A DNA stretch of 64,000 nucleotides from Bdellovibrio sp. 22V (GTDB lineage Bacteria > Bdellovibrionota > Bdellovibrionia > Bdellovibrionales > Bdellovibrionaceae), in assembly GCF_030169785.1 (NCBI RefSeq), contig NZ_CP125854.1:1674001-1738000 (forward strand), given 5' to 3'. The notes below the pieces were generated by a model. That model was not told the origin of the DNA, ran no database searches, and saw nothing but the letters and a program-made list of their open reading frames with translations. This document shows, in pieces, positions 1 to 64,000 of this stretch. Each line of letters starts with the position of its first letter. Within the stretch, counting starts at the first letter, position 1. The translations under genes and the position numbers were made by a program.

Positions 1-2
1 GT

Positions 3-803
3 TCTAAGGCCGTCGGCTTGCACATCCTGAATCGTGCTTCCTACGTTCAGCCGGGCCAAACTCACGTTAAGAGATGCATCATCGAAATGGGTGGTAAGAA
101 CGCCGTCATCATCGACAACGATGCCGACCTTGATGAAGCAGTCGACGGAGTTTTGTACTCCGCTTTCGGTTTCAGCGGTCAGAAATGTTCTGCTGCCAGC
201 CGCGTGATCGTTCTTGACGAAGTCTATGACAGATTTACAGAGCGCTTGGTTGAAGCCGCGAAATCCATTGACGTATTGCCTGCGGAAAATCCAAAAGCCT
301 ACATGGGACCTGTCGTTGATGAAGAAGCTTACCAACGTATCCTGAACACGATTGCGGAGAATGAGAAGACTCACAAACTTCTGTTCAAAGGCACGGCTCC
401 TACGACAGGCTTCTTTGCTCCGCCAACAATTTTCGGAGATGTTCCAGGTGACTCCAAACTCGCGCAAAACGAAATCTTCGGGCCGGTTGTCGCTGTGATC
501 CGTGCGAAAAACTTGGATCAAGCTATTGAGATCGCAAACAGCACCGAGTACGCATTGACTGGCGGAATGTTCTCGCGCAGTCCTGCGAATATCGCTCGTG
601 TGAAAGAAGAATTCGAAGTGGGTAACTTGTACATCAACCGCGGCATCACAGGTGCCATGGTCGACCGTCATCCATTTGGTGGTTTCAAGATGTCAGGTAT
701 TGGTTCTAAAACCGGCGGTCCGGATTACTTGAAACAATACATGGAGCCAGCAGCTGTGACAGAGAATACTCTTCGTCGCGGCTTTGCACCGGCGGAAGAA
801 TAA
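3..803 (+). CDS. L-glutamate gamma-semialdehyde (P5C) dehydrogenase, C-terminal part
   Basis: The protein oxidises glutamate semialdehyde to glutamate with NAD in proline breakdown. The frame is open to the left edge, so the N-terminal half is missing; a TTG at 18 is internal and not the start. Aldehyde dehydrogenase landmarks are visible: the general-base Glu in IIEMGGKNAV, the catalytic Cys in FSGQKCSAASR, EIFGPVV, and near the end the subfamily-typical NRGITGA, HPFGGFKMSG and GGPDYL. The ending (VTENTLRRGFAP) is normal for a stand-alone RocA/PruA-type enzyme or the C-terminal part of a PutA fusion, which cannot be told apart here. A strong hairpin terminator follows. Confidence 0.92.
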   Translation, partial: SKAVGLHILNRASYVQPGQTHVKRCIIEMGGKNAVIIDNDADLDEAVDGVLYSAFGFSGQKCSAASRVIVLDEVYDRFTERLVEAAKSIDVLPAENPKAYMGPVVDEEAYQRILNTIAENEKTHKLLFKGTAPTTGFFAPPTIFGDVPGDSKLAQNEIFGPVVAVIRAKNLDQAIEIANSTEYALTGGMFSRSPANIARVKEEFEVGNLYINRGITGAMVDRHPFGGFKMSGIGSKTGGPDYLKQYMEPAAVTENTLRRGFAPAEE

Positions 804-833
804 ACCAAAGTATATTACAAACAGAGAAGAATT

Positions 834-868
834 AAAAAAGCTCCGACCCGAAGTCGGAGCCTTTTTTT
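834..868 (+). terminator. Rho-independent terminator after the P5C dehydrogenase
   Basis: An 8-bp stem GCTCCGAC/GTCGGAGC with a 5-nt loop is followed by seven T. A run of A precedes the stem, so it could also work in reverse, but no minus-strand gene needs it. Confidence 0.85.
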
Positions 869-950
869 GTAACTTCACATATCCTGCCTCAGCGCCGTCG
901 AGTTTTCCCACGAGCACAGCTAAAATAGCTGTAGAGCTTGGAGAACTTTG

Positions 951-1151
951 ATGGATCTCGAGAAAGAAAAACCGAAAAAGAAGACGTCCTTAACGCCAGA
1001 GGAAACTGCTCGGGAAGAAAATATTCTTGAGATTGATATCTATGAAACCGTCAACTCCCGTTCCTTTGATCACAACTTCGAAATTCTGATTCATCACTAT
1101 AAAAAACGCCAGGATGTGGCGCCCGATAAGAAAAAACACCTTACACTTTAA
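951..1151 (+). CDS. small charged hypothetical protein (66 aa)
   Basis: This is a short soluble protein rich in Lys and Glu with no signal peptide or membrane segment. I do not recognise a family. The ATG at 951 is preceded by a GGAG-type ribosome binding site (a TTG sits one codon earlier). Its 3' end overlaps the end of the large minus-strand glucan synthase gene by 11 bp, tail to tail. The N-terminus is a basic/acidic stretch (EKEKPKKK) and the middle contains hydrophobic positions that could form a helix (EIDIYETV). Expression is plausible from the start signal, but function is unknown. Confidence 0.55.
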   Translation: MDLEKEKPKKKTSLTPEETAREENILEIDIYETVNSRSFDHNFEILIHHYKKRQDVAPDKKKHLTL

Positions 1152-4100
1152 AGACAACCTCATGGGTTTTCCCGTCATCCACAAGCTGCACCTCAAGCTT
1201 CTCGGAAGTTTTTCTTCCGGCACTTTGCTCAATCCGAATTTTGTAAAAACTTGATTTGTAACGGTAGTGAATCTCGTAGTACGGCCACTCCGACGGAACA
1301 CAAGGTTTTAACACCAAACGATCTCGATGCCGCTCAAAACCCAAGAGGGATTCTAAACCCGCGCGATAAAACCACGAAGCCGAACCGGTGTACCAGCTCC
1401 ACCCGCCCCGTCCCACATGTGGTTCCACGGCGTAAACATCCGCGGCAACAACGTAAGGTTCGATTTTATATTTATGAACACCTTCCCGGTTTCTTGTGTG
1501 GTGAATCGGATTCAGCATATTGAAAATACTGTAAACCTTTTCTTTCTCGCGAAGTTCGGCGTAGGCCATCATCACCCACAAAGCGGCATGCGTGTACTGG
1601 CCGCCATTCTCGCGAACGCCCGGCACATAACCTTTGATGTAGCCTGGATCTAGCGAAGTTTTATCAAAAGGCGGAGTCAAAAGCAGAATCAGCTTTTTGT
1701 CCTTAAGAATAAGATGACGATCCACACTTTCCATGCCCTGAAGTTGGCGCTCGGGATCTCCAGCTTTTGAGAGCACCGACCAAGTTTGCGCTAAAGAGTC
1801 GATCCGTGCTTCTTCATTATGGGCGGAGCCAATCGGTGTGCCGTCGTCAAAGTAAGCCCGGCGATACCACTCACCATCCCACGCGTTTTTCTCGACGTTT
1901 TCTTTGAGCACTCGCATGTGCTGACTATATTTTTTCTTTTGCTCGGAATCGCAAAACGGTAAAAAGTCCTCAAGAACTTTATGAAGGAACCACGCCATCC
2001 AGACGCTTTCGCCCTGGCCTTTTTCGCCGACGCGGTTCATCCCGTCATTCCAGTCTCCGCAGCCGATAAGCGGGAGTCCGTGCGCACCCAGTTTCAAGGA
2101 ATGTTCGATCGTGCGCAGGCAGTGATCCAACAATGTCGCTTTTTGTGAAGAGACTTTCGGTTGTGTGTAAGAGTCTTCTTGCTCGGGAGTTAACAGCGGA
2201 GCTTCGATAAATGGTGTTTCTTCTTGCAAAATTTGCTCGTCGCCGGTGACACGAATGTAATGACTGACAACGAAAGGCAACCACAAAAGATCATCTGAAA
2301 AATGTGTACGTACGCCGCGCCCCGTGGGCGGATGCCACCAGTGCTGAACATCTCCTTCTGGAAACTGTCGCGAAGACGCTCTTAGAATATGCGCGCGCGC
2401 CAGCTCCGGAGTCGCATAGACAAAGGCCATACAATCCTGCAGCTGATCGCGGAATCCATAGGCCCCGCCCGATTGATAAAAGGCAGAGCGTGCCCATAAG
2501 CGACAAACCATGGCCTGATATAAAAGCCAATGATTCATCAAAATATTCAGGGAAAGATCCGGCGTTTTAACCTGGATAACACCTAAAATCTCATCCCACA
2601 TTTTACAGACATCCTGAAAAGCTTTATCCACGGCGTGTGCGTCTTGATACTTCCGCAGGATACTTTGCGCACTGTCTTTATCGCTTTGACCTAAAAGAAT
2701 GATAACCTCGATCTCTTCATGCTCTTTCAACTCAAAAACCGTCTGTAAAGCGCCGCAAGGATCGTGACCTACTCCCGAGCGTCCTCCCAGGGTCTGTCGT
2801 GTTAAAGCTTCCGGCGCAGAGGTGTCTCCGTTTCGGCCCAAAAATTCTTTTCTGTCACATGTGAAAGTGACATTGGAACTGTTGATTTTGAAAAATGAAA
2901 TACGTTCCGCAAATTCATGATTGTAGGCGTTTTTGGCAAAGATCGTTTTACTTTCGTCGGTTTCGGTGAAGATATAAGGCGCGGATTTTTCCCTTTGATT
3001 TCCTAAAACCCATTCGACATAAGCCCACAAAGAAATTTTTCGTCGCCGGCCCGAAACGTTTTTGATTTTCAGACGACTGATTTTCACTGAATCCACGCGC
3101 GGCACGAACTGGACGAGTGAAAGAGAAACTCCCTTCGTCGTATGCTCGAATTTAGAGTAACCCTGACCATGGCGAATGATATAAAGAGCGCTGTCTCGGA
3201 TGGGATGAGGCGTGGGACTCCAATACTCCCCCGTTTCTTCATCACGCAGATAAAATATCTCGCCGGAAGGATCGCTCACGGGATCGTTTGACCACGGTGT
3301 TAAACGGTTTTCGCGACTATTCACGGACCACGTGAATCCCGCGCCGGTTTCACTGACTTGAAAACCAAAATCGTGAGCATTGGCGATCACATTAATCCAG
3401 GGTGCTGGCGTCCACTGATCGTCGCGCAGGCAGATGACATACTCTTTTCCATCTTTTGAAAATCCACCAAGGCCGTTGAAAAAATCCAATTCCGGCGGCT
3501 GCAATGCCGGCGTTGCATAGTCGCGGGGTTCCCGTTCTGCCCTAAAGGCGCTGGCATATTTCTCTGCGGGCACTCGGCGCGCCACTTGTTCCTTCAGAGT
3601 TCCCCACTCTGAAGAGAGCACAACGCGAGCCATGGCTTGAATAAAGGCGCGATCTTTTTGTGGCATCGTATCCAAGCGAAGAGGAAACACGCCGCCGGGT
3701 TTGTTCAGCCAGCCCTGCGAACCGCTGTAGCGAATCTGCCTTTGCACTTCTTCGAAGAGTTCTTGCAGATAAGTGCTTTTCGAATCGCTGAGAATCACAA
3801 AATCATAAGACAGACCTTTTAAGCGAAGATATTCGTGCCCGCGCAAAAGTTTTCGCACAATGCCCATATCCTTTTTATCGCTTACGGTTAGAACAACAAT
3901 AGGCAAATCCCCGCTGATCCCGTAAGGCCAAAGACTTGCCTGTTCGCGAATATTCACTGCCCGCAAATGCGATGGCTGTCGCAATGACGAGTCTGAATAT
4001 AAAATTCTTTCCGCGAGTCTTTGAAACAAATAGGCCGCCTCTGAATCCATTCCCAAGTGTCGCAGATCAATTCGTGACTTCGTCCACGCCAACTTGCTTT

Positions 4101-7100
4101 CACGGTCAAATGAATGAATGTCGTGATAACGATCGGCCATCATTAAAACCTTGTCGCGTGTAGGTGCGATACCGGTTGTGAATAAAATCTTTCGCGTGCC
4201 TCCGGGAGGAACCCGAACACGGACCCGCAAGCAGAGCGTCGGGTCCAACGTGGAGCCGATCGTATTAGAAAGCTGCCGGCCTTCGGTTAACGCTGCGGCG
4301 TTAAGAAGACTTTTTCCCCGTCCTATAAAGCGCGCGCGATCGGTTTCGTACTCGATATCTCCTTCATAGGCGCCATCGGAAGTCACGCTGTGCAGTCCCC
4401 ACACCTCACTTTTTTTACTTAAGCGCGGACGGCGGCGGGCGATCAAAGTATGTTTAGAAGCAAGATACTCTGTCTGCAAAAACAAATTGCTAAAAGCGGG
4501 ATGCGCTTGATCCTCCGCAAGAGGCGCCAACACCGGTTCCATATAGCTTGTCACTTCAAAGTAACGGTCTTTAAAGGAATCATTGATGATGCTTACTTGG
4601 CGAAGCTCCAAATCGTCCTCCGGAGCCACAATCACTTGCATGTGCGTGCGAATATCCCGGTCTTCCCGCCAAAACTCAACCTTGTCTTCGGTGAAGATAG
4701 CTTTGTAGCCTTCGGGATCTTTGATATTAGGCTGAAACGTCGCGGACCAGACTTCTTTTTTGTCGAGATCACGGATGAAAACAAAGCTGCCCCAGTGATC
4801 TCGCGTTCCGTCTTCACGCCACCGTGTTAAAGCCAAACCCTCGCACTTCGAATATCCCGATCCCGCCGTGGAAAGCATTAATGAGTATTTACCGTTTGAA
4901 AGAATCTGCACACGCGGACTGTGATGGCTGGCATCGTCGTAAACCCGCGAGAAAGACTTAAGCAATGAATCTCCCGCTCCGTCCCACTCAATTTCGGCGG
5001 CTTTAGGAACTGTAAGAGCGACCTTCTGCGGGATACGTTCTTGCAAAAGAAGTTGTGCGGCCCGAACACGAGGTTCCGAATGAAAGCGTTCTTGCATCAC
5101 ATCGCTGTGCAAGACGTTGTTTACTGCAATCAAACTCATCCCCTGGTGATGCGCCATAAATGAACGAATCACAGAAAATCTCTGATCAGCGGAAAGACGT
5201 TCGGGGGTATAATCAATCGATTCGTAATAGCCGTAACTTGTAAGAATATTTTGTTGCGCCAGTGCTTTGAGATTTTTCACCGCTACATTCGGATTAACCA
5301 TCGCCGCCAAAAAACTTGAATAAGGAGAGACCACGAGATCATGTCCCAAACCGCGTTTTAAACCCAAACCGGGAATTCCAAAAGGACCGTATTGGTAATT
5401 AAAATTTAAATCGCGCGCATTGTATCCCGCCTCGGAAATACCCCAAGGCACTTTCAACTTACGCCCGTAATTGACCTGGCGATGAACCACGGCTTGCATC
5501 GTCTCAAAGAGCAAAGTGTTTTCGTAATTTTTCATGATCAATTGAGGCATCAGATATTCAAACATCGACGCCGACCACGAAATCAGGGCACGACCTCCTT
5601 CAACAGGCACCAGTTGACGGCCCAAGCGGAACCAATGCTTTTGATCAACGTCCCCTTTTATAATAGAAATAAAACTCGCAAGGCGCGCTTCGGAAGCAAG
5701 AAGATCATAATAAGCATTGTCGAGTCGATTTTCGCCAACGTTAAAACCGATCGAAAAAACCTCGCGGTCAGGGTCAATAAGAAATGCAAAGTTCATTTTT
5801 TGGAAAAGGTCGTCACAATCTTGCATGACTTCATCGGCTGCAGCACGAACGGCTTGCAGGTTGGTATTCGCGCGACGGCAGCAATCAATAAGGGTGTCGA
5901 TGTCGTAAGACGACAGCCGCGTCGCTTTCTGCTTAAGTTCGGTTAGCTTAACCGCCGCTTCTCCATTTATTCTGCTGAGGTCGTTCACACTTAGATTCTG
6001 ATCGAGCATCTCAAGAATAGCTTGCCACTCGGGAAGCAGTTTTTCATGAAATGTCCTGAGTTCCGTTTCGACGTTACGGTAAGAACTAAAAATCCACGGA
6101 GCGTACAGCTCAATGTCCGTATCCAAATCGCTGGTTAAACTTGTCAATGAGCGAATCCATAAATGCAGACGCAAGTAATGGCGAGCGCCATGTTCAAGTT
6201 CTAAAGCGGCGACGCTGTCGTTAATGTCATCGAAACTTTGTTTTAAAAAGCGCAAAAGACCGGACCACTCCCGCAAGGTATGAGGACGCGCGTTGGCTAA
6301 AAGACGTTTGCTTTCTTCGATACGCTCTAACAAATGAGTTGCGCTGATGGCACTTGTGCTTTGCCGTTGGTGTTGCAGCAAACGAAGTTCCGCCTCCAGC
6401 AACTTCACTGTGACCGTCATGCTTTTGACGATTTGCACGTTGAACAAGCGCGTTCTTTTAAATTCGTCGCAAGATTGTTTTGCCGCCAACAAATAACCGG
6501 CTAAATTGCCGCTATCGACGACAGACACGTATTTGGGATAAAGAGGCGCCAAGGTTTGCGTGTCATACCAGTTCAAAAGATGGCCTTCGTACTTTTCCAG
6601 CTTTTTTACCGTATCAAGCAAAGATCTTAAACGCTCTAAACAACCGCGCAGTCCCAAGTATCCCAAATCGCGCGCCGACACAAGCGCCAAAGCATAAAGC
6701 CCGATATTGGTCGGCGACGTTCGATGCGCAATGACCACTTCGGGATCTTCCTGAATATTATCCGGAGGCAGCCAATTATCTTGCGGTCCAACGAACGTTT
6801 CAAAAAAATGCCAAATGCGACGGGCCACTTCAGAGAAAAATAATTTTTCATCCGTTTCAAGCTCGGGCTTGCGCTTTTGCAAGCGCAAGTGCGTAATTCG
6901 CGCCACCTGCGGGTAACTCATCCAGATTAATATAATCGGTAAAGCTAAAAGCGTCGCCGACAAGGGGCCTTTGATAAGAATCATCCATAACAATAGCAAC
7001 AGAACGCCTTCAACGACCCATGGCTGCTGCCATAACGGTTTTTGGTGATGGCTCTGCCCGCGATTGATTTGCGCTGAAGCGACCCACTCTAAACATTTTT

Positions 7101-9819
7101 CTCCGCTGACTTCACTGCGATATAAGGCGCGAATGATAGCATCCAATTCCACGTATGCTTTATGCGGAAGAAAGACCATAGACAGAAGAAACTGCCCGAG
7201 ACTCATTTTCGTTTTGCCCAGCTCGGTCCAAAAGCCGCTCGACCACGGAATGCCGCGAGGACTGACAAAGAGACCGTTTGCCACATGCAGGAAACAAGGA
7301 AAGGCCACAATCAACGCGGCAAACCCGGTCCAAAAGAAAGCACTTCCCGGAAGAGTCAGCCAACCCAAGGCGAACAGAAGAAATAGAAAAAGAGCAACCA
7401 GACTGCGACGGAGATTATCGTAAATCTTCCAGCGCGAAATAAACGGAAGAGTATTGCGCACGCGTTTTTTAGAGGCATCGGGAACAAAAGGTAACACCCA
7501 CCGCGCAATTTGCCAGTCGCCACGCACCCAACGATGCTGACGTTGCACGAAAGAAAAATAATTACTGGGATAATCGTCGAGAAGTTCTATATCCGTCGCC
7601 AGAGCGGCGCGCGCGTACAAGCCCTCGAAAAGGTCATGGCTTAGGATTGTGTTTTCGGGAACTCGATCTTTCAACGCCGCTTCGAAAGCGTCAATGTCGT
7701 AAAGACCTTTTCCCGTGAAACTGCCTTCATCAAATAAGTCCTGGTAAACATCCGAGATCGCCGTCGTATACGGATCAATCCCCGTGTGTCCTGAAAAAAT
7801 CATCGAGAACGTCGAATGAGAAGAACTTTCCAGCGAGATCGAAATCCGTGGCTGAATAATCCCGTAGCCTTGAACGACTCGGCCTTTCTCGGCATCATAA
7901 ACGGCTTTGTTCAAAGGATGAAGAGCCGTGCCGATAAGAATTTTTGCAGTATCCAATCCCAGCTGCGTATCCGCGTCTAAAGTGATGACGTAGCGAAAGC
8001 TGGTCAGAAGCGATGCCGGCGCCGTCACGTTCACAAAACTGGTATCACGGGCTCCGCGAAGCAAGCGATTGAGTTCGTGGATTTTTCCCCTTTTTCTTTC
8101 CCACCCCATCCATTTTTTTTCAGCCTCATTCCAGAGACGCCGGCGATGAAAAACAAAAAAATGCTCGCCGTAAGTTTTATTCAGCCGCGCGACTCCGGAA
8201 AGGGCTGTTTGCAGCAGCTCCTCGTCATTCTCCGTGATTTCAACAGGGGCATCGCTAAAATCCGTCACTAAAGAAAAATAGATATTCTTTTCATTGTTTC
8301 CCAGATAGTGAACTTCAAGGCGGCCAATCAGCTCTTGAATCGTGTCTTTATCAGCCAGCAGACAGGGAATAATAACCAGGGTGCGGGCCTCCGCCGGAAC
8401 GCCCGAGGTTAGATCCATCTTTGCAAGACGCCGAGGCTTCAGAAGATGCGTCAGGATAAAATTCACCAAGCTCACGGCCAGATCACTGCAAGGAATAAGC
8501 AAAAGGACCGTCAATCCGATGAGAGCTCCGACCGAAGCCGCGTGCGAGTGCGCGTAACAAAGAGGTATGGCAAGAATAGCGACAATACATAGAACAAGAA
8601 CACCTAGATAAAACAACGTGGGACGTTTTCTGATGCCCCGATTGAGGGATTCATTCCATTTTGGTTTGTATTTAAAATTTTTCTCGAGCTCTGGAAGGCC
8701 CTGAGTTTTTAAAAAATAACCGACATGCAGATTCTTTTGCGCCGCCAGAGCCACCGCTTTTCTGGCGATGTCACGCTCGTGCGCTTTCGTTCTTTTACCA
8801 ATACGTTCAATCGTATGCCGATATTCATCCCGCGTCTGAAAGTCCATGCCTTGATAATGGCCTGTGGGATCTTCCGCCAAATCGCGATCCAGTAAGCTGA
8901 CGTCCTCAAAAAAGTTCTTCCAATTGATATTGGAAAGAAGCCGCATGCTGGAAATAATATTGGCAATGGTGATTTGATTCGCAGCTTGATGCTGATGTTC
9001 GCGATGAACAGTTTCTTCGACGGTACAGTCACATTTTTTAAGCGTGTTTTCCAGATACTCCAAAGCCGGCCAAATATCCAACTCTTGGTCGCGCAATCTT
9101 TGCGCCAACTGAGAGATAAAGGCATACTCCGTTTCGATATTTTTCCCGCAATGCAAAGATATCTTTTCGATAATTCTTTTAAGATCTTCGGGTTCTTTGG
9201 CCTTATCAATAATTTCATCGGCCAAAACGTTGGCAGCGTTACGTTGATTGCGATCCCAGACCACGCGCAAAGAGACACGGCGTGCGTTTTCGACCAAAGC
9301 TAAACGCAAAGTGATCGCCACGGCCCACAACTCACCTATGTTCAAATAAGATTTCGTCTGAAACGAACGGATGAAGCTACGAATCGTTTCCAGCTCCAGG
9401 CGGCTATCGGTGTGCGCGACCAACGCCAAAGCCAAAGCGTAAATACGCGGATAGCCAGCAAGGTCGCCAATCGAAAGCTTCGGCAGCTCCTCATAATAGG
9501 ATTTCGGAAGGTCTTCTTTGATTTCGCGAAGCTGTTCTTCGACAATATGAAAGTTATCGATCAGCCATTCCGCCGCCGGCGAAACCGCTTCTTTATTTTC
9601 AATGGAGTCGATCAAGGTCCGATAAGCCGCCAGCAGCTTATCTCCGTTTTCTTTCATCCGACGAAGCAAAGGACGACTTAATTGCGGCGCTTTATCCGTT
9701 CGCAAATGCTCCGCCAGATACAGAGCATACTCTTCGAGTCGTTCAGCGCTGTAGATTTCACCGCGGATGGGCTCTTCAACAATATCGCTGAGAGACGGAT
9801 ACAACGTCCTTTTTTTCAT
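1141..9819 (-). CDS. ndvB: cyclic beta-1,2-glucan synthase-like giant protein (NdvB/ChvB family; GT84-GH94)
   Basis: At 2892 aa this matches the unusual size of NdvB/ChvB, which make periplasmic cyclic beta-1,2-glucan from UDP-glucose. In order: an alpha-helical N-terminal region, a membrane pair near residues 405-470, a GT2-like catalytic region with LDADTQ near 615 and the QxxRW-type QRQHRWVRGDW near 760, more membrane segments near 805-960, then a long GH94 phosphorylase-like C-terminal half with WWHPPTGRG near 2500 and GCGDWNDGMN near 2590, which sets ring size in the known enzymes. The ATG at 9819 follows GGGGAGA at 8 nt; a TTG one codon upstream is less likely. It appears monocistronic. 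Product and role in this organism are inferred from family. Confidence 0.9.
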   Translation of the reverse strand: MKKRTLYPSLSDIVEEPIRGEIYSAERLEEYALYLAEHLRTDKAPQLSRPLLRRMKENGDKLLAAYRTLIDSIENKEAVSPAAEWLIDNFHIVEEQLREIKEDLPKSYYEELPKLSIGDLAGYPRIYALALALVAHTDSRLELETIRSFIRSFQTKSYLNIGELWAVAITLRLALVENARRVSLRVVWDRNQRNAANVLADEIIDKAKEPEDLKRIIEKISLHCGKNIETEYAFISQLAQRLRDQELDIWPALEYLENTLKKCDCTVEETVHREHQHQAANQITIANIISSMRLLSNINWKNFFEDVSLLDRDLAEDPTGHYQGMDFQTRDEYRHTIERIGKRTKAHERDIARKAVALAAQKNLHVGYFLKTQGLPELEKNFKYKPKWNESLNRGIRKRPTLFYLGVLVLCIVAILAIPLCYAHSHAASVGALIGLTVLLLIPCSDLAVSLVNFILTHLLKPRRLAKMDLTSGVPAEARTLVIIPCLLADKDTIQELIGRLEVHYLGNNEKNIYFSLVTDFSDAPVEITENDEELLQTALSGVARLNKTYGEHFFVFHRRRLWNEAEKKWMGWERKRGKIHELNRLLRGARDTSFVNVTAPASLLTSFRYVITLDADTQLGLDTAKILIGTALHPLNKAVYDAEKGRVVQGYGIIQPRISISLESSSHSTFSMIFSGHTGIDPYTTAISDVYQDLFDEGSFTGKGLYDIDAFEAALKDRVPENTILSHDLFEGLYARAALATDIELLDDYPSNYFSFVQRQHRWVRGDWQIARWVLPFVPDASKKRVRNTLPFISRWKIYDNLRRSLVALFLFLLFALGWLTLPGSAFFWTGFAALIVAFPCFLHVANGLFVSPRGIPWSSGFWTELGKTKMSLGQFLLSMVFLPHKAYVELDAIIRALYRSEVSGEKCLEWVASAQINRGQSHHQKPLWQQPWVVEGVLLLLLWMILIKGPLSATLLALPIILIWMSYPQVARITHLRLQKRKPELETDEKLFFSEVARRIWHFFETFVGPQDNWLPPDNIQEDPEVVIAHRTSPTNIGLYALALVSARDLGYLGLRGCLERLRSLLDTVKKLEKYEGHLLNWYDTQTLAPLYPKYVSVVDSGNLAGYLLAAKQSCDEFKRTRLFNVQIVKSMTVTVKLLEAELRLLQHQRQSTSAISATHLLERIEESKRLLANARPHTLREWSGLLRFLKQSFDDINDSVAALELEHGARHYLRLHLWIRSLTSLTSDLDTDIELYAPWIFSSYRNVETELRTFHEKLLPEWQAILEMLDQNLSVNDLSRINGEAAVKLTELKQKATRLSSYDIDTLIDCCRRANTNLQAVRAAADEVMQDCDDLFQKMNFAFLIDPDREVFSIGFNVGENRLDNAYYDLLASEARLASFISIIKGDVDQKHWFRLGRQLVPVEGGRALISWSASMFEYLMPQLIMKNYENTLLFETMQAVVHRQVNYGRKLKVPWGISEAGYNARDLNFNYQYGPFGIPGLGLKRGLGHDLVVSPYSSFLAAMVNPNVAVKNLKALAQQNILTSYGYYESIDYTPERLSADQRFSVIRSFMAHHQGMSLIAVNNVLHSDVMQERFHSEPRVRAAQLLLQERIPQKVALTVPKAAEIEWDGAGDSLLKSFSRVYDDASHHSPRVQILSNGKYSLMLSTAGSGYSKCEGLALTRWREDGTRDHWGSFVFIRDLDKKEVWSATFQPNIKDPEGYKAIFTEDKVEFWREDRDIRTHMQVIVAPEDDLELRQVSIINDSFKDRYFEVTSYMEPVLAPLAEDQAHPAFSNLFLQTEYLASKHTLIARRRPRLSKKSEVWGLHSVTSDGAYEGDIEYETDRARFIGRGKSLLNAAALTEGRQLSNTIGSTLDPTLCLRVRVRVPPGGTRKILFTTGIAPTRDKVLMMADRYHDIHSFDRESKLAWTKSRIDLRHLGMDSEAAYLFQRLAERILYSDSSLRQPSHLRAVNIREQASLWPYGISGDLPIVVLTVSDKKDMGIVRKLLRGHEYLRLKGLSYDFVILSDSKSTYLQELFEEVQRQIRYSGSQGWLNKPGGVFPLRLDTMPQKDRAFIQAMARVVLSSEWGTLKEQVARRVPAEKYASAFRAEREPRDYATPALQPPELDFFNGLGGFSKDGKEYVICLRDDQWTPAPWINVIANAHDFGFQVSETGAGFTWSVNSRENRLTPWSNDPVSDPSGEIFYLRDEETGEYWSPTPHPIRDSALYIIRHGQGYSKFEHTTKGVSLSLVQFVPRVDSVKISRLKIKNVSGRRRKISLWAYVEWVLGNQREKSAPYIFTETDESKTIFAKNAYNHEFAERISFFKINSSNVTFTCDRKEFLGRNGDTSAPEALTRQTLGGRSGVGHDPCGALQTVFELKEHEEIEVIILLGQSDKDSAQSILRKYQDAHAVDKAFQDVCKMWDEILGVIQVKTPDLSLNILMNHWLLYQAMVCRLWARSAFYQSGGAYGFRDQLQDCMAFVYATPELARAHILRASSRQFPEGDVQHWWHPPTGRGVRTHFSDDLLWLPFVVSHYIRVTGDEQILQEETPFIEAPLLTPEQEDSYTQPKVSSQKATLLDHCLRTIEHSLKLGAHGLPLIGCGDWNDGMNRVGEKGQGESVWMAWFLHKVLEDFLPFCDSEQKKKYSQHMRVLKENVEKNAWDGEWYRRAYFDDGTPIGSAHNEEARIDSLAQTWSVLSKAGDPERQLQGMESVDRHLILKDKKLILLLTPPFDKTSLDPGYIKGYVPGVRENGGQYTHAALWVMMAYAELREKEKVYSIFNMLNPIHHTRNREGVHKYKIEPYVVAADVYAVEPHVGRGGWSWYTGSASWFYRAGLESLLGFERHRDRLVLKPCVPSEWPYYEIHYRYKSSFYKIRIEQSAGRKTSEKLEVQLVDDGKTHEVVFKV

Positions 9820-9927
9820 CAAGCATGTCTCCCCGCTGACCTGATTTCCTCTTCAAACTATTTTTTATTTCTGAAGAAAAAAGGTCTCAACTTGCGGAGT
9901 GCAGTTTTGCGAAAAGACAGCTGAGTA

Positions 9928-10317
9928 TTACGCCTCGATCATGTTTGTGGTAATGACCGCACCTTTGCTAAGAAAGCGGTGGATAGGACATTTCTCCGCA
10001 ATCGTCGTCAACATTTGTTTTTGTTCTGCGGAAAGCGGACCTGCAAGTTTGATGGTTCTGGCAATTTTATTTTCTGCGCCCTCTGAAACGATTTGCACTT
10101 TCACGTCGACATTTTCCAGCGGCCAGGATTTTCTTTTCGCATACATTTGCAAAGTGATCGCCGTGCAAGAAGCCAAGGCCACTTCCAAATAATCGTGCGG
10201 GCTTGGTGCGCTGCCTTGACCTCCCAACTCTTTTGCCACATCCGTGCGCAGTTGGAAATTTCCGGTATTAATTTCGTAAGTGAAACCTTCAATAAGCTTT
10301 GCTGATTCGATAGTCAT
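9928..10317 (-). CDS. OsmC/Ohr-family protein
   Basis: OsmC-fold proteins reduce organic hydroperoxides in the cytoplasm with two cysteines. At 129 aa the length is typical. Both conserved cysteines are visible: one in ALASCTAITL and one in KCPIHRFLSKG, and the segment GQGSAPSPHDYLEVALASC is characteristic of the YhfA/OsmC-like branch. The ATG at 10317 has AGGAAAG two bases upstream. It is divergent from a LysR-type regulator 135 bp away, which suggests that regulator controls it. Whether it acts as a true peroxidase or belongs to an OsmC-like branch of other function cannot be settled from sequence. Confidence 0.88.
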   Translation of the reverse strand: MTIESAKLIEGFTYEINTGNFQLRTDVAKELGGQGSAPSPHDYLEVALASCTAITLQMYAKRKSWPLENVDVKVQIVSEGAENKIARTIKLAGPLSAEQKQMLTTIAEKCPIHRFLSKGAVITTNMIEA

Positions 10318-10411
10318 ATCTTTCCTAACGTCTGAAACCTTTTTTAAGAGTAAAACAATTCCTGCTTTCTGATTAGTCCCTTTTTCGCGAAATCTTTATG
10401 CACGGTATTGG

Positions 10412-10426
10412 ATAATCATAGATTAT
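10412..10426. promoter_or_regulatory. candidate LysR-type operator (T-N11-A box)
   Basis: The 15-bp inverted repeat ATAATCATAGATTAT has 6-bp perfect arms and contains the T-N11-A arrangement known for LysR regulators. It lies 26 bp upstream of the lysR-type start in the intergenic region shared with osmC, so it is a likely site for autoregulation and control of osmC. Confidence 0.5.
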
Positions 10427-10452
10427 TATGCAGCATCTGCTAGGATCGGAGC

Positions 10453-11355
10453 ATGGATTTAAATGAAATCATGATTTTTGTTAAAGTCGTTCAGGCGGGA
10501 AGCTTCAATCAAGCCGCGAAACTTTTAGGAATGCCGAACTCCACGGTCAGCGCTAAAGTTTCAGCCCTGGAAAAACGCCTGGGCGTGACACTGCTCCACC
10601 GAACCACTCGAAAATTGCAGATCACGCAGGCCGGGCAAGCTTTTTTCAATCGCAGCCTCACGGCCCTGCAAGAGCTGCAAGGTGCCGAGGCTGAGGTCAC
10701 CTTAAACCAAGGCGAACCGCAGGGTGTTTTGCGACTGACCGCTCCTAGCGTTTTCGGTAGCACGCTTTTACCGGAAGTGATTTCTCAGTATCTTGAGAAA
10801 TATCCCAAAATGACTGTCGATTTGATTTTTGCGGACCGGGTTGTCGACCTTATCTCCGAAGGTGTTGATCTGGCAATTCGCGCGGGCGAACTGCAGGACT
10901 CAACATTGATCGCAAAAAAAATCGGGGTCAGCTATTTTGCGCCCTTCGCCTCGGCGGCTTACTTAAAGAAAAATGGAACTCCGATTCATCCCAAGGATCT
11001 TCGCTCTCATAAGTGTTTGCAATTTGCGCCGTTAGGCCGAGATAAGTGGGAGCTTGTGAATAAAAATAAAAACAAGATCAGCGTCTCTTTGGTGGGAAAA
11101 GTTATCGCGGACGATCTGCATGTCATTAAGGACTTCGCTCTGAATGGCGAAGGGATCGCTCTTCTGCCGACCTTTTTATGCGAAATGGAAACCAAAAAGA
11201 ATCGCTTAGTCCGCATTCTTCCCGAGTGGCGCTCTGACGTGCGCAATATTCACTTCGTCTATCCGCCGCAAAAGTTCCCGGCGCCTAAGTTTCAGGCCTT
11301 TATGGATATCGCCTTAGATGTCCTCAAAAATCGACTCAAGGAGACGGAACTTTAG
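10453..11355 (+). CDS. LysR-family transcriptional regulator
   Basis: The 300-aa length is standard for the family. Residues 1-60 form the winged helix-turn-helix (SFNQAAKLLGMPNSTVSAKV, then LEKRLGVTLLHRTTR), and from about residue 90 a LysR substrate-binding domain follows (LRLTAPSVFGSTLLPEV). The sequence resembles the common CrgA/YhjC-type branch whose ligands are mostly unknown. It is divergent from osmC with an inverted repeat in between, which suggests it governs that gene, perhaps in response to oxidants or electrophiles. GGA lies 6 bp upstream of the ATG. Confidence 0.92.
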   Translation: MDLNEIMIFVKVVQAGSFNQAAKLLGMPNSTVSAKVSALEKRLGVTLLHRTTRKLQITQAGQAFFNRSLTALQELQGAEAEVTLNQGEPQGVLRLTAPSVFGSTLLPEVISQYLEKYPKMTVDLIFADRVVDLISEGVDLAIRAGELQDSTLIAKKIGVSYFAPFASAAYLKKNGTPIHPKDLRSHKCLQFAPLGRDKWELVNKNKNKISVSLVGKVIADDLHVIKDFALNGEGIALLPTFLCEMETKKNRLVRILPEWRSDVRNIHFVYPPQKFPAPKFQAFMDIALDVLKNRLKETEL

Positions 11356-11362
11356 AGTCAGT

Positions 11363-11391
11363 TTGACACCAAACTCTTTGGCCCCTAGTTT
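11363..11391 (+). promoter_or_regulatory. candidate sigma70 promoter for the secreted Cys-module gene
   Basis: A perfect -35 TTGACA (11363-11368), a 17-bp spacer and a weak -10 TAGTTT (11386-11391) lie 35 bp upstream of the start at 11426. Confidence 0.5.
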
Positions 11392-11425
11392 GCTTTAGGA
11401 CTTTTCACCAACCATCGGGGGTCAA

Positions 11426-11968
11426 ATGATGTCAGCTCTAAGAAATTCTGTAATTTTGGTACTTTCTGCCTGTTGTTTCTTCTTCGCGACGAACGCTCAC
11501 GCACAAGATCGCAATGCCGAAAGAATCCGCATTCTTGAATCTCGCGTTTATCAATTAGAAGGCGCGCTTTCCCAAATCAATCAAAGACTGACAAATCTAG
11601 AATATGGGCAACGTCCCCCTCCATTTCCAGAGCCCGGCCGCACTGAAGTTGCTTGTATGATTACGGACTCTGGCTATTCAAAAGTTTTCTTGGGAAAAGG
11701 GCGCGTGAAATTAGAGGCGGAAGCAGCCGCGCGTGAGAGTTGCGGTAAAGCTGTTCACCCTTCCTACTGCCAAGGCTCTATCAAGTGCAGCGATAAAGAA
11801 CCTCTTGTTCGCGGGGCTATCTGTGTGATCACAGATACAGGCTACTCAAAAACTTTCAAAGCGGAAGGCATCACAATTCTTGAGGCCGAATACAAAGCTC
11901 GCAAAGCTTGCGGCGACCAAGTTCATCCTTCGTACTGCACGGGCGCGATTCGCTGCGATTCTTTCTAG
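11426..11968 (+). CDS. secreted protein with coiled coil and two copies of a Cys-containing module
   Basis: No known family was recognised. A signal peptide ends near residue 26 (ATNAHA). Residues about 30-60 have heptad-like spacing (RIRILESRVYQLEGALSQIN), suggesting a short coiled coil, followed by a proline-rich linker. Then the same roughly 45-residue module occurs twice, starting VACMITDSGYSKVF and AICVITDTGYSKTF; each ends with HPSYC and a later Cys and carries four cysteines at matching places, so disulfides are likely in the periplasm. GGGGG lies upstream of two adjacent ATGs; either could be the start. A strong terminator follows. Confidence 0.8.
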   Translation: MMSALRNSVILVLSACCFFFATNAHAQDRNAERIRILESRVYQLEGALSQINQRLTNLEYGQRPPPFPEPGRTEVACMITDSGYSKVFLGKGRVKLEAEAAARESCGKAVHPSYCQGSIKCSDKEPLVRGAICVITDTGYSKTFKAEGITILEAEYKARKACGDQVHPSYCTGAIRCDSF

Positions 11969-11993
11969 GTCTATGAACTGGAGTTTTGAAAAT

Positions 11994-12029
11994 AAAAAAG
12001 GCGTCGATTTTATTCGACGCCTTTTTTTT
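11994..12029. terminator. bidirectional terminator
   Basis: The perfect stem GGCGTCGA/TCGACGCC with a 6-nt loop is flanked by six A on the left and eight T on the right. It sits between the plus-strand Cys-module gene and the minus-strand L,D-transpeptidase gene and can serve both. Confidence 0.9.
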
Positions 12030-12042
12030 GTGCTTCTGGTAT

Positions 12043-12798
12043 TTAGTTCACAGCGTAGATCAAGCTTCCACCTTTAAGGTATTTGATCACTGCTTGGATA
12101 TTCTCCATCGAAACCGCAGGACATCCCCAGCTTCTTCCCTGTTTCACGTTGGTGTCTTGCACGTAGTTCGCTCCGTGAATAACAACCGCTCTTGAACGCG
12201 CCTTGGAGTTGGTGGAAGAAAGTCCGTCTAAACGAAGAGACAAACCGTGCGCACCGTAATAAGTTTCGGCCGTGCGATAGTAACCCAGCGAACTCGCGTG
12301 CGCGCCCGATGTGTTGCTAAACTTTTCCGCAAAACCGTCATGATTCGCGTCAGAGCCTTTGCCGTGAGCCACCCGAATAGACCAAACTTCACCCGTCTTC
12401 ATGCTGACGATGTAAAAACGCGGCTCCGAAGAATTCTTCGAGAAATCAATCACGGAAATATAATCTTGATTTCTAAATCCATTTTTATTCGCCTCAAAAT
12501 AAACTAAAGCATCCGCCAAAGCTTTTGTGGGCACAACCCGTGTTGGATCCACGTAGCTGTATTTTTGTAGAATCCCCTCGCGCTGACCCGCATTCAAATT
12601 TGCGGAAGCATCTTGAGGGATTTGCGCCGCCGCTTGATCATCGCCGACCGGCTGCTCTTGAACTGTGTCATCTGGCAAACTAGGTAGATCTGCCGCATTG
12701 CTGTTGGAGCCGCATGCCCCAAGGGTTAAGAAAGAAGTGATGAGTAAAAGCGTTCCAAAACGTACAAGCAAAGTTTTGTTAGCATCAGCAATTTGCAT
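12043..12798 (-). CDS. L,D-transpeptidase-like lipoprotein (YkuD_2 family)
   Basis: The predicted role is to act on peptidoglycan stem peptides by L,D-transpeptidation. The start at 12798 has a clear GGAGG 4 bp upstream; a longer reading from 12828 lacks this. The N-terminus carries a lipobox (LTLGAC), so the mature protein is lipid-anchored, followed by a low-complexity linker. The catalytic region covers the last 160 residues, with AVVIHGANY and the Cys motif SWGCPAVSM, as in the YkuD_2 branch (murein L,D-transpeptidase catalytic domain family). Bdellovibrio genomes are rich in L,D-transpeptidases, which have been linked to wall changes during predation. It stands alone, convergent with the upstream gene. 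Confidence 0.87.
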   Translation of the reverse strand: MQIADANKTLLVRFGTLLLITSFLTLGACGSNSNAADLPSLPDDTVQEQPVGDDQAAAQIPQDASANLNAGQREGILQKYSYVDPTRVVPTKALADALVYFEANKNGFRNQDYISVIDFSKNSSEPRFYIVSMKTGEVWSIRVAHGKGSDANHDGFAEKFSNTSGAHASSLGYYRTAETYYGAHGLSLRLDGLSSTNSKARSRAVVIHGANYVQDTNVKQGRSWGCPAVSMENIQAVIKYLKGGSLIYAVN

Positions 12799-13001
12799 TC
12801 GTCCTCCGTGAACTTTGTTGTTGTGCATGGAGAAACCTTAGCGGAAGAAAATTACAGAAAGGAAAAAATCATTGCTGAAACATTAAGAATAGGACCTAGT
12901 ACCTAAGATGATTTGAGGAGATCTTTGAACGCGCAAGAATTTTGTGTCATCGCACACAACAAGGTTTGTCAAGACACATAGAGGGCAATGGAAATTAGAA
13001 A

Positions 13002-14726
13002 CTATTCAAAAATTTTTTCGCGAATATTCCAGAACTGTTTGTGCTTTCTAGCAATCACAAACATCGGCATACGAAAGTTTTTTTGAAGAGCAAACGCCTC
13101 GTCAAGGTTGCGCACGGACATTTTCTTTTCCGGAACCCGAGCGTGCATGCGAATAAAGTTGAAATAAAAAGCCCGGCAATCTTCGGAAGAGTTCAAATAA
13201 AAATATTCTTTAAGAACTTGCGCGTCTGCATCGTAGTAATGCACTTCCAGGCGCGGAGTTCCCTTCTTATCCATTGTTTTATGGAAAGCCATGGTTTCAA
13301 CGCGCATCACGTGCGCATCTTTTAGCAGCATGGCCTCTTTAAGCTTCTTATCTGTATCCACCAAGACATTTGCACACGAAGCACACTGGCGAGCCGCGAT
13401 GTCATTCTCTTCACCGCATTTCTCACAGCGCTTGAAGCGAAAACGAAAACCGCACTCGTCCAATTCTTTCGTCACCGGATCTTCGAAAGCTGCTTTGCAT
13501 TTTCGCCCATAGTGCTCAATAAGCTGTCCCTCGGGATCGACGAGTCCCCAAAAGTGATTCGTAACCCCGCACTGCGGGCACACGATTTCCACGCTAACGG
13601 ATTCTTTGTTCGGTTTATCGTCGTCAATTTCGGGAGAATAAATATCATGTCCTTGTCCCGTATAATCCAGAATCAAACAATCCGATTTTCCGGGGCTTAA
13701 GCGCAAACCGCGGCCGATGATTTGCTGGTAAAGACTGACAGACTCCGTCGGGCGAAGAATTGCAATAACATCCACATGAGGCGCATCGAAGCCCGTCGTC
13801 AAAACAGAAACATTGACCAGATATTTCAGTTTTTGCGCCTTAAACGCTTCAATAATTTCGTCGCGCTCCTGGTCAGGTGTATCCCCGACCACCAATGCCG
13901 CAACGTAAGGAGGCAAGCTCTGCATGATCTCGATGGCGTGATTTACTGAGCTGGTGAAAATCATCACACCTTTACGGTCCGCCGCCATATCGATGATGTT
14001 TTTGATAATAAGAGGCGTGATTCGTTTTTGATCTTTAAGCAGCGCTTCAACCTGCGCCATCACAAAACGCCCGTGCTGCAATTTTAAACTGGAAAAATCA
14101 TAACACGCCACCGGCGAGTCGATCTTCACAGGCGGAGTCAAAAACTTGTTCTTAATAAGATAACGGACGGAAAGTTCATAGATGCATTTCTTAAAGAACC
14201 GCTCTTCGTGAGTTTGCTGCAGTTTTTTCTCTGTATGGTATTGATAAATCCAGCCCAAACCCAAACGGTACGGTGTCGCTGTTAATCCCAGAATACACAA
14301 ACCTGGATTCAGCTCTTGAAGCTTCGTTATAACTTGCAGGTATTGGGTTTCACCATCGACGGAAACGCGATGACACTCGTCAATGACCAGCAAAGAAAAA
14401 TTCTGAAAGAAATCTTCAGGTGCGCGCGCAATGGATTGAATGCTGCCAAAGATGACCTTGTGATCCATTTCTTTGCGGTTCAATCCGGCCGAAAAAATTC
14501 CTGCCTCTAAACCGAACGAAACGTATTTAGCGTGGTTCTGCTCTACCAGTTCGCGAACGTGCGCTAAAACTAAAACCCTCCCCTTTGCCAAACGCGCAAG
14601 CTCGGCGATGACCAAACTTTTCCCGGCCCCCGTCGGTAAAACAACCACAGCCGGGGATTTCTCTTGGCGAAAATGGCGCAGCGTCGCCTGCACGGCTTCT
14701 TGTTGATAGGAGCGGAGCTGATACAT
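13002..14726 (-). CDS. radD: RadD-family DEAD/DEAH-box DNA repair helicase-like protein
   Basis: RadD (YejH) is a superfamily 2 ATPase in DNA double-strand break repair. The 574 aa closely match the E. coli length. Visible in order: QQEAVQATLRHFR, Walker A PTGAGKS near residues 27-33, DECH Walker B, LGLTATP, then the second RecA-like domain ending in QQIIGRGLRLSPGKSDCLILDY, followed by zinc-binding cysteines (CPQCGV and CEKCGEENDIAARQCASC). The C-terminal region matches the family end (FVIARKHKQFWNIREKIFE). No clear ribosome binding site precedes the ATG. It lies 24 bp downstream of the exported methyltransferase-like gene on the same strand. Confidence 0.93.
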   Translation of the reverse strand: MYQLRSYQQEAVQATLRHFRQEKSPAVVVLPTGAGKSLVIAELARLAKGRVLVLAHVRELVEQNHAKYVSFGLEAGIFSAGLNRKEMDHKVIFGSIQSIARAPEDFFQNFSLLVIDECHRVSVDGETQYLQVITKLQELNPGLCILGLTATPYRLGLGWIYQYHTEKKLQQTHEERFFKKCIYELSVRYLIKNKFLTPPVKIDSPVACYDFSSLKLQHGRFVMAQVEALLKDQKRITPLIIKNIIDMAADRKGVMIFTSSVNHAIEIMQSLPPYVAALVVGDTPDQERDEIIEAFKAQKLKYLVNVSVLTTGFDAPHVDVIAILRPTESVSLYQQIIGRGLRLSPGKSDCLILDYTGQGHDIYSPEIDDDKPNKESVSVEIVCPQCGVTNHFWGLVDPEGQLIEHYGRKCKAAFEDPVTKELDECGFRFRFKRCEKCGEENDIAARQCASCANVLVDTDKKLKEAMLLKDAHVMRVETMAFHKTMDKKGTPRLEVHYYDADAQVLKEYFYLNSSEDCRAFYFNFIRMHARVPEKKMSVRNLDEAFALQKNFRMPMFVIARKHKQFWNIREKIFE

Positions 14727-14750
14727 AGGAATATATAAGCTTAAGAAGGC

Positions 14751-15506
14751 CTAAGGGACCACTCTAAAAGATCGTGATGGCGGAGCATCATCTTTATACT
14801 TCAAAAGCTCGAGCTGAGGAACGGTAACATTCTCTTTTTCTTTTGTGATTTTGATTGTGCCATAGCGGCCTTCCACACGTAACCCGTCAATGGTTGCCAA
14901 AAAATCAATTAACGAAAGAGACGTTTTCTCGCTGACTCGAACGCTGGTGTGATAGTTCGACGCATAAATATAAAACTCTCCCTTTACATTCATCATGTCG
15001 AAAACCTTTTGCAGGGACGTATGCAAATCGTGAGTGTAAGACACCACACCAAAGACGTCGGTCACAAGATCCGCTTTCTTCCAAGTATGTGTCGGTTGCG
15101 TTTCAAAAGCCCCTTCTTTGACTTGTAATTTCCCGTCAAACTTCGGCGGCGAGAACCAACGATCCAGTTTATAAGCGACGGCTGTCGCTTGCGCAGCAGA
15201 CTGCGAATGAGGAAAGGATTTTATATAGGCGATTTGCGCATTGGCTTTACCGGCACCAAGATCGATCCAATGCTGCTCCGGGGAGAGTTTTTGCAGGCTG
15301 TCTTTAAAATCTTTATGAAGAACTTCGCCATATTCGAAGAGGTCGCGATTCGTAACAAATTTATTCTTTTGCACTCGCGCGGAAATTTCCCAATGGCTAA
15401 CAAGGAAAAGTGAAGAGCACTGCTCCGCCGCTGCCGCCGCACTCGAAGTGCCAACGCCAGAAAACAATATGACAAAGCCGACCACCGCATTTAGAAAATG
15501 TCTCAA
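14751..15506 (-). CDS. exported protein with a SAM-methyltransferase-like fold signature
   Basis: I cannot assign a function. The N-terminus looks like a Sec signal peptide (FVILFSGVGTSSAAAAAEQ), yet the mature part contains IDLGAGKANAQIAYI, resembling motif I of class I SAM-dependent methyltransferases, then VTDVFGVVSYTHDLHTSLQKVF and FYIYASNYHT, which fit later strands of that fold. SAM is not normally available outside the cytoplasm, so it may be a repurposed fold, or the N-terminus may be a membrane anchor. The TTG start at 15506 is supported by GGTGAGGT 7 bp upstream. radD follows 24 bp downstream. Confidence 0.65.
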   Translation of the reverse strand: MRHFLNAVVGFVILFSGVGTSSAAAAAEQCSSLFLVSHWEISARVQKNKFVTNRDLFEYGEVLHKDFKDSLQKLSPEQHWIDLGAGKANAQIAYIKSFPHSQSAAQATAVAYKLDRWFSPPKFDGKLQVKEGAFETQPTHTWKKADLVTDVFGVVSYTHDLHTSLQKVFDMMNVKGEFYIYASNYHTSVRVSEKTSLSLIDFLATIDGLRVEGRYGTIKITKEKENVTVPQLELLKYKDDAPPSRSFRVVP

Positions 15507-15634
15507 AATGATACCTCACCTTTTCACTCTAAAGAAGTGCAAGGACGAGACTCGGTCGGCATTAATATATTGGATTTCAAGAGGCCTTCCCTGCCTAAGT
15601 TGCCCAATTTCGGCAGATGAAAAGAGTCTGAATT

Positions 15635-15657
15635 AAAAAAGCGGCCCAGCGACCGCT
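15635..15657 (-). terminator. weak terminator for the small basic protein gene
   Basis: Read on the minus strand, a short AGCGG/CCGCT stem is followed by six T. It lies 34 bp past the stop at 15691. The stem is short, so confidence is moderate. Confidence 0.5.
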
Positions 15658-15690
15658 CTTTGCGTGCAAGTAATGGGTGAACGCGCAAGA

Positions 15691-15879
15691 TTATGCGCGA
15701 TTCTTTTTGCTGGGCGAGCCCGGATGTTTTGCTTCGTTCATTTCGGCTTCTTCCCGTTTTGCGGATGGACTGGGATGATCCATTTGTTTATTGCGACTTT
15801 GTTGGTGTTGCGCTTTCAAAGCGCCATCGTACCTCTTGCTCGTTTGACTGAAGCCTCTGTTCTTATGATGACCCGACAT
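15691..15879 (-). CDS. small basic hydrophilic protein (62 aa)
   Basis: A textbook AGGAGGT lies 4 bp upstream of the ATG at 15879, which fixes the start; the frame extends further upstream but without such a signal. The product has no hydrophobic segment and is rich in Lys, Arg, Ser, His and Gln (SGHHKNRGFSQTSKRYDG and a C-terminal PSKKNRA), suggesting an intrinsically disordered or nucleic-acid binding peptide. No family is recognised. It is divergent, across 210 bp, from another small basic protein (16090-16368), so the two may share a regulatory region and a stress-type role. Confidence 0.7.
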   Translation of the reverse strand: MSGHHKNRGFSQTSKRYDGALKAQHQQSRNKQMDHPSPSAKREEAEMNEAKHPGSPSKKNRA

Positions 15880-16089
15880 AACCACCTCCTGCGCCTTAGG
15901 ATAACAATTCTCATTTCTTCGAGAAACAGACGGAAGGCCGAATGAACTTTCGGTCTTCGTAAGATTTGCGGGCAAAGGTAGGGCTGCGAATGAAAGAACC
16001 TTCGCGCTCTTGTTAAGATACGGGGTTTTCGTTCTGATATGACAAAATAATTCCTGTTAGCATGAACTTACCGAGTCAAGGAGGACATC

Positions 16090-16368
16090 ATGCCACAAGG
16101 TTCAAAAGAGAAATACACCAGCAAGCAAAAACGCCAAGCACATCACATCGAAGAGGGAGCAAAAAAAAGAGGTTACTCCTCGAAGAGAGCTGCGCAGATC
16201 GGCTGGGCCACCGTGAATAAAGAAACAGGCGGCGCAGGAAAGTCTGTGAAGAACACGTCTCCTTCGAAAAAAGGCGGACATAAAGGCGGCAAAGCCACGT
16301 CATCTCATGCAAGCCGCGTTCGTGCTGCAAAGAAGGGATGGGAAACAAGACGCCGTCATATGCACTAA
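16090..16368 (+). CDS. KGG-rich small basic protein, often labelled 'plasmid stabilization protein'
   Basis: The 92-aa protein begins MPQGSKEKYTSKQKRQAHHI and continues with HIEEGAKKRG, WATVNKETGG and a KKGGHKGGK stretch, ending in AAKKGWETRRR. This pattern matches a widespread family of small proteins commonly annotated as plasmid stabilization protein, though evidence for that role is thin. It is highly positively charged, likely DNA- or RNA-binding, and cytoplasmic. A ribosome binding site (AAGGAGGA) lies 6 bp before the ATG. It is divergent from the 62-aa basic protein; a hairpin lies downstream. Confidence 0.8.
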   Translation: MPQGSKEKYTSKQKRQAHHIEEGAKKRGYSSKRAAQIGWATVNKETGGAGKSVKNTSPSKKGGHKGGKATSSHASRVRAAKKGWETRRRHMH

Positions 16369-16392
16369 CCTCGTCGAATTCCCCAAAAGACA

Positions 16393-16448
16393 GGAGCCTC
16401 GCACATGTTTAGCTTTTTAGATTCGACAGCTTAACAAGCAGAGGCTCC
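16393..16448. other. long imperfect hairpin between convergent genes
   Basis: Outer arms GGAGCCTC (16393-16400) and GAGGCTCC (16441-16448) pair perfectly. Inside them, TGTTTAGCT (16406-16414) and AGCTTAACA (16428-16436) pair with one mismatch. The stacked structure lies between the KGG protein gene and the M15 peptidase gene and may terminate both, but T-runs are poor, so another RNA role is possible. Confidence 0.5.
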
Positions 16449-16468
16449 GTAGAGATTTTTATAAAGTC

Positions 16469-17197
16469 TTAGCGGCAGCTTTTGCCCCAGGTGTTGGCAA
16501 GTCTGTCGCCGACACCGATGTGTAAAGAAGAGCTACCATAGTGACCAATTGCACGAAGACGCTTTTGCGCGCGCATTTTGCAAAGTTCACGGAAAGCGCG
16601 ATCTGCTTCGCTATTACTGCCAAAACGCACGTCAATCGAAGTTCCATAAGGATGACGGCCTTTCGCTCCGCCTACATTTTTGTTGTAGGGCTCGGGTCTC
16701 CACCAATTATAGATTTGGCTGACTTTAATTCCTTTTGCTGTCAGATCTTGAATGATCTTAACGGCCTCGACGGGATACTTCCAAGTGTTCTCGTCGGGGT
16801 GAATGAGGTTGTGTGGCTGACTGGAACCATAAGTACAACGGAATGTATTCACACTGCGAGGATTCGGGCGCACTAACTGATCACACCAGTAGGAGCCATT
16901 TGTCTGGGCGGCACAGTATCGCAAAAATTCATCTTTCTTATCTGTTCCTGCATTCACTTGAGCTTTTTGCGAGGAAGAAGCTCTTACGCAGCCTAGGCTT
17001 TGCAACTCTTCGCTGACGGGACTCTCGCCATGAATATGATCCGCAATATCTTCACTATCTGTGTCTACAGGAGCTTCGGTAGCGTTCTCTGCCGTATTGC
17101 TAGAAAACTCATCATTTCCATTTCCGCCACCTTGACAACCGGCCAACGCCAAGCTCAGAGCGAATACGAGAGCGATTCCATTTAGCTTTACTTTCAT
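16469..17197 (-). CDS. lipoprotein with M15-type peptidoglycan peptidase domain
   Basis: The predicted product is an envelope-anchored zinc peptidase of the M15/Hedgehog-like fold. The N-terminus has a lipobox (LALAGC) near residue 20, followed by an acidic low-complexity linker. The C-terminal half contains the fold's zinc-ligand pattern: HPYGTSIDV (H-x6-D) and, later, LHIGVGD. Several Cys residues (for example CVRASS, CAAQTN, WCDQLV, FRCTYG, ELCKMR, KSCR) may form disulfides. AAGGAGA lies 4 bp upstream of the ATG. Family members are D,D- or L,D-carboxypeptidases or dipeptidases; substrate here is unknown. It stands alone on the minus strand. Confidence 0.75.
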   Translation of the reverse strand: MKVKLNGIALVFALSLALAGCQGGGNGNDEFSSNTAENATEAPVDTDSEDIADHIHGESPVSEELQSLGCVRASSSQKAQVNAGTDKKDEFLRYCAAQTNGSYWCDQLVRPNPRSVNTFRCTYGSSQPHNLIHPDENTWKYPVEAVKIIQDLTAKGIKVSQIYNWWRPEPYNKNVGGAKGRHPYGTSIDVRFGSNSEADRAFRELCKMRAQKRLRAIGHYGSSSLHIGVGDRLANTWGKSCR

Positions 17198-17338
17198 CTG
17201 TTCTCCTTCGTTACTATTAAGTAATGAAGTGACAGACTACACAGTCGCTTAAATTTTTCGCCACCCTCGCCCCGGTCTTTCTGGTGGAAAGGCCCGGTTA
17301 AAGTGAGGAAGTCCTAGTTTAGATCAGAGTATATTCAC

Positions 17339-17599
17339 TTACTGCCGCTGCACTTGCTGTTTGCGCGCGTGATCGACGACACCTTTAAATCCCGCATGGC
17401 GTGAGCAGCTTGCACAACAATATATTTTTTCTTCAACCTGCACACCATGTCCCAGAATTTTCACTCCACAATGCAAACAAGTCGGCGCCAATTTATGGGC
17501 TGCGCACTCGAAACTGTCGAACCAATGCGAAGTTCCGTTCTTAAATTTGACTTCGAACACATCCTCATACTCGTTGCCACAGCTTTCACATTTTTTCAT
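17339..17599 (-). CDS. small zinc-ribbon protein (86 aa)
   Basis: The start at 17599 has GGAGG 6 bp upstream; the longer frame to 17701 has no such signal. The product begins MKKCESCGNEYEDVF and carries Cys pairs at CESCG, FECAAHKLAPTCLHC, and CCASCSRH, arranged as two metal sites, probably zinc. The middle DSFECAAHKLAPTCLHCG resembles a widespread small conserved protein family in soil bacteria without firm function. It is cytoplasmic by lack of a signal. It is divergent from the solute-binding protein gene at 17700 with a 100-bp spacer. Confidence 0.75.
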   Translation of the reverse strand: MKKCESCGNEYEDVFEVKFKNGTSHWFDSFECAAHKLAPTCLHCGVKILGHGVQVEEKIYCCASCSRHAGFKGVVDHARKQQVQRQ

Positions 17600-17699
17600 A
17601 AGCATCCTCCGACATTGAAAATGCTTAGCTTTTTTTCCGAGTACAAGATGTATGATTTCATGGCTTGTACTCCCTGCGCAGTCCATGTAACCTGCTCCC

Positions 17700-18440
17700 A
17701 TGAAGAGCCTCGTGTTTCTTTCGTTTTTTCTATCTCCTTTTTGCGCACTATCAAAAGAGGCCCCCGTCCCGACATTGAATTTCGGCGTTAATATGGACTA
17801 CGCTCTTCCATTGGTGGGCATACAAAGACCCAACAACGGCCCCGAACTCACAACCGGCATTTTAAAAGATCTCGGCGAAGCGTTGAGTCAAGAAATGGGC
17901 TATAACCCGCGTTGGATTCTTCTGCCCAAAAAAAGAGTGGCCCCAAGCCTGGCTTCGGGGAACGTGCAGATTCTGTGTCATTTGAATGAAGTCTGGCAAC
18001 CCGCGATCAAAGACGAAGTGTGGTGGAGTCAAGAGATCTACAGAAGTACGAACTTGATTGTTTACACGACAGCAAAACCGATTCGCTCATTGGCGGATTT
18101 AAATGGAGAACGGGTTGGGACCGTTTTGAATTTCGTCTATCAAAATCTCGACAGCTCTTTCGCGAAAAAAACAATCCTTCGCGAAGACGGCCCAAACAAC
18201 GAAAGCAATATCCGCAAACTCCTTAACGGACGTCTTGATTACGTGGCCATGTCGAATCTTGAATTCAACTACTATAAGAAGATTTATCCTTCTTTGAAAG
18301 AGACCGATCTAGGCATGGATAACGTTATGACGAAATGTGCGGTCTCGAAAAAATCTAAGCTGAGTATTGACCAGGTCAACAGAGCTCTTTCTTCTCTTAA
18401 AAAGAACGGCACGATTGAAAAGATTTTAAGATCTTATTAA
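17700..18440 (+). CDS. periplasmic solute-binding protein, family 3 type
   Basis: The 246-aa protein has a signal peptide (LVFLSFFLSPFCALS) and the type-3 periplasmic binding fold as in amino-acid receptors: an N-terminal lobe strand LNFGVNMDYALPLVG, PIRSLADLNGERVGTVLNF and a C-terminal ALSSLKKNGTIEKIL helix. No ABC permease or ATPase gene is adjacent, so it is an orphan that may bind a ligand for sensing or partner with a distant transporter. There is no obvious ribosome binding site. Its stop codon overlaps the stop of lplA tail to tail by a few bases. Confidence 0.82.
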   Translation: MKSLVFLSFFLSPFCALSKEAPVPTLNFGVNMDYALPLVGIQRPNNGPELTTGILKDLGEALSQEMGYNPRWILLPKKRVAPSLASGNVQILCHLNEVWQPAIKDEVWWSQEIYRSTNLIVYTTAKPIRSLADLNGERVGTVLNFVYQNLDSSFAKKTILREDGPNNESNIRKLLNGRLDYVAMSNLEFNYYKKIYPSLKETDLGMDNVMTKCAVSKKSKLSIDQVNRALSSLKKNGTIEKILRSY

Positions 18441-19456
18441 ACTTCGATATTTTTTCGGAGCCAACCTGCCAACTCATCAATGCCTGTGGCGAGCTCCGAA
18501 AACTTTTCTTTGGCCTTCGCTGCTGCTTGCAAGACCGTTTCACCCGTATAGGCTTTGCCTTTAAGCTCCTCGGTGAGTCCCTCAATAAGATTCGGATACA
18601 AACAGTCCGTATAGATTTGCAGGTCTTTGATAGCGCCGTCATTGACCTTGAAGTGCACGTCAAAGAAACCCAATGACAAGTACTCATCCATTTTATGGGT
18701 GAACTCAAGAGTGTTGCCATAGAGCCAATCCCACGAACTGAGCGTTTCATATTGGGCTTTGAGTTCGGGGATCTGTTGCAAACTTTGCATGTTTAAAAAT
18801 TCCACCGGCGCTTTTTGACCATAGAATTTTTCAAAGGAAGCAATCATCGCTTCCACAATTTTGTCGTGATTGATCGGCGCATGAACTTCATTCAAGTTTG
18901 TCACGCGAGCACGAACGGATTCTTTTCCTTTGGACTGGAGTTTCTTTGGGTTCGGCGTGAGGTAGTTCCCAAGACGAGTCAGATTCGCGTGCAAAAGCAA
19001 AGTCCCATGATGAAAAGCGCGGTCTTTTTTCTCGCGATAAGCGCTGCCGCTGAATTTGCGCGGACCATCTGCAAATGGAATCAAAAGATCATTCCGCCCG
19101 GAGGCTTCGCCCTGAATACCAAATCCCTGCAAAGCATTCAGAATGATTTGCACGTTATTTTCGCGCTTATAACTTTCCTTCGGAGAAAGAAAGGTGAAAT
19201 TTGTATTCCCAAGATCATGAAAAACGGCTCCCCCGCCCGTCGTACGGCGCGCGAGATGAACTTTGTCGTCTTTCATGTGAGCCAGATTACATTCAGACCA
19301 TGGATTTTGATTGCGACCGATGACAACGGTTTCTTCGTTTCTCCACAAAAAGAGAATCTGACTGGACGGATCTAGATTGTGAAAAATCCATTCTTCTGTT
19401 GCAAGATTCAAATGCGGATTGAAACTATCTGAAAGAAAAACCTTAAGCTTTGTCAT
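18437..19456 (-). CDS. lplA: lipoate-protein ligase A
   Basis: LplA activates free lipoate with ATP and attaches it to lipoyl domains of 2-oxoacid dehydrogenases and the glycine cleavage H protein. Length and sequence closely match the E. coli enzyme: the lipoate-binding segment ARRTTGGGAVFHDLGNTNF, RNDL, KFSGSAYREKKDR and FHHGTLLLHANL, plus a C-terminal accessory domain. The start at MTKLKVF (19456) fits the family; another ATG three codons earlier (19465) is possible. It is monocistronic and ends tail-to-tail with the solute-binding protein gene. Presence points to scavenging of exogenous lipoate, for example from prey. Confidence 0.95.
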   Translation of the reverse strand: MTKLKVFLSDSFNPHLNLATEEWIFHNLDPSSQILFLWRNEETVVIGRNQNPWSECNLAHMKDDKVHLARRTTGGGAVFHDLGNTNFTFLSPKESYKRENNVQIILNALQGFGIQGEASGRNDLLIPFADGPRKFSGSAYREKKDRAFHHGTLLLHANLTRLGNYLTPNPKKLQSKGKESVRARVTNLNEVHAPINHDKIVEAMIASFEKFYGQKAPVEFLNMQSLQQIPELKAQYETLSSWDWLYGNTLEFTHKMDEYLSLGFFDVHFKVNDGAIKDLQIYTDCLYPNLIEGLTEELKGKAYTGETVLQAAAKAKEKFSELATGIDELAGWLRKNIEV

Positions 19457-19608
19457 AGCGCCCATCCTACACTTTTAAAGGCCAAATGGGAAGAGGGCCT
19501 CGCCCGCATGCTAAAATAAAAATTGCGGGGCGAACGGCTTCTCACTAGGCTCGGACTTCTCTGAGTTTCTCAGACCACCTAAAAAAATAATCACCAAGGA
19601 GATCCTAA

Positions 19609-20067
19609 ATGAAAGTGCTTCTTAGAGCATTAGCGCCCGTTTTCGTCGCAACAGCTATGGTCACAACGGCCGAGGCCGCTCCCTCGCAATTCGTTGGAAC
19701 ATGGGTGAATATGAATTCAAAGACTCAAGGCATCGTCAAATTCACCGTGGATACGAATATGAAAATCCATCTTTATGGCGCATGTGCGCCGACTCCCTGT
19801 GATATCGGGCAGACGAATTTTTATACCAACGGCACTCATGTTGCCGATATGAATCACAAAGCGGCGACAGCGATCTATAATCTTTCATTTAAACAGATGC
19901 TTGTGACTTTTAAGCTCTCTGCAAATTCCGGCAGAGTTTATATGGAGCACTACAACCGTTTTACTGACAACAGCGGTCGCCAAAATTATTGGATGGGTGA
20001 ACGCTTCCGCAAAGTCAGCACGATGGTCGAAGTGCCCGACGCCCAAAGAATCGAGCCCGAAAATTAA
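19609..20067 (+). CDS. secreted hypothetical protein (152 aa)
   Basis: AAGGAG is followed after 8 bases by the ATG. A signal peptide ends around residue 24 (TTAEAA). The mature 128 residues look like a small beta-rich domain (FVGTWVNMNS, IVKFTVDTNMKIHLYG, MLVTFKLSA, VYMEHYNRF), perhaps lipocalin- or avidin-like in style, with two Cys in ACAPTPC that could form a disulfide. No family is recognised. It ends 4 bp into the tail of the response regulator gene on the opposite strand. Confidence 0.75.
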   Translation: MKVLLRALAPVFVATAMVTTAEAAPSQFVGTWVNMNSKTQGIVKFTVDTNMKIHLYGACAPTPCDIGQTNFYTNGTHVADMNHKAATAIYNLSFKQMLVTFKLSANSGRVYMEHYNRFTDNSGRQNYWMGERFRKVSTMVEVPDAQRIEPEN

Positions 20068-20750
20068 TAGTTCTTTTTAGAGCGAATCCACAAACGCAAG
20101 GGTGCAAGTTCCTTTTCCGTCACGCCGACAAAATGAGCTTGCATCCGATATAGCGGCTCCAGCCCAGGCACCACATCGCATGAATCAATGCGTACAGGAA
20201 TTTTCGGAATTCCAATATCACCAAAAAGAGAACTGTTTAAACGAGTGATCTTGCCGACCGCCATAGGTGTATTCGATTGAATCATCAAACCCATTTCCGA
20301 GACCGAAACGATTTCCGTCTTTGTCTCCCACTCCGCTTGATACTTCACCGCCGCTTCGACAAAATAAACTTTTTCTTCCGGATTGTGCGGCAAAAGATTG
20401 CGCACTTTAGCCATGAGCAGCTCCGGATCAATCGGCTTAATGACATAGTCGCTGACACCCGACTCAATGCCTTTTTCGACGTCGCTCTTTTCCCTTTTTC
20501 CTGTCAAAAGAATCACAGGCAGATGCTCCAGTTGCGCTTGTTTGCGAATGGCCCGAGTCAGGGCATAACCATCACCTCCGCCCGGCATCACGGCATCGGT
20601 GATAACAAGATCAAAAGTATCCGCTCCCAAGGTGCGCGAAGCCTCAATCGCATTCATACACGCCGTCACACTGTGACCTTCTTTCGCTAGAAGCGCTTCG
20701 AGTGTCAGCAAAACACTTTTTTGATCGTCGACGATGAGAATTTTAGACAT
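20064..20750 (-). CDS. response regulator with receiver domain and PilZ-like domain
   Basis: The start at 20750 has AGGAGG 5-6 bp upstream. Residues 1-120 are a receiver domain: KILIVDDQKSV (acidic pocket), VITDAVMPGG with the phospho-acceptor Asp, LLTGKREK and the conserved Lys in DYVIKPIDP. The remaining 110 residues look PilZ-like (an EIVSVSEMGLMIQS segment similar to the xSxxG part of PilZ), but the usual RxxxR c-di-GMP motif is not evident, so nucleotide binding is doubtful. It lies 19 bp downstream of the hybrid kinase gene and is likely its output partner. Confidence 0.85.
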   Translation of the reverse strand: MSKILIVDDQKSVLLTLEALLAKEGHSVTACMNAIEASRTLGADTFDLVITDAVMPGGGDGYALTRAIRKQAQLEHLPVILLTGKREKSDVEKGIESGVSDYVIKPIDPELLMAKVRNLLPHNPEEKVYFVEAAVKYQAEWETKTEIVSVSEMGLMIQSNTPMAVGKITRLNSSLFGDIGIPKIPVRIDSCDVVPGLEPLYRMQAHFVGVTEKELAPLRLWIRSKKNY

Positions 20751-20769
20751 AAAGACCTCCTCCCTGTAG

Positions 20770-23277
20770 CTAAGCGGCTCTTCTTTGCGCCGCATGTTTT
20801 TTTAAAGTGCCCAGTCCCGCAATAATATTCTTTTCAATTTCGTGAAGACGTTCCGCGCTTTCAGAGAGCGACGAACCCGTCTCTACGTCCGCACACAGAC
20901 GCGAAAGAGCCCGCAGGCCCAGAGTCGCGCTGCTGGATTTCAAAGCGTGGGCCGCCTCTTGCAACGTCTGTAAATTTTCTTGTTCAACGCCGAGGCGCAT
21001 GGAATCCAAAAGCATCGGAGCCGACTGTTCAAAATCTTCGATAAGAACATCGATCAGACTTTGTTCATTCACCATCAAGTCTTGAAGCTGCTCTAACGCC
21101 GTTACGTCCAGTAAAGAAGCTTTAGGTTTTAACCAACGATGAAAAACTTCGATCAAGCGAGGCAACTCCAGAGGCTTTGCCAGGAAATCGTCCATGCCGG
21201 CTGCAAAATAATTATTCTTGTCGCCACTGGGGGACTCGGCCGTTAGTGCCACAATCGGTGTTCGTCGTCCTGTCTTGGACTCTTCGTCACGAATCTTTCT
21301 TGTCGCCTCATAGCCGTTGACGACCGGCATTTGGCAATCCATAAGAATTAAGTCGTAGTGATTTTGCGAAGCCTTGTCGTAAGCGACTTGACCATTAGCC
21401 GCCACTTCAACTTGCAGACCCAGCTTACGCAGATAACTTTGCGCGACTCTTTGATTCACGATTTGATCTTCCACTAATAAAACAGTGCCCACGAACATTT
21501 CAGAAAAGACGACGTCTTGCTGGCGAGGGATTTCCTGTCCGGAACTCAGAGGCAGATCAACCGTAAACCAAAAGTTGGAACCAAGACCCACGACACTTTC
21601 AACGCCAATCTCGCCTTCCATCAGATCGACAAGTTGCTTGCAGATGGAAAGTCCCAAGCCCGTGCCTCCGAATTGCATCCCGTTTTTCGTCTGAAAATAT
21701 TTTTGAAATAAAGAGCGGCGATCTTCTTCCTTTAAACCCGGACCGGTGTCTTTGACCTCGAATTTAATTTTCCTTTTCCCCGCTTTTTCCGAAAGGGCCG
21801 AAATGTCCAGACTGACAAATCCCGTATCCGTAAACTTCGCGGCATTCCCCATAAGATTCACGAGAATCTGGCGCAGACGCCCCTGATCCCCCACAAGGTG
21901 CCAGTTTTCTTTTTCGGCGAAGTTCAAATTCAAAACGACATTTTTTTCCGCAAGGCCGGGTTTAAAAATTTCAAGGACGTCGCGCACAAGAAATTTCAAA
22001 TCAAACGGCTGAGGATCCAAGGTGACTTTACCGGCTTCAATTTTTGAATAATCCAAAATATCATTAATCAACATCAACAAGGATTCGGCAGAACGCTTCA
22101 CGGTCCCGACATATTCTTTCTGTTCCGGATTCAACGCCGTATCCGCAAGCAAGGTCGTCATTCCAATCACGCCATTCATCGGAGTACGAATCTCATGGCT
22201 CATGGCCGCGAGGAAATCGGATTTTTTCAAAGAAGCTTCCAAAGCGGCTTCCCGGGCACGACGCCATTCTTGCTCGACATGTTTGCGATGAGTAACGTCT
22301 TTAAAGACGACCAAAGAGCCAGAGATACTGCCATCAATATCCGTCAACGAGCGGCTGCTTAAACTAATATACAGTCCTTCAGGCTGAGTGACGTTTTGCA
22401 CGAAAATTTCAAGATCGTCGACTTGCTCGCCATAAAGCGCCTTTATCAAAGGCAGTTGCCGGCGGGAATACGCTTCTCCGCTTTCAGCATTGAAGAATCC
22501 CAAATCCTCAACATTTGTTTCCGTCACGACGTCTTTGATTTTTGTCCCGATGATTCTTTGAGCCGCGGCATTGTAGTGCGTGAAGGCGCCCTCTTTGTCG
22601 ACGACGATCAAAGCTTCGCTCATGCTATTAAGAATTGTATCCAAAAGAATCGAACGGTTTTGAAAGGCGGTGATCGCCTGATCTTTGCGCCGTTGATCTT
22701 TGCGTTGCCAATAACGGCTTAAAAAAATCACAGCCAATAAAATTGCCAAAGCACTGCCAAGCAAATAAGGATTCGAAATTCGCCAGAATGATTCGCGTGG
22801 TAGCAAAGAACCGCGAATCAGATCCTCGATATTCTTATGCACCTGTTCGGAAGACACCGAGTTCGCAGGCAAACGGCCGTTGACCATTTTAGCGTTGTTG
22901 TATTCAAAAAACAGCCGCAACTGACGATTCAGATGAGCCGCCATCTTCTGGTGTTCCGGAACTCCCTGAGAAGACTTTAAAAGGACTCCCATCTCGTAAT
23001 TCAGAAGAAGAACTTGCTGATTATAATCCTGCAGATCTTTTTCTTTACGATGTTTTAAAAAAGAGACCCGCTGTTCCTCAGACACGCGCAAAATATTTTG
23101 GATTTTTTTTAGCGCTTGAACGGCCGAGGCCGACAAAGGCTTTACCGTGGTTAAGCCCCCTTGTCTTCGTGCCTCGAGATCCTGAAAAAGAAACCAGCCT
23201 CCGACCAAAAGGAGCACCAGGGCCAACTCGACCCCGAAGCGCATAAGAAAGGCTTTCAAAAAAGATGCTGATTTCAT
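20770..23277 (-). CDS. hybrid sensor histidine kinase with PAS, receiver and HPt domains
   Basis: The protein of about 835 aa has two membrane segments near residues 12-30 and 170-190 flanking a periplasmic sensor of about 140 aa, a PAS domain around 205-330, a HisKA domain with [16 protein letters not shown] (phospho-His), an HATPase domain with [23 protein letters not shown], a receiver domain ([24 protein letters not shown]) and a C-terminal HPt domain with [13 protein letters not shown]. This is a full phosphorelay in one chain, as in BarA/ArcB types. Two ATGs (23283 and 23277) are possible starts. The receiver/PilZ-like gene follows directly. Confidence 0.93.
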
Positions 23278-23348
23278 AAGCATCTTTTCGGAGTGTTCAC
23301 TCGGAGATTTTACTGAATGGCCTCACTTTAGGAGAGATCTTTTTCTTT

Positions 23349-24014
23349 CTAGACCTTGGCCTGAGCACGAGCGACTAATTCTTCGGCAATTTGTGACCAA
23401 TATTCCCTGAGAGGATCACGCATCCGCCCGTCACGCAGTTTTTCGTGCATGAAACAGATAATGGTGCTGCCCGGTTTATTGCGCAGTGGAATCAGATACA
23501 TTTGCACGACCGTGCCCTTATCCCAGTCCCCTTCTTGCCAAGTAAAACGCACGCGGCGATTTGCCAACATCGTGCGAATTTCCCCGAAGACACCGGCATC
23601 GGTTTCAAAATGCGCTTTAGGTTGCAAGGTGAATTTCGAAACGGGCTTAAGCCAAATCGCCAGTCCCTCTTCGGACATCATCATTTTCCAGATGATCTTG
23701 TGATCGACGTGCACCGTGCGTGTGACAGTGATGGAGTATTCGCCTTTCAAATTTCTTCCCGGCGCGCGCATTCCGACGGCGGTTTCGTAACCAATGGCAA
23801 CCCATTGATGCCACCAGCCTTTGAGTCTGCGTTTATTTTTTAAATACGCCGCGATCTCTTTATGCTGCCAGGATTTTGCTCCGGCTTTATTGAGAATTTC
23901 AATCCACTGATCCCACGTTTTGCCTGTGGATTTTAAAACAGTCTCTGTCGTGACTCCGGCAAGCTTGGAATGCACTTGCGCAGGAAGAATCTTTTTCTTG
24001 GTTTTCTTTGTCAT
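23349..24014 (-). CDS. SRPBCC/AHSA1-like domain protein
   Basis: The N-terminal 85 residues resemble the small helical DUF4287-like domain (SKLAGVTTETVLKSTGKTW, KEIAAYLKNK, WWHQWVAIGYE). The C-terminal part looks like a START/AHSA1 ligand-binding fold (TVHVDHKIIWKMMMSEEGLAIWL; VRFTWQEGDWDKGTVVQM). The combination is seen in bacterial proteins of unknown function. It is cytoplasmic. Its start overlaps the stop of ybaK by 4 bp (ATGA), so the two are translationally coupled. Confidence 0.78.
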   Translation of the reverse strand: MTKKTKKKILPAQVHSKLAGVTTETVLKSTGKTWDQWIEILNKAGAKSWQHKEIAAYLKNKRRLKGWWHQWVAIGYETAVGMRAPGRNLKGEYSITVTRTVHVDHKIIWKMMMSEEGLAIWLKPVSKFTLQPKAHFETDAGVFGEIRTMLANRRVRFTWQEGDWDKGTVVQMYLIPLRNKPGSTIICFMHEKLRDGRMRDPLREYWSQIAEELVARAQAKV

Positions 24015-24505
24015 CCCGGAATACCTACTTGCACGAGCTGGGGCTGTAACACGCGCATTAAATCCTGCGGAGACATGGCAATCAGATAACCGCGCTTTCC
24101 GCCGTTGATATAAATGCGCTCTAAATCCGCGATCGTCTTTTCCATATAGACCGGCATTTTCTTTTTGGTACCGAAGGGAGAAGTTCCTCCGACTTGATAA
24201 CCACTGTGCCGATCCGCGACTTCCGGTTTACAGGGCGATACGGTCTTTACTCCCAATTCACGCGCGAGTTGTTTCGTTGAAACTTGCATATCCCCATGCA
24301 TAAGAACGATCATCGGTTCTTTGGTTTCGGTTTCCATAATCAGTGTTTTGATCACGATATGTTCGGGAACTCCAAGTTCCTGAGACGACGTCGCCGTTCC
24401 GCCTTTTTCAACGTAAGTGTAAGGATGATGCGTGAAGTTCACGCCCTCCTTCTGAAGTTCGCGGACTGCAAGTGTGACTGGATACTTTTCTTTGTCGCTC
24501 GCCAT
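24011..24505 (-). CDS. ybaK: YbaK/EbsC-type Cys-tRNA(Pro) deacylase
   Basis: YbaK trans-edits tRNA(Pro) wrongly charged with Cys. The 164 aa match the family: GTATSSQELGVPEHIVIKTLIM, DMQVSTKQLARELG, and GYQVGGTSPFGTKKKMPVYM, which holds the conserved GGxSPxG motif. It is cytoplasmic. The downstream SRPBCC gene overlaps its stop, so it heads a two-gene unit. Substrate (Cys-tRNA(Pro) or Cys-tRNA(Cys)) is assigned by homology only. Confidence 0.93.
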   Translation of the reverse strand: MASDKEKYPVTLAVRELQKEGVNFTHHPYTYVEKGGTATSSQELGVPEHIVIKTLIMETETKEPMIVLMHGDMQVSTKQLARELGVKTVSPCKPEVADRHSGYQVGGTSPFGTKKKMPVYMEKTIADLERIYINGGKRGYLIAMSPQDLMRVLQPQLVQVGIPG

Positions 24506-24546
24506 AGAAAGACTTTACAAGTTTCCCGGCGAGCCCGCAACGGAAG

Positions 24547-25680
24547 CTAGCGTCCCGAAGGACAAAAAGTGGAAATCAGATCTTGGTTCGGCTCCACCCG
24601 CCCTTTGGTTCCGTACATTTGCGCCGTATGTTTAAGAACGTCGGCAGGACCGGAAGAAGAAATGGGTGCCAGTTTTGTTCCGGTTCGATACGTCGGTGTA
24701 TACCCAGCTCCCACCAAGCGCGCCCGCGCATTTCCCGTTTTGTGCAAGCCCAAGTAAGCAACCACACCGGTCCGTCGCGAAAGATCCTTTTGGCCTGCGA
24801 CGAAATTCCCGAGTGAGTAAATCACAATGGTTTCGCGACCGTCGCGCGTGACGTATTTCTCCCACGGCTGTAAAACGTGCGGGTGCGAACCGATAACAGC
24901 TAACGCACCGGCCTCAAGATACTTTCGCGCGAATTCCTTTTGGGCAGAAGAAGGTGTGTGCGTATATTCCACTCCCCAATGCGGAAGAACCACAACCGCG
25001 TCAACGTCGGAACGCGACGCAAGCTCGCGTATCATTGGCAAGATGACGCCTGAATTGAAGCAATAAAGAATTTGTTCGTTGCTGTCGACGTGACCATTCG
25101 TCATTTCGGTGCAGCCGAGAAACGCCACGCGCGTTTGCCGTATCGTTACGATTTTGTAGAAGGTCGCATTTCGTTCCGCAGCTATGCGTGTGCCGACAGT
25201 CAGCAACCCCGCTTGGCGGGCCGCTTGAATCGTTTTATCAATTCCGATCGACCGGCGATCCAAAGAGTGGTTGTTCGCCAATGTCAAAAGATCATATCCC
25301 GAGTTTTTCAGATTGGTGAGAATGCGCGGATGATAGTTAAACGAAAACCCGGTGCCGGAATAAACGACGCCGTCATTCACAAAACCGATGTCACCATGGT
25401 CTTTCCCGTTTTTATCAATCCCCAAAGCCGAAGCGCCTTCAAGATTCGCCACGGAAAAGTGCGATTTCTTCATGAGATAATCCGTAGCATTCCATATTTG
25501 CGAGAACTGCTGCGACTCCCGCACGACTGCATCGTAAAGCATTTTATGGATCAGAATATCGCCAACAAACGACAAAGTAACCACATCGTTTTGTGAGTCA
25601 CACATTGAAGAAAACTGAAGGTCCTTCGAGGCCTGCACCCAGAGCGGGAAAGTTAGGAAAACAAATATAATTTTTTTCAT
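24547..25680 (-). CDS. CapA-family exported metallophosphatase-like protein
   Basis: The start at 25680 gives a signal peptide (MKKIIFVFLTFPLWVQA) and GGAG lies about 10 bp upstream. The CapA (poly-gamma-glutamate synthesis) domain is a calcineurin-like fold; metal-ligand motifs are present: SFVGDILIH, LANNHSLD, LPHWGVEY and GSHPHVLQPWE, followed by YSLGNFV. Family members occur in capsule synthesis and in many genomes with no known substrate. There are no other cap genes nearby, so a polyglutamate role is not supported. It is monocistronic. Confidence 0.88.
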   Translation of the reverse strand: MKKIIFVFLTFPLWVQASKDLQFSSMCDSQNDVVTLSFVGDILIHKMLYDAVVRESQQFSQIWNATDYLMKKSHFSVANLEGASALGIDKNGKDHGDIGFVNDGVVYSGTGFSFNYHPRILTNLKNSGYDLLTLANNHSLDRRSIGIDKTIQAARQAGLLTVGTRIAAERNATFYKIVTIRQTRVAFLGCTEMTNGHVDSNEQILYCFNSGVILPMIRELASRSDVDAVVVLPHWGVEYTHTPSSAQKEFARKYLEAGALAVIGSHPHVLQPWEKYVTRDGRETIVIYSLGNFVAGQKDLSRRTGVVAYLGLHKTGNARARLVGAGYTPTYRTGTKLAPISSSGPADVLKHTAQMYGTKGRVEPNQDLISTFCPSGR

Positions 25681-25785
25681 GAAACTGATTCTCCGGATGT
25701 TTGCAACATGGCTCAATATACGAGAATGTAATCTGCTGCTTGAAATGAGCTGACAAGAAGGCGCAGACCCATTAAGTTTTCACTC

Positions 25786-27003
25786 ATGCTTATTAACATC
25801 GCTCCTCTAAAAAAATACCGCGATTTTCGCCTGCTCTTCTTTGGTCAAATGATTTCGTTTCTTGGCAGTATGGTGAGTTACGTCGCCATTCCCTACCAAG
25901 TTTATGAGCTGACCAAAGACAACTTTCTTGTCGGGCTTCTCGGGCTGGTGCAACTTCTTCCCGTTCTTATCTTTGGAATTTTGGGTGGAACTTACGCTGA
26001 CCGTTTGAACCGACGCAAGCTTCTTTTGGTTTCTGAATTTTTGTTAAGTCTGTTGATTTTAGGTCTCACACTGAATGCCTGGAAGGACAAGCCGTCGGTG
26101 CCTTTGATCTTTATCCTCGTGGCTATTTTCCAGGGTGTTTTGGGGTTCCACCGCCCGGCGATGGATGCGCTTACGCAGAAGCTTGTTGATAAATCGGACT
26201 ACGCCGCCGTCGGAGCTCTCGGGAGCTTTCGTTATGCGACGGGCGCGATTGTCGGTCCCGCTTTGGGGGGCGTCCTGATCGCAAGTTTTGGTATAAAAGG
26301 AGCTTTCCTTTTCGATCTCGTCACCTTTGTCGCCGCTTACATTGCTTTGTATTTGATGTCGTCAATGCCCGACCCTGACAAGAAAGAACATTCGCCTTGG
26401 ATCGACGCGAAAGAAGGTCTTCGTTACGCGATTTCCAAACCTGAACTTGTCGGCACTTACGTCGTCGATATCGTCGCGATGGTTTTTGCCTTTCCCGTTG
26501 CTCTTTTTCCTTCGATGGCGGAAAACTGGGGCGGAGCCTCCGCCGCGGGGCTGCTCTTTTCCGCAATGGCTGTCGGCTCCCTTGTCATGACCCTCTTTAG
26601 CGGTTGGACTGCGAAAGTTTTTCATCACGGAAGAGCCGTCGTGATTGCCGCCGCCCTTTGGGCCGTCTTTATTATTGGCGTCGGATATGCTTCTCATCTT
26701 TGGGTGGCATTGGCGTTTCTTGCTTTGGCGGGAGCCGCCGACATGATGAGCGGTCTTTTCCGCGGCATCATTTGGAATGAAACAGTACCCAACGATTTGC
26801 GCGGCCGCCTTTCCGGAATCGAAATGATTTCTTATATGTCGGGACCTCTTTTGGGAAATGCGCGTGCCGGCTGGATGGCCTCGAAAGTGTCAGTGCCGTT
26901 TAGTATCTCTGTCGGAGGAACCATCTGTGCTGTGGCTGTGATTATCACGGCGTTTTGTTTGCCGCAGTTTTGGCGCTATAAAAGTCCGAACGTCAAAGAC
27001 TAA
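25786..27003 (+). CDS. MFS transporter, EntS-like branch
   Basis: The 405-aa protein has about 12 membrane segments and the MFS motif A region between TM2 and TM3 (GGTYADRLNRRKLLL). It resembles the EntS/NreB branch of exporters (RDFRLLFFGQMISFLGSM; WNETVPNDLRGRLSGIEM), whose known members export siderophores or drugs. No siderophore genes are near. The ATG at 25786 follows no strong ribosome binding site. It ends tail to tail with the next gene (4-bp overlap). Confidence 0.9.
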   Translation: MLINIAPLKKYRDFRLLFFGQMISFLGSMVSYVAIPYQVYELTKDNFLVGLLGLVQLLPVLIFGILGGTYADRLNRRKLLLVSEFLLSLLILGLTLNAWKDKPSVPLIFILVAIFQGVLGFHRPAMDALTQKLVDKSDYAAVGALGSFRYATGAIVGPALGGVLIASFGIKGAFLFDLVTFVAAYIALYLMSSMPDPDKKEHSPWIDAKEGLRYAISKPELVGTYVVDIVAMVFAFPVALFPSMAENWGGASAAGLLFSAMAVGSLVMTLFSGWTAKVFHHGRAVVIAAALWAVFIIGVGYASHLWVALAFLALAGAADMMSGLFRGIIWNETVPNDLRGRLSGIEMISYMSGPLLGNARAGWMASKVSVPFSISVGGTICAVAVIITAFCLPQFWRYKSPNVKD

Positions 27004-27656
27004 GCCTTGGCTAATTTTTTCGCGTATTTAAAAAATAAATTATCTTCACCCAAGATGCGGAGCAGTTTTTTCTCTGCGTCTTCAGGAGTGATCTCTTGCG
27101 ATTGCAACCACAGATTTTCAAAGTAATTCTGAGTCGCCGCCATATTCAGAGACGGAAAACTCGAGTCGTCGACCTCGCCACAACCGACGATAAAAAGATA
27201 ATTCCATAGCGGTTTCATGGAACGGTTGTAGTGGCTTTCCATCATCTTCCCCTGCCAGCCCAGATTTTCTTTGATGATTTTCGTTGATTGCGGAGAGTCC
27301 AAAAGAAAACTGTCCAGCGCCTCTTGCGAGGACTTCGCCAAAGACACGCGCCCTTGAGAACTTCCTAAAAATGCCAGAAGCAAGACGAACACTTCTTTTG
27401 AAAAGAACGTCGCGCGCCCGCGAAACCATTTCGCATAAACCACTTCCTGACTGCGCGAAAGCTCTTCGCGCATCACCCACATTTCAGCAACACGGTTGTC
27501 GCCTTCTTGATCCCACTCCCAGCGCATTTTTGTGCGCGGATAAAGCTCGGACCACAGGCTGGCTGGCTCTTTGCGGTTCTCTAAAGGATAGACCAGAAGA
27601 CATCCTCTTCTTTCGATCGCATCAATCATCTTGCGGCGTTTGACTTTAGAGCTCAT
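27000..27656 (-). CDS. conserved hypothetical protein (218 aa)
   Basis: The sequence shows a soluble, cytoplasmic protein. Recognisable segments are LVYPLENRKEPASLWSELYP, RWEWDQEGDNRVAEMW and VYAKWFRGRATFFSKEVF; these look conserved and I have a weak recollection of similar proteins labelled AlkZ-related, but I cannot confirm this. The catalytic motifs of AlkZ glycosylases are not recognised, so no activity is assigned. It lies 13 bp downstream of nothing obvious on its own strand and upstream of nothing close, and ends overlapping the MFS gene tail to tail. Confidence 0.65.
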   Translation of the reverse strand: MSSKVKRRKMIDAIERRGCLLVYPLENRKEPASLWSELYPRTKMRWEWDQEGDNRVAEMWVMREELSRSQEVVYAKWFRGRATFFSKEVFVLLLAFLGSSQGRVSLAKSSQEALDSFLLDSPQSTKIIKENLGWQGKMMESHYNRSMKPLWNYLFIVGCGEVDDSSFPSLNMAATQNYFENLWLQSQEITPEDAEKKLLRILGEDNLFFKYAKKLAKA

Positions 27657-27669
27657 GGAAGGATTTTAA

Positions 27670-28416
27670 CTATTCTTCGTCGTCGGAATCAAACTTGAGA
27701 TCCAGGAAATCAAGCAACGAGGCATCCGCGGACTTGGGCATTTCAGGTGCCACTCGATTTAAGATACGACGCTGACGACCGACAATGTAATTCGACGGAC
27801 GATCAATACGGAACTTGCGAGGATTTGGCAAAACGGCCGCGACCAAAGAAGCTTGATAAGGATTGAGATTTTTCGCGCTTTTCTTAAAGTACTTTTGGGA
27901 GGCCGCTTCCACTCCGTACACACCGGGGCCGAGCTCAATCACGTTCAGATAGACTTCCAAGATGCGCTCTTTCGGCCAGACAAACTCAATGAGAACGGTA
28001 AAATACGCTTCAAATCCTTTGCGAATCCAATCGCGATGCGGCCAGAGAAACACATTCTTCGCCGTCTGCTGGCTGATCGTACTCGCGCCTTTTTTTCGTT
28101 TGTGCGTTTGATTGTACTTCATCGCCTTTTGAATGGCGTCGTAGTCAAAACCGTTGTGTTCGAAGAATTTATAATCTTCGGCTTTCAGTACGGCTCTTTG
28201 CATAGAGGGAGAAATATCTTCTAAAGGCACCCAGTCTTTGTGAATCCCTACGAATTGCTCTCCCCAGATAGATTCAGCAGAGCGAATGACCATTAATGGC
28301 GTCAATGGCACCGGGACGAATCGATATAATAGAACGAAGCCCAAGCTGCTCACGAAAAAGAGCAACACGGCTTGCAGAACTATTTTTCTCAATAACAACG
28401 CCCAGCGATTTTTCAT
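27670..28416 (-). CDS. mtgA: monofunctional peptidoglycan glycosyltransferase
   Basis: MtgA polymerises lipid II into glycan strands at the inner membrane. The 248-aa protein has one N-terminal membrane segment (VLQAVLLFFVSSLGFVLLY) and the GT51 motifs in order: EDYKFFEHNGFD with the catalytic Glu, GASTISQQTAKNVFL, KERILEVYLNVIELG, and GVEAASQKYF with AAVLPNP. The start is taken at MKNRWALL (28416). It follows gloA directly (1 bp between stop and start), so it is probably co-transcribed. Confidence 0.94.
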   Translation of the reverse strand: MKNRWALLLRKIVLQAVLLFFVSSLGFVLLYRFVPVPLTPLMVIRSAESIWGEQFVGIHKDWVPLEDISPSMQRAVLKAEDYKFFEHNGFDYDAIQKAMKYNQTHKRKKGASTISQQTAKNVFLWPHRDWIRKGFEAYFTVLIEFVWPKERILEVYLNVIELGPGVYGVEAASQKYFKKSAKNLNPYQASLVAAVLPNPRKFRIDRPSNYIVGRQRRILNRVAPEMPKSADASLLDFLDLKFDSDDEE

Positions 28417-28417
28417 T

Positions 28418-28894
28418 TTATAAAAGACCTGGCTGCACAATCTCGATCCAGTATTGATCCGGATCTTTAATGAAAGCGATATTCTTCATCCCGCCTTCGC
28501 CGAGTTTCTTCTGAAAAGAAACTCCTAATTTTTCGAAACGTTCACAAGCCGTTTTAATATCAGGAACGGAAATACAAATATGGCCGAATCCGCGCGGCTC
28601 GGTGTTGCCGTTATGGTACGGTGTTTTTTCAAGCTCTTCCGTTCCCCAGTTATGCGTGAGCTCCAAGACAGCTTCTCTGCCGAAAGTGTATTTGGCATTT
28701 GCAGCCCCTTCTTTGGGAACTTCCGTGCCTTCGGGAACGTAGGCCATAAAAAATAATGAAAACTTCCACTCCGGGAAATCCAACTGACGTACCAGCTTCA
28801 TACCTAAAACTTGTGTGTAAAACTCCAAAGACTTTTTAGGATCTTGAATTCGCAACATTGTATGGTTAAAGGCATAGCCCTGAGTTTCTGACAT
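28418..28894 (-). CDS. gloA: lactoylglutathione lyase (glyoxalase I)
   Basis: Glyoxalase I converts the methylglyoxal-glutathione adduct to lactoylglutathione. The start at 28894 has GGAGAAAGT directly upstream, and gives 158 aa. Motifs: FNHTMLRIQDPKKSLEFYTQVLG with a metal ligand His, LELTHNWGTE with the metal ligand Glu/His, RGFGHICISVPD and the last metal Glu in YWIEIVQP. The open frame continues upstream without a start signal. It precedes mtgA with no gap; the pairing has no obvious functional logic. Confidence 0.93.
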   Translation of the reverse strand: MSETQGYAFNHTMLRIQDPKKSLEFYTQVLGMKLVRQLDFPEWKFSLFFMAYVPEGTEVPKEGAANAKYTFGREAVLELTHNWGTEELEKTPYHNGNTEPRGFGHICISVPDIKTACERFEKLGVSFQKKLGEGGMKNIAFIKDPDQYWIEIVQPGLL

Positions 28895-29041
28895 ACTTTC
28901 TCCGATAACGCGTGTTCCTAGAAATAACATAAAAGTGTCAACAGGGCAACGGAGCCATCCTGCCACCAAAGTTTCTGGCCCAGCCCTTGCTATACCCCTT
29001 CGCAGGTGACGATTGTCACCGGTTCTTGAGGGGGAAACCAC

Positions 29042-29800
29042 ATGATCTGGCACTGGCGAACTTTATTACCATTCATCGGAGTTTTGTTTTTCAATTCACT
29101 TCAGGCACAGGCACAAACGCCACCGGGAGTACGCGTTCAAGACATTCAGGCCGTCGGTAGTGGCTGCCCCATCGGTTCTTATAACGCTACAATTTCTCCT
29201 GACGGCCAGGCCTTCTCTCTTCTTTTAGATAATTTTATCGCTGAATCCACAATGCATAGACCTATCGCCCGCCTTAACTGTGAATTGCGCGTGCGATTTT
29301 ATGTTCCGCGCGGATGGACATTCGCCGTGGTCTCTGCCGACTATCGCGGTTTTGCTTATGCAGAGGCCGGCACCATGGTGACACATCAAGCTCTTTATTC
29401 TTTTGATGGAAGTAAACCTCGCAATGAAAGACCCGGTTACGAAAATGGCGGCACTTACAACTTCCGTGCACAGGAGTTCCGCGGTCCTTATAACGACAAC
29501 TATTTTATCAGCCATAAAATTGATCCGCGTGTCGCTCCCTGGGCGCCATGCAGTAACGATCCTAATCAGACATTGTTTATTACGACATACCTGATGGCTC
29601 GTAATCTCAATCTCTCTTCTTTGGTCCAATCGCAAATCACACTGGACAGCATCGACGGACAAGTTCAGTCACAAAGATATCAATTTTTATGGAGACAGTG
29701 CACGCCAACGAACGGCCCACGTCCCGGTCAACCGCCAACAGATCCGCGCAACCCGCGCCCACGGGATCCTGGCAACGGCCGACCACCACGCTTTCCTTAA
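29042..29800 (+). CDS. secreted DUF4360-like protein with Pro-rich tail
   Basis: A signal peptide (LPFIGVLFFNSLQAQAQ) leads into a DUF4360-like domain: GSGCPIGSYNATISPDGQAF, LNCELRVRFYVPRGWTFAV, DYRGFAYAEAG and FLWRQC near the end of the domain. Four Cys suggest disulfides. The last 35 residues are rich in Pro, Arg and Gly (PPTDPRNPRPRDPGN), likely disordered. A second copy of the family is encoded 69 bp downstream (29870). Function of the family is unknown; members are secreted and also common in fungi. GGGGGA lies upstream of the ATG. Confidence 0.82.
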   Translation: MIWHWRTLLPFIGVLFFNSLQAQAQTPPGVRVQDIQAVGSGCPIGSYNATISPDGQAFSLLLDNFIAESTMHRPIARLNCELRVRFYVPRGWTFAVVSADYRGFAYAEAGTMVTHQALYSFDGSKPRNERPGYENGGTYNFRAQEFRGPYNDNYFISHKIDPRVAPWAPCSNDPNQTLFITTYLMARNLNLSSLVQSQITLDSIDGQVQSQRYQFLWRQCTPTNGPRPGQPPTDPRNPRPRDPGNGRPPRFP

Positions 29801-29869
29801 AAATAAAATTTAGAAACGAATTATTTAAAAACAAAACTGTGAAAATAAAAATCACAAAAAGGGGGAACC

Positions 29870-30466
29870 ATGAAATCGAAAGTACTTTTAACTCTTGCCG
29901 GAATTTTATCCATGTGGAGTTTGCAAGCGGAAGCAAATCAAATTCGTCTGGGCCAACCAGCTTATGGCGGCACCGGCTGTCCTGCGGGAACCGCGAGTGT
30001 GACACTCAGCCCGGATCAAAGCGCTGTGAGTATCTTGTTTGATAACTACGTCGCCGAAGCCGGTGGTGGTCGCCGTGTAGATCGTAAATCTTGTAACATC
30101 TCTGTTCCTGTGCAAGTTCCATCCGGATATAGTGTCGCCGTTTTCCAAGTGGATTACCGCGGTTTCAACTCTGTGCCTCGCGGTGGTATGTCACGCTTTG
30201 ATGCGGAATACTTCTGGGCTGGTGCGCGTGGACCTCGCGTTTCCAGAACTTTCGTGGGCCCGGTTTCAGATGTTTACACAGTGTCTGACGGTCTTATCGC
30301 AAGCGCCATGGTATGGACTCCGTGCGGTGCGAGTGTGAACTTGCGTGTCAACACATCCATGATGGCCCAATCTAACGCGCGCAGCGAACAAACATTGGCA
30401 ACAGTAGATAGCGCCGATATTTCTTCCGGCCTTATCTATCACTTGCAATGGAGACGTTGCCGCTAG
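29870..30466 (+). CDS. secreted DUF4360-like protein, paralog
   Basis: The 198-aa protein has a signal peptide ending at MWSLQAEA and the same fold as its upstream neighbour: GGTGCPAGTASVTLSPDQSAV, KSCNISVPVQVPSGYSVAV, DYRGFNSVPRGG and a closing LQWRRC. It lacks the Pro-rich tail. The two genes look like a tandem duplication that diverged. Ribosome binding site GGGGG lies 5 bp before the ATG. The two may be secreted into prey or the environment, but that is only a guess. Confidence 0.85.
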   Translation: MKSKVLLTLAGILSMWSLQAEANQIRLGQPAYGGTGCPAGTASVTLSPDQSAVSILFDNYVAEAGGGRRVDRKSCNISVPVQVPSGYSVAVFQVDYRGFNSVPRGGMSRFDAEYFWAGARGPRVSRTFVGPVSDVYTVSDGLIASAMVWTPCGASVNLRVNTSMMAQSNARSEQTLATVDSADISSGLIYHLQWRRCR

Positions 30467-30567
30467 TTAAAAAATCCCCAAGAGGCGGGGTTCCTAAGGC
30501 AAAAGTAGATGTCATCCTAAGAAATTTGCGATACCATCTGCTTTTGTCGGTAAACAGGAGCTCCGCC

Positions 30568-31044
30568 ATGAATTCTCACCAATCCAATGCCCTTCAAGTA
30601 AGACAAGCCCTCTGGGCTCTGCAAAAAGAAGTTCTCAACTCTCTAAAACATGAATTCGATCGCGAAGTCGGCTACGAGGCCGCTCCTACGGAATGGTTCC
30701 AAGTTCTTATGACAGCAGAACGTTATATCTGGCTGCGTGATTTGACATCTTTGATGGCCGATATCGATATCATGACCGAATTGGATTTTATCACAGACCA
30801 GCACGTCTCCACAGCGCGTGCGGAAATTGAAAGAATGCTGTTCGAGCAGGATGAAAGCTCCGAATTTAACAAACAGTACCGTGCTATGTTGATGACGGGT
30901 TCCACTTTGTTGCCATTGCACTCTCAGCTGCGTGCCACTCTACAAAATTTGCCAAAGGTCGAAATGCCTAAAGACCAAATTCTTGCGGAAAGAAAAAGTT
31001 GGCATGAAGAACACCGTCATCAAGCAAGAAAGAAACGCAACTAA
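30568..31044 (+). CDS. conserved hypothetical cytoplasmic protein (158 aa)
   Basis: The start at MNSHQSNALQV has GGAG upstream; the frame continues upstream into the preceding gene region without a signal. The sequence is mostly helical and charged, without membrane segments: ALWALQKEVLNSLKHEF, WFQVLMTAERYIWLRD, MADIDIMTELDF and a basic end (RKSWHEEHRHQARKKRN). No family is recognised; it may be a small helical-bundle protein. It is likely separate from the DUF4360 pair and from the globin operon (79 bp downstream). Confidence 0.65.
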   Translation: MNSHQSNALQVRQALWALQKEVLNSLKHEFDREVGYEAAPTEWFQVLMTAERYIWLRDLTSLMADIDIMTELDFITDQHVSTARAEIERMLFEQDESSEFNKQYRAMLMTGSTLLPLHSQLRATLQNLPKVEMPKDQILAERKSWHEEHRHQARKKRN

Positions 31045-31122
31045 CCTCCGAGTCTAAAAAAACATATCCCCTTCACAGTGTCACTGGCGTAGCCTTTTTG
31101 GCGAGGGACTGTGGAGGTTGTT

Positions 31123-31641
31123 ATGTTTCGCAATCTTTTCATCACCGCTCTGCTTGTGGGCGGCGCACTTGTTACGCTGACCGTTTACGGAAATGTCAAA
31201 AAATCTGCGCAGGAAGTTTCCGTGCGCGAAAACCTCTATGAAAAATACGGCGGCTATCCGACGGTCATGAAACTTGCCAATGATTTGGGTAACGCGCTTT
31301 TAGTGGACCCGATCACCGCTCCCTATTTCGGTGTCGTGGGGACACCAGGCCACGTGACACCCGATCGCCTTTTAAGTTGTTTGGATTTGCAATTGGTTTC
31401 TTTATTGGGCGGCCCCACGGTCTATCCCGGCCGGTCCAAGTTTCGAAATGCACCTCCAGAGGGTTATCAATGCCTCAGCATGCGAAAAATTCACAAGGGT
31501 TTAAACATCTCGGAAGAAGCTTGGAATCGCTTTCTAATGATCGCTGTCGATGTGTTGAAAGCCAACGGCGTCGAACAACATGACATTCATCAAATCGCAC
31601 CGATCCTTATCGGCATGAAAGAGGATGTGGTCGGACTGTGA
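31123..31641 (+). CDS. membrane-anchored truncated hemoglobin (group I-like)
   Basis: The start at 31123 has GGAGG 5 bp upstream. Residues 5-23 are a membrane anchor or signal (LFITALLVGGALVTLTVYG), after which a truncated-globin domain follows: ENLYEKYGGYPTVMKLANDL, DPITAPYFG and the F-helix segment MRKIHKGLNISEEAW with a likely proximal haem His near residue 124. Truncated hemoglobins usually handle O2, NO or act in redox; most lack an export signal. An unknown protein is translationally coupled downstream (GTGA overlap), which suggests a joint role at the periplasmic side of the membrane. Confidence 0.82.
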   Translation: MFRNLFITALLVGGALVTLTVYGNVKKSAQEVSVRENLYEKYGGYPTVMKLANDLGNALLVDPITAPYFGVVGTPGHVTPDRLLSCLDLQLVSLLGGPTVYPGRSKFRNAPPEGYQCLSMRKIHKGLNISEEAWNRFLMIAVDVLKANGVEQHDIHQIAPILIGMKEDVVGL

Positions 31642-32336
31642 AAACCTTCGCCATCATCTTTCTTCTGTTGATTGGGTTCGCGGCGGGCTTTGTCGGATTT
31701 CTTCACACACCTTCTTTAAGACAAACGCCTTTTGCAATGAAGGTGCTGACCTGGCTTGGCACCTCTTGTCCCACCGACTTCTTGACAGCCCAAGGCTTGG
31801 ATCATCTTCGTCACGATTCCTTGGTCAAGATACGCGGCGCTTCGCAAGCACCCACAAAAACAGTGTGGGGCCTAACGTTGAACCGCTCCAATGAAGCCGA
31901 GCTTTTGCGCTGGATGCGCGATCGCCGATTCACGTGCGAAAAATCGCGACGAGGTTACGTGTACTATAAGTGCAAAAATATTTCTTTAACCTCTTTGGGC
32001 CGGCCGTTTAAAGGTCCTATCGGCGATTTGGATTTCGCGCTGGATGCTTACGACCGTTTGATCTTTGTTGGATTCCTTCAAGGAAAAATGGAAAGCAAAC
32101 AAGCTTTTGCTCTCTTTAGAAGAATTTCCCAGCAACTCAAGCTGCGCCTCGGGGAGCCCAGTCGCAAGACTGAAAGTTTTTCTTTTCATGATTTTACAAA
32201 AGATCTGAATGCCGTAACGACCGAGTATCGTTTTAAAGACTATCTTGCGAAAGTCATCGCGACACGTATTCCACAAAGCGGTGTGATGCTGTATGAGCAG
32301 CACATCGCTTTACCAGAGAATTTTGCCAACAATTAA
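31638..32336 (+). CDS. hypothetical membrane-anchored protein coupled to the globin
   Basis: It starts at GTG 31638, overlapping the globin stop by GTGA. One N-terminal hydrophobic segment (IIFLLLIGFAAGFVGFL) is followed by a soluble region with no family match: GLTLNRSNEAELLRWMRDR, ISLTSLGRPFKGPIGDLDF, DAYDRLIFVGFLQG and YRFKDYLAKVIATRIPQSG. Three Cys (SCP, TCEK, KCKN) may form disulfides outside the membrane. Coupling to the globin gene implies a shared function, perhaps in anchoring or electron transfer, but nothing more can be said. Confidence 0.7.
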   Translation: MKTFAIIFLLLIGFAAGFVGFLHTPSLRQTPFAMKVLTWLGTSCPTDFLTAQGLDHLRHDSLVKIRGASQAPTKTVWGLTLNRSNEAELLRWMRDRRFTCEKSRRGYVYYKCKNISLTSLGRPFKGPIGDLDFALDAYDRLIFVGFLQGKMESKQAFALFRRISQQLKLRLGEPSRKTESFSFHDFTKDLNAVTTEYRFKDYLAKVIATRIPQSGVMLYEQHIALPENFANN

Positions 32337-32348
32337 AGGGTCCAAGCT

Positions 32349-33533
32349 TTAACCTTTTACGCAGAGAACTTGTTTTAAAACCGCGACAACTTCGACAAGG
32401 TCACGCTGGTTTTGCATCACTTGATCGATGTCCTTATACGCCGACGGGATTTCATCGACAACGTGAAAATCTTTACGGCATTCAACCCCGGCCGTTTCTT
32501 CAATCAGGTCCTTCACCGTGAATCTTCTTTTTGCTTCAGAGCGCGACATTCTGCGCCCCGCACCGTGCGCACAGCTGTTGAACGATTCCGGATTGCCTTT
32601 ACCGCGCACGATATATGAACGTGCACCCATTGAGCCCGGGATAATTCCCATATCCCCTTGCGCTGCACGAACCGCTCCTTTGCGAGTCACTAAAACGTTT
32701 TCTCCGTAGTGCACTTCACGAGTGGCATAATTGTGGTGGCAATTTACTTTCATTGAAAATGGCACAGGGGCGCCTTTCATGCCCACGTGATGAGAAATCA
32801 CATCCAGGACACGCATTAACATCTCTTCGCGATTTTCCAAAGCATAGGCTTGCGCCCACTCTAAATCGCGCATGTAGTTTTCATATTCAGGCGTTCCTTC
32901 CACGTAGTACGCAAGATCGGGATCGGGCAACTTCGTGGCTAAACGTTTCATCTCACCTTTTGCATGGCGAATATGTTCTTCGGCGAGACTTTTACCGACG
33001 TTTCGAGAACCCGAATGCAACATCACCCATACCGAACCGTCCGCGTCCGTACAAATTTCGATGAAATGATTGCCGCCGCCTAATGTTCCCAACTGCAATG
33101 CGGCTTTTTCTTTTAAGCGAAGAAGGGAGACAAGTTCAGGAGCATGTTTCCAGCCCGACCATTCCTGCACGCGAGATGTGAGTCTTGTATTAGATTCAGT
33201 GCCGACAGGAATCGCCGCTTCTATGCCGGCGCGCAAGCGATCTAAGTCGTGCAAAACGCGATCGGGCTCTATATTTAAGCGAGCCGCAATCATGCCGCAG
33301 CCGATGTCCACACCGACCGCTGCCGGGATCACGGCGCCTTTCGTGGCGATAACGCTTCCCACAGTCGCTCCTATTCCCAAATGCACATCGGGCATCGCCG
33401 AAACATGTTTAAACACAAAAGGTAAAGACGCCACGTTTTGTAGTTGTTGTTTTGCCTGTGTTTCAATCTCCGCCTCGGGCGCCCAGATTTTCACAGGAAC
33501 ATGAGATGAAGTAAGGTTTGTTAAAACTGGCAT
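32349..33533 (-). CDS. rtcB: RtcB-family RNA ligase
   Basis: RtcB joins RNA 2',3'-cyclic phosphate ends to 5'-OH ends using GTP and Mn. The 394 aa fit the family and all its hallmarks are present: GVDIGCGM with a metal Cys, LGGGNHFIE, LHSGSRNVG, VNCHHNYA, GSMGARSYIV and SCAHGAGRRMSR with the guanylylated His. No RtcA, RtcR or archease gene is next to it. The ATG at 33533 lies 44 bp from the divergent solute-binding protein gene and the palindrome there could affect it. Confidence 0.95.
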   Translation of the reverse strand: MPVLTNLTSSHVPVKIWAPEAEIETQAKQQLQNVASLPFVFKHVSAMPDVHLGIGATVGSVIATKGAVIPAAVGVDIGCGMIAARLNIEPDRVLHDLDRLRAGIEAAIPVGTESNTRLTSRVQEWSGWKHAPELVSLLRLKEKAALQLGTLGGGNHFIEICTDADGSVWVMLHSGSRNVGKSLAEEHIRHAKGEMKRLATKLPDPDLAYYVEGTPEYENYMRDLEWAQAYALENREEMLMRVLDVISHHVGMKGAPVPFSMKVNCHHNYATREVHYGENVLVTRKGAVRAAQGDMGIIPGSMGARSYIVRGKGNPESFNSCAHGAGRRMSRSEAKRRFTVKDLIEETAGVECRKDFHVVDEIPSAYKDIDQVMQNQRDLVEVVAVLKQVLCVKG

Positions 33534-33560
33534 AAAGGTAACTCACTGTTAGTGTTGTCT

Positions 33561-33578
33561 TGTGTTAATCTTAACACA
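33561..33578. promoter_or_regulatory. 18-bp perfect palindrome at the divergent rtcB/solute-binding protein start
   Basis: The sequence TGTGTTAATCTTAACACA has two perfect 8-bp arms and a 2-bp centre. It fills the space just before the start of the solute-binding protein gene, its last base being the A of the ATG, and lies 28 bp upstream of rtcB. A regulator binding here would block both directions. There is no recognisable ribosome binding site for the ATG at 33578. Confidence 0.55.
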
Positions 33579-34375
33579 TGGCAAAGGCTCTGTTATTTAT
33601 ATTTATTCATCTTCTCGCCAGTGCGAGCCTGGCTCTTCCTGACAACTCACTGAGGATCGTCACAGAGAACTGGCCTCCTGTTACTTATGAAAAAGAAGGC
33701 CAAGCACAAGGCATGGCTGTAGAGCTTGCACATCTTATTCAAAAAGAAATGGGTGAAAGCGATCCTATCGAAGTGCTTCCTTGGCCTCGCGCTTATCACG
33801 TTGCTAAAACCCGGCCTAATACTTTGCTCTTCACAGTCGTCAGAACTCCAGAGCGTGAACAGCTTTTCACGTTGCTGGGACCTATCGCCAACGGCGAGAT
33901 CGCCATTTATACTCGTCGCACTGCGGATCTAAGTTTTTCTGATTTAAACTATGTGAAAGAAAATTATTCTGTCGCTGTTCACAGAGGAACAGCCTTTCAC
34001 AAAGTGCTCGAAGATAACGGTTACAAAAAGATCGTTCCGGTGAACTCATCGATCAGCGGACTAAAAATGCTTATGGCTGGGCGTGTGGATATGCTTTGTG
34101 ACGACGTCCTGGCGATTCACAGAATTTCGGAAGAGGCGGGTTATCCTTATGACGCGCAAAAAAAAGTGACGTCTTTGCAACACAGCTCGCTTTACTTTGC
34201 GTTTTCCAAAAACACCGACAAAGACATCATTGAGAAATGGAAACGCAGTTTTGAAAAAATAAAAAAGAATGGCACCTACAAAGCTCTCTACAAAAAATGG
34301 TTCGGCCCCTTGAGTTCCCCTACTGAAGTTTTGTTGGTGTCCAATGGTAAAAAAGCCCCTATAATCGAATTATGA
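33578..34375 (+). CDS. solute-binding protein, family 3 type
   Basis: The 265-aa protein has a signal peptide (LFIFIHLLASASLALP) and the type-3 binding fold: LRIVTENWPPVTYEKEGQAQGMAVELAHLIQKEM, EVLPWPRAYHVAKTRPN, and a C-terminal KIKKNGTYKALYKKWFG. It overlaps the downstream FUSC-type exporter gene by ATGA (4 bp), so the two are coupled. No ABC genes are present, which makes a classical uptake role unlikely; it may be a ligand sensor or carrier for the exporter. Its start is SD-less and sits on the palindrome described at 33561. Confidence 0.82.
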   Translation: MAKALLFIFIHLLASASLALPDNSLRIVTENWPPVTYEKEGQAQGMAVELAHLIQKEMGESDPIEVLPWPRAYHVAKTRPNTLLFTVVRTPEREQLFTLLGPIANGEIAIYTRRTADLSFSDLNYVKENYSVAVHRGTAFHKVLEDNGYKKIVPVNSSISGLKMLMAGRVDMLCDDVLAIHRISEEAGYPYDAQKKVTSLQHSSLYFAFSKNTDKDIIEKWKRSFEKIKKNGTYKALYKKWFGPLSSPTEVLLVSNGKKAPIIEL

Positions 34376-35412
34376 ATCTGCGTGGCCATCTTGAAGAAGT
34401 TTTAAGAATAAATCCCGTTCCTTCTCCTTGGCCGCGTATGGTTGTTTCCGCTTTCGCAACTTTTATTCCTTTGATGGTCGGACTTTTTTTAAACCAACTG
34501 CCGATTTCTATCTTCGGTGCGCTGTTTGGATTTCTCTTGGTTCTTAATGATCATCTTGGAACCTTAGGCCATCGTCTTTGGGTCATCACTTTGACTTTTC
34601 TGATTATGCTGGGGGGACTGCTTCTCGGTGTGCTCACGCACAATCATCCTCTGCTCTTGTTTCCGATTTTGCTTTGTTTAACTTACTGGATGGGACTTTC
34701 AGCGGCCAAAGGGGCCGAACTGGAAAGAGCCGTTTTGTTTGGAACATTTCAGGTGCTGGCGGGAACATACACCGGAGTGCGAATGCAATATCTTGCTCCG
34801 CTTCTGTTGTACGCTTTTCTGGGATATCTTTGCGTCGTCGTGATCTTGTCTTGTCTGGTATTTATTCGCAGACACAATCCCAATCCCTTTGCCCGTCTGC
34901 GCAAAGCGCTTAAAGACAGTTTAACAACTGAGAAACATCGCCACCTTTATGCTTTTGCTTACAGTTTTTGCGTGCTCTCCAGCCTGTTTATTGTCGACTA
35001 TTTTAAAATGAATCACGGCTATTGGGCTGTCGGCACAGTGTTGATCATCATGCGCCCCGAACCCAAAGCCAGCATCTATCGCAATATTCAAAGATTCTTT
35101 GGTACCTTGATCGGTGTTTTGTTGGCAGAGGCTTTGATCTTTACAATTCATTCTCCATGGATTGCCATTCCCGTCTTAGCCTTTATCAGTTTTTGGGGAC
35201 CATGGGCCTTAAGCCGCAGCTATTGGCTGGGTTCCGCGGTCATGTCAGTGATGGTTTTGTTGTTGCTTGATATGCCCTATTTGGAGCGCGGAGATTTGCA
35301 CACGCCTCTGTTGCGCTTGCAAGCAACAGGCGTAGGATGTCTGTTCAGTCTGATTGGCGTGGTGATCGCCAATCCGCAAATTCTTTGGAAGGACGCGCCT
35401 CCCAAAGAATAA
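34372..35412 (+). CDS. FUSC-family membrane protein (aromatic acid exporter-like)
   Basis: The 346-aa protein has roughly ten membrane segments in two sets of about five (starting MVVSAFATFIPLMVG and LYAFAYSFCVLSSLFIVDYF), as in FUSC/ArAE exporters, which pump out aromatic acids or similar compounds. It is shorter than the E. coli AaeB type and lacks the large cytoplasmic middle domain. The second half has the typical NHGYWAVGTVLIIMRPEPKAS motif. It is co-translated with the solute-binding protein gene upstream. A hairpin lies just past the stop. Confidence 0.82.
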   Translation: MNLRGHLEEVLRINPVPSPWPRMVVSAFATFIPLMVGLFLNQLPISIFGALFGFLLVLNDHLGTLGHRLWVITLTFLIMLGGLLLGVLTHNHPLLLFPILLCLTYWMGLSAAKGAELERAVLFGTFQVLAGTYTGVRMQYLAPLLLYAFLGYLCVVVILSCLVFIRRHNPNPFARLRKALKDSLTTEKHRHLYAFAYSFCVLSSLFIVDYFKMNHGYWAVGTVLIIMRPEPKASIYRNIQRFFGTLIGVLLAEALIFTIHSPWIAIPVLAFISFWGPWALSRSYWLGSAVMSVMVLLLLDMPYLERGDLHTPLLRLQATGVGCLFSLIGVVIANPQILWKDAPPKE

Positions 35413-35437
35413 CGCCGTTTGAAGACGGCGGCTTTCT
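35411..35437. terminator. probable terminator between FUSC gene and aspA
   Basis: The perfect stem CGCCGT/ACGGCG (35413-35430) has a 6-nt loop and sits exactly between convergent stops. T-runs are short on both sides, so efficiency is uncertain. Confidence 0.6.
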
Positions 35438-36860
35438 ATGACTTGTTTAAACTGCCAATGTATTTCGGATTGATCAGGTTTTCGAAAGAGAAAATCTCGT
35501 CCAACTGGGCCTGCGTGACGACGCCTCTTTCAAGAGCCACATCCGCGACACTGCGACCTGTTTCCGCGCAGATCTTGCCAATCTTGTCCCCTTCATCATG
35601 ACCGATAATAGGATCCAGATATGTCACAATTCCGATACTGTTCATGACGTAATCCCGACAGCGCGCTTCGTTCGCTGTAATTCCTTTGACGCATTTTTCG
35701 CCCAGAGTAGAGCACGCATGAATCAACAGATTCAACGATTCAAAAATGCTGGAGGCAATAACCGGCTCCATGACATTGAGTTGCAGCTGGCCCGCTTCTG
35801 CAGCCAGAGTGATCGCCAAATCATTGCCGATCACTTTGAAAGCCACTTGATTCACAACTTCCGGAATCACAGGATTTACTTTCGCCGGCATGATCGAAGA
35901 GCCCGCCTGCATTTCCGGCAGATTGATTTCTTTTAAACCTGCGCGCGGACCGGAGCTGAGCAAACGCAAATCATTACAAATTTTCGAAAGCTTCGCTGCC
36001 GTTCTTTTCAGGGCGCTTGAGATAATAATATAAGCGCCGCAATCACTTGTCGCTTCGATCAGATCTTCCGACTGAACGAAGTCATAGCCTGTGACTTCCG
36101 CCAATTTCTTGACGGCCAACGGGGCGTAACCTTCTGGAGCATTGATCCCGGTACCGATCGCGGTGGCACCTAAATTCACTTCAAGAATCAGTTTTTGCAC
36201 GTTCTTGATCAGACGGCTGTCCTCTTTTAAAAGAGTGGCGAACGCATTGAACTCTTGCCCCAAAGACATAGGAACCGCGTCTTGCAATTGCGTTCTTCCC
36301 ATCTTTAAAACATTTTTAAATTCCTTGCCTTTGGCATCAAAAACTTTCGCTAACTCGTCGATAGCCTCGACAGCGACATCCAGATGTTCATACAAAGCCA
36401 CGCGGAACGCCGTTGGGTACGCATCGTTCGTCGACTGACACTTATTCACGTGATCATTGGGATTGATGACAGAGTACGTGCCTTTTTCCAAACCGCGTTT
36501 TTCCAAAGCGATGTTGGCAATCACTTCGTTGGCGTTCATGTTGATGGACGTGCCTGCGCCGCCCTGAAAAATATCGGAAGGAAACTGCAATCCCCATTTT
36601 TTCGGATCTTTAAGCACCACTTCGCACGCTTCCACAATGGATTGACCGATATCTTTAGGAATAGTTCCAAGTTCCATATTCGCCAAAGCGCATGCCTTTT
36701 TAACTAAAGCCAAAGCGCGGATGAAGTGCTCACTTTCACCGATCTTCTGTCCTGAAATTTGGAAGTTCTCCATCGCACGCAGCGTGTGAATTCCATAATA
36801 AGCTTCAGCAGGAACTTTCTTTTCTCCGAGCAAATCTTTTTCAATACGATATTTCTGCAT
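35436..36860 (-). CDS. aspA: aspartate ammonia-lyase
   Basis: Aspartase splits aspartate into fumarate and ammonia. At 474 aa the length is normal. Landmarks: [19 protein letters not shown] near the N-terminus, [17 protein letters not shown], the Thr-containing [18 protein letters not shown], and the mobile loop signature [16 protein letters not shown] that holds the catalytic Ser. It is distinguished from fumarase by the overall pattern, though a few residues would need structural comparison to be certain. It fits an organism that burns amino acids taken from prey. Confidence 0.93.
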
Positions 36861-36891
36861 ATGTGTCCTACCTGTTTTCTAAATATGTCTT

Positions 36892-37920
36892 TTATAAACG
36901 CAAAGTTTCTCCGTGCTTCAAGACACGGAAAGATTCCGGACCGAGGCGCCGTTGTTCGAGGGCTTTGTGCAAGTCCTCCAAAGGCGCCAGCATTGTTTCA
37001 TCGGCCAGACGAAATGTCCCCCAGTGCACGCCAATGGAAAGTTTCGCGTGCAAATCCTGATGAATTTGAATCGCCTCAGCCGGATTGACGTGTTGTTGTT
37101 TCATAAACCAGCGTGGTTCGTAAGCTCCGATCGGAATCAGCGCCACGTCGATGTCGCCCCACTTATCGTGAATGTCCCGAAAGTCTTTCGAGTAACCGGT
37201 GTCTCCAGTGTAGAGAAGTTTCAAGCTCGGAGCTTTGACCAGCCAACCGCCCCACAGGCTTTGGTTGCGAGAAAAAAGTTTGCGTTGAGTCCAATGTTGA
37301 GCCGGAGTAAAAACCAAAGAGATATTTTGAATTTTAACTTCTTCCCACCAGTCCAACTCTTGCACGTTCGTCAAACCTTCCGAACGCATCAGTTCCGCAT
37401 CCCCTAACGGCACCAGGAACATTGTTTTTCCTTCGCCGCGCTTTTGCAGTTCTCTTAACGTCGGCAAATCCATGTGATCATAGTGACCGTGCGAAACCAT
37501 GACGACATCTATCGGCGGCAACTCCGCCAGAGCAAACGGCAATGGCGCCAAACGCTTCGGCCCCGCAAAGCTCACCGGAGAAGCTCTTTCAGAGAACATC
37601 GGGTCCATCAAAATATTCACACCCTCGACTTGCACCAGGCTTGTCGCATGCCCGACCCACGTCAGCGTGTTATGCGCTTTATTAGCGCGAAGAAAAGCGG
37701 TGTCGGTTTTTACAATCTCCGGGGCAAAGACGGGTTCTTCAGGAGCATTGGTCCACAAACGCTCCCACTGCCATTTCCAGAAACTCGCTTTCGGTTGATT
37801 GTCATAGTTATTCAGAAATTGATTTTTTCCGTGATGAGGTTTTTTAGGATCGTAATAACGGAAGTTTTGACATCCTGAAAAAACAAGAAAACCAATAACT
37901 GAGAGCAGGGACCATTTCAT
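36892..37920 (-). CDS. MBL-fold lipoprotein (NAPE-PLD/UlaG-like hydrolase)
   Basis: The protein has a lipobox near residue 16 (LVFSGC) and is probably lipid-anchored. The metallo-beta-lactamase fold shows TWVGHATSLVQVEGVNILMDP, then SHGHYDHMDLPTLREL (HxHxDH), the hydrolase region TPAQHWTQRK, LYTGDTGYSKDF with a metal Asp, and HWGTFRLADE. This architecture is like the NAPE-PLD/RomA subgroup, which can hydrolyse phosphodiesters in lipids. Substrate is unknown. The ribosome binding site is weak. It is followed, 31 bp later, by the aspA gene in the same direction. Confidence 0.87.
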   Translation of the reverse strand: MKWSLLSVIGFLVFSGCQNFRYYDPKKPHHGKNQFLNNYDNQPKASFWKWQWERLWTNAPEEPVFAPEIVKTDTAFLRANKAHNTLTWVGHATSLVQVEGVNILMDPMFSERASPVSFAGPKRLAPLPFALAELPPIDVVMVSHGHYDHMDLPTLRELQKRGEGKTMFLVPLGDAELMRSEGLTNVQELDWWEEVKIQNISLVFTPAQHWTQRKLFSRNQSLWGGWLVKAPSLKLLYTGDTGYSKDFRDIHDKWGDIDVALIPIGAYEPRWFMKQQHVNPAEAIQIHQDLHAKLSIGVHWGTFRLADETMLAPLEDLHKALEQRRLGPESFRVLKHGETLRL

Positions 37921-38058
37921 TCACGAAGATTCTCATTGAGAGGCCTGTGAAGCAAGAAAGCTTCAATTTACACAATCAGTCATAGAGCGGATCTGTTGCC
38001 TTGCGCGCCATGAAATATTAGGACTGAGCTTTGACATTTTCAGAGCAAGGAAACAGCC

Positions 38059-39606
38059 GTGATTCGTGAGTTTTGGAAGCAACAAAGTACATCGCAGAAA
38101 GTCACTCTTCTCTTCATTTTGACGCTTTTATTCCGCGCTTTTTTCTCTCTCAGCATTGGCTTGATTGACGACGAAGCTTATCACTGGTCCTGGGCAAAAT
38201 GGTTGCAGCTTTCTTACTTTGACCACCCGGCTATGATCGCGTGGCTGGAAGCTCTTTCGACCAGCATTTTTGGCGACACCTATCTGGGCGTGCGCTTCCC
38301 GAGCTTTCTGTGTTTTGTTGGAACAGTTATTCTTCTCTACAAACTGACACGCGATCTTTTTGATGATTGGGCGGCGATCTTTGTTGGCTTTGTGATTTTG
38401 TGGTCTCCGCTTTGGGGCTTTGGCGGTTACGTCGCTTCACCGGAGCCACCGTTCATGCTGTGCTGGGTGGGCGCGGCTTACGTCTTCTGGCAAGGCGTGC
38501 GTGAGGACTCAAAACGCTGGAGCATAAAAAAGACCTGGTTGTGGTTAGGTGTTCTTATGGGTCTCGGTCTGAACTCCAAATTTATTATTGCGTTGTTAGC
38601 GCCGGGGTTTGGTCTTTATCTTTTAGCCACTCCGTCGCGCCGTAAAGATCTTCTGACACCTTGGCCGTGGGTGGGCTTCCTCATCGCCACTGCTTTGTGT
38701 ATGCCGATCTTTGCATGGAACCACATGCACGAGTGGCCTGGATTTAAATATCAATTCCACGACCGCCACACCGGCACCGAGTTCAGCGTGAATCGCTGGT
38801 TCACGTTCTTTGCGGCTCAGCTTTTGTTCTATACACCATTCTTGTACGTGATGCTGGTGCTGGCTTTCATCACGTCGATGGTGAAAATCAAAGAAGCGCG
38901 CTGGAGATTTTTATTCTGTTTAACGGTTCCTTCCGTCGCGATTTTTTATCCGCAGCCGTTGTTTGCTGAATACAAACCTCACTGGGTGGGTGCGGCCTTC
39001 ACCCTTTTGTTGATGGGAGCCGGCTTCATTTGGTCGCAAGGTTTGCGATGGGGGCAAAAGCGTATCGTTAAGGCGCGCAGCAAAGTTTATACATGGGGCA
39101 TTCTGGCGTTCTTTATTCCTCTGACTTTGATTGCTTACACACCTTTTGCTTATCCATGGATTCCAAAAGCCTACAAGCTTTTCAATCCTAACGGAGAATG
39201 GAAAACAACTTATGATTTCAGTAATGAATTCACCGGCTGGGAGGAGCTCGGCCGCTATGTGAATCGCCGTCAGCGCGAAATCCACGCGGAGAGCGGACGT
39301 AAGCCTTTCATCGCGGCTCACCGCTATGAAAACACCGCACAAACAACCTGGGGAACGAAACAAAAAGTTTACATGTTGAGCTCGACAGTCAGTCACTACA
39401 CGGTCATGCAATCACCCGAGGAAATGAACAATCTCAAAGGCCAAGACGCGATCTTCGTCAGCACTGAAAAATATCCTGCGGATCCGATGGAGTGGGCAAA
39501 ATGGGATGACTGTCAGAAGGAAACGCTCAAAACCTTCCGTCACGGCATTCATGCACGCACCTTCAATGTTTACTACTGTAAGAATTTTCAAGGCATCACA
39601 AGATAA
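38059..39606 (+). CDS. GT39-family membrane glycosyltransferase (ArnT/PMT-like)
   Basis: The 515-aa protein starts at GTG 38059 after AAGGA 7 bp upstream. It has about ten membrane segments, with the GT39/83 motif after TM1: IDDEAYHWSWAKWLQLSYFDHPAMIAWLEAL, where the first acidic pair (DDE) is the catalytic region. A C-terminal soluble domain follows (YENTAQTTWGTKQKVYML). Such enzymes use polyprenyl-phosphate sugars to modify lipid A or proteins at the outer face of the inner membrane. Acceptor is unknown. A strong terminator follows. Confidence 0.88.
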   Translation: MIREFWKQQSTSQKVTLLFILTLLFRAFFSLSIGLIDDEAYHWSWAKWLQLSYFDHPAMIAWLEALSTSIFGDTYLGVRFPSFLCFVGTVILLYKLTRDLFDDWAAIFVGFVILWSPLWGFGGYVASPEPPFMLCWVGAAYVFWQGVREDSKRWSIKKTWLWLGVLMGLGLNSKFIIALLAPGFGLYLLATPSRRKDLLTPWPWVGFLIATALCMPIFAWNHMHEWPGFKYQFHDRHTGTEFSVNRWFTFFAAQLLFYTPFLYVMLVLAFITSMVKIKEARWRFLFCLTVPSVAIFYPQPLFAEYKPHWVGAAFTLLLMGAGFIWSQGLRWGQKRIVKARSKVYTWGILAFFIPLTLIAYTPFAYPWIPKAYKLFNPNGEWKTTYDFSNEFTGWEELGRYVNRRQREIHAESGRKPFIAAHRYENTAQTTWGTKQKVYMLSSTVSHYTVMQSPEEMNNLKGQDAIFVSTEKYPADPMEWAKWDDCQKETLKTFRHGIHARTFNVYYCKNFQGITR

Positions 39607-39607
39607 A

Positions 39608-39643
39608 TAAAAAAAGCTGTGAGAGAACCTCACAGCTTTTTTA
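39608..39643. terminator. bidirectional terminator between GT39 and tonB-like genes
   Basis: The long stem AAAAAAGCTGTGAG/CTCACAGCTTTTTT with a 5-nt loop has A and T runs on the two sides, so it can end both convergent transcripts. Confidence 0.9.
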
Positions 39644-40303
39644 ATTAAGAACGTACTCGATTGGTACAGTAATGACCCACGTGGTTCGTTGAATCTCTTG
39701 CGGGAAAGGCTTCATACCATGGATGCCTTTCACAAGATCGTGAGCGGCTTGGTTCAAAGAATCATACGGTGTTTTCTCAACCACTTCGCTTGTAACTAAA
39801 GAGCCGTCCGCCGCGAGAGTAAAACGCATTGTTACTTTTCCCGTCTGACCCATTTTTTTCGCCATCACAGGATAACGTTTACGACGCTCCAGAAGTTTTT
39901 TAATTTCGTAGAGGTAGCGTTCTTCCGGAGAGACTTCGCTGCCGTTCGCAACACCCTCACGCCCCTGCAAAGCACCTTTATCGGAAGCTCCCTGAAGGGA
40001 ACCTGCCACCTTGCCTGAAGAAGTTTGTTGCGGCTCTGGCTGCGATTGTGATTTTTTTGTTTTAATTGCAGGACCTTCAGAGTCGTCTGCGACAACGGGA
40101 GCTTTGACCTTCGGTGTCTTGATCTCTTCGACTTTAGGAGCTGCTATTTCTCCACCGTCTCCGTACATCAACTCCACGCCGACCGGAAGCGGAGAGACCT
40201 CGGGAACCGCCAAACCCAACGCCACGATAAACGCACTTCCATGCAGAAGAGCTGACAGAGCGACGGACTTATTAAGGTTCAGAGAAATCTTCGGTAATTT
40301 CAT
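39641..40303 (-). CDS. TonB-family energy transducer-like protein
   Basis: The 220-aa protein has an N-terminal membrane segment (ALSALLHGSAFIVALGLAV), a long Pro/Lys/Glu-rich middle (APKVEEIKTPKVKAPVV), a Gly-rich linker, and a C-terminal TonB domain: RYPVMAKKMGQTGKVTMRF and LAADGSLVTSEVVEKTPYDSLN. No ExbB/ExbD genes are adjacent, so it may work with a distant motor or in another transenvelope process. The terminator at 39608 overlaps its tail. A good promoter lies upstream (40322-40350). Confidence 0.85.
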   Translation of the reverse strand: MKLPKISLNLNKSVALSALLHGSAFIVALGLAVPEVSPLPVGVELMYGDGGEIAAPKVEEIKTPKVKAPVVADDSEGPAIKTKKSQSQPEPQQTSSGKVAGSLQGASDKGALQGREGVANGSEVSPEERYLYEIKKLLERRKRYPVMAKKMGQTGKVTMRFTLAADGSLVTSEVVEKTPYDSLNQAAHDLVKGIHGMKPFPQEIQRTTWVITVPIEYVLN

Positions 40304-40321
40304 AGGCTTTTGGTAGCCATG

Positions 40322-40350
40322 GTTATAAGAGCGGCGGGCTAAAAACTCAA
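40322..40350 (-). promoter_or_regulatory. candidate sigma70 promoter for the TonB-like gene
   Basis: On the minus strand -35 TTGAGT (40345-40350) and -10 TATAAC (40322-40327) are separated by 17 bp. The predicted start of transcription lies about 10-12 bp before the ATG at 40303. Confidence 0.55.
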
Positions 40351-40454
40351 CGTTCCGAGGCTATTAATTGCTTATAATGCATTTAATTCAAGATGACAGA
40401 GGCCAAGTGAAAGCTTACTGAAAAAATCACCGGCCTCTTTTCTCAAAATACCGG

Positions 40455-40820
40455 TTACTTCATGGAATGAAGTGCAACGCGATTGCCTTCAGAGTCTTCG
40501 AACATCGCAATGAAGCCGTACTCCCCGATGCTCTTTTTCTCGAGGATTGTCTTACCGCCTTGGGCGAGGATCTTCTTCATCGTGTCTTCAATACTCTTAA
40601 CACTGAAATAGACCACAGTCCCTGAATGCGAAGGCTTATAATATTCGCCTTGAATCAAAGCGCCCGTAGCCCCTTCATCGTGATCCTGAAAGGGAAACAT
40701 CGACATTTTGTACGGCGGACTTTCCATCGGCTTCATCTTCACGCCGAAGGCGCCTTCATAAAACTTCGTCGCACGATTCAAATCATTAACAGGAATTTCA
40801 AACCACCCAACAACATTCAT
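40455..40820 (-). CDS. VOC-family (glyoxalase-like) protein
   Basis: The 121-aa protein is a single VOC domain: WFEIPVNDLNRATKFYEGAFG, MSMFPFQDHDEG, ALIQGEYYKPS, TVVYFSVKSIEDTMKKI and YGFIAMFEDSEGNRVALHS, with a likely metal Glu in EGNRVALHS. Relatives include PhnB-like and many unassigned enzymes. AAGGAG lies 6 bp upstream of the start. It stands alone between the TonB-like and hicB genes; no function can be inferred from context. Confidence 0.87.
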   Translation of the reverse strand: MNVVGWFEIPVNDLNRATKFYEGAFGVKMKPMESPPYKMSMFPFQDHDEGATGALIQGEYYKPSHSGTVVYFSVKSIEDTMKKILAQGGKTILEKKSIGEYGFIAMFEDSEGNRVALHSMK

Positions 40821-40907
40821 AAAAATCTCCTTAGAAAGAGGAGCACATATTATGAATCTTCCCGAATCCTTAGCTAAGCAGAGAGTTTGTGTATTCCTGC
40901 ACGGCGG

Positions 40908-41339
40908 TTAATCAACAAGATCATCAAGATGGAATCTGGGAAAAGCATTTTTGATTTTCACCAAAGTCTTCCATTCAGGATTTGCACGCTTAGGATCTTC
41001 AAGCCGTTGATAGTTTGAGAGGTTTTTAATACCTAACTTTTCCATCATCGCCACTTGCGTGAGTTTGCTTTTCAAACGAATTTCGCGAATACGATTGGCA
41101 ATGGCGACAGATGGGTCCACCTCAACTTCATATACATTTCTTCCGGAAATTTTCTTCTGCGGTGAAGGAAAAATAATATTGGAGTCTTGAGGCTCGGACA
41201 GATGAAGATTCAAGGCTTCCGACATATTTTTTAGAAGCTCCTCTTTTGTCTCACCTTGTGTATAACAACCGTTGAGTTCCATACACACGGCCCAAAAACC
41301 ACCCTCTTTTTCTTTATGGACTTTAAAATGATATTTCAT
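40908..41339 (-). CDS. hicB: HicB-like antitoxin with C-terminal HTH
   Basis: Residues 1-50 form the HicB RNase-H-like domain (YHFKVHKEKEGGFWAVCMELNGC, GETKEELLKNMSEALNLHL), and residues about 80-143 contain an XRE-like HTH (IREIRLKSKLTQVAMMEKLGI and NLSNYQRLEDPKRANPEW). In HicAB modules this antitoxin sits next to a hicA toxin gene of about 60-80 codons. Here no HicA is found; instead a 35-codon ORF overlaps the start by ATGA (41336-41443). Ribosome binding site GGGAAAG lies just before the ATG. Confidence 0.87.
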   Translation of the reverse strand: MKYHFKVHKEKEGGFWAVCMELNGCYTQGETKEELLKNMSEALNLHLSEPQDSNIIFPSPQKKISGRNVYEVEVDPSVAIANRIREIRLKSKLTQVAMMEKLGIKNLSNYQRLEDPKRANPEWKTLVKIKNAFPRFHLDDLVD

Positions 41340-41443
41340 TTCTTTCCCGCCAGTCTTTTTAGAAGAGCTTTTTCGAGTCCCGACAATTCTACCACTTTTA
41401 AGTGGTAATGAACAAGACCGACCTTATGAAGCCGCAAAAGCAT
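41336..41443 (-). CDS. tiny ORF (35 aa) coupled to hicB, at the toxin position
   Basis: The sequence starts MLLRLHKVGLVHYHLKVVEL and ends KALLKRLAGKK. It has its own plausible ribosome binding site (AAGGTGAG 8 bp upstream) and its stop overlaps the hicB start as ATGA. The position fits a HicA toxin, but no dsRBD-like HicA pattern and no catalytic His motif is seen, so it may be a HicA remnant, a new small toxin or a leader peptide. Confidence 0.4.
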   Translation of the reverse strand: MLLRLHKVGLVHYHLKVVELSGLEKALLKRLAGKK

Positions 41444-41548
41444 TGTAATCACTCACCTTTTTAAAGGGAGCGCAAGCAAGAATGCTACCTACTGCTAACT
41501 GCAAATGAAAAGAATAACGGAAAAGGCTCCGTTCGGTATTAGGAAGAA

Positions 41549-41580
41549 AAAAGGGACCTTGTCGGTCCCTTTTCTTTTTT
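41549..41580. terminator. bidirectional terminator after top6A
   Basis: The stem AAAAGGGACC/GGTCCCTTTT with a 5-nt loop is flanked by A and T runs. It lies immediately past the stop of top6A (41579) and also faces the short upstream region of hicB. Confidence 0.88.
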
Positions 41581-42742
41581 AAACGTATGATCCGCGTTTG
41601 ATTTTTTCGAGGATCAATTTTTCTGTTTTGATTGGATCTTTTGGATCGACGGAGAAGTAAGACTGTTGCTCGCAACGGACTTTTTCTTTGATCAACCAGC
41701 GCAGGATGTCCGCCAAGTTTTTGTTCTTCTTGTCGAGGAAGAATGGATCGTTTTCCAAAGCATCTTTCGCTTTTTTCAAAGCGCGCGCTTCTGCTGGATC
41801 CGACTCTTTCACTTTGTAGTGAGGAAGATCGTATTTCTTCACGTCTTCAGGCAATACGCCCAAGAATTTCACGTTCGGTGCAGAGAAATCGGCGTTACGA
41901 ATCAAAGAGGCCGCGGAACCGGCTTTCAACGTACGATAGATGTTTTGCAATGTGTACGCATCGAGGTCTCCGAAGAAGAACATTGGCACGTCCAACTCTT
42001 CTTGAATCAACTTCGCCCAGCCACGAACACCGTTCGAAGGAACCCCTTGAGCACCCATCACGATACAGTTGTTACGTTTTGTGAATCCCATCGTTACAAG
42101 GGTATTCGCCGTACCTTCAGATTCTACGATCAAGCAGAAGTCGATTTTCTTTTTCGCCTTCAACTTCAAAGCCTGGGGTTTGTTTTTTGGCTGGAACGGG
42201 GAAGTTCCCAACGTCGAAAGATCAATGATCGCTTTGTCACCGTCCGGAAGAGTTTCCGTCACAACAAGTTGTTGCGAGTAAGTCTGTCCGCCACGGTCAT
42301 TGGCGAAAACGTTCAATTCTTCACGGTAGACTTCCAACATGTCACCGATGAAATCGATGATCGCGTCTGATTCCGGTTGATCTTCGAAATCCAAAGGTTT
42401 CAAACGAGGGTTGCCTTTAATCTCACCTTTACAGATGTAGTAAAGCTCACGCTTCGTATTGACGTTTCCCACATCCAGATTGCGAAGAAGGATTTCAAGG
42501 ATAAAGACCACACGCGCCAGTTTTTGAACCGACGAAACGTTCAATTCGGTGCGAACAACTTTGTCGCCCGGAGTGAGGTAGCCCACTTTCGCATTGTACA
42601 AAGAGTTGTCCAAAGATGTTTTTACCGCCTCTAAAACAGGGCGCTTTGACATCTCTAGGTCTTTCAACATTTTGTCAGCCAAAATGCGGGCTTCTTTAGG
42701 AATATCGATTTTTAAATCGCGAATGCTTAATAGTTTTGCCAT
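41579..42742 (-). CDS. top6A: DNA topoisomerase VI subunit A (Spo11-like)
   Basis: Topoisomerase VI is a type IIB enzyme that cuts both strands to relax or decatenate DNA; subunit A is the cutting part. The 387-aa chain shows the winged-helix region with the catalytic Tyr in KRELYYIC (Y101/Y102), and the Toprim motifs IVESEGTANTL (E207/E209) and FFFGDLDAYTLQ (D259, D261). These are all the catalytic residues expected. It starts 1 bp into the end of top6B (TAATG overlap), so the pair is an operon. Topo VI is common in archaea and plants, and rare in bacteria. A terminator follows. Confidence 0.93.
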   Translation of the reverse strand: MAKLLSIRDLKIDIPKEARILADKMLKDLEMSKRPVLEAVKTSLDNSLYNAKVGYLTPGDKVVRTELNVSSVQKLARVVFILEILLRNLDVGNVNTKRELYYICKGEIKGNPRLKPLDFEDQPESDAIIDFIGDMLEVYREELNVFANDRGGQTYSQQLVVTETLPDGDKAIIDLSTLGTSPFQPKNKPQALKLKAKKKIDFCLIVESEGTANTLVTMGFTKRNNCIVMGAQGVPSNGVRGWAKLIQEELDVPMFFFGDLDAYTLQNIYRTLKAGSAASLIRNADFSAPNVKFLGVLPEDVKKYDLPHYKVKESDPAEARALKKAKDALENDPFFLDKKNKNLADILRWLIKEKVRCEQQSYFSVDPKDPIKTEKLILEKIKRGSYV

Positions 42743-44511
42743 TACGCTTTTTTCCCAGTCGTTTTCTTAGTAGTAGCTACAGTTTTCTTTGTTGTTGTCT
42801 TCTTTGTGCCGCGAGGCTCGGAAGCTTCTTCAACAAGCTCTTCAGAAGTGATCACATCAATCTCTTCTTCATCGCCATGATCAATGCCTTTTTTCTTCTC
42901 GCGCTTTTTCTGCTCTAGAAGTTTAGACTCTGCCGCTTCCAAATCTGCCATCGCTTCTTCAGAGTCGCGACCTAGAAGTTTTCGCAAACCTTCTTCGGCT
43001 TTTTTCTTACGAGACTCCGGAGCTTTGATGATGCTTGCCAAACCTTCTACAAGGATGGGACCAAACTGCTCGATGTGCGCGAGTTTTCTTTCAAGATCCG
43101 CCTCTTTCACTTCTTTTTTGATGTGACGAGAAAGCTTTTGACCGGCTTGGATCAACGCCAAACGGATCTCTGCCACCAATTCTTCAGAAGCATCAATTGT
43201 TTCTTTCGAAGCATTTTTAAACTTGATGAACGGAGACACGATAGAAACCGCGAAAATATAAGGTCCTAGAGGAAGACTGTCTTTAGGTTGTCCCAAACCA
43301 TAGGACTTCCAGTTCACAGACTCAATCGCCCATGTGATCGCACAACCAGATTTATCGAATTGCAACGGAACGCGGTTCGCGAAACGCAACAATGTCACTG
43401 GAGAATCCGACTCTTGATTGCGGTCTTTAAAACGCGCCAAAGCGACTTCCACAACCACAGGTTTGAAGTCACAAATTGTCGGTTTACGAGTCACAACCGC
43501 GAAGAAGTCGATCTCTCCCAAACGAGTGATGGACTTGGAAAGAGCCTCTTCGCCCACAGTCAAAACAGACTTCGTGGAAGGCGACATCAATTCGGTGTTT
43601 TGCACCGCTTGGAAAACTTTTTTGAAATCTTCTTCATTCAAAGACGTCAAAGGCTTTTCAAGAAGGGATTTTGGCAATCCGTGCTTCACGAAATCAGAGA
43701 TAGACTGATCGGAAATACGCGAAAAACCTGTCTTCAAGAACTTCGAAAGAGTTGTTTTACCGAACAAAGTAGAGTGCGTGATGAACTCACCCAATTTGAA
43801 CGTATGAGGATGCGGCAAAGATGCCTCTGGAACCTTCGGAACGTCTTGGCTCACGCGGTTCACAGTGACGAAATCGTTTTCCATCAATTTATATGTCACT
43901 GTCATATGAGGATTCACAAGAATCGTGCCCTCGATATATGTCACAATACCGCCGTCGCCGTTCAATTGAATACGTCCATCAAGAACGAATTCAACGCGCG
44001 TTCCGTGTTCACGATCCCAATCCAAAGTTTCTTTATTCTTTAAAACACCTGTATTGGATTTGATGTCCACGTCGACTTGCGCGGCGATGGCTTTACGCAT
44101 TTTTTTAGTCTTAGAGACAACGTTAACCCCGCGAGCATTTGTCATTTGTGCCCACGTCGTCGCTGCAGAGATACCAATACCTTGTTGTCCACGAGAACAT
44201 TGCCCGCGGCCAAACTTAGACGAAGCTAGATACTCACCGTAAACTTTGGCAAGGTCTTCACCTTCAATTCCCGGCCCGTTATCTTCGACAACAATGCGAA
44301 TTAAATCAGTATTTTTAGTTGATCCCGATCCTACTTTAGAAACTTCAATTAAAAGATCAGGTAAAATGCCCGCTGCCTCACATGCATCCAAAGAGTTGTC
44401 TACGGCTTCCTTCAAAGTCGTTAAAACGGCTTTTAAAGGAGAAGAGAAACCCACTTGCTGGAGGTTCTTCGCAAAATATTCAGCGGTACTACTTTTAGTA
44501 ATCTTACTCAC
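42742..44511 (-). CDS. top6B: DNA topoisomerase VI subunit B (GHKL ATPase)
   Basis: Subunit B binds ATP and drives the cycle. The 589-aa chain has the GHKL motifs: KEAVDNSLDACE with the N-box Asn, VEDNGPGI, RGQQGIGISAATTWAQM and HGTRVEF, then the transducer domain, and a C-terminal Lys-rich tail (RGTKKTTTKKTV). The GTG at 44511 is preferred as start because GAAGGA lies 10 bp upstream; another GTG at 44529 adds six codons. The gene leads the operon with top6A. Confidence 0.92.
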   Translation of the reverse strand: MSKITKSSTAEYFAKNLQQVGFSSPLKAVLTTLKEAVDNSLDACEAAGILPDLLIEVSKVGSGSTKNTDLIRIVVEDNGPGIEGEDLAKVYGEYLASSKFGRGQCSRGQQGIGISAATTWAQMTNARGVNVVSKTKKMRKAIAAQVDVDIKSNTGVLKNKETLDWDREHGTRVEFVLDGRIQLNGDGGIVTYIEGTILVNPHMTVTYKLMENDFVTVNRVSQDVPKVPEASLPHPHTFKLGEFITHSTLFGKTTLSKFLKTGFSRISDQSISDFVKHGLPKSLLEKPLTSLNEEDFKKVFQAVQNTELMSPSTKSVLTVGEEALSKSITRLGEIDFFAVVTRKPTICDFKPVVVEVALARFKDRNQESDSPVTLLRFANRVPLQFDKSGCAITWAIESVNWKSYGLGQPKDSLPLGPYIFAVSIVSPFIKFKNASKETIDASEELVAEIRLALIQAGQKLSRHIKKEVKEADLERKLAHIEQFGPILVEGLASIIKAPESRKKKAEEGLRKLLGRDSEEAMADLEAAESKLLEQKKREKKKGIDHGDEEEIDVITSEELVEEASEPRGTKKTTTKKTVATTKKTTGKKA

Positions 44512-44715
44512 GGTCGCTTGATCCTTCACGATGTTAACGAAATTTAATAATGACTTTGATAGGTTAACTCCAACGCATGGGGTTAAAGCAAGACTAAAGC
44601 CTCAACACTGCGTGGCGTAATTTTGAAATGTGAGCCTGAGCTTGTCTCTTTTTGAAGCTTTTAAGACCCGGACCCTTCATCAAAATTCAGACAAAGCCGA
44701 TAAGTTATACATCAT

Positions 44716-47469
44716 ATGAAACACTGTACGTATCTGGTACTCGCATTTTTTCTTCTTTGGAACGGCGTCGTTTTTGCGGCCCCCAAAGCTCTTACGTATC
44801 AAGGTCGTATCATTAAGGATGACGGAACTCCTCTGGAGTATGCAAACACCAGCTTTCTTTTTGAAATCACGAGCCCCAATGGCGCTTGCGTGATTTATCG
44901 CGAACAACGTGACGGCGTGAATATGGTCAATTCCAAAGGGATTTTTGACGTTCCGATCGGTTCGGGCGCGAAACTTTTCCCTGCCGATCCGCTTTTCACA
45001 TTGCTCGATGCCTTTAATAACTCTCAGGTTCATAACTGTTTTGGCGGAGCTACTTACACAGCCGCGACCGGAGACATTCGTTTATTGAAAGTGCAATTTC
45101 ATGATGGCGTGGCTTGGCGGGTGATTTCTCCGTCGAGTGAGATTCGCTCTGTGCCTTTTTCCGCTTATGCGCAGTCCGCCGAGAAATTAGGTACAAAGAC
45201 AGAGAATGATTTCTTCGTCAAAACAGGAGTACCTGCTTGTGCTGCGGGCGAGTTCTTGACCTGGAATGGAACGGCTCTTAGCTGTTCTGCGGTTGCAGGT
45301 GCTAGCGGCGGGACGGTCACGAATGTTTCCTCTGCCAATTCTTATATTTCTGTGAGCAATCCGACTTCGACTCCGCAATTAACATTGAACGTAGGAACAA
45401 CGGCGGGCACGGTGGCTGCCGGGAATGATGCCCGCTTTAGCGATGCTCGCACTCCGACAGGATCAGCCGGCGGAGATTTGAGCGGTACATATCCGAATCC
45501 CTCTGTCGCTAAGATTCAAGGTGTAGCGGTTTCAGCTGCGGCGCCGACTTCAGGTCATTTTTTAAAATATGATGGTTCGCAATGGGCGAGTTCAGCTATT
45601 GCGATGAGTGATGTTACTAATTTAAATACGACACTCAGTAACTATCATACGGTGGCGGCATTTAATGCAGCCGTCGGAAGTGGGAACTGTGCGGCTCACC
45701 AAACGCCTTATTGGAATTCCGTTTCGGGATCTTTCCAATGTCAGGCGATCAATGTTTCCGTTGCAGGTGACGTGAGTGGAACTATTGGTGCGGTTTCCGT
45801 AAATAAAATCAAAGGTGTTGATGTTGATACAACAGGTTTAGCTTCAGGTCAGGTGTTGAAGTACGACGGCACGAAGTGGGCTCCTGCTAATGACTCGAAT
45901 GCGGGCGGTACTGTTACGAATATCGCCACAGGTACTGGATTAAGTGGTGGTCCTATCACTTCCACTGGAACTATTTCTCTTGCAAACACTTCTGTTACTG
46001 CTGGCTCCTATGGATCAACAACACAAGTTGGAACATTTACTGTTGATGCTCAAGGGCGTTTGACGGCGGCATCGAATTCCGCGATTGCATTCCCCGTGAC
46101 TTCGGTTGCAACTAAAACCGGTGCTGTCACTTTGGATTACGGTGATATCAATAGTGCTGCTTCGAAGTATCTTACTTATCGACCTAATAACGTTGCTTGT
46201 ACGGATGGCCAAGTCTTGAAGTGGATTACTGCCAACTCTCGTTGGGAGTGTGCGAATGATACGGACACTTCTTCTGGTGGTACGGTTACGAATGTTAGTA
46301 GTGCCAATGCTTACTTATCTGTTGCGACAGGTTCTTCGACACCCGTTCTTACGGTGAATGTGGGAACAGCCGCAGGAACTGTGGCTGCTGGTAATGATGC
46401 ACGTTTTACTGACTCGAGAAATCCGACTGGCTCTGCTGGTGGAGACCTTAGCGGTACTTATCCAAACCCAACTGTAGCAAAACTTCAAACGAAGCCCGTG
46501 AGTGCGACAGCACCAACAACAGGACAAGTATTGAAGTTTGATGGAACGAATTGGGCTCCGGCTGCGGATAGCAATGCGGGTGGTACTGTTACGAATATCG
46601 CGACGGGCACGGGCCTTAGTGGCGGACCGATTACTTCTACTGGAACTATTTCTCTTGCAAACACTTCTGTTACTGCTGGCTCCTATGGTTCAACAACGCA
46701 AGTTGGAACATTCACCGTGGACGCGCAAGGGCGTTTAACGGCAGCAGCGAATTCTGCGATCGAGTTGGTTCGTCGTCGTGGCTCTGGCGAGCCGGTCGCT
46801 TATATTCTTGGATATCGTGATTTCTTTGGACATCGCTTTGAAGTGAACTCTTCGGTTCTTATTCCGCGCCCTGAAACTGAACATATTGTTGAAGAAGTTT
46901 TGAAGTGGCAGACGGATAAAGAAGCCGCTTTGGGAATTATTGATTTAGGAACGGGTTCAGGTTGTTTAGGATTGTCTCTTCTTAAGGAGTATCCGAACGC
47001 GCGCCTTGTGTCTGTCGACATTTCTGATAAGGCCATTGAGGTCGCAAAGCGCAACGCCGAAGCCTTAGGTGTGGCGGAGCGAGTCCGCTTCGTCCACGCG
47101 GACGCTTCCCAAAAGGAGACGGTGCTGTCAGTCTACAGGGAGTTTTTAAATCGTGCAGACGTGGACCTTCTTGTTTCGAATCCTCCCTACATCGCTCAAA
47201 ATGATCCACAAGTAGAAGAAAATGTTCGTAAGTTTGAGCCCGCGTCGGCTCTCTTTGCGGAAGATCAAGGTTTGGCTTTATTAAAGCAATGGACCCAGAT
47301 GTATGGGACGCATCTCAGTTCTTCAGCCTTAGTACTTATGGAGATGGGAATGACCCAAGGTGACGCGATGAAGGCCTTCTATGAAAATCTAAACATATTT
47401 AACGAAATCAGTGTCATCAAAGATCTTTCCGGGCATGATAGAATCATTCGTGGAGTGAAGCATGGATAA
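44716..47469 (+). CDS. fusion ORF: repeat-rich exported surface protein joined in frame to PrmC
   Basis: The 917-aa frame has two unrelated parts. Residues 1-682 are a signal peptide (FFLLWNGVVFA), an N-terminal domain (LTYQGRIIKDDGTPLEY), and a tail-fibre-like repeat region (GTVTNVSSAN, GNDARFSDARTPTGSAGGDL, SGTYPNP, GTGLSGGPITSTGTISLANT) typical of Bdellovibrio surface adhesins, with no C-terminal domain. Residues 683-917 are the catalytic part of PrmC, the methyltransferase for release factors: RRGSGEPVAYILG, IPRPETEHIVEEVL, IIDLGTGSGCLG, and VSNPPYIAQNDP (NPPY near 822). The PrmC N-terminal domain of about 70 residues is absent. The join at 46761/46762 is in frame and without stop. This is either a real deletion-fusion or an assembly chimera. 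murA overlaps its end. Confidence 0.88.
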   Translation: MKHCTYLVLAFFLLWNGVVFAAPKALTYQGRIIKDDGTPLEYANTSFLFEITSPNGACVIYREQRDGVNMVNSKGIFDVPIGSGAKLFPADPLFTLLDAFNNSQVHNCFGGATYTAATGDIRLLKVQFHDGVAWRVISPSSEIRSVPFSAYAQSAEKLGTKTENDFFVKTGVPACAAGEFLTWNGTALSCSAVAGASGGTVTNVSSANSYISVSNPTSTPQLTLNVGTTAGTVAAGNDARFSDARTPTGSAGGDLSGTYPNPSVAKIQGVAVSAAAPTSGHFLKYDGSQWASSAIAMSDVTNLNTTLSNYHTVAAFNAAVGSGNCAAHQTPYWNSVSGSFQCQAINVSVAGDVSGTIGAVSVNKIKGVDVDTTGLASGQVLKYDGTKWAPANDSNAGGTVTNIATGTGLSGGPITSTGTISLANTSVTAGSYGSTTQVGTFTVDAQGRLTAASNSAIAFPVTSVATKTGAVTLDYGDINSAASKYLTYRPNNVACTDGQVLKWITANSRWECANDTDTSSGGTVTNVSSANAYLSVATGSSTPVLTVNVGTAAGTVAAGNDARFTDSRNPTGSAGGDLSGTYPNPTVAKLQTKPVSATAPTTGQVLKFDGTNWAPAADSNAGGTVTNIATGTGLSGGPITSTGTISLANTSVTAGSYGSTTQVGTFTVDAQGRLTAAANSAIELVRRRGSGEPVAYILGYRDFFGHRFEVNSSVLIPRPETEHIVEEVLKWQTDKEAALGIIDLGTGSGCLGLSLLKEYPNARLVSVDISDKAIEVAKRNAEALGVAERVRFVHADASQKETVLSVYREFLNRADVDLLVSNPPYIAQNDPQVEENVRKFEPASALFAEDQGLALLKQWTQMYGTHLSSSALVLMEMGMTQGDAMKAFYENLNIFNEISVIKDLSGHDRIIRGVKHG
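45898..46086 (+). repeat. repeat unit B, first copy, in the surface protein
   Basis: This block encodes GGTVTNIATGTGLSGGPITS and the following residues through LTAASNSAI. The same residues recur exactly 675 bp (225 codons) downstream. A 50-bp stretch within it (45964-46013) is identical at the DNA level to the second copy. Confidence 0.85.
46573..46761 (+). repeat. repeat unit B, second copy, ending at the PrmC junction
   Basis: This is the second copy of the block at 45898-46086. The identical 50-bp part is 46639-46688. The PrmC sequence begins with the next codon after this unit, whereas in the first copy the surface protein continues (AFPVTSVATKTG). Confidence 0.85.
46762..47469 (+). pseudogene. 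prmC: prmC catalytic part without its own start or N-terminal domain
   Basis: PrmC methylates the GGQ glutamine of class I release factors. Here 235 of its usual roughly 285 residues are present and the class I methyltransferase motifs and NPPY are intact, but the helical N-terminal domain that contacts release factor is missing and no ribosome binding site or ATG is seen near the junction. The fusion carries a Sec signal peptide, so the enzyme would be exported away from SAM and ribosomes. prfA, which normally sits just before prmC, is not present here. It is treated as a broken prmC within the larger fusion frame. Confidence 0.7.
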
Positions 47470-48715
47470 AATGGTTGTTATGGGCAATGGCCCTCTTCAA
47501 GGTTCGGTTGCTACGAGTGGTGCAAAGAATGCCGCTCTTCCAATTCTCTTTTCAACTCTTTTGGCTGAAGGGGAGCATATCTTTAAGAATGTTCCGAAGC
47601 TTAAAGACATCGAATCAACGGCAGCTCTTCTTGAAAGCTTGGGCTGTGAAACGCGTTGGGATGGAGACACTTTCCGAGTGAAAGTTTCCCGTCTTCAATC
47701 GTATGAAGCATCTTATGATCTTGTTCGTAAAATGAGAGCGAGCTTCTTGTGTATGGGGCCTCTTCTTGCGAAGTACGGTGAAGCGGTTGTTTCACAACCG
47801 GGTGGTTGTGCCATCGGAAGTCGTCCGATTGATTTGCACTTAGAAGGTTTCAAAGCTTTGGGTGCCGAGATCACGCAAAAAGAAGGTTACGTTCATGCGG
47901 CTTCAAAACGCTTGCAAGGTGCGCGTTTCTTGTTCGAGACAGTGACTGTCGGCGGAACAGAAAACGTGATGATGGCAGCGGCGTTGGCACAAGGTCGCAC
48001 TATTCTTGAAAATGCCGCGAAGGAACCCGAGATCGTAGATCTTGCTGAGTATCTAAATAAGATGGGCGCAAAAATTACCGGTCACGGAACAAGCGTCATC
48101 ACTATTGACGGTGTTGAAACATTGAAGCCTGCAGAGCATTCGATCATGCCGGATCGTATTGAAGCAGGAACCTTGTTGATTGCGGGTGCTATTACGCACG
48201 GCCAAGTCACAGTTGAAAAGTGTGTGCCGGCTCATCTTGAGGCTTTGATTTTGAAAATGCGTGAAGCAGGTTTCAAAATCGAAACGACAAAAGATACGAT
48301 GACGGTTTTCAAAACAGACGCGTGGGACGCGGTTGATATCACGACGGCTCCTCACCCACTTTTCCCAACGGATCTTCAAGCTCAGTTCATGGCATTGATG
48401 ACAGTGGCGCGCGGAACAAGCGTTATCACAGAAACAGTTTTTGAAAATCGTTTCATGCACGTGCAAGAGTTGATTCGTTTAGGCGCAGACATCACGCCGA
48501 AAACACGTGTGGCTGTGGTGCGCGGTAAGCCAGGCCAGCTCACGGGAGCTCCTGTGATGGCAACGGACCTTCGTGCGAGTGCCTCGCTTGTGCTTGCGGG
48601 TCTTGTTGCAAGTGGAGAAACTGTTGTAAACCGTATTTATCACTTGGATCGTGGATACGAAAAACTTGAAGACAAGTTGTCTGCGCTGGGTGCAAAAATC
48701 CGCCGTATCGACTAA
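47462..48715 (+). CDS. murA: UDP-N-acetylglucosamine 1-carboxyvinyltransferase
   Basis: MurA transfers enolpyruvate from PEP to UDP-GlcNAc in the first committed step of peptidoglycan synthesis. The 417 aa match the family: [33 protein letters not shown], the fosfomycin-target Cys in [30 protein letters not shown] and the closing [11 protein letters not shown]. The ATG at 47462 overlaps the prmC reading frame by 8 bp, the usual prmC-murA coupling. A terminator follows. Confidence 0.96.
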
Positions 48716-48737
48716 CAGGTCCTAAAATTCGAAAAAT

Positions 48738-48768
48738 AAAAAAGGCCCTGTCTAAGGGCCTTTTCTTT
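48738..48768. terminator. terminator after murA
   Basis: The stem AAAGGCCCT/AGGGCCTTT with a 5-nt loop is flanked by A and T runs and can serve both murA and the convergent deacetylase gene. Confidence 0.88.
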
Positions 48769-48777
48769 TATCTCTAT

Positions 48778-49677
48778 CTATAATCCTAGAGCATCCATTT
48801 TTTCTTTTTCATAAGTGTCGTTTTCACCCGGATAACGAAGGATGTTTTCATATCGCCCGCTTTCCTTAGCAAGTCCCCACAAAATACTTTGTCCCGACGG
48901 CATGCTTTTCGGAAGCATCTGGAAGACAGGATCTTGAAAAGCTTTCTTTGCGTCGACAATCTTCCAGCCTTTATGTTTGAACATCGTTATAAGATCATCA
49001 AGAAAGAGAGCATTCAATAGGTTATAGTGAACTAAGATCGTGTGCTTCACTTCTCTACCTAAAACTTTTTTTGACAAATCATTGTAGTATTGAGCGCGAT
49101 CCCACATGTGCTGAAGATAAAAGTCTTTAAACTTGCTCAGATCGAAGCTCGGATCCGATTTGATCTTTTCGCGAAGTCTTTGATCGATATACCAGTCAGA
49201 TGCATCAATAGTGACATGACCAAAGCGGTAATCATTTTTTTTGAGCCAGTCGCGAACCGCATCTCTTTTTTCGGGAGTATCGCCTTCGGCTAACATAGGA
49301 TAGCGGAAGATCTTTTCAAATCCTTTTTCGGCCTTGAGTTGTTCCTCGCAAGACTGGATATCTTTAATTTCTTCATCGGCGGTTACGTTTGCACCGAACT
49401 TGCGATGGTTTGTTGTATGGTTACCAAGGAAGTGTCCTGCGGGATTCCACTCACGCAATAATTTTCGGTCGGCTTCCGTTTGCAAGTGTTTGCAGGCAAC
49501 GAACAACGCCGCTTTGGTTCTGTGCTTTTTGAGAGTGCCAAGAATCCGTTTATTTCTTTCGGTAGCATTCAAGAGAGTTTCTTCGTGAATATTGAAGTCA
49601 TCCATCGTGATGCTAAATTTGGCGGCGGATGCAACAGATCCAAGAATTGTCAGAATAATAAAGAGGCAGTTTTTCAT
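48778..49677 (-). CDS. secreted polysaccharide deacetylase (NodB fold)
   Basis: The 299-aa protein has a signal peptide (LFIILTILGSVASA) and the NodB motifs: TMDDFN with the catalytic and metal Asp residues, GNHTTNH (HxxxH metal ligands), RYPMLAEG, and later ILVHYNLLN. It probably removes acetyl groups from GlcNAc units of glycans or peptidoglycan. In Bdellovibrio, deacetylases of the same fold are known to mark prey peptidoglycan for lysis; whether this one does is unknown. It is monocistronic with its own downstream murA-linked terminator. Confidence 0.88.
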   Translation of the reverse strand: MKNCLFIILTILGSVASAAKFSITMDDFNIHEETLLNATERNKRILGTLKKHRTKAALFVACKHLQTEADRKLLREWNPAGHFLGNHTTNHRKFGANVTADEEIKDIQSCEEQLKAEKGFEKIFRYPMLAEGDTPEKRDAVRDWLKKNDYRFGHVTIDASDWYIDQRLREKIKSDPSFDLSKFKDFYLQHMWDRAQYYNDLSKKVLGREVKHTILVHYNLLNALFLDDLITMFKHKGWKIVDAKKAFQDPVFQMLPKSMPSGQSILWGLAKESGRYENILRYPGENDTYEKEKMDALGL

Positions 49678-49717
49678 TCATCAAGAGTAGATCATGAAGA
49701 CCGCGAGGGCAAAAAAG

Positions 49718-49755
49718 AAAAAGGCCTACATGGAGGGGGTCCGTAGGCCTTTTTA
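49718..49755. terminator. first of two terminators between convergent/tandem genes
   Basis: The perfect stem AAAAAGGCCTAC/GTAGGCCTTTTT has a 13-nt loop. It lies 35 bp downstream (minus strand) of the next terminator and ends read-through toward the deacetylase gene. Confidence 0.82.
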
Positions 49756-49760
49756 AGAGA

Positions 49761-49803
49761 AAAAAAGAAAAGTCTCAGCCCGCGGAGGGGATGGGGCTGA
49801 GAC
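49761..49803 (-). terminator. second, strong terminator for the 131-aa protein gene
   Basis: On the minus strand the 10-bp perfect stem GTCTCAGCCC/GGGCTGAGAC is followed by TTTTCTTTTTTT. It directly follows the stop at 49822. Confidence 0.85.
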
Positions 49804-49821
49804 CCAATGATCAAGAGGCTA

Positions 49822-50217
49822 TTATCTAACCTCGCTGATACCGAACACAAAGAAGACGACCGATTTGTTCCCAGAACCGAAACCAGGGAGGGGGTCCACA
49901 GTTTCAAGCTCGAAGTTGGGAGCAAGCTGATGTTCAAGTTCAATACCGCTAATCATAACTTTGAAACCAACATAAGGTGTTAGATCCATTTGTGACTTCA
50001 ATACGAAGAATGTTTGCTGATCTTCCATCGCCAACACAAGCGACCCATCAGCCAAAGCCACGATTTCACCAACGTGTGTTTTGAAGTTGTAGTTTTGAAG
50101 TTCCGCTGCTGTTTGCTCTTCGCCTTGGAAATTGCTAGGAAGAACTCCTGCACGAGCGACTGCTGAAATCGCTAAAACAACCAAGATGTAGACTGCAATC
50201 AAAGCGTTACGAATCAC
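49822..50217 (-). CDS. secreted hypothetical protein (131 aa)
   Basis: A GTG start at 50217 is preferred because GGGGAG lies 7 bp upstream; the frame also has an upstream TTG at 50232. A signal or anchor (LIAVYILVVLAISAVARAG) is followed by a small, probably beta-rich domain (FKTHVGEIVALADGSLVLAM, FFVLKSQMDLTPYVGFKVM). No family is recognised. It ends in two tandem terminators and is divergent from the GYF/TPR gene, sharing a 261-bp region. Confidence 0.7.
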   Translation of the reverse strand: MIRNALIAVYILVVLAISAVARAGVLPSNFQGEEQTAAELQNYNFKTHVGEIVALADGSLVLAMEDQQTFFVLKSQMDLTPYVGFKVMISGIELEHQLAPNFELETVDPLPGFGSGNKSVVFFVFGISEVR

Positions 50218-50275
50218 TGACGTACTCCCCAAAATAACAACTAACGGTTTCTATTAAAGCAAAGCCTGTGCCAGT

Positions 50276-50304
50276 TTGAGACACTGCTCAAAACCGTGTA
50301 AATT
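50276..50304 (+). promoter_or_regulatory. candidate sigma70 promoter upstream of the GYF/TPR gene
   Basis: TTGAGA (50276-50281), a 17-bp spacer and TAAATT (50299-50304) lie about 175 bp upstream of the start. The long leader that would result has no feature I recognise. Confidence 0.45.
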
Positions 50305-50478
50305 CGATTTGAGGCACGAATTTAGAAAGTACCACACTCAATTCGGAACCAGGGGTAATTCCATAATGGGTCGGAGGTTCTATTCTGGAACCATTTTCTT
50401 AGACCAAAGCACAGGATAAGAAAGCTAGCCTCCGAGGCCATAGTCCTTTGTCAAAAAGCTCAGTATTATTAGGTGTCT

Positions 50479-53376
50479 ATGTCACGTATTCAGGTCACTT
50501 GGGTTGTTAAAACGCGGAATGGTCAGGTTAAAGGACCGTATTCCACAGAAGCCATTCTTCGCATGATTGGTGAGGGGGTCTTTTCTGGTCAAGAGATGAT
50601 CTCTAAACTTCCCGATGGCCAGTGGTCTCTTATTTCCAAAGAACCTGCCTTTTACGACAAGCTTCTTGAAGCTCTTGAAGGTGTCGTCGATGTTGATCCA
50701 AAAAAAGCGCAGAAGATGGAAGCAGAGACTGTCATCATACAGCCTCCCCGTGCACAAAAACAAAATCCACCGCCGCCGCAAGCTCCGAACCCCGAGAGCT
50801 TCGCAAATTTGCGTGTAGAAAAACCGAAACAAAAAGTCGACGTTTACGATACACCAGCGTATGTGCCGCCGGCGAAGGTTCCTTTTCAAAGCGTCACCTC
50901 GAACGATAAAAAATCGGACTCTGTCATTGAGCTTTCTAATTTGAAAAACATGGAGAAAGGCGAGATCGCCAAATCTCTAAAAATGCCGGCAATTATTCTC
51001 GCCGTTGCGATTGTGATCGGCGTGTTTTTGCTGTGGGACTCCGGTCCGGCCGATGGTTCTAAAATTCATTTGCTGGCCCCGGGAAAATCAGGCGCGACGC
51101 TGAACGATCAACAGGTAAAAGAAAAACTCAACGAAGCATTGTTCGCAATGGAGCAGGATACGTTTGAGTCTTATATCCAAGCGCAAAACAAACTCGTTTC
51201 CATTGTCGAAGGCGCGCCGATGAATATCGAAGTGCGTGCGCTTTTGTGTGTGGTATACAAAGAGCTTTGGCCTTTTGCTGTTCAAGATGCACAAGACGTT
51301 AAGACGATTGCGACGGCAACTCAGCAAACGCGGGCATTGAATGTTATTAGCCCTTTCGGTCAAGTGTGCGAGGCCGTGAAGCTCATGACCACGGGCCGTT
51401 ACAAAGAAGCGAAAGGTGTTGTTGAGACAACTCTGGAAAGCAATGAACCTTTTTCTTTGCTTCCCGTTTTGTACGACTTCAAGGCGGAGCTTCTGGTTGG
51501 GGAAAGAGATTTCAACAACGCTTCTCCTTACTATGAAAAAGCCGTGCAACTTTGGGAAAAGTGGCTTCATCCGCAAGTTTCTTTGGCTAAAGTTTATTTG
51601 GAACAAGGTGAGTTCACTTCCGCTGCGGGAGTTTTAAAAAACGTCATTTCTAAAAATGCGAAACACAAAGAAGCTAAGATTCTGCTGGGGATTATCGAGT
51701 ATCGCGGTTTTAAGAAAACGGACTCGGCCTATAGTTACCTCAGCACGGCCCTGGAGTCCAAGGGTCGCCTTAGCCAACTTGTGGAAGCTGATGGATACGC
51801 CATCCTTGCAGAGATTTATGTTCTGCGCGGAGAAAAAAGTCGTGCATTAGACGCTGCTCAAAAAGGTTTCTCTTTGAACCCGAATAACAACGAGATCCGT
51901 CAGCTTGTTGTTCGTTTGGGCGGTTCGGATAAGATCAAAGGTGAAAAAGGTCAGAACAACGAGCTTCTTTACCTCGGGGATCAGTATGTGCGCCAAGGCG
52001 ACTTTTTGGCAGCACAGGCAGAGTTCAAAGCTGCTTTTGAAGTCGATCCTAAAAACGGAACGGCGGCCATGAAGGCGGCGAAATGTTTGTGGCAGTTGAA
52101 TCAAAGTTTCGAAGCTATCGAGTGGCTGAATAAAGCAATTAAAGCAGAGCCGAAGTTAGTTTCCGCTTACGTTTTGCAAGCTGATTACATGTCACAGCGT
52201 TTTGATTTTGTGGGAGCTCTTCAGGTTCTTACGAATGCCACAAGAATCGCACCGAACAACTATGAAGTTTTGCGCGGTCTTGCAATGCTCGAATTCCGAA
52301 AGAATAACATGGTGGGCACCATCAACTATGCCATGCGTGCGGCGAAAGTTTATGACGGGGATATCGAAACGTTTATTCTTCTTTCAAAAGCCAATGGTTT
52401 GCTGGCGCGCTCGATTATGCCAATTAATAAAAAAGAAATTGAACGTAAAGAAAATGCCGCGAAAGATGCGATTCGATACGCGACCAAAGCTGTTGAGATT
52501 GATGCAACCAATCCGGAAGCACAAATTACTTATGCCAAGATGCTTGCGCAAACAAATGGCGTGGACTCAGGGATTAATTATCTCAATGAGCTGATCAAAC
52601 GATTCTCTTACACTTTGGATTATCGCATTGCCTTGGCGGAAGTTTACAAATCTGAAGACCGCTATAGTCAGGCGAAAGAAATTTACGAAAAAGTTGTCGA
52701 GGCCGATCCAAAAAGCAAAAAAGGCTGGCTGGGATTGGGCGAGAGTGAAAAAGCTCTGGGCCTGAATGACAAAGCTTTGAAGGCTTTCTTAAGTGCGGCG
52801 GTTCTTGATCCCACTGATGGAGAAGCTTTGTTTCAAGCCGGTAAGTTATACTTAGAGACCAGTCGGTTTGAAGAGGCGATCCAGCAGTTTAAGCGTGTGC
52901 AAAGACTCAATGGCAACTACCCGCGTACCTACTACTACATTGGTAAAGCGGCGTTTTCTTCCGGGGATTTTGCAACGGCGCTCGAGGCTTCGAAATCAGA
53001 AAAGAAATTGAATCCTAATGTGGCGGATTCGTACATTCTTGCGGCGGAAGTTTATACAGCTCGAAAACAATATGCGGAATGTGCGGCGGAGTATTCGCAT
53101 GCGATGAAGCTGCGCCCTCAAGGTGCGGATATTTATGTAAAATCGGCCACATGTTATCGCCAATCAGGCTCGCTGGATGTCGCTGAAGACATGTTGGCGT
53201 TGGCGGCGGCGCGCGAAAGTGGTTTCGCTGAAATTTACCGGGAGCAAGGCGCTATCTATGAACTGAAGGGTGACACCCGTTCTGCGGCGCAGGCTTATAA
53301 TAAATATTTAGGCCTCTCGCCAAACGCTCTGGATCGTGCTGAAATAGAAAACAAAATTTTACGGCTCGGCAACTAA
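50479..53376 (+). CDS. GYF-like/transmembrane/TPR repeat protein
   Basis: The 965-aa protein has a GYF_2-like N-terminal domain (VTWVVKTRNGQVKGPYSTEA, GVFSGQEMISKLPDGQW) at residues 3-60, a Pro-rich low-complexity linker, one membrane segment near residues 168-187 (AIILAVAIVIGVFLLWDS), and then about 15-20 TPR units from residue 210 to the end (for example FLAAQAEFKAAFEVDPKN, YSQAKEIYEKVVEADPKS). So the GYF part is cytoplasmic and the TPR part periplasmic. GYF domains in Myxococcus gliding proteins suggest an envelope assembly or motility role, but there is no direct evidence. A small membrane protein and serS follow on the same strand. Confidence 0.85.
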   Translation: MSRIQVTWVVKTRNGQVKGPYSTEAILRMIGEGVFSGQEMISKLPDGQWSLISKEPAFYDKLLEALEGVVDVDPKKAQKMEAETVIIQPPRAQKQNPPPPQAPNPESFANLRVEKPKQKVDVYDTPAYVPPAKVPFQSVTSNDKKSDSVIELSNLKNMEKGEIAKSLKMPAIILAVAIVIGVFLLWDSGPADGSKIHLLAPGKSGATLNDQQVKEKLNEALFAMEQDTFESYIQAQNKLVSIVEGAPMNIEVRALLCVVYKELWPFAVQDAQDVKTIATATQQTRALNVISPFGQVCEAVKLMTTGRYKEAKGVVETTLESNEPFSLLPVLYDFKAELLVGERDFNNASPYYEKAVQLWEKWLHPQVSLAKVYLEQGEFTSAAGVLKNVISKNAKHKEAKILLGIIEYRGFKKTDSAYSYLSTALESKGRLSQLVEADGYAILAEIYVLRGEKSRALDAAQKGFSLNPNNNEIRQLVVRLGGSDKIKGEKGQNNELLYLGDQYVRQGDFLAAQAEFKAAFEVDPKNGTAAMKAAKCLWQLNQSFEAIEWLNKAIKAEPKLVSAYVLQADYMSQRFDFVGALQVLTNATRIAPNNYEVLRGLAMLEFRKNNMVGTINYAMRAAKVYDGDIETFILLSKANGLLARSIMPINKKEIERKENAAKDAIRYATKAVEIDATNPEAQITYAKMLAQTNGVDSGINYLNELIKRFSYTLDYRIALAEVYKSEDRYSQAKEIYEKVVEADPKSKKGWLGLGESEKALGLNDKALKAFLSAAVLDPTDGEALFQAGKLYLETSRFEEAIQQFKRVQRLNGNYPRTYYYIGKAAFSSGDFATALEASKSEKKLNPNVADSYILAAEVYTARKQYAECAAEYSHAMKLRPQGADIYVKSATCYRQSGSLDVAEDMLALAAARESGFAEIYREQGAIYELKGDTRSAAQAYNKYLGLSPNALDRAEIENKILRLGN

Positions 53377-53400
53377 GGAAGGCATCGGAGGAATTTAGCC

Positions 53401-53709
53401 ATGGGAATCGGCGACAAAATGAGAGGGTTGGCTTCAAGCGCACAAGAAGGAGCCAAATCATCGGCTCTGTCTTTATTTCATATTACTTTGCGTTTTATCA
53501 CAGGCGTCCTTCTTGGAATGACCTTGGGCTTTATTGGTCAAGAGTTGATGGACTATGGAACTTTTGCTCTTCTTTTTGTGATTGTGGTGGTTTTAGGCGT
53601 GATCATGAAAATGTTGGCGAGCTGGAGTATTGCGCAAATTTTGATCTTTGATCTGATCTGCGTTCTTGTAGTGATGCTTCTTAGAATGTATATATTGGTG
53701 GCCCCGTAA
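53401..53709 (+). CDS. small membrane protein (102 aa)
   Basis: GGAGGA lies 7 bp before the ATG. An N-terminal 25-residue hydrophilic stretch (MGIGDKMRGLASSAQEGAKS) is followed by two or three membrane segments (FITGVLLGMTLGFIG, FALLFVIVVVLGVIMKML, ILIFDLICVLVVMLLRM). No family is recognised. It lies 24 bp after the TPR protein gene and 40 bp before serS, so it probably belongs to the same transcript and may partner with the TPR protein in the membrane. Confidence 0.8.
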   Translation: MGIGDKMRGLASSAQEGAKSSALSLFHITLRFITGVLLGMTLGFIGQELMDYGTFALLFVIVVVLGVIMKMLASWSIAQILIFDLICVLVVMLLRMYILVAP

Positions 53710-53749
53710 CGGCCGGGCGAATGGGATTTTTTAGTAAAGGACGTTGAAC

Positions 53750-55042
53750 ATGATTGATATTAAACTTCTTGAGAGAAAAGCAGAGAGCGGACCATCTTAC
53801 TTCGATGAATACAAGCAAGGGTTGATCAATCGTGGTGCCTCGACAGACGTTCTTGATCAAATTATGGAGCTTAATAAAAAGCGTAAAGAGTTGATCACTC
53901 AAGCTGAGACCGCAAAGGCGAATCAAAATAAATTGAGCGGCGAAATTGGCAAGCTTAAGCGCGAAGGCAAAGACGCGTCTGCGATTTTAGCCGAAGTGGA
54001 TACGTTAAAATCTCAAGTGAAAGAATTGGAAGCGAAAGCTGCGGAGGCAGATCAACAGGTGACGAACTTGGCGCTGATCATTCCGAACAAGCCCAATGCG
54101 TCTGTTCCCGTGGGAGCTTCTGCTGACGAAAATAAAGAAATCAAAGTCGTTGGAACTCCGACAAAGTTTTCTTTTAAAGCGAAAGAACACTGGGAGCTCG
54201 GCGAAGCTTTGAATATCATCGACTTTGAAAGAGCCGGCAAAACAACAGGAACGCGTTTCGCCTTCTTGAAAGGTGCTGCCGCTCAGATGGAGCGCGCATT
54301 GATCCAACTTATGATGGATTTGCACTCTGCCAAGCATGGCTATACAGAGATGATTCCGCCGTTCATGGTGAATAGTAATAGCTTGCTCGGCACGGGGAAT
54401 TTCCCGAAATTTAAAGAAGACGTTTTCCACTTGGAAGGGTCTGATCTTTATTTGATTCCAACGGCTGAAGTGCCTGTGACGAACTACTTCAACAATGAGA
54501 TTTTGGATGAAAAAGATCTTCCGAAGAGTTTCTGTGCTTACTCTCCATGCTTCCGCTCTGAAGCAGGAAGTGCAGGCCGAGACACGAAAGGTTTGATCCG
54601 CCAGCATCAGTTCGACAAAGTGGAGTTGATGACGTTCTGTCATCCGGATAAATCTTATGAAGTTCACGAGGCTTTGACGTCTCATGCGGAACAAGTTTTG
54701 ATCAACTTGGAGCTTCCATTCCGTCGCATGCTTCTGTGCACAGGTGATATGGGTTTTGGATCCGCAAAAACTTATGATTTGGAAGTATGGCTTCCGGGAC
54801 AGAATGCTTACCGCGAGATCAGCTCATGTTCGAACTTTGAGGATTTCCAAGCCCGTCGTGCAAACATCCGTTTCCGCACGGCTGGAGGAAAACCTCAGTT
54901 TGTTCATACATTGAACGGCTCTGCCCTCGCAGTAGGCAGAACCTTGGTGGCTATACTAGAAAACTACCAACGCGAAGACGGCTCTGTCGCAATCCCAAAA
55001 GCTCTGCAAAGCTACATGGGCGGCAAAACCGAAATCCGCTAA
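53750..55042 (+). CDS. serS: seryl-tRNA synthetase
   Basis: SerRS charges tRNA-Ser with serine. The N-terminal coiled-coil arm covers residues 30-100 ([20 protein letters not shown]). Class II motifs are present: motif 2 [21 protein letters not shown] with the ATP-binding Arg, and motif 3 [21 protein letters not shown]. The ATG at 53750 follows AAGGA 8 bp upstream; the TTG two codons earlier is less likely. A tRNA-Ser gene lies 89 bp downstream. Confidence 0.96.
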
Positions 55043-55095
55043 AAAAGGTGCCTGCTTGTTTTTTCTGGCTACAATGCGTTAAGCTTAACAACTGC

Positions 55096-55124
55096 TTGAA
55101 GTCTCTCGTCAAAACCCATAAAAC
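55096..55124 (+). promoter_or_regulatory. candidate promoter for tRNA-Ser
   Basis: TTGAAG (55096-55101), a 17-bp spacer and TAAAAC (55119-55124) end about 7 bp before the first base of the tRNA, giving a near-leaderless precursor. A 12-bp palindrome GTTAAGCTTAAC (55078-55089) lies just upstream. Confidence 0.5.
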
Positions 55125-55131
55125 GGTCGAC

Positions 55132-55221
55132 GGAGAGTTGGTAGAGTGGTTGAATACACCAGTCTTGAAAACTGGCAGGCCTTCGCGGGCCTCGAGGGTT
55201 CGAATCCCTCACTCTCCGCCA
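55132..55221 (+). tRNA. tRNA-Ser (anticodon TGA)
   Basis: A 7-bp acceptor stem GGAGAGT/ACTCTCC, anticodon stem CCAGT/ACTGG with loop CTTGAAA (anticodon TGA), a long variable arm (AGGCCTTCGCGGGCCT) and a T arm with TTCGAAT are visible. The CCA end is encoded. The long variable arm is diagnostic of tRNA-Ser. A terminator follows within a few bases. Confidence 0.97.
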
Positions 55222-55224
55222 TTT

Positions 55225-55252
55225 AAAAAAGCCGCTTTGAAGCGGCTTTTTT
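55225..55252. terminator. terminator between tRNA-Ser and aceA
   Basis: The stem GCCGCT/AGCGGC with a 4-nt loop is flanked by six A and six T, so it can serve tRNA-Ser and the convergent aceA. Confidence 0.9.
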
Positions 55253-55270
55253 CATTTTAACTCCTTTAAA

Positions 55271-56596
55271 CTATCTTCGAGCAGGTTGAACTACGGATTG
55301 TTTTTTTGCGGCCGCAAACTGTTCTTCTGTGGAGCCCTTCAACGCACCCGTGGAAGCTTTGCCGTCCATGACAGTTTGTAACACTTGATCGAAGTAACCG
55401 GTGCCAACCTCCGCTTGGTGTTTGACGGCCGTGTAGCCGTGTTGCGCGGCTGCGAATTCTTTATCCTGTAGGTCCACATACGCGGTCATGCCTTCTTCGG
55501 CGTAGCGATGAGCCAAATCAAAAGTGTAGTAATTAACAAGATGCCATCCCGCCAACGTGATGAATTGAAATTTGTATCCCAGTGAACCTAAGCGCGCTTG
55601 GAAATCTGCGATGTCATCGTCGTTCAAATGCATTTTCCAATTGAACGAAGGGGAGCAATTGTAAGCGAGAATTTTTCCCGGATACTTTTTGTGAATCTCA
55701 CGGGCAAAGAGTTCGGCCTCCTTCATATCTGGTTTGGAAGTTTCAAACCATAGAACATCCGCCCAAGGAGCGTAAGCTAAAGCGCGAGCGATCGCATGCT
55801 CGATGCCGCCTTTGATGACATAATATCCTTCGGGAGTTCTTTCGCCGGTAAGAAATTTTTTATCGGCCGGATCGATATCTGAAGTCATGAGAGTCGCGCT
55901 TAAGGCATCTGTGCGGGCGACAATCACAGTCGGCACGTCTAAAACATCCGAAGCAAGACGAGCAGCTTGCAGCGTACGTGTGAATGAACTTGTCGGAACT
56001 AAAACTTTTCCAGCGAGATGCCCGCATTTTTTTTCAGCTGCGAGCTGATCCTCAAAGTGAACGCCAGACGCGCCGGCTTCAATCATCGCTTTCATAAGTT
56101 CGAAGGCATGCAATGGTCCGCCGAACCCCGCTTCCGCATCGGCAATAATAGGAGCATACCAATCAAGACCTTTAACATCCTCGTTGGATTGATTCGCGAT
56201 TTGATCCGCGCGCATGAAAGCATTATTAATTCTGCGCACAAGAGTCGGCACGGAGTTGCAGGGGTAAAGACTTTGATCAGGATACGTGCTTCCGGAAAGA
56301 TTGGCGTCGGCGGCAACCTGCCAACCGCTAAGATAAATTGATTTCAAACCTGCCTTCACCATTTGTACGGCTTGGGCTCCAGTCATCGCGCCGAAGGTAT
56401 TTAGATAGCCTTCGCCGTTCAAAGATTTCCAAAGTTTTCTAGAACCCAAATCCGCGATCGTGTGTTTAATCGGAATGGTTGTGCGCAGTCGAACGACGTC
56501 CTCCGCAGAATAATTTCTTTGGATTCCTTTCCAACGTTCATCTGTTTTCCACGTCTCATTAAGCTGGCGAGACTGAAGGTCCTTGTTTAAAATCAT
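55271..56596 (-). CDS. aceA: isocitrate lyase
   Basis: AceA splits isocitrate into glyoxylate and succinate. The active-site signature [13 protein letters not shown] is intact, along with [24 protein letters not shown]-type pattern ([20 protein letters not shown], then [14 protein letters not shown]) and ADAEAGFGG. The length of 441 aa is normal. The start at 56596 has AAAGGAG 6 bp upstream and overlaps the 3' end of aceB by 38 bp, so translation is coupled. Together with AceB it runs the glyoxylate bypass for growth on fatty acids or acetate. Confidence 0.96.
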
Positions 56597-58157
56597 GAGC
56601 GGCTCCTTTAAGATATGTTTGATTTAAAATTTCGTAAGCGCTGATGGTCATAAACTCGTGGAATTGTTTAGACAGCACGAGGGAGTTAAGAAGCTCAACG
56701 GCTTCATCCAAGCAAGGGAGTCTGTGCGGAATAAGTTTAATGACTTCTTCCTGCAGAAGCTCGCGGTAGTATTCAGGTGTGAAAACGCGGCCGTTGGAAA
56801 GGTGTACTCGGTGATGAAGCCATTGCCACAATTGACTGCGGGAAATTTCAGCCGTAGCGACGTCTTCCATCATATTATGAAGAGCTGCAGCACCCGTTCC
56901 AGTGAGCCAGCGATCTATATACATCAAACTGATGTTGATATTTGTGCGCACTCCCTGCTCCGTGATTTGATTTTTCGCGGAGGGAAGATTTAACAGGTCT
57001 TCGCTGCGAATCGCGATAGGAGGCATGGCGTGCATTTGATGGGGATTATCCTTTAGAACACGAGTGAGCTCTTCTTCAGCAACAGGAATAAGATCCGGGT
57101 GAGCGACCCACGTGCCGTCGAAGCCAATGCGCGCCTCTCTTTTTTTATCTTCTGCAACTTTTTTAAATGCGTTCTGCGTGAGTTCTGGATCGCGGCGATT
57201 CGGAATGAACGCGGCCATACCGCCAATGGCATGTGCTTGACGACGGTGGCATGTTTGCACAAGCAAGCGGCAGTAAGCATCCATAAAAGGAGTGCTCATC
57301 GTAATCGAAGAGCGATCGGGCGTAAGAAACTCTTCGTGTGCATGAAACTTTTTTATAAGACTGAAAATATAGTCCCATCTTCCAGCATTGAGTCCGGCGG
57401 CGTGATCTTTTAAGGCGTAAAGAATCTCTTCCATTTCAAAAGCCGCGGTGATTGTTTCAATCAGGACCGTCGCGCGGATAGTTCCGCGTGGAATTTGCAA
57501 GCGGTCTTGAGCAAAATTGAAAACGTCATTCCACCAGGCCGCCTCTTCATGATTCTCAAGTTTAGGAAGATAAAAATAAGGACCTGTACCCCGGCGCAGA
57601 AGCTCCGTAGCGTTGTGGAAGAAATAAAGTCCAAAATCAAAAAGGGATGCCGAAATGGGCTCGCCGCGAATCAGGAAATTCTTCTCGTCGAGATGTAATC
57701 CGCGAGGACGAACAACCAACGTCGCAGTCTTTTCATTGAGTTTGTATATTTTATCTTCGGCACTGTGTACGAGTGTTCTTCTGACTGCATGTTGCAATGC
57801 TTTTTGGGCCGTTAAAATATTTGTCCAACTGGGCGAAAGGGAATCCTCAAGATCCGCCATGAAAACGCGGGCTCCAGAGTTGAGGGCGTTGATCATCATT
57901 TTTGGTTCGGCGGGACCGGTGATCTCGACACGGCGATCACGGAGATCATGTGGAGCTTCTGCAACTTGCCACTCGGATCTGCGTATTTCTTCCGTATGTG
58001 GAAGGAAATCCGGTCGATGACCCTCGGCAAATCTTTCTGCTTGAGTTCTTCTTTGAATAAGTAAGTTTTGTCGCAGATTATCGAATTTTTCGTGTAAGGA
58101 AATGAGAAACGCTGCTGCTTCAGGAGAAACGATTTCGGACTTAAGTTGTTCACTCAT
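56559..58157 (-). CDS. aceB: malate synthase A
   Basis: AceB condenses glyoxylate with acetyl-CoA to malate. The 532 aa match malate synthase A in length. Landmarks: [44 protein letters not shown], and [19 protein letters not shown] with catalytic-site residues, plus [20 protein letters not shown] lies 5 bp upstream of the ATG. It is first in the aceBA operon. No aceK regulator gene is seen here. Confidence 0.96.
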
Positions 58158-58333
58158 GACAGCACCCCTTGGATTTAATTAAAGAGTGCTGAATTCAGTT
58201 TTGTTTTTCAAATGACGAAGAAGAAACTTCCCTTGTATTTACGCACGCTTAGAGTTTTTAGTCGAGGTCCACCGATAAACAACATAACTTCTCGCTTGCG
58301 CTTCCGAGTTTTTACAAAGATTCTAGGAAGCCT

Positions 58334-58981
58334 ATGATGGAAATCGTCGATATTATCCTGCATCTTGATCAACACATTCCCGAATGGATCGCTTACTTTG
58401 GTCCGTGGTTGTATGTGATTTTATTCCTTATCATCTTTGCAGAAACGGGCCTTGTTGTGACTCCGTTCTTGCCAGGTGATTCTTTGTTGTTTGCCTTGGG
58501 TGCATTTACAACCGTAGAAAATGGATTAAACCTTTGGATTCTTTTATCGAGCTTAACGATTGCAGGCATTTTGGGAGATACCGTTAACTACCACATTGGT
58601 AAGTACGTCGGTCCCAAAGTCTTCGAAAGTAATTCGCGCTTCTTTAAAAAAGAGTATCTTGATCAGACACATGCATTTTATGAAAGATGGGGAGCTTTTA
58701 CGATTGTAGCCGCTCGTTTTGCTCCGATCGTTCGTACATTTGCTCCGTTTGTTGCTGGAATTGGAGCCATGAATTATAGAAAGTTTTTGGCGTACAATGT
58801 GATTGGCGCGGTTGCATGGGTTTTCATCTTCGTTCTCGCGGGGCATTTCTTTGGAAATCTTCCTGTTGTTAAGAAGAACTTCCACATCGTGATCTTTGGC
58901 GTGATCGGTGTATCTTTGATTCCAATTATTTGGCCGTGGATTTCAAGCAAGCTCCAAAAACTTAAAAGAGCGCAGCACTAG
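58334..58981 (+). CDS. DedA-family membrane protein
   Basis: The 215-aa protein has about five membrane segments and the DedA signature: FLPGDSLLFALGAF with the conserved FLPGD, then GAFTIVAARFAPIVRTFAPFVAGIGAMNYRKF with the Arg-rich VARFxPxxR region, and NVIGAVAWV. DedA proteins act in lipid flipping and membrane homeostasis. AGGA lies 5 bp upstream of the first ATG; a second ATG follows directly. Its 3' end is convergent with the cyclase gene. Confidence 0.9.
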   Translation: MMEIVDIILHLDQHIPEWIAYFGPWLYVILFLIIFAETGLVVTPFLPGDSLLFALGAFTTVENGLNLWILLSSLTIAGILGDTVNYHIGKYVGPKVFESNSRFFKKEYLDQTHAFYERWGAFTIVAARFAPIVRTFAPFVAGIGAMNYRKFLAYNVIGAVAWVFIFVLAGHFFGNLPVVKKNFHIVIFGVIGVSLIPIIWPWISSKLQKLKRAQH

Positions 58982-58998
58982 ACTCAAACAAGGTGATT

Positions 58999-60963
58999 TT
59001 AAGCAGACTTTCGCGATGTGAAGGTCTGCATCTTTGTTAAAATCGGATTTGTTTTTAAATAAACCGGATCCGTTTCTTTATAATAATTCAAAATGGTATT
59101 GAGTGCGTACTCGCCCGAGCGCTGACTGCTTGGGTGAGGACTGTTGAGAAGTCTGTGGAGAGCGTCCCACACGTCGGCGTTAAGCTGCTGCTTGGCCACC
59201 TCGACAATCGTATCTGCTGCCACGCGGTTGTTTTGAGAAAACATATTCTCCCAAATTTTGCGTGCGGGATAACCGTATTTTCCAAGAACAACGATTGCGT
59301 TCGCCTGAACACGAGGATCTTTGTGCTCCAAAAGTATTTCGATGGAACTTTGTAAAGATGCCGTCCACAGACTCTGTGGAATAATTCGTCCGATAAGAGT
59401 GACGACGGCAGAAAGAGCTTTGGTGCTGAGAAGTCCTTCCTCTTCCCCGCGCAGGAAAGAGTTCAAAGTCGTTTCTGCTTCCGCAACCATTTCCGGTGTC
59501 GTGTTTTCAAAACTATGATATTTCAAAGCGTGGAGAATGCGAACGATGTCATCATCTCGGCGAGTGACTGCCATCAAGCGTACTTTTTTCAGAACAAAGG
59601 CCGTGTGTGCGTCGGATCTAAAATAAGCCAGACGATCCCACATTTCCGCCTCGAAAACCCATTCGATAGAATTAAAGTCTCGAGTGCGACACAGAAGAGA
59701 TTCTTCTTTAAAACCTTTTAATTGGTTTGTCTTACGGTCAAAGATAAAGGCTAATCCGTCGGCACTGATTGCCGCTTCTTGGAAGAATGTCAGCACCTGG
59801 TGAGTTTTATCGTCAACCAAAGAAAGCAGGCGAACAGATTCGATCAATGGCAACCCGCTCATGGCATGGCCTTCATCCAACTGAATGAAACGCATTGTGC
59901 CTTTGGCGAAGGAACCCTTAAGTTTGAAATAGTGATTTGCTTCAGGTGGAAGACTTTGTTCTATCACAGTGGCTTCGTAAAACAAGTCGCGAATACAGGC
60001 GACGGCAAGCGATTCAGAAGAAAGATCTGGAGCCATTTCGTCTTTGAAGAGGAAAACAATCTCGTCACCAACAAATTGATAAATCAAACCGTCGTAGCGT
60101 TGAATCACCTCGCGGGCTTTGGCGAAGTATTGATTAAGAATCGTTGTGAGATACTTGTCGTCTTTTTCCAAAAACATCTGCGTATAACCATTGAGGTCCA
60201 CACGGCAAAGAGTCGCAGGAAAACTGTAAGGAGCTTGTCTCCCGCTTTGCAATTCGTAACGAATGGCAGGTCCGACGGTTTCTCCATAAGTTTCGCTAAG
60301 ATTCTCCAAACGAACGCGCTCGCCTTCAAGACCCATGGATGCTTGTAAGAGAGTCTCCGCTTCCGCTGAATTGGTTTTGATTTGCTCCATGCCGTCACGA
60401 GTGCGGCTAGCAAGAACTTTGCTAAGGTTCATAATGTCTCTGAGAAGAAGATAGCAAATCACTCCCAGCATTAGAGAAACCATTGCAATATCTTTTATCA
60501 AGAGAGGAAGAATAACGAGAAACGATTTCCAAATAATGCTGTTGCGATCAGAAGCCGTCCCAGCTGTGAGTCTGTAATCAATGACTTTGATCGTCTTGTA
60601 AGTCAGTCCATTGGACTCGCGAAATTCATTGAATCTTTGATAGTTGTGATTGAGGTCGTTGACGTCGCCGGAGTTGTTTTCAAAAAAGACAACCTCATCA
60701 CCTTTCTGAAGAATGTAAAAATCAATCAGTCCGAGCTTTCGTGCCTGTGATAGACGATCTTTTAGACTTTCTGAATGTTCTTGAACCAAAGCTCCGATCG
60801 AACTTTGTAAGATATAGTTGAGATTCTCTTTTCTGGAAGCGATTTCAGCATCGGCAAGCTTGTTGGATTGCCCATAAAACTGGTAGGCCGAGATAGAAAC
60901 ATAACCGATCCAAAAGAAAACCATGATAAGGAGTAAAAGAGATTTCTTATTTTTGCCGAACAA
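58999..60963 (-). CDS. membrane protein with divergent class III nucleotidyl cyclase domain and HEAT-like repeats
   Basis: The TTG at 60963 is preferred since AAGGAG lies 6 bp upstream. It has a membrane segment near residues 6-25, a periplasmic region of about 110 aa, a second segment near 145-170, then a cyclase-like domain at about 250-400 (CRVDLNGYTQ with the first metal Asp, and GLIYQFVGDEIVFLF with the second), and a C-terminal HEAT-like region (PRVQANAIVVLGKYG, SSQRSGEYALNTILNYY). The Lys that reads the base in adenylate cyclases (position three before GD) is Gln here, so activity or nucleotide is uncertain. Its start overlaps the end of the HExxH protein gene upstream by 17 bp. Confidence 0.8.
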   Translation of the reverse strand: MFGKNKKSLLLLIMVFFWIGYVSISAYQFYGQSNKLADAEIASRKENLNYILQSSIGALVQEHSESLKDRLSQARKLGLIDFYILQKGDEVVFFENNSGDVNDLNHNYQRFNEFRESNGLTYKTIKVIDYRLTAGTASDRNSIIWKSFLVILPLLIKDIAMVSLMLGVICYLLLRDIMNLSKVLASRTRDGMEQIKTNSAEAETLLQASMGLEGERVRLENLSETYGETVGPAIRYELQSGRQAPYSFPATLCRVDLNGYTQMFLEKDDKYLTTILNQYFAKAREVIQRYDGLIYQFVGDEIVFLFKDEMAPDLSSESLAVACIRDLFYEATVIEQSLPPEANHYFKLKGSFAKGTMRFIQLDEGHAMSGLPLIESVRLLSLVDDKTHQVLTFFQEAAISADGLAFIFDRKTNQLKGFKEESLLCRTRDFNSIEWVFEAEMWDRLAYFRSDAHTAFVLKKVRLMAVTRRDDDIVRILHALKYHSFENTTPEMVAEAETTLNSFLRGEEEGLLSTKALSAVVTLIGRIIPQSLWTASLQSSIEILLEHKDPRVQANAIVVLGKYGYPARKIWENMFSQNNRVAADTIVEVAKQQLNADVWDALHRLLNSPHPSSQRSGEYALNTILNYYKETDPVYLKTNPILTKMQTFTSRKSA

Positions 60964-63058
60964 AGCGATCTCCTTGGTCGACAAAAATCACATCGCCTTT
61001 TTCAGCTCCATATTCATTTCCGCCGAGGTCATAGACGGTGACTTTGTTTTGTTTCAACGTATTGATAAAAGTCTGATCCTTCAGTTTCGCTCGGGCATTC
61101 TCATAAGATCCGCGAGAGAAGAAAGAAACGACTTCGTCGCGGCTAGGTGTCGTTGTATTTGCGACATTTCTTTGTGCCGTGCCTGCTGCCGATTTTTGAG
61201 GTGGTGTAGCGCCGCTCGCGGATGGTTGGACCGTCGGAATGGAACCGCCAGAGCCACCGCCTGCATTTCCGGGGCTACCTGGTGCAGAGCTGAAGCCTGG
61301 GTTAAATCCCCCGCCGCTACCACCGACTTCACGACTGCCCGACGGAGTTGTTGGAGTGCTAGGTCTCGCACCTGCAGGAGGCGTAACGGCCGCGGGAGCT
61401 CGTTGCGGTTGCTGATCTGACGGAGCAGAGGGACGTGAGTTTGCAACGCCGCCCCCGGAGAATCCGCCGCCGACCGTAATTTCTTCTTTGATGTATTCAC
61501 CTTGCTGTAATTCTTTAGAGCGCATGTTGCCAAGATTTTTTGCAGCAGCCACTTTCGATCCTACGACAACTTCAGTATCCATTTTATAATCGCTTGCTGG
61601 AGCGCGCGGTGCAGATGATGAACGTGAAGATCGAGAGGACAAATCCGAACTTGAAGAACTGGATGACGTCGCGACATCATAGGATGAGGAAGACGAACTT
61701 GACGAGCTTTCAGAAGATGCAGAAGAGCTGCTTGGTGCGCTCGAAGGACCTGCGTAATAAGATCCACTTGGAACACTTGCTCCAGACCTGTTGTCAGCTA
61801 AAGAATTTGTAGGACCAGGCTCTGCCGCGTTAGCTGGAGTCGATCCCAAAACCTTTTCCGCCATACGAACGACACCGCTTGTTTGCGCTGTACTTGTCTC
61901 TTTGGCTTCCTGTTTGCCACGAGCATCTGCCAAACGATTCATATCCGCAGGCGAAGCATCTTTCGCTGGCTGAGGCGGAGCTTCCGCATCTTCCTTGGCG
62001 ATGACTTGTTTATTCTCTTTCGCTGCGTCGTCGGCGCCTTTTTTAATAATGTTTTTATCTGGAAGCATTGACCAGGAACGCGTTTGATTGGCGTTCGCAA
62101 GAGATGTTCTCATTTCAAGAGCGTCTTTATTAATAATTCGAACTTTCTCTGCGTTGCAAAGCGCACCAATTTGATTGGTAAGAGCTTCATCCTTTACAGA
62201 AGAACGATGGAGCGACTCGTGGACCAGTTGCTGCCGTAAACGGCTTATAACTGCTCCGGTCTCAGCCGGATCCATATTGATTTGGATCAGACCATTTTCG
62301 GCTGTTTGCATTGCCGGCGTGGAAGCGTCGTTACCTTTTTTCTTACAAGTAAAAATAGGCTTAGTTGCCTCTTGAATCTGTATAATGGAGTTTTTGAAGC
62401 CGATAACGGCTTTTTCGTGCTCAATCGGACCATTTTTTTCGCCGAATTTTTCAACGAACATCTTCTTGACGGTATCTCCCTCGACGCAACTTAAGAATGA
62501 GTTCTTTTTATCGTCTTTGGGTGCTCTGAAAATATCCCGCACGGCCGACTCGAGGGTGCTTGCAAAAGACCCTTTCTCGTCGATTTCATAACAAGAGTTT
62601 GCAATAGATTTCTCTACAGTTTTTTTAAAATTTGAATCAGAAATTTCGCTGAAAGTTTTAAGAATTTTTTCCCACTCACTTTTATGGTTTGTGGTACAAA
62701 GTCTTCCATTTTCAGAAAAATTATATATTTCCTGTCGTCTATTCTGGGAATAGATAAGATAGAGGTTCCCGTTTTCTTCCAAAACCACGCGTTCCTGAAC
62801 TCGTGCGCCCTGAATCTTTCGAATATGGTAATAAATCCCTTCGGCAAGATCATATCTTTCTATGATGAGACCGCCCTTTTGAATTTTCCAATATTCTAGT
62901 TTCTTATCTAAGTTTGTATCGATGCGAGTGTCTTCGTAGTCTGCGTCTAATAGAGAAAAGGACGTCATTTTTTGCTGAGTGGAAAAAAATGGTGATATTG
63001 AGCTCGCTGAGCTCATTGAAGAATAAAATAGCAAAAAGAATACGACGAAACTCTTCAT
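60947..63058 (-). CDS. exported Ser-rich protein with HExxH motif
   Basis: The 703-aa protein has a signal peptide (VVFFLLFYSSMSSASS) and an N-terminal domain of about 310 residues with several Cys and the motif LVHESLHRSS; HESLH (residues 280-284) fits the zinc-metallopeptidase HExxH pattern. The rest is low complexity: Ala/Glu-rich, then a long Ser run (ASSESSSSSSSSS-like) and Pro/Gly-rich stretches, with a short C-terminal domain (FFSRGSYENARAKLKDQTF). It may be a surface-exposed enzyme on a flexible stalk. The cyclase gene overlaps its end, so they form an operon. The third zinc ligand is not identified, so peptidase activity is a guess. Confidence 0.75.
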   Translation of the reverse strand: MKSFVVFFLLFYSSMSSASSISPFFSTQQKMTSFSLLDADYEDTRIDTNLDKKLEYWKIQKGGLIIERYDLAEGIYYHIRKIQGARVQERVVLEENGNLYLIYSQNRRQEIYNFSENGRLCTTNHKSEWEKILKTFSEISDSNFKKTVEKSIANSCYEIDEKGSFASTLESAVRDIFRAPKDDKKNSFLSCVEGDTVKKMFVEKFGEKNGPIEHEKAVIGFKNSIIQIQEATKPIFTCKKKGNDASTPAMQTAENGLIQINMDPAETGAVISRLRQQLVHESLHRSSVKDEALTNQIGALCNAEKVRIINKDALEMRTSLANANQTRSWSMLPDKNIIKKGADDAAKENKQVIAKEDAEAPPQPAKDASPADMNRLADARGKQEAKETSTAQTSGVVRMAEKVLGSTPANAAEPGPTNSLADNRSGASVPSGSYYAGPSSAPSSSSASSESSSSSSSSSYDVATSSSSSSSDLSSRSSRSSSAPRAPASDYKMDTEVVVGSKVAAAKNLGNMRSKELQQGEYIKEEITVGGGFSGGGVANSRPSAPSDQQPQRAPAAVTPPAGARPSTPTTPSGSREVGGSGGGFNPGFSSAPGSPGNAGGGSGGSIPTVQPSASGATPPQKSAAGTAQRNVANTTTPSRDEVVSFFSRGSYENARAKLKDQTFINTLKQNKVTVYDLGGNEYGAEKGDVIFVDQGDRFVRQK

Positions 63059-63183
63059 CCAAAGATTTATCGGATTTTATGTAAATAAATTAGACGAGAT
63101 TTAGGTCCGGAATCAAACTAGGCTTCGGTCCAACATAAACCGAGGTTCTTTTCAAAGTACGTTATCCAAATCACAATAAAATA

Positions 63184-64000
63184 ATGAAGATACTTATCAT
63201 CATTGTTTTATTGTTTGGTGGTCATTTTGCCTATTCACTTCCCTCCATCCGTGCCTTTTCAATTATTGATAAATCTTACTCGAAGGTGACTGGTGAGCTT
63301 GAAATTAAAAATATGCCGAGGGTCGCATCTCAGGATGGACTTGGGATATGTTATGCGTTCGTGGCGGCAACTCAATTACAAGCGGAATATTGCAGGGTTT
63401 TGAGAAAAGATTGTTCGAAGTTACCGGATGAAGAACTGTTCTCGCCTCTTGATATAGCCCGGATTAAGGATTCGGGAAATATTAAGCCAGAGGAGGCGCG
63501 CTTGCGTTCTTCGTATGCGGGCTTAAATACTGAATCCGGAGGTGATCCACACAATGCAGCTATTATCGCGGGCCTTGTGGTACAAGAAACGGCTAATGAA
63601 GCGTGTATCTCTTTGGACAAAGTTCTGAGCAAAATGAATTCCAGAGGAGAAACCATCGAAGCGCAGGCCGCGATGTGGGAAAGAATGAAGAAGCACTATC
63701 TTAACTATCAAAAAAACAAGAAATGTGCCGACTGTCTTTCCGATATCTATGCAACGGCCAAAAGCGATATTGATGAAAATCTTAGCCTCACGACTTCAAA
63801 CGAAGAAATATTAAAGGCATTCGGGGAAGATAGTTACGAAAAGTTTTTAGACCAACTGCTAGGGGCCAATAAATGCAGAAGGGCTACCCAATTAGCATTC
63901 ATGGAAAATGCTGATAGTCTTGAATATAAATTTTATCCTGAAGACGAAAAGGATCCAAAAAAACTAAAAGACGCTTTTTCTCCAGATAAGTTTAAAGGGA
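63184..64000 (+). CDS. exported papain-like cysteine peptidase candidate, N-terminal part
   Basis: The frame starts at ATG 63184 and stays open for 272 codons to the right edge, so the C-terminal part is missing. A signal peptide (LIIIVLLFGGHFAYS) is followed by MPRVASQDGLGICYAFVAA. The Gln (50) and Cys (56) are six residues apart, like the oxyanion Gln and catalytic Cys of papain (Gln19, Cys25), and CYAF mirrors the usual CWAF. The expected His and Asn must lie beyond the edge. It is divergent, by 125 bp, from the HExxH protein gene. There is no clear ribosome binding site. Confidence 0.7.
   Translation, partial: MKILIIIVLLFGGHFAYSLPSIRAFSIIDKSYSKVTGELEIKNMPRVASQDGLGICYAFVAATQLQAEYCRVLRKDCSKLPDEELFSPLDIARIKDSGNIKPEEARLRSSYAGLNTESGGDPHNAAIIAGLVVQETANEACISLDKVLSKMNSRGETIEAQAAMWERMKKHYLNYQKNKKCADCLSDIYATAKSDIDENLSLTTSNEEILKAFGEDSYEKFLDQLLGANKCRRATQLAFMENADSLEYKFYPEDEKDPKKLKDAFSPDKFKG

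Follow-up and report, generated by a model that had tools for sequence, protein, structure and literature searches.

A predicted group I truncated-globin relative with an altered haem pocket, encoded with an orphan partner in Bdellovibrio

What does a truncated globin with a hydrophobic N-terminus do when its gene runs directly into that of an orphan protein, and does haem have any part in it? The question is raised by a gene pair of Bdellovibrio sp. 22V that lies in a 64,000-nucleotide stretch of the genome (contig NZ_CP125854.1, positions 1,674,001 to 1,738,000; hereafter the window, from the first letter of which all coordinates are counted). An earlier note, made from the letters alone, had described the pair as an exported or membrane-anchored truncated haemoglobin coupled to a membrane-anchored protein of unknown fold.

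The gene pair and its products

The features of the locus on which the argument depends are the following:

30448–31044, forward strand: upstream neighbour, outside the claimed unit, used as the synteny anchor; its 160-aa core (30562–31041) is matched in all 24 congeners
31112–31117, forward strand: TGGAGG, resembling a ribosome-binding site, 5' of the globin ATG
31123–31641, forward strand: globin gene, 172 codons, ATG at 31123, stop TGA at 31639–31641
31123–31200, forward strand: first 26 globin codons, predicted leader and anchor
31378–31380, forward strand: codon of Cys86, at E10 by alignment
31471–31473, forward strand: codon of Cys117, at the end of the 14-residue E-F insertion and seven residues before the proximal His
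31492–31494, forward strand: codon of His124, at the proximal (F8) position; Gln in the orthologues of G015 and G025
31638–31641, forward strand: GTGA overlap, in which the partner start GTG shares bases with the globin stop TGA
31638–32336, forward strand: partner gene, 232 aa, start GTG at 31638; an orphan

The GTGA overlap connects two real genes, as the earlier note had it, and the TGGAGG motif also precedes the partner-only genes found in three congeners (G005, G008 and G012; see below). A scan for promoters and terminators gave results no better than those for shuffled sequences. The upstream neighbour is without a match in Pfam, NCBIfam, PADLOC and PHROGs. Elsewhere in the 3.6 Mb host genome, two further truncated globins that are recognised by Pfam are encoded at C1:121709 and C1:1543198.

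The surroundings of the pair include an adjacent pair of DUF4360 genes upstream (29042–29800 and 29870–30466), the second of which (29870–30466) has lookalikes, identified by eye, at the corresponding position in several congeners. At 33578–35412, a gene for a family 3 solute-binding protein and a gene for a FUSC-family membrane protein overlap by 4 bases, and one or the other of these genes is located near the locus in several congeners.

Each of the two products starts with a hydrophobic segment. In the globin, where such a segment had been noticed before, the best 19-residue Kyte-Doolittle mean is 1.99 (residues 5–23), compared to 1.29 for the best stretch from residue 51 on; in the partner, the respective values are 2.69 (residues 4–22) and 0.84. 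The charge bias around these segments is weak in the window copies, with one basic residue before the segment and three in the 15 residues after it in the globin, and one before and two after in the partner, and is clearer in two orthologous pairs that have two to four basic residues before the segment and none or one after it. Both proteins may adopt an N-in/C-out orientation and face the periplasm, with the segment acting either as a cleaved signal peptide or as an uncleaved anchor.

Against the Pfam profile PF01152, the window globin scores 18.2 bits, below the gathering cut-off of 21, and the orthologue from G025 scores 21.6 bits. Despite this low score, group I ancestry is supported by the AlphaFold2 model (mean pLDDT 77.6, pTM 0.69; input alignment of 25 sequences, namely the window globin and 24 globins from related loci). 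The best Foldseek match of the model is the trHbN of Shewanella benthica (7tt9; target TM-score 0.89), and the target TM-scores are 0.87 for the group I truncated haemoglobin of Paramecium, 0.86 for the Tetrahymena trHb and 0.82 for the HbN of M. tuberculosis (1idr). In this comparison with PDB structures, the model has the 2-on-2 globin fold, with helices B (residues 45–61), E (80–94), F (120–124), G (131–147) and H (152–168), and with insertions of about 6 residues in the CD region and 14 residues between E and F. Group I truncated haemoglobins are defined by a Gly-Gly motif in each of the AB and EF regions, and both motifs are kept here, as G43G44 and G96G97P98. The globin has no match in the viral collection. 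Judging from the model, it is a group-I-type truncated-globin relative.

The partner has no usable profile match in Pfam, NCBIfam, PADLOC, PHROGs or PDB, where chance-level hits were obtained to GntR (E 0.064, for one of six homologues) and to one PDB chain (E 2.3); nothing in the phage and viral collections matched it, and its model, folded alone, was discarded at a pLDDT of 43.5. Strong homologues are present in 6 of the 368 genomes of the phylum, all in the genus of the window (6 of the 66 family genomes). The earlier note was right that the partner carries three cysteines (44, 100 and 112) along with an N-terminal segment of its own, but only Cys100 and Cys112 are conserved in all six homologues; these two probably form a disulphide.

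Weaker relatives of the partner outside the genus (nine loci in eight genomes of the phylum, E 5e-4 to 9e-3) were set aside: five of the nine loci encode a different-looking family of 312–339 aa, and L115, L117, L118 and L122 were left out.

The haem pocket and the cysteine pair

Topological positions were assigned through alignment to PDB sequences in which named mutants mark them (TyrB10Phe and GlnE11Val in HbN; Y25F, Q46E and Q50E in the Tetrahymena protein), and the spacing of E7, E10, E11 and E14 is consistent with that given for THB11 in the available text of PMC7082302. The window globin has Leu55 at B9, Gly56 at B10, Phe69 at CD1, Leu83 at E7, Cys86 at E10, Leu87 at E11, Gln90 at E14 and His124 at F8. 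The pair PheB9-TyrB10, described in the accessible part of PMC4720485 as commonly found, with TyrB10 present in 80% of cases, is replaced by Leu55-Gly56, and the PheE14 that, according to the same portion of PMC7082302, is highly conserved and shields the haem is replaced by Gln90. Across the three orthologues, B9-B10 is Leu-Gly in the window copy and Thr-Gly and Thr-Ser in the others, and E14 is Gln in all three. In both G015 and G025, CD1 is Leu and the proximal position F8 is Gln, and there is no His at or beside F8, with no His between residues 26 and 172 in G015 or after residue 128 in G025. Among the pocket features examined, the window copy retains only the proximal His, the CD1 Phe and the Gly-Gly motifs. 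Given the changes at B9, B10 and E14, together with the Gln at F8 and the Leu at CD1 of both orthologues, the label 'haemoglobin' attached to the protein in the earlier note is not supported.

The window globin resembles the group I (N) truncated haemoglobins, such as M. tuberculosis HbN and Tetrahymena trHb, in its fold, its Gly-Gly motifs and its proximal His. Unlike these proteins, it lacks PheB9-TyrB10 and PheE14, contains the CD and E-F insertions, the cysteine pair and the N-terminal hydrophobic segment, and scores below the Pfam cut-off. A second point of reference is the TrHbN-2 subgroup, which, in the available text of PMC11904497, is defined by hydrophobic residues at B10, E7, E11 and G8 and binds haem without TyrB10, its member SbHbN binding both haem and cyanide. 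The window globin shares with SbHbN, its best structural match, the absence of Tyr from B10 and the hydrophobic residues at E7 and E11, but differs from it in having the N-terminal segment and the insertions, and in that B10 and E14 are occupied by Gly and Gln, respectively. The cysteines of SbHbN also lie elsewhere, at E16 and F10, and are described there as too distant for an intramolecular bond; the word 'periplasm' is absent from the main text of that article.

The mature part of the window globin contains exactly two cysteines, Cys86 and Cys117, and this pair, which suggests a disulphide formed outside the cytoplasm, is kept in all four members of the lineage, even in the two copies that lack the proximal His. 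The only full orthologues among the 66 family genomes are those of G015 and G025, with 42 and 50% identity to the window globin, respectively; the remaining two globin matches in this set are a different leader-bearing globin (G063) and a leader only (G023). Among the 368 phylum genomes, of which 30 gave a match, with the scan covering the loci available for 25 of these matches, the only relative outside the genus with the cysteine pair is L097 (genome G333), a protein from another family with His at F8, a leader that looks lipoprotein-like by eye (LVGC) and a position at a contig end. The pair of cysteines at E10 and before F was found in none of the 46 sequences listed from the genome-contig collection, in none of the loci of 45 genomes belonging to the phylum of G368, and in none of the 15 loci (of 17 matches; L237 is a partial frame) from 249 Pseudomonadota genomes; in other phyla, the globin search employed two short peptide patterns and plasmids. 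Within this scope, no wider family of globins with the cysteine pair is seen, L097 being the only case outside the genus in the phylum.

The locus across the genus

The globin and the partner occur together in 3 of the 24 congeners (G000, G015 and G025), and in each of these the partner lies directly downstream, so that the search for the pair across genomes for which the earlier note had called yields the same second gene rather than an unrelated one. The spacing varies from the 4-base overlap in the window to gaps of 2 bases in G015 and 1 base in G025. In three other congeners (G005, G008 and G012), the partner is present without the globin body. Two more (G011, 26 aa, tblastn E 4e-4; G023, 28 aa, E 2e-5) have a leader open reading frame alone, indicating that a gene with such a leader was formerly present at the locus, and in the remaining 16 congeners no trace is detectable downstream of the upstream neighbour.

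The partner genes of G005, G008 and G012 begin with the globin leader and its 5' region. A tblastn search with the whole globin (E 0.01) did not report the leaders of these genes, which became apparent in direct comparison. The first 26 residues of the three proteins align with five globin leaders at scores of 36–69, which none of 500 shuffles reaches in 14 of the 15 comparisons and a single shuffle reaches in the remaining one; the same residues score 12–24 against three partner leaders, values reached by at least 142 shuffles in all nine comparisons and thus expected by chance. The nucleotide sequences give the same picture: the 75 bases on either side of the partner-only starts score 60–82 against the start of the window globin (best shuffle 33–39), compared to 20–26 against the start of the window partner, where 11 to 130 shuffles score as high. 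The simplest history would be an in-frame deletion that began inside the globin leader and ended in that of the partner.

For the resulting leader-partner gene, the dN/dS ratio between G005 and G008 is 0.016 (dN 0.021, dS 1.28), indicating that this gene is maintained without the globin body. The dS values are saturated in all 3 globin comparisons and in 10 of the 15 partner comparisons, and accordingly no selection estimate is obtainable for the globin. In the genus tree, built from the 160-aa core of the upstream neighbour, G005, G008 and G012 form one group (support 95/90) and most other relationships are poorly resolved, and a topology in which the eight trace-bearing genomes are held together is not rejected as a single clade (p-AU 0.092); with such a tree, the order of gains and losses is not fixed.

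Exported globins elsewhere and the role of the pair

According to the earlier note, most truncated haemoglobins are cytoplasmic; exported or leader-bearing ones nonetheless occur in other systems. In cable bacteria, the lPHCtX proteins contain truncated-globin domains that are located in the periplasm, fused to pentahaem cytochromes and suggested to be terminal oxidases, according to the available text of PMC11976967. The window globin is like them in the (predicted) periplasmic placement of a truncated-globin domain and unlike them in having no cytochrome and an orphan partner instead. Furthermore, the phylum contains 12 other leader-bearing group I globins (L042–L044, L169, L170, L177, L200, L215, L219, L222, L224 and L225), which form one clade and all keep the F8 His. 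Like the window globin, they combine a hydrophobic leader with the absence of TyrB10, L200 being the only one to keep it, and four of them (L169, L170, L177 and L215) share the E14 Gln, which no other row of two of the scans has outside the window lineage and which, in the Pseudomonadota scan, recurs in L239 and the partial L237. Unlike the window lineage, they have no Cys at E10, and their genomes contain no match to the partner at E 0.01. This clade may overlap with the TrHbN-2 subgroup. In the best tree, the window lineage is placed apart from it, and a single clade comprising all 16 leader-bearing rows is not rejected (p-AU 0.279). A literature search at the level of titles and abstract openings, with few subscription journals covered, turned up no case of an orphan protein paired with a truncated globin that is exported. 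Export of a truncated globin is thus not in itself new; what sets this case apart is a dismantled pocket, together with the coupling and with the loss of the globin body ahead of the partner.

Across the phylum, the absence of TyrB10 coincides with a hydrophobic N-terminus in five of six loci, compared to none of the 36 others (Fisher p 7e-6), in a sample of 42 loci that comprises those among the PF01152 matches listed, at about 53–78 bits, and excludes the partial G164 and the matches above 78 bits. The threshold of about 1.8 for a hydrophobic N-terminus was chosen by eye following an initial inspection (13/14 versus 3/92), and three rows at 1.3–1.6 were counted as leaderless. On the tree of 50 rows, export requires only two changes, so that it is a clade property that reflects one or two events and not repeated adaptation. 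In Pseudomonadota the link is looser: three of the seven rows with a hydrophobic N-terminus (counting L235, which at 1.76 is just under the threshold) keep the Tyr, and three rows without such an N-terminus lack it. Because of the two tree changes and this looser link, we claim no rule by which export causes the loss of TyrB10.

These scans also brought up several globins of separate interest. Three truncated-globin relatives (L089, L093 and L094) lack the proximal His by alignment, with Tyr in Oxalobacteraceae and Ile in Leptospiraceae, and are possibly other haem-free truncated globins. Three group I globins of Pseudomonadota (L233, L236 and L239) have a leader, no TyrB10 and a C-x6-C pair around a GGP/DGP motif, perhaps another disulphide solution for export. 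The loci L241, L242 and L245 each contain two group I globin frames, one of which starts with a hydrophobic segment and has its Phe-Tyr pair intact. In SAR324, a 304-aa open reading frame (L049) contains two tandem truncated-globin domains, and a far longer frame in the same genome (L150) includes one such domain.

Considering the locus as a whole, we tentatively favour a unit of two proteins facing the periplasm, whose conserved work would fall to the partner, the globin being a dispensable and probably increasingly haem-independent accessory. The GTGA overlap would couple the translation of the two products, each of which would be inserted by its own single N-terminal segment; both soluble domains would then reside in the periplasm, held by the putative Cys86-Cys117 and Cys100-Cys112 disulphides, respectively. 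The partner would carry the function that is kept by selection, and the globin domain, in a complex with it, could act as a scaffold or modulator that braces or tunes the partner, the ancestral O2 and haem chemistry being relaxed and haem retained, through His124, at most in copies like that of the window. The evidence that leads to this reading is the adjacency of the two genes in all three globin-bearing congeners, the changes at B9-B10, E14 and F8 relative to the common Phe-Tyr and PheE14 (PMC4720485 and PMC7082302, in the parts cited above), the persistence of the globin cysteine pair even where the proximal His is gone, and the globin leader that heads the partner-only genes, with the low dN/dS of one such gene pair. 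In two species the pair persists without the haem ligand, and in three the partner persists without the globin, so that haem chemistry of O2, NO or peroxide is unlikely to be the function that these forms share. Against this reading count the His at F8 and the Phe at CD1 of the window copy, the binding of haem without TyrB10 in TrHbN-2 (PMC11904497, available text), the weak positive-inside bias of the window copy, the number of pairs, which is only three, the low pLDDT of the partner model, and the fact that the leader of the partner-only genes is seen solely by direct comparison and not by tblastn.

The main alternative, which we consider rather unlikely, is that the protein is a working, periplasm-facing haem globin of a far-diverged TrHbN-2 type with low O2 affinity, the Gln copies being secondary degenerations; such a protein would act at the membrane, where it would sense or handle O2, NO, peroxide or haem and relay electrons or a signal to the partner. 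The retention of His124, Phe69 and the Gly-Gly motifs in the window copy is compatible with this possibility, as are the F8 His of L097 and of the 12 leader-bearing globins of the phylum, the outcome of the test for a single clade of 16 rows, and the hydrophobic pattern at B10, E7 and E11 that is typical of TrHbN-2, to which the haem- and cyanide-binding SbHbN belongs (PMC11904497, same portion). However, the residues at B10 (Gly) and E14 (Gln) are not simply hydrophobic, the pair persists without the proximal His in G015 and G025, and the partner persists without the globin in three other congeners.

It is improbable that the two genes are decaying, near-neutral accessories that were acquired in the genus and are being lost without any maintained function: 16 congeners without a trace, two with a leader only and the modest identity among the globin orthologues would agree with such decay, but the reading frames are intact in all three pairs, the cysteine pairs are kept, and the leader-partner gene evolves under the low dN/dS given above. 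Still less probable is a role of Cys86 as a sulphur ligand of the haem iron, in a thiolate or Cys/His hexacoordinate exported electron-transfer globin; the residue occupies E10 by alignment, a position that, in the available text of PMC11904497, may coordinate the iron in truncated haemoglobins, but Cys117 is conserved alongside it in all four lineage members, a better fit to a disulphide, and the Gln copies would be left with a lone Cys ligand. We give equally little credence to both proteins being anchored in the membrane and facing the cytoplasm, for which the weak charge bias of the window copy could be cited, together with the Pseudomonadota trHb1s of L241, L242 and L245, read by eye as cytoplasm-facing, which keep PheB9-TyrB10 behind a hydrophobic N-terminus, but against which stand the conserved cysteine pairs of both proteins, the clearer charge bias of the orthologues and the lipoprotein-like leader of L097.

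It is possible, if speculative, that a globin is here losing its haem and turning into a haem-free subunit of an orphan membrane protein, located in the periplasm and braced by a disulphide, with ligand-bearing, ligand-less and body-lost forms, in the last of which the globin anchor carries the partner, represented at one locus within a single genus. In close orthologues at this single locus, the proximal ligand is kept, replaced, or gone with the whole domain while the partner survives, so that it becomes directly testable in related species at what point, and for what reason, a globin can do without haem. The locus also adds an uncharacterised membrane protein linked to a globin.

What the first reader, a model, noticed from the sequence alone, without database searches (positions are those of the whole stretch)
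60947..64000. Divergent cluster: HExxH protein with cyclase/HEAT partner, and a papain-like exported protein
An exported HExxH protein on a Ser-rich stalk is coupled to a membrane cyclase-like/HEAT protein, and 125 bp away an exported cysteine peptidase candidate is transcribed in the opposite direction. Two putative secreted peptidases with a signalling partner could form an undescribed predation-linked module.
Basis: partly seen in the sequence, partly recalled or inferred. Interest (0 to 1): 0.65.

Follow-up and report, generated by a model that had tools for sequence, protein, structure and literature searches.

The report
Swappable secreted-protease cassette in Bdellovibrio
Predatory Bdellovibrio bacteria carry a conserved cluster for two exported proteases, a small exported partner protein and a membrane sensor, whose outside-facing parts are swapped as a block between strains; one of these proteases has been found inside killed prey, so the locus may help set how the predator attacks.

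Summary
Past position 64000 the cysteine peptidase is complete, with a full papain Gln/Cys/His/Asn set; a small exported DUF333 protein and a second papain follow. The HExxH motif is kept in all 25 genus copies and followed by an acidic residue; the predicted fold is nearest to aspzincins (weak, Z 7.5). The 'cyclase' is a class III homologue that keeps its metal aspartates but lacks the substrate and catalytic-Asn residues.

All 25 genus copies of the HExxH gene sit head-to-head with a papain gene, even where flanking genes differ. The unexpected result: the extracytoplasmic part of the cluster is a hypervariable block exchanged between strains. HD100 and Tiberius are mostly 95-100% identical on both sides, but 41-75% (DNA) across the receptor's sensor half, the HExxH protein, DUF333 and papain. 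Of 310 orthologue pairs, three of the four most divergent are these genes. Papain and HExxH-protein distances co-vary.

Others detected the HD100 papain (Bd0084) in emptied prey. Best reading: a prey-directed protease cassette with a dedicated partner/inhibitor and its own envelope sensor, kept as exchangeable alleles. Function is inferred, not shown.

The parts
58999..60984 (-). F3 (HD100 Bd0081 by position): membrane class III cyclase-like protein. TM1 + periplasmic sensor (res 1-~150), TM2 (~150-185), cyclase-like domain (~251-450), HEAT repeats (~451-661). Likely start TTG at 60963.
   Evidence: class III cyclase homology, CyaB 3r5g E 7e-7; HEAT_2 in 17 of 22; 17-nt overlap conserved in ten relatives; topology read from the sequence
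60947..63058 (-). F2 (HD100 Bd0082 by position): exported HExxH protein. Signal peptide, N-terminal beta domain (~33-113), HExxH domain (~140-305), long low-complexity Ser/Pro/Gly linker, conserved C-terminal domain (~639-703).
   Evidence: AlphaFold; aspzincin-like fold
62207..62221 (-). HESLH zinc-site motif of F2 (residues 280-284)
   Evidence: HExxH in 25 of 26 aligned rows (KEMLR in G034)
62186..62188 (-). Candidate third zinc ligand Glu291, seven residues after the second His (E/D in 26 of 26 aligned rows)
   Evidence: ligand role inferred
60950..61144 (-). F2 C-terminal domain, single copy in this genome; the most conserved part of F2 (89% HD100/Tiberius while the HExxH domain is 42%)
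63059..63183 (.). 125-bp divergent intergenic region between F2 and F0; no sigma-70-like promoter or terminator found by consensus scan
63184..64000 (+). F0: exported papain-like (C1-type) cysteine peptidase, clade A; 368 aa, continues about 290 bp past the window. No room for a papain-type propeptide.
63331..63333 (+). Oxyanion-hole Gln50 (34 of 36)
63349..63351 (+). Catalytic Cys56 (36 of 36); His305 and Asn330 lie beyond 64000 (L003:4097-4099 and L003:4172-4174)
64000..64000 (+). Marker only; beyond the window on the same strand lie F1, the DUF333 exported protein (L003:4300-4683), and the second papain F0b (L003:4698-5774; clade of HD100 Bd0084)

Best explanation
The cluster encodes an envelope-to-prey proteolysis system kept as exchangeable alleles. 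(1) The papain (F0) is exported and used against prey during invasion. (2) The DUF333 protein (F1) is its dedicated exported partner, most likely an inhibitor or in-trans pro-domain that protects the predator, which sits in the same compartment as its enzyme; F0 has no papain-type propeptide of its own. (3) The HExxH protein (F2) is an aspzincin-like zinc peptidase head on a long disordered stalk ending in a conserved domain; it works with F0/F1 and reports to F3. (4) F3 senses the state of F2 or its target through its periplasmic domain and signals inward through a non-canonical cyclase/HEAT module. (5) The extracytoplasmic parts (F3 sensor half, F2, F1, F0) are replaced together by homologous recombination in conserved flanks, while F3's cytoplasmic output stays constant, as expected if they fit one another and face a variable external target. 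Shown here: gene content, catalytic motifs, conservation of the unit, block replacement, co-variation. Shown by others: Bd0084 protein in emptied prey. Inferred: peptidase activity, inhibitor role, signalling from F2 to F3, and that variability reflects prey or competitor variation.
For: Head-to-head F2/F0 in 25 of 25 genus loci, kept where flanks differ. F2 and F3 adjacent on one strand, ten loci with the same 17-nt overlap. F1 lies beside F0 in most loci and, in four loci, inside the F2-F3 operon instead; F1-F0 pairs recur in other families of the phylum. Catalytic Cys, His, Asn and Trp of F0 36/36, Gln 34/36; HExxH 25/26 with E/D at the Glu291 column 26/26. F2 residues ~144-307 match aspzincins best (AsaP1 Z 7.5, deuterolysin Z 6.8). 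HD100 vs Tiberius DNA identity: mostly 95-100% in flanks, 41-75% from F3 residue ~200-225 through F0, 99% at F8; same block in G018/G001, and a shorter one in G011/G022. Three of the four lowest-identity orthologue pairs of 310 are F2, F0, F1. F0-F2 distance correlation 0.82-0.93, partial 0.74-0.87, p <= 0.001; F0-F1 partial 0.73; F0-F3 partial 0.12-0.28. HD100 vs G023: F0 has 20 silent and no amino-acid changes in 373 codons, so alleles are stable and constrained. Bd0084 in emptied prey: PMC11003981. No match to any of the four families in G025 and G052.
Against: No enzyme activity, localisation or phenotype was tested for any gene. The authors of PMC11003981 note that some peptides in that preparation come from broken predator cells. 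HExxH is lost in one family relative (G034) and in several more distant F2-like neighbours of F3, so peptidase activity is not universal in the wider family. Aspzincin similarity is below Z 8, and Pfam finds no convincing peptidase family in F2. DUF333 has no known structure match, so the inhibitor role rests on gene pairing only. Five genus loci have a papain without DUF333. The module also occurs in family members whose lifestyle is unknown (G034, G044, G054).
Confidence: 0.5

Rival explanations
1. An internal envelope proteolysis pathway: F2 and F0 act on the predator's own envelope (maturation of surface proteins or stage switching), with F3 as feedback; variability follows the predator's own variable surface proteins.
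For: F2/F3 overlap and the conserved F2 C-terminal domain point to a permanent place in the predator envelope; F2-F3 pairs occur without F0 in other families of the order.
Against: Bd0084 detected in emptied prey; F0 and F1 carry signal peptides and no obvious anchor; no match in two genomes matching epibiotic predators.
Confidence: 0.22
2. Predator-predator antagonism or kin recognition: F0/F2 act against other Bdellovibrio competing for one prey cell and F1 is allele-specific immunity, so alleles diversify as in polymorphic toxin systems.
For: Block exchange between near-identical strains, discrete alleles, F0-F1 co-variation; this genome carries an extra papain of another clade beside the first.
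Against: F2 has a conserved tail and variable head, the reverse of the usual polymorphic toxin layout; five loci lack F1; no orphan immunity arrays seen in the regions read.
Confidence: 0.12
3. Ordinary digestive enzymes in a recombination hotspot; linkage of the genes is historical and variability has no functional meaning.
For: Secreted proteases often evolve fast (general knowledge); recombination can carry neighbours along.
Against: Order kept with different flanks; the breakpoint in F3 falls just after TM2 in two independent pairs, leaving the cytoplasmic part 92-99% identical; in HD100/G023 the same genes are as conserved as their neighbours or nearly so.
Confidence: 0.13

Closest known systems
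Papain family (MEROPS C1A; Pfam PF00112)
   Same: Gln/Cys spacing of 6, His and Asn/Trp motifs, catalytic residues invariant; 20 of 36 members reach Peptidase_C1 at E<0.1
   Different: No N-terminal propeptide, about 250 residues between Cys and His instead of about 134 (papain value from memory), extra invariant cysteines, DUF333 gene next to it in most lineages
Aspzincin metallopeptidases (M35: deuterolysin, AsaP1)
   Same: HExxH with acidic residue downstream; best structural matches over ~130 residues
   Different: No GTxDxxYG motif; acidic residue only 7 residues after the second His; Z 7.5 at most; stalk and conserved tail added
Class III nucleotidyl cyclases with a membrane sensor (e.g. 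CyaB)
   Same: Cyclase homology by profile, both metal aspartates and the catalytic Arg invariant
   Different: Substrate Lys replaced mainly by Gln, Thr/Asp mainly by Ala/Gly/Ser, catalytic Asn by Ile; HEAT repeats at the C-terminus; not recognised by PF00211 in its own genome
DUF333 proteins (PF03891)
   Same: Pfam match 50.7 bits vs cut-off 25
   Different: Paired with papains, which I did not find described in the papers searched; function unknown
HD100 Bd0081-Bd0084 and the 'kiss of death' secretome (PMC11003981, PMC6717892)
   Same: Same locus: cyclase annotated as adenylate cyclase Bd0081, cysteine protease Bd0084 (tags assigned here by position between anchors Bd0075, Bd0081 and Bd0084)
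   Different: The passages read do not describe the cluster, the HExxH partner, DUF333 or allelic exchange

Membership tests
Papain family C1A | Oxyanion Gln, catalytic Cys, His, Asn in order | tested here: met
   Q50 34/36; C56, H305, N330 36/36
Papain family C1A | Profile match to Peptidase_C1 over its cut-off | tested here: inconclusive
   Window papain 17.8 bits vs 20.7; adjacent paralogue 23.4 bits, over the cut-off
Papain family C1A | N-terminal inhibitory propeptide (common, not universal) | tested here: not met
   Only ~38 residues between signal peptide and catalytic Cys
Aspzincins (M35) | HExxH | tested here: met
   25 of 26 rows
Aspzincins (M35) | GTxDxxYG third-ligand motif | tested here: not met
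   Absent from the window sequence after HExxH; acidic residue at +7 instead
Aspzincins (M35) | Aspzincin fold | tested here: inconclusive
   Top matches 2x3a/b/c Z 7.5 and 1eb6 Z 6.8, under the Z 8 caution line
Class III adenylate cyclase | Two metal-binding Asp | tested here: met
   D263 and D307 in 22/22
Class III adenylate cyclase | Substrate Lys and Asp/Thr, transition-state Asn | tested here: not met
   Lys position Gln 18/22; Thr/Asp position Ala 12, Gly 5, Ser 3, Asp 2; Asn position Ile 19/22
Class III adenylate cyclase | Makes cAMP | not testable with these tools
   Needs an enzyme assay
DUF333 (PF03891) | Profile match over cut-off | tested here: met
   50.7 bits vs 25
Polymorphic toxin/immunity systems | Conserved delivery part with exchangeable toxic part plus cognate immunity gene | tested here: inconclusive
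   Exchangeable heads and paired F1 seen; toxicity and immunity untested; order of conserved and variable parts is reversed in F2
Intraperiplasmic-predation gene set | Present in intraperiplasmic, absent in epibiotic Bdellovibrionaceae | tested here: inconclusive
   No match in G025 (2,657,893 bp) and G052 (3,348,710 bp), which match JSS and qaytius by length from memory only; present in G044/G054 of the same genus group, lifestyle unknown

The most novel reading that the evidence does not exclude
The locus is a type-determining cassette of bacterial predators: matched alleles of two secreted proteases, their inhibitor and the sensor's outer half are traded between strains the way serotype loci are, and the allele decides which prey envelope, or which rival predator, can be dealt with.
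Probability: 0.2. Interest if true: 0.9.

Novelty: new variant of a known kind. Interest (0 to 1): 0.68.

Why it matters
What decides prey range and efficiency in Bdellovibrio is an open question, and comparative genomics has mostly looked for genes present or absent. Here the genes are present almost everywhere in the genus, and near-identical strains differ in allele. HD100 and Tiberius are both cultured, so a cassette swap between them is a direct test. If it matters for killing, it gives a handle on predator specificity and a possible protease-inhibitor pair in a predator that lives inside the compartment it attacks.

Tried and rejected
Chance HExxH: rejected, column-conserved in 25 of 25 genus copies. 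Truncated or broken papain: rejected, complete past 64000. Gene order as mere shared synteny of close relatives: rejected, flanks differ in several loci (L087, L097, L100, L103) while the unit stays. In-situ fast mutation as sole cause of variability: rejected, because of abrupt borders in three strain pairs and because the HD100/G023 pair shows the same genes conserved. Canonical adenylate cyclase: rejected on residues, though activity on another substrate is open. F2 C-terminal domain as a shared sorting domain: only one copy in the genome. PDB sequence search with the F2 profile gave only low-complexity matches. Foldseek and VIA-align gave no convincing match for the DUF333 model (best Z 2.8) and for the F2 beta domain only OspA-like sheets (Z up to 7.0). 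Promoter and terminator scan of the divergent region found nothing. Expression data sit in supplements that could not be read.

Full report
Check of the observation. The window is chromosome 1674001-1738000 of a complete 3.6-Mb genome, from the same genus group as HD100. Reading on completes the papain (368 aa) and shows two more genes on its strand: a 127-aa exported protein with a DUF333 domain (50.7 bits, cut-off 25) and a second papain of 358 aa. Below, F3 is the cyclase/HEAT protein, F2 the HExxH protein, F0 the papain and F1 the DUF333 protein.

Identity of reference genomes. G006 (3,782,950 bp) and G002 (3,988,594 bp) match the published lengths of B. bacteriovorus HD100 and Tiberius (PMC3539863). 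In HD100 the upstream gene of the block is a TPR protein matching Bd0075 (PMC12034629). Counting on places F3 at Bd0081, annotated elsewhere as adenylate cyclase (PMC6717892), and F0 at Bd0084, listed as a cysteine protease (PMC11003981). F2 and F1 then fall at Bd0082 and Bd0083. These tags are assigned by position, not read from an annotation. G025 (2,657,893 bp) and G052 (3,348,710 bp) match, from memory only, P. exovorus JSS and Ca. B. qaytius.

Conservation of the unit. Homologues of F2 and F0 were collected from relatives and of F3 from the genus, the loci fetched and genes clustered. In 25 of 25 genus copies F0 is the head-to-head neighbour of F2, from 28 bp of overlap to about 530 bp apart, with F1 between them in the larger gaps. 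F3 follows F2 on the same strand in most loci, and ten share an identical 17-nt overlap, which suggests that the window's F3 starts at TTG 60963. Flanking genes differ in several loci (L087, L097, L100, L103) while the unit is kept. F1 sits beside F0 in most loci, and in four loci (L077, L078, L082, L178) lies inside the F2-F3 operon instead. Outside the genus, F2-F3 pairs occur without F0, and F1-F0 pairs without F2/F3. In the window's own genome both DUF333 genes lie beside papain-like genes. So two older pairs appear to be joined in Bdellovibrio. All four families gave no match in G025 and G052.

Papain. Catalytic Cys56, His305, Asn330 and Trp336 are invariant in 36 sequences and Gln50 in 34. 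Only about 38 residues separate the signal peptide from the catalytic Cys, so there is no papain-type propeptide. The window's papain and its neighbour belong to two clades; the neighbour is in the clade of Bd0084.

HExxH protein. The 26-row alignment has invariant Cys156, 191, 238 and 301, Glu281 in 26/26, both His in 25/26, and Glu or Asp at position 291 in 26/26 (counted by alignment, one row reaches it only through a one-residue gap). The one row without HExxH is the family relative G034 (KEMLR). AlphaFold gives a beta domain (33-113), a helical HExxH domain (140-305), a long disordered linker and a confident C-terminal domain. VIA-align ranks aspzincins first for the HExxH domain: AsaP1 Z 7.5 over about 130 residues, deuterolysin Z 6.8. 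This is below the caution line of 8, and the M35 motif GTxDxxYG is absent, so I call it aspzincin-like, not a member. Some distant F2-like proteins have lost HExxH.

Cyclase-like protein. Its profile matches CyaB and related cyclases and HEAT repeats. Metal aspartates and the catalytic Arg are invariant in 22 sequences, but the substrate Lys (Gln in 18), the second specificity residue and the transition-state Asn (Ile in 19) are replaced. PF00211 finds two other cyclases in this genome and not this one. An ordinary adenylate cyclase activity is therefore unlikely; a regulatory or unusual-substrate role is open.

DUF333 protein. The model is confident (pLDDT 90) but has no convincing match among solved structures. 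That it inhibits or matures F0 is inferred from the pairing, the missing propeptide and co-variation.

Hypervariability. Between the window genome and HD100, flanking proteins are 73-94% identical, but F3 is 42%, F2 32%, F0 37% and F1 32%. Between HD100 and Tiberius, flanks are mostly 95-100% identical at DNA level, then identity falls to 41-75% from F3 residue ~200-225 to the end of F0 and returns to 99% at the next gene. By domain: F3 sensor 70%, cyclase 99%, HEAT 92%; F2 HExxH domain 42%, C-terminal domain 89%; F0 51%. G018 versus G001 shows the same: F3 cytoplasmic part 97-99%, sensor 41%, F2 head 18-30%, F0 34%. G011 versus G022 shows a shorter block starting inside F2. Among 310 reciprocal-best pairs in the first 400 kb of HD100 and Tiberius (median 97.2%), F2, F0 and F1 rank 1, 2 and 4 from the bottom. 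Only about a tenth of the chromosome was compared. Distances of F0 and F2 correlate at 0.82-0.93; the partial correlation controlling for flanking genes or F3 is 0.74-0.87 (permutation p <= 0.001), against 0.12-0.28 for F0 and F3. Low identities compress these distances and the samples are 10-15 loci, so the exact values should not be over-read.

Control. HD100 and G023 are about 94% identical across the locus; there F0 has 20 silent and no amino-acid changes in 373 codons and F1 one silent change in 134, against 20-25% silent-difference codons in F9, F5 and F3. So alleles are constrained, and parts of the block may have moved recently. Abrupt borders plus stable alleles indicate recombinational exchange, not fast drift.

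Mechanism. The pieces that change together are those outside the cytoplasm; the piece that stays constant is the cytoplasmic output. That is what one expects if F3's sensor, F2, F1 and F0 must fit one another. The detection of Bd0084 in emptied prey (PMC11003981) makes prey the likely place of action for F0, with the authors' caution about predator breakage. Whether variability tracks prey, prey inhibitors or rival predators is unknown; I set out these readings and a swap experiment that separates them.

Novelty. Papain, zinc peptidase and cyclase homologues are known kinds, and the individual HD100 genes are in the literature under other headings. I found no description of the four-gene unit or of its allelic exchange in the papers searched; subscription papers and supplements were not searchable.

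Noticed in passing
L003:11578-12930 (+), chr 1745577-1746929: Exported 450-aa protein with a THG...SCHSG pattern reminiscent of caspase-like (clan CD) cysteine peptidases, no Pfam match; 46% identical to its orthologues while most neighbours are 71-96%. Possibly a second variable secreted protease nearby.
   Followed up: no
window 50473-53376 (+): Orthologue of HD100 Bd0075, the TPR protein reported as essential for predation (PMC6561027), lies in the same conserved chromosomal block as the module.
   Followed up: partly
window 55271-58157 (-): Genes that look like isocitrate lyase and malate synthase sit between SerRS and DedA here but not in most relatives' version of the block.
   Followed up: no
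L095, L097, L099: Second copies of F2-F0-F1 in G011, G010 and G022 lack F3 and instead have a ~420-470-aa lipoprotein-like gene (F26) downstream of F2.
   Followed up: partly
L094:9932-11083, L098:9570-10742: Papains of the lineage without DUF333 have lost the oxyanion-hole Gln (Ile instead) in two species, hinting that full activity and DUF333 go together.
   Followed up: partly
L113: A contig titled Streptomyces griseus MAG carries an F3 homologue (32% identity); most likely a mislabelled Bdellovibrionota bin.
   Followed up: no
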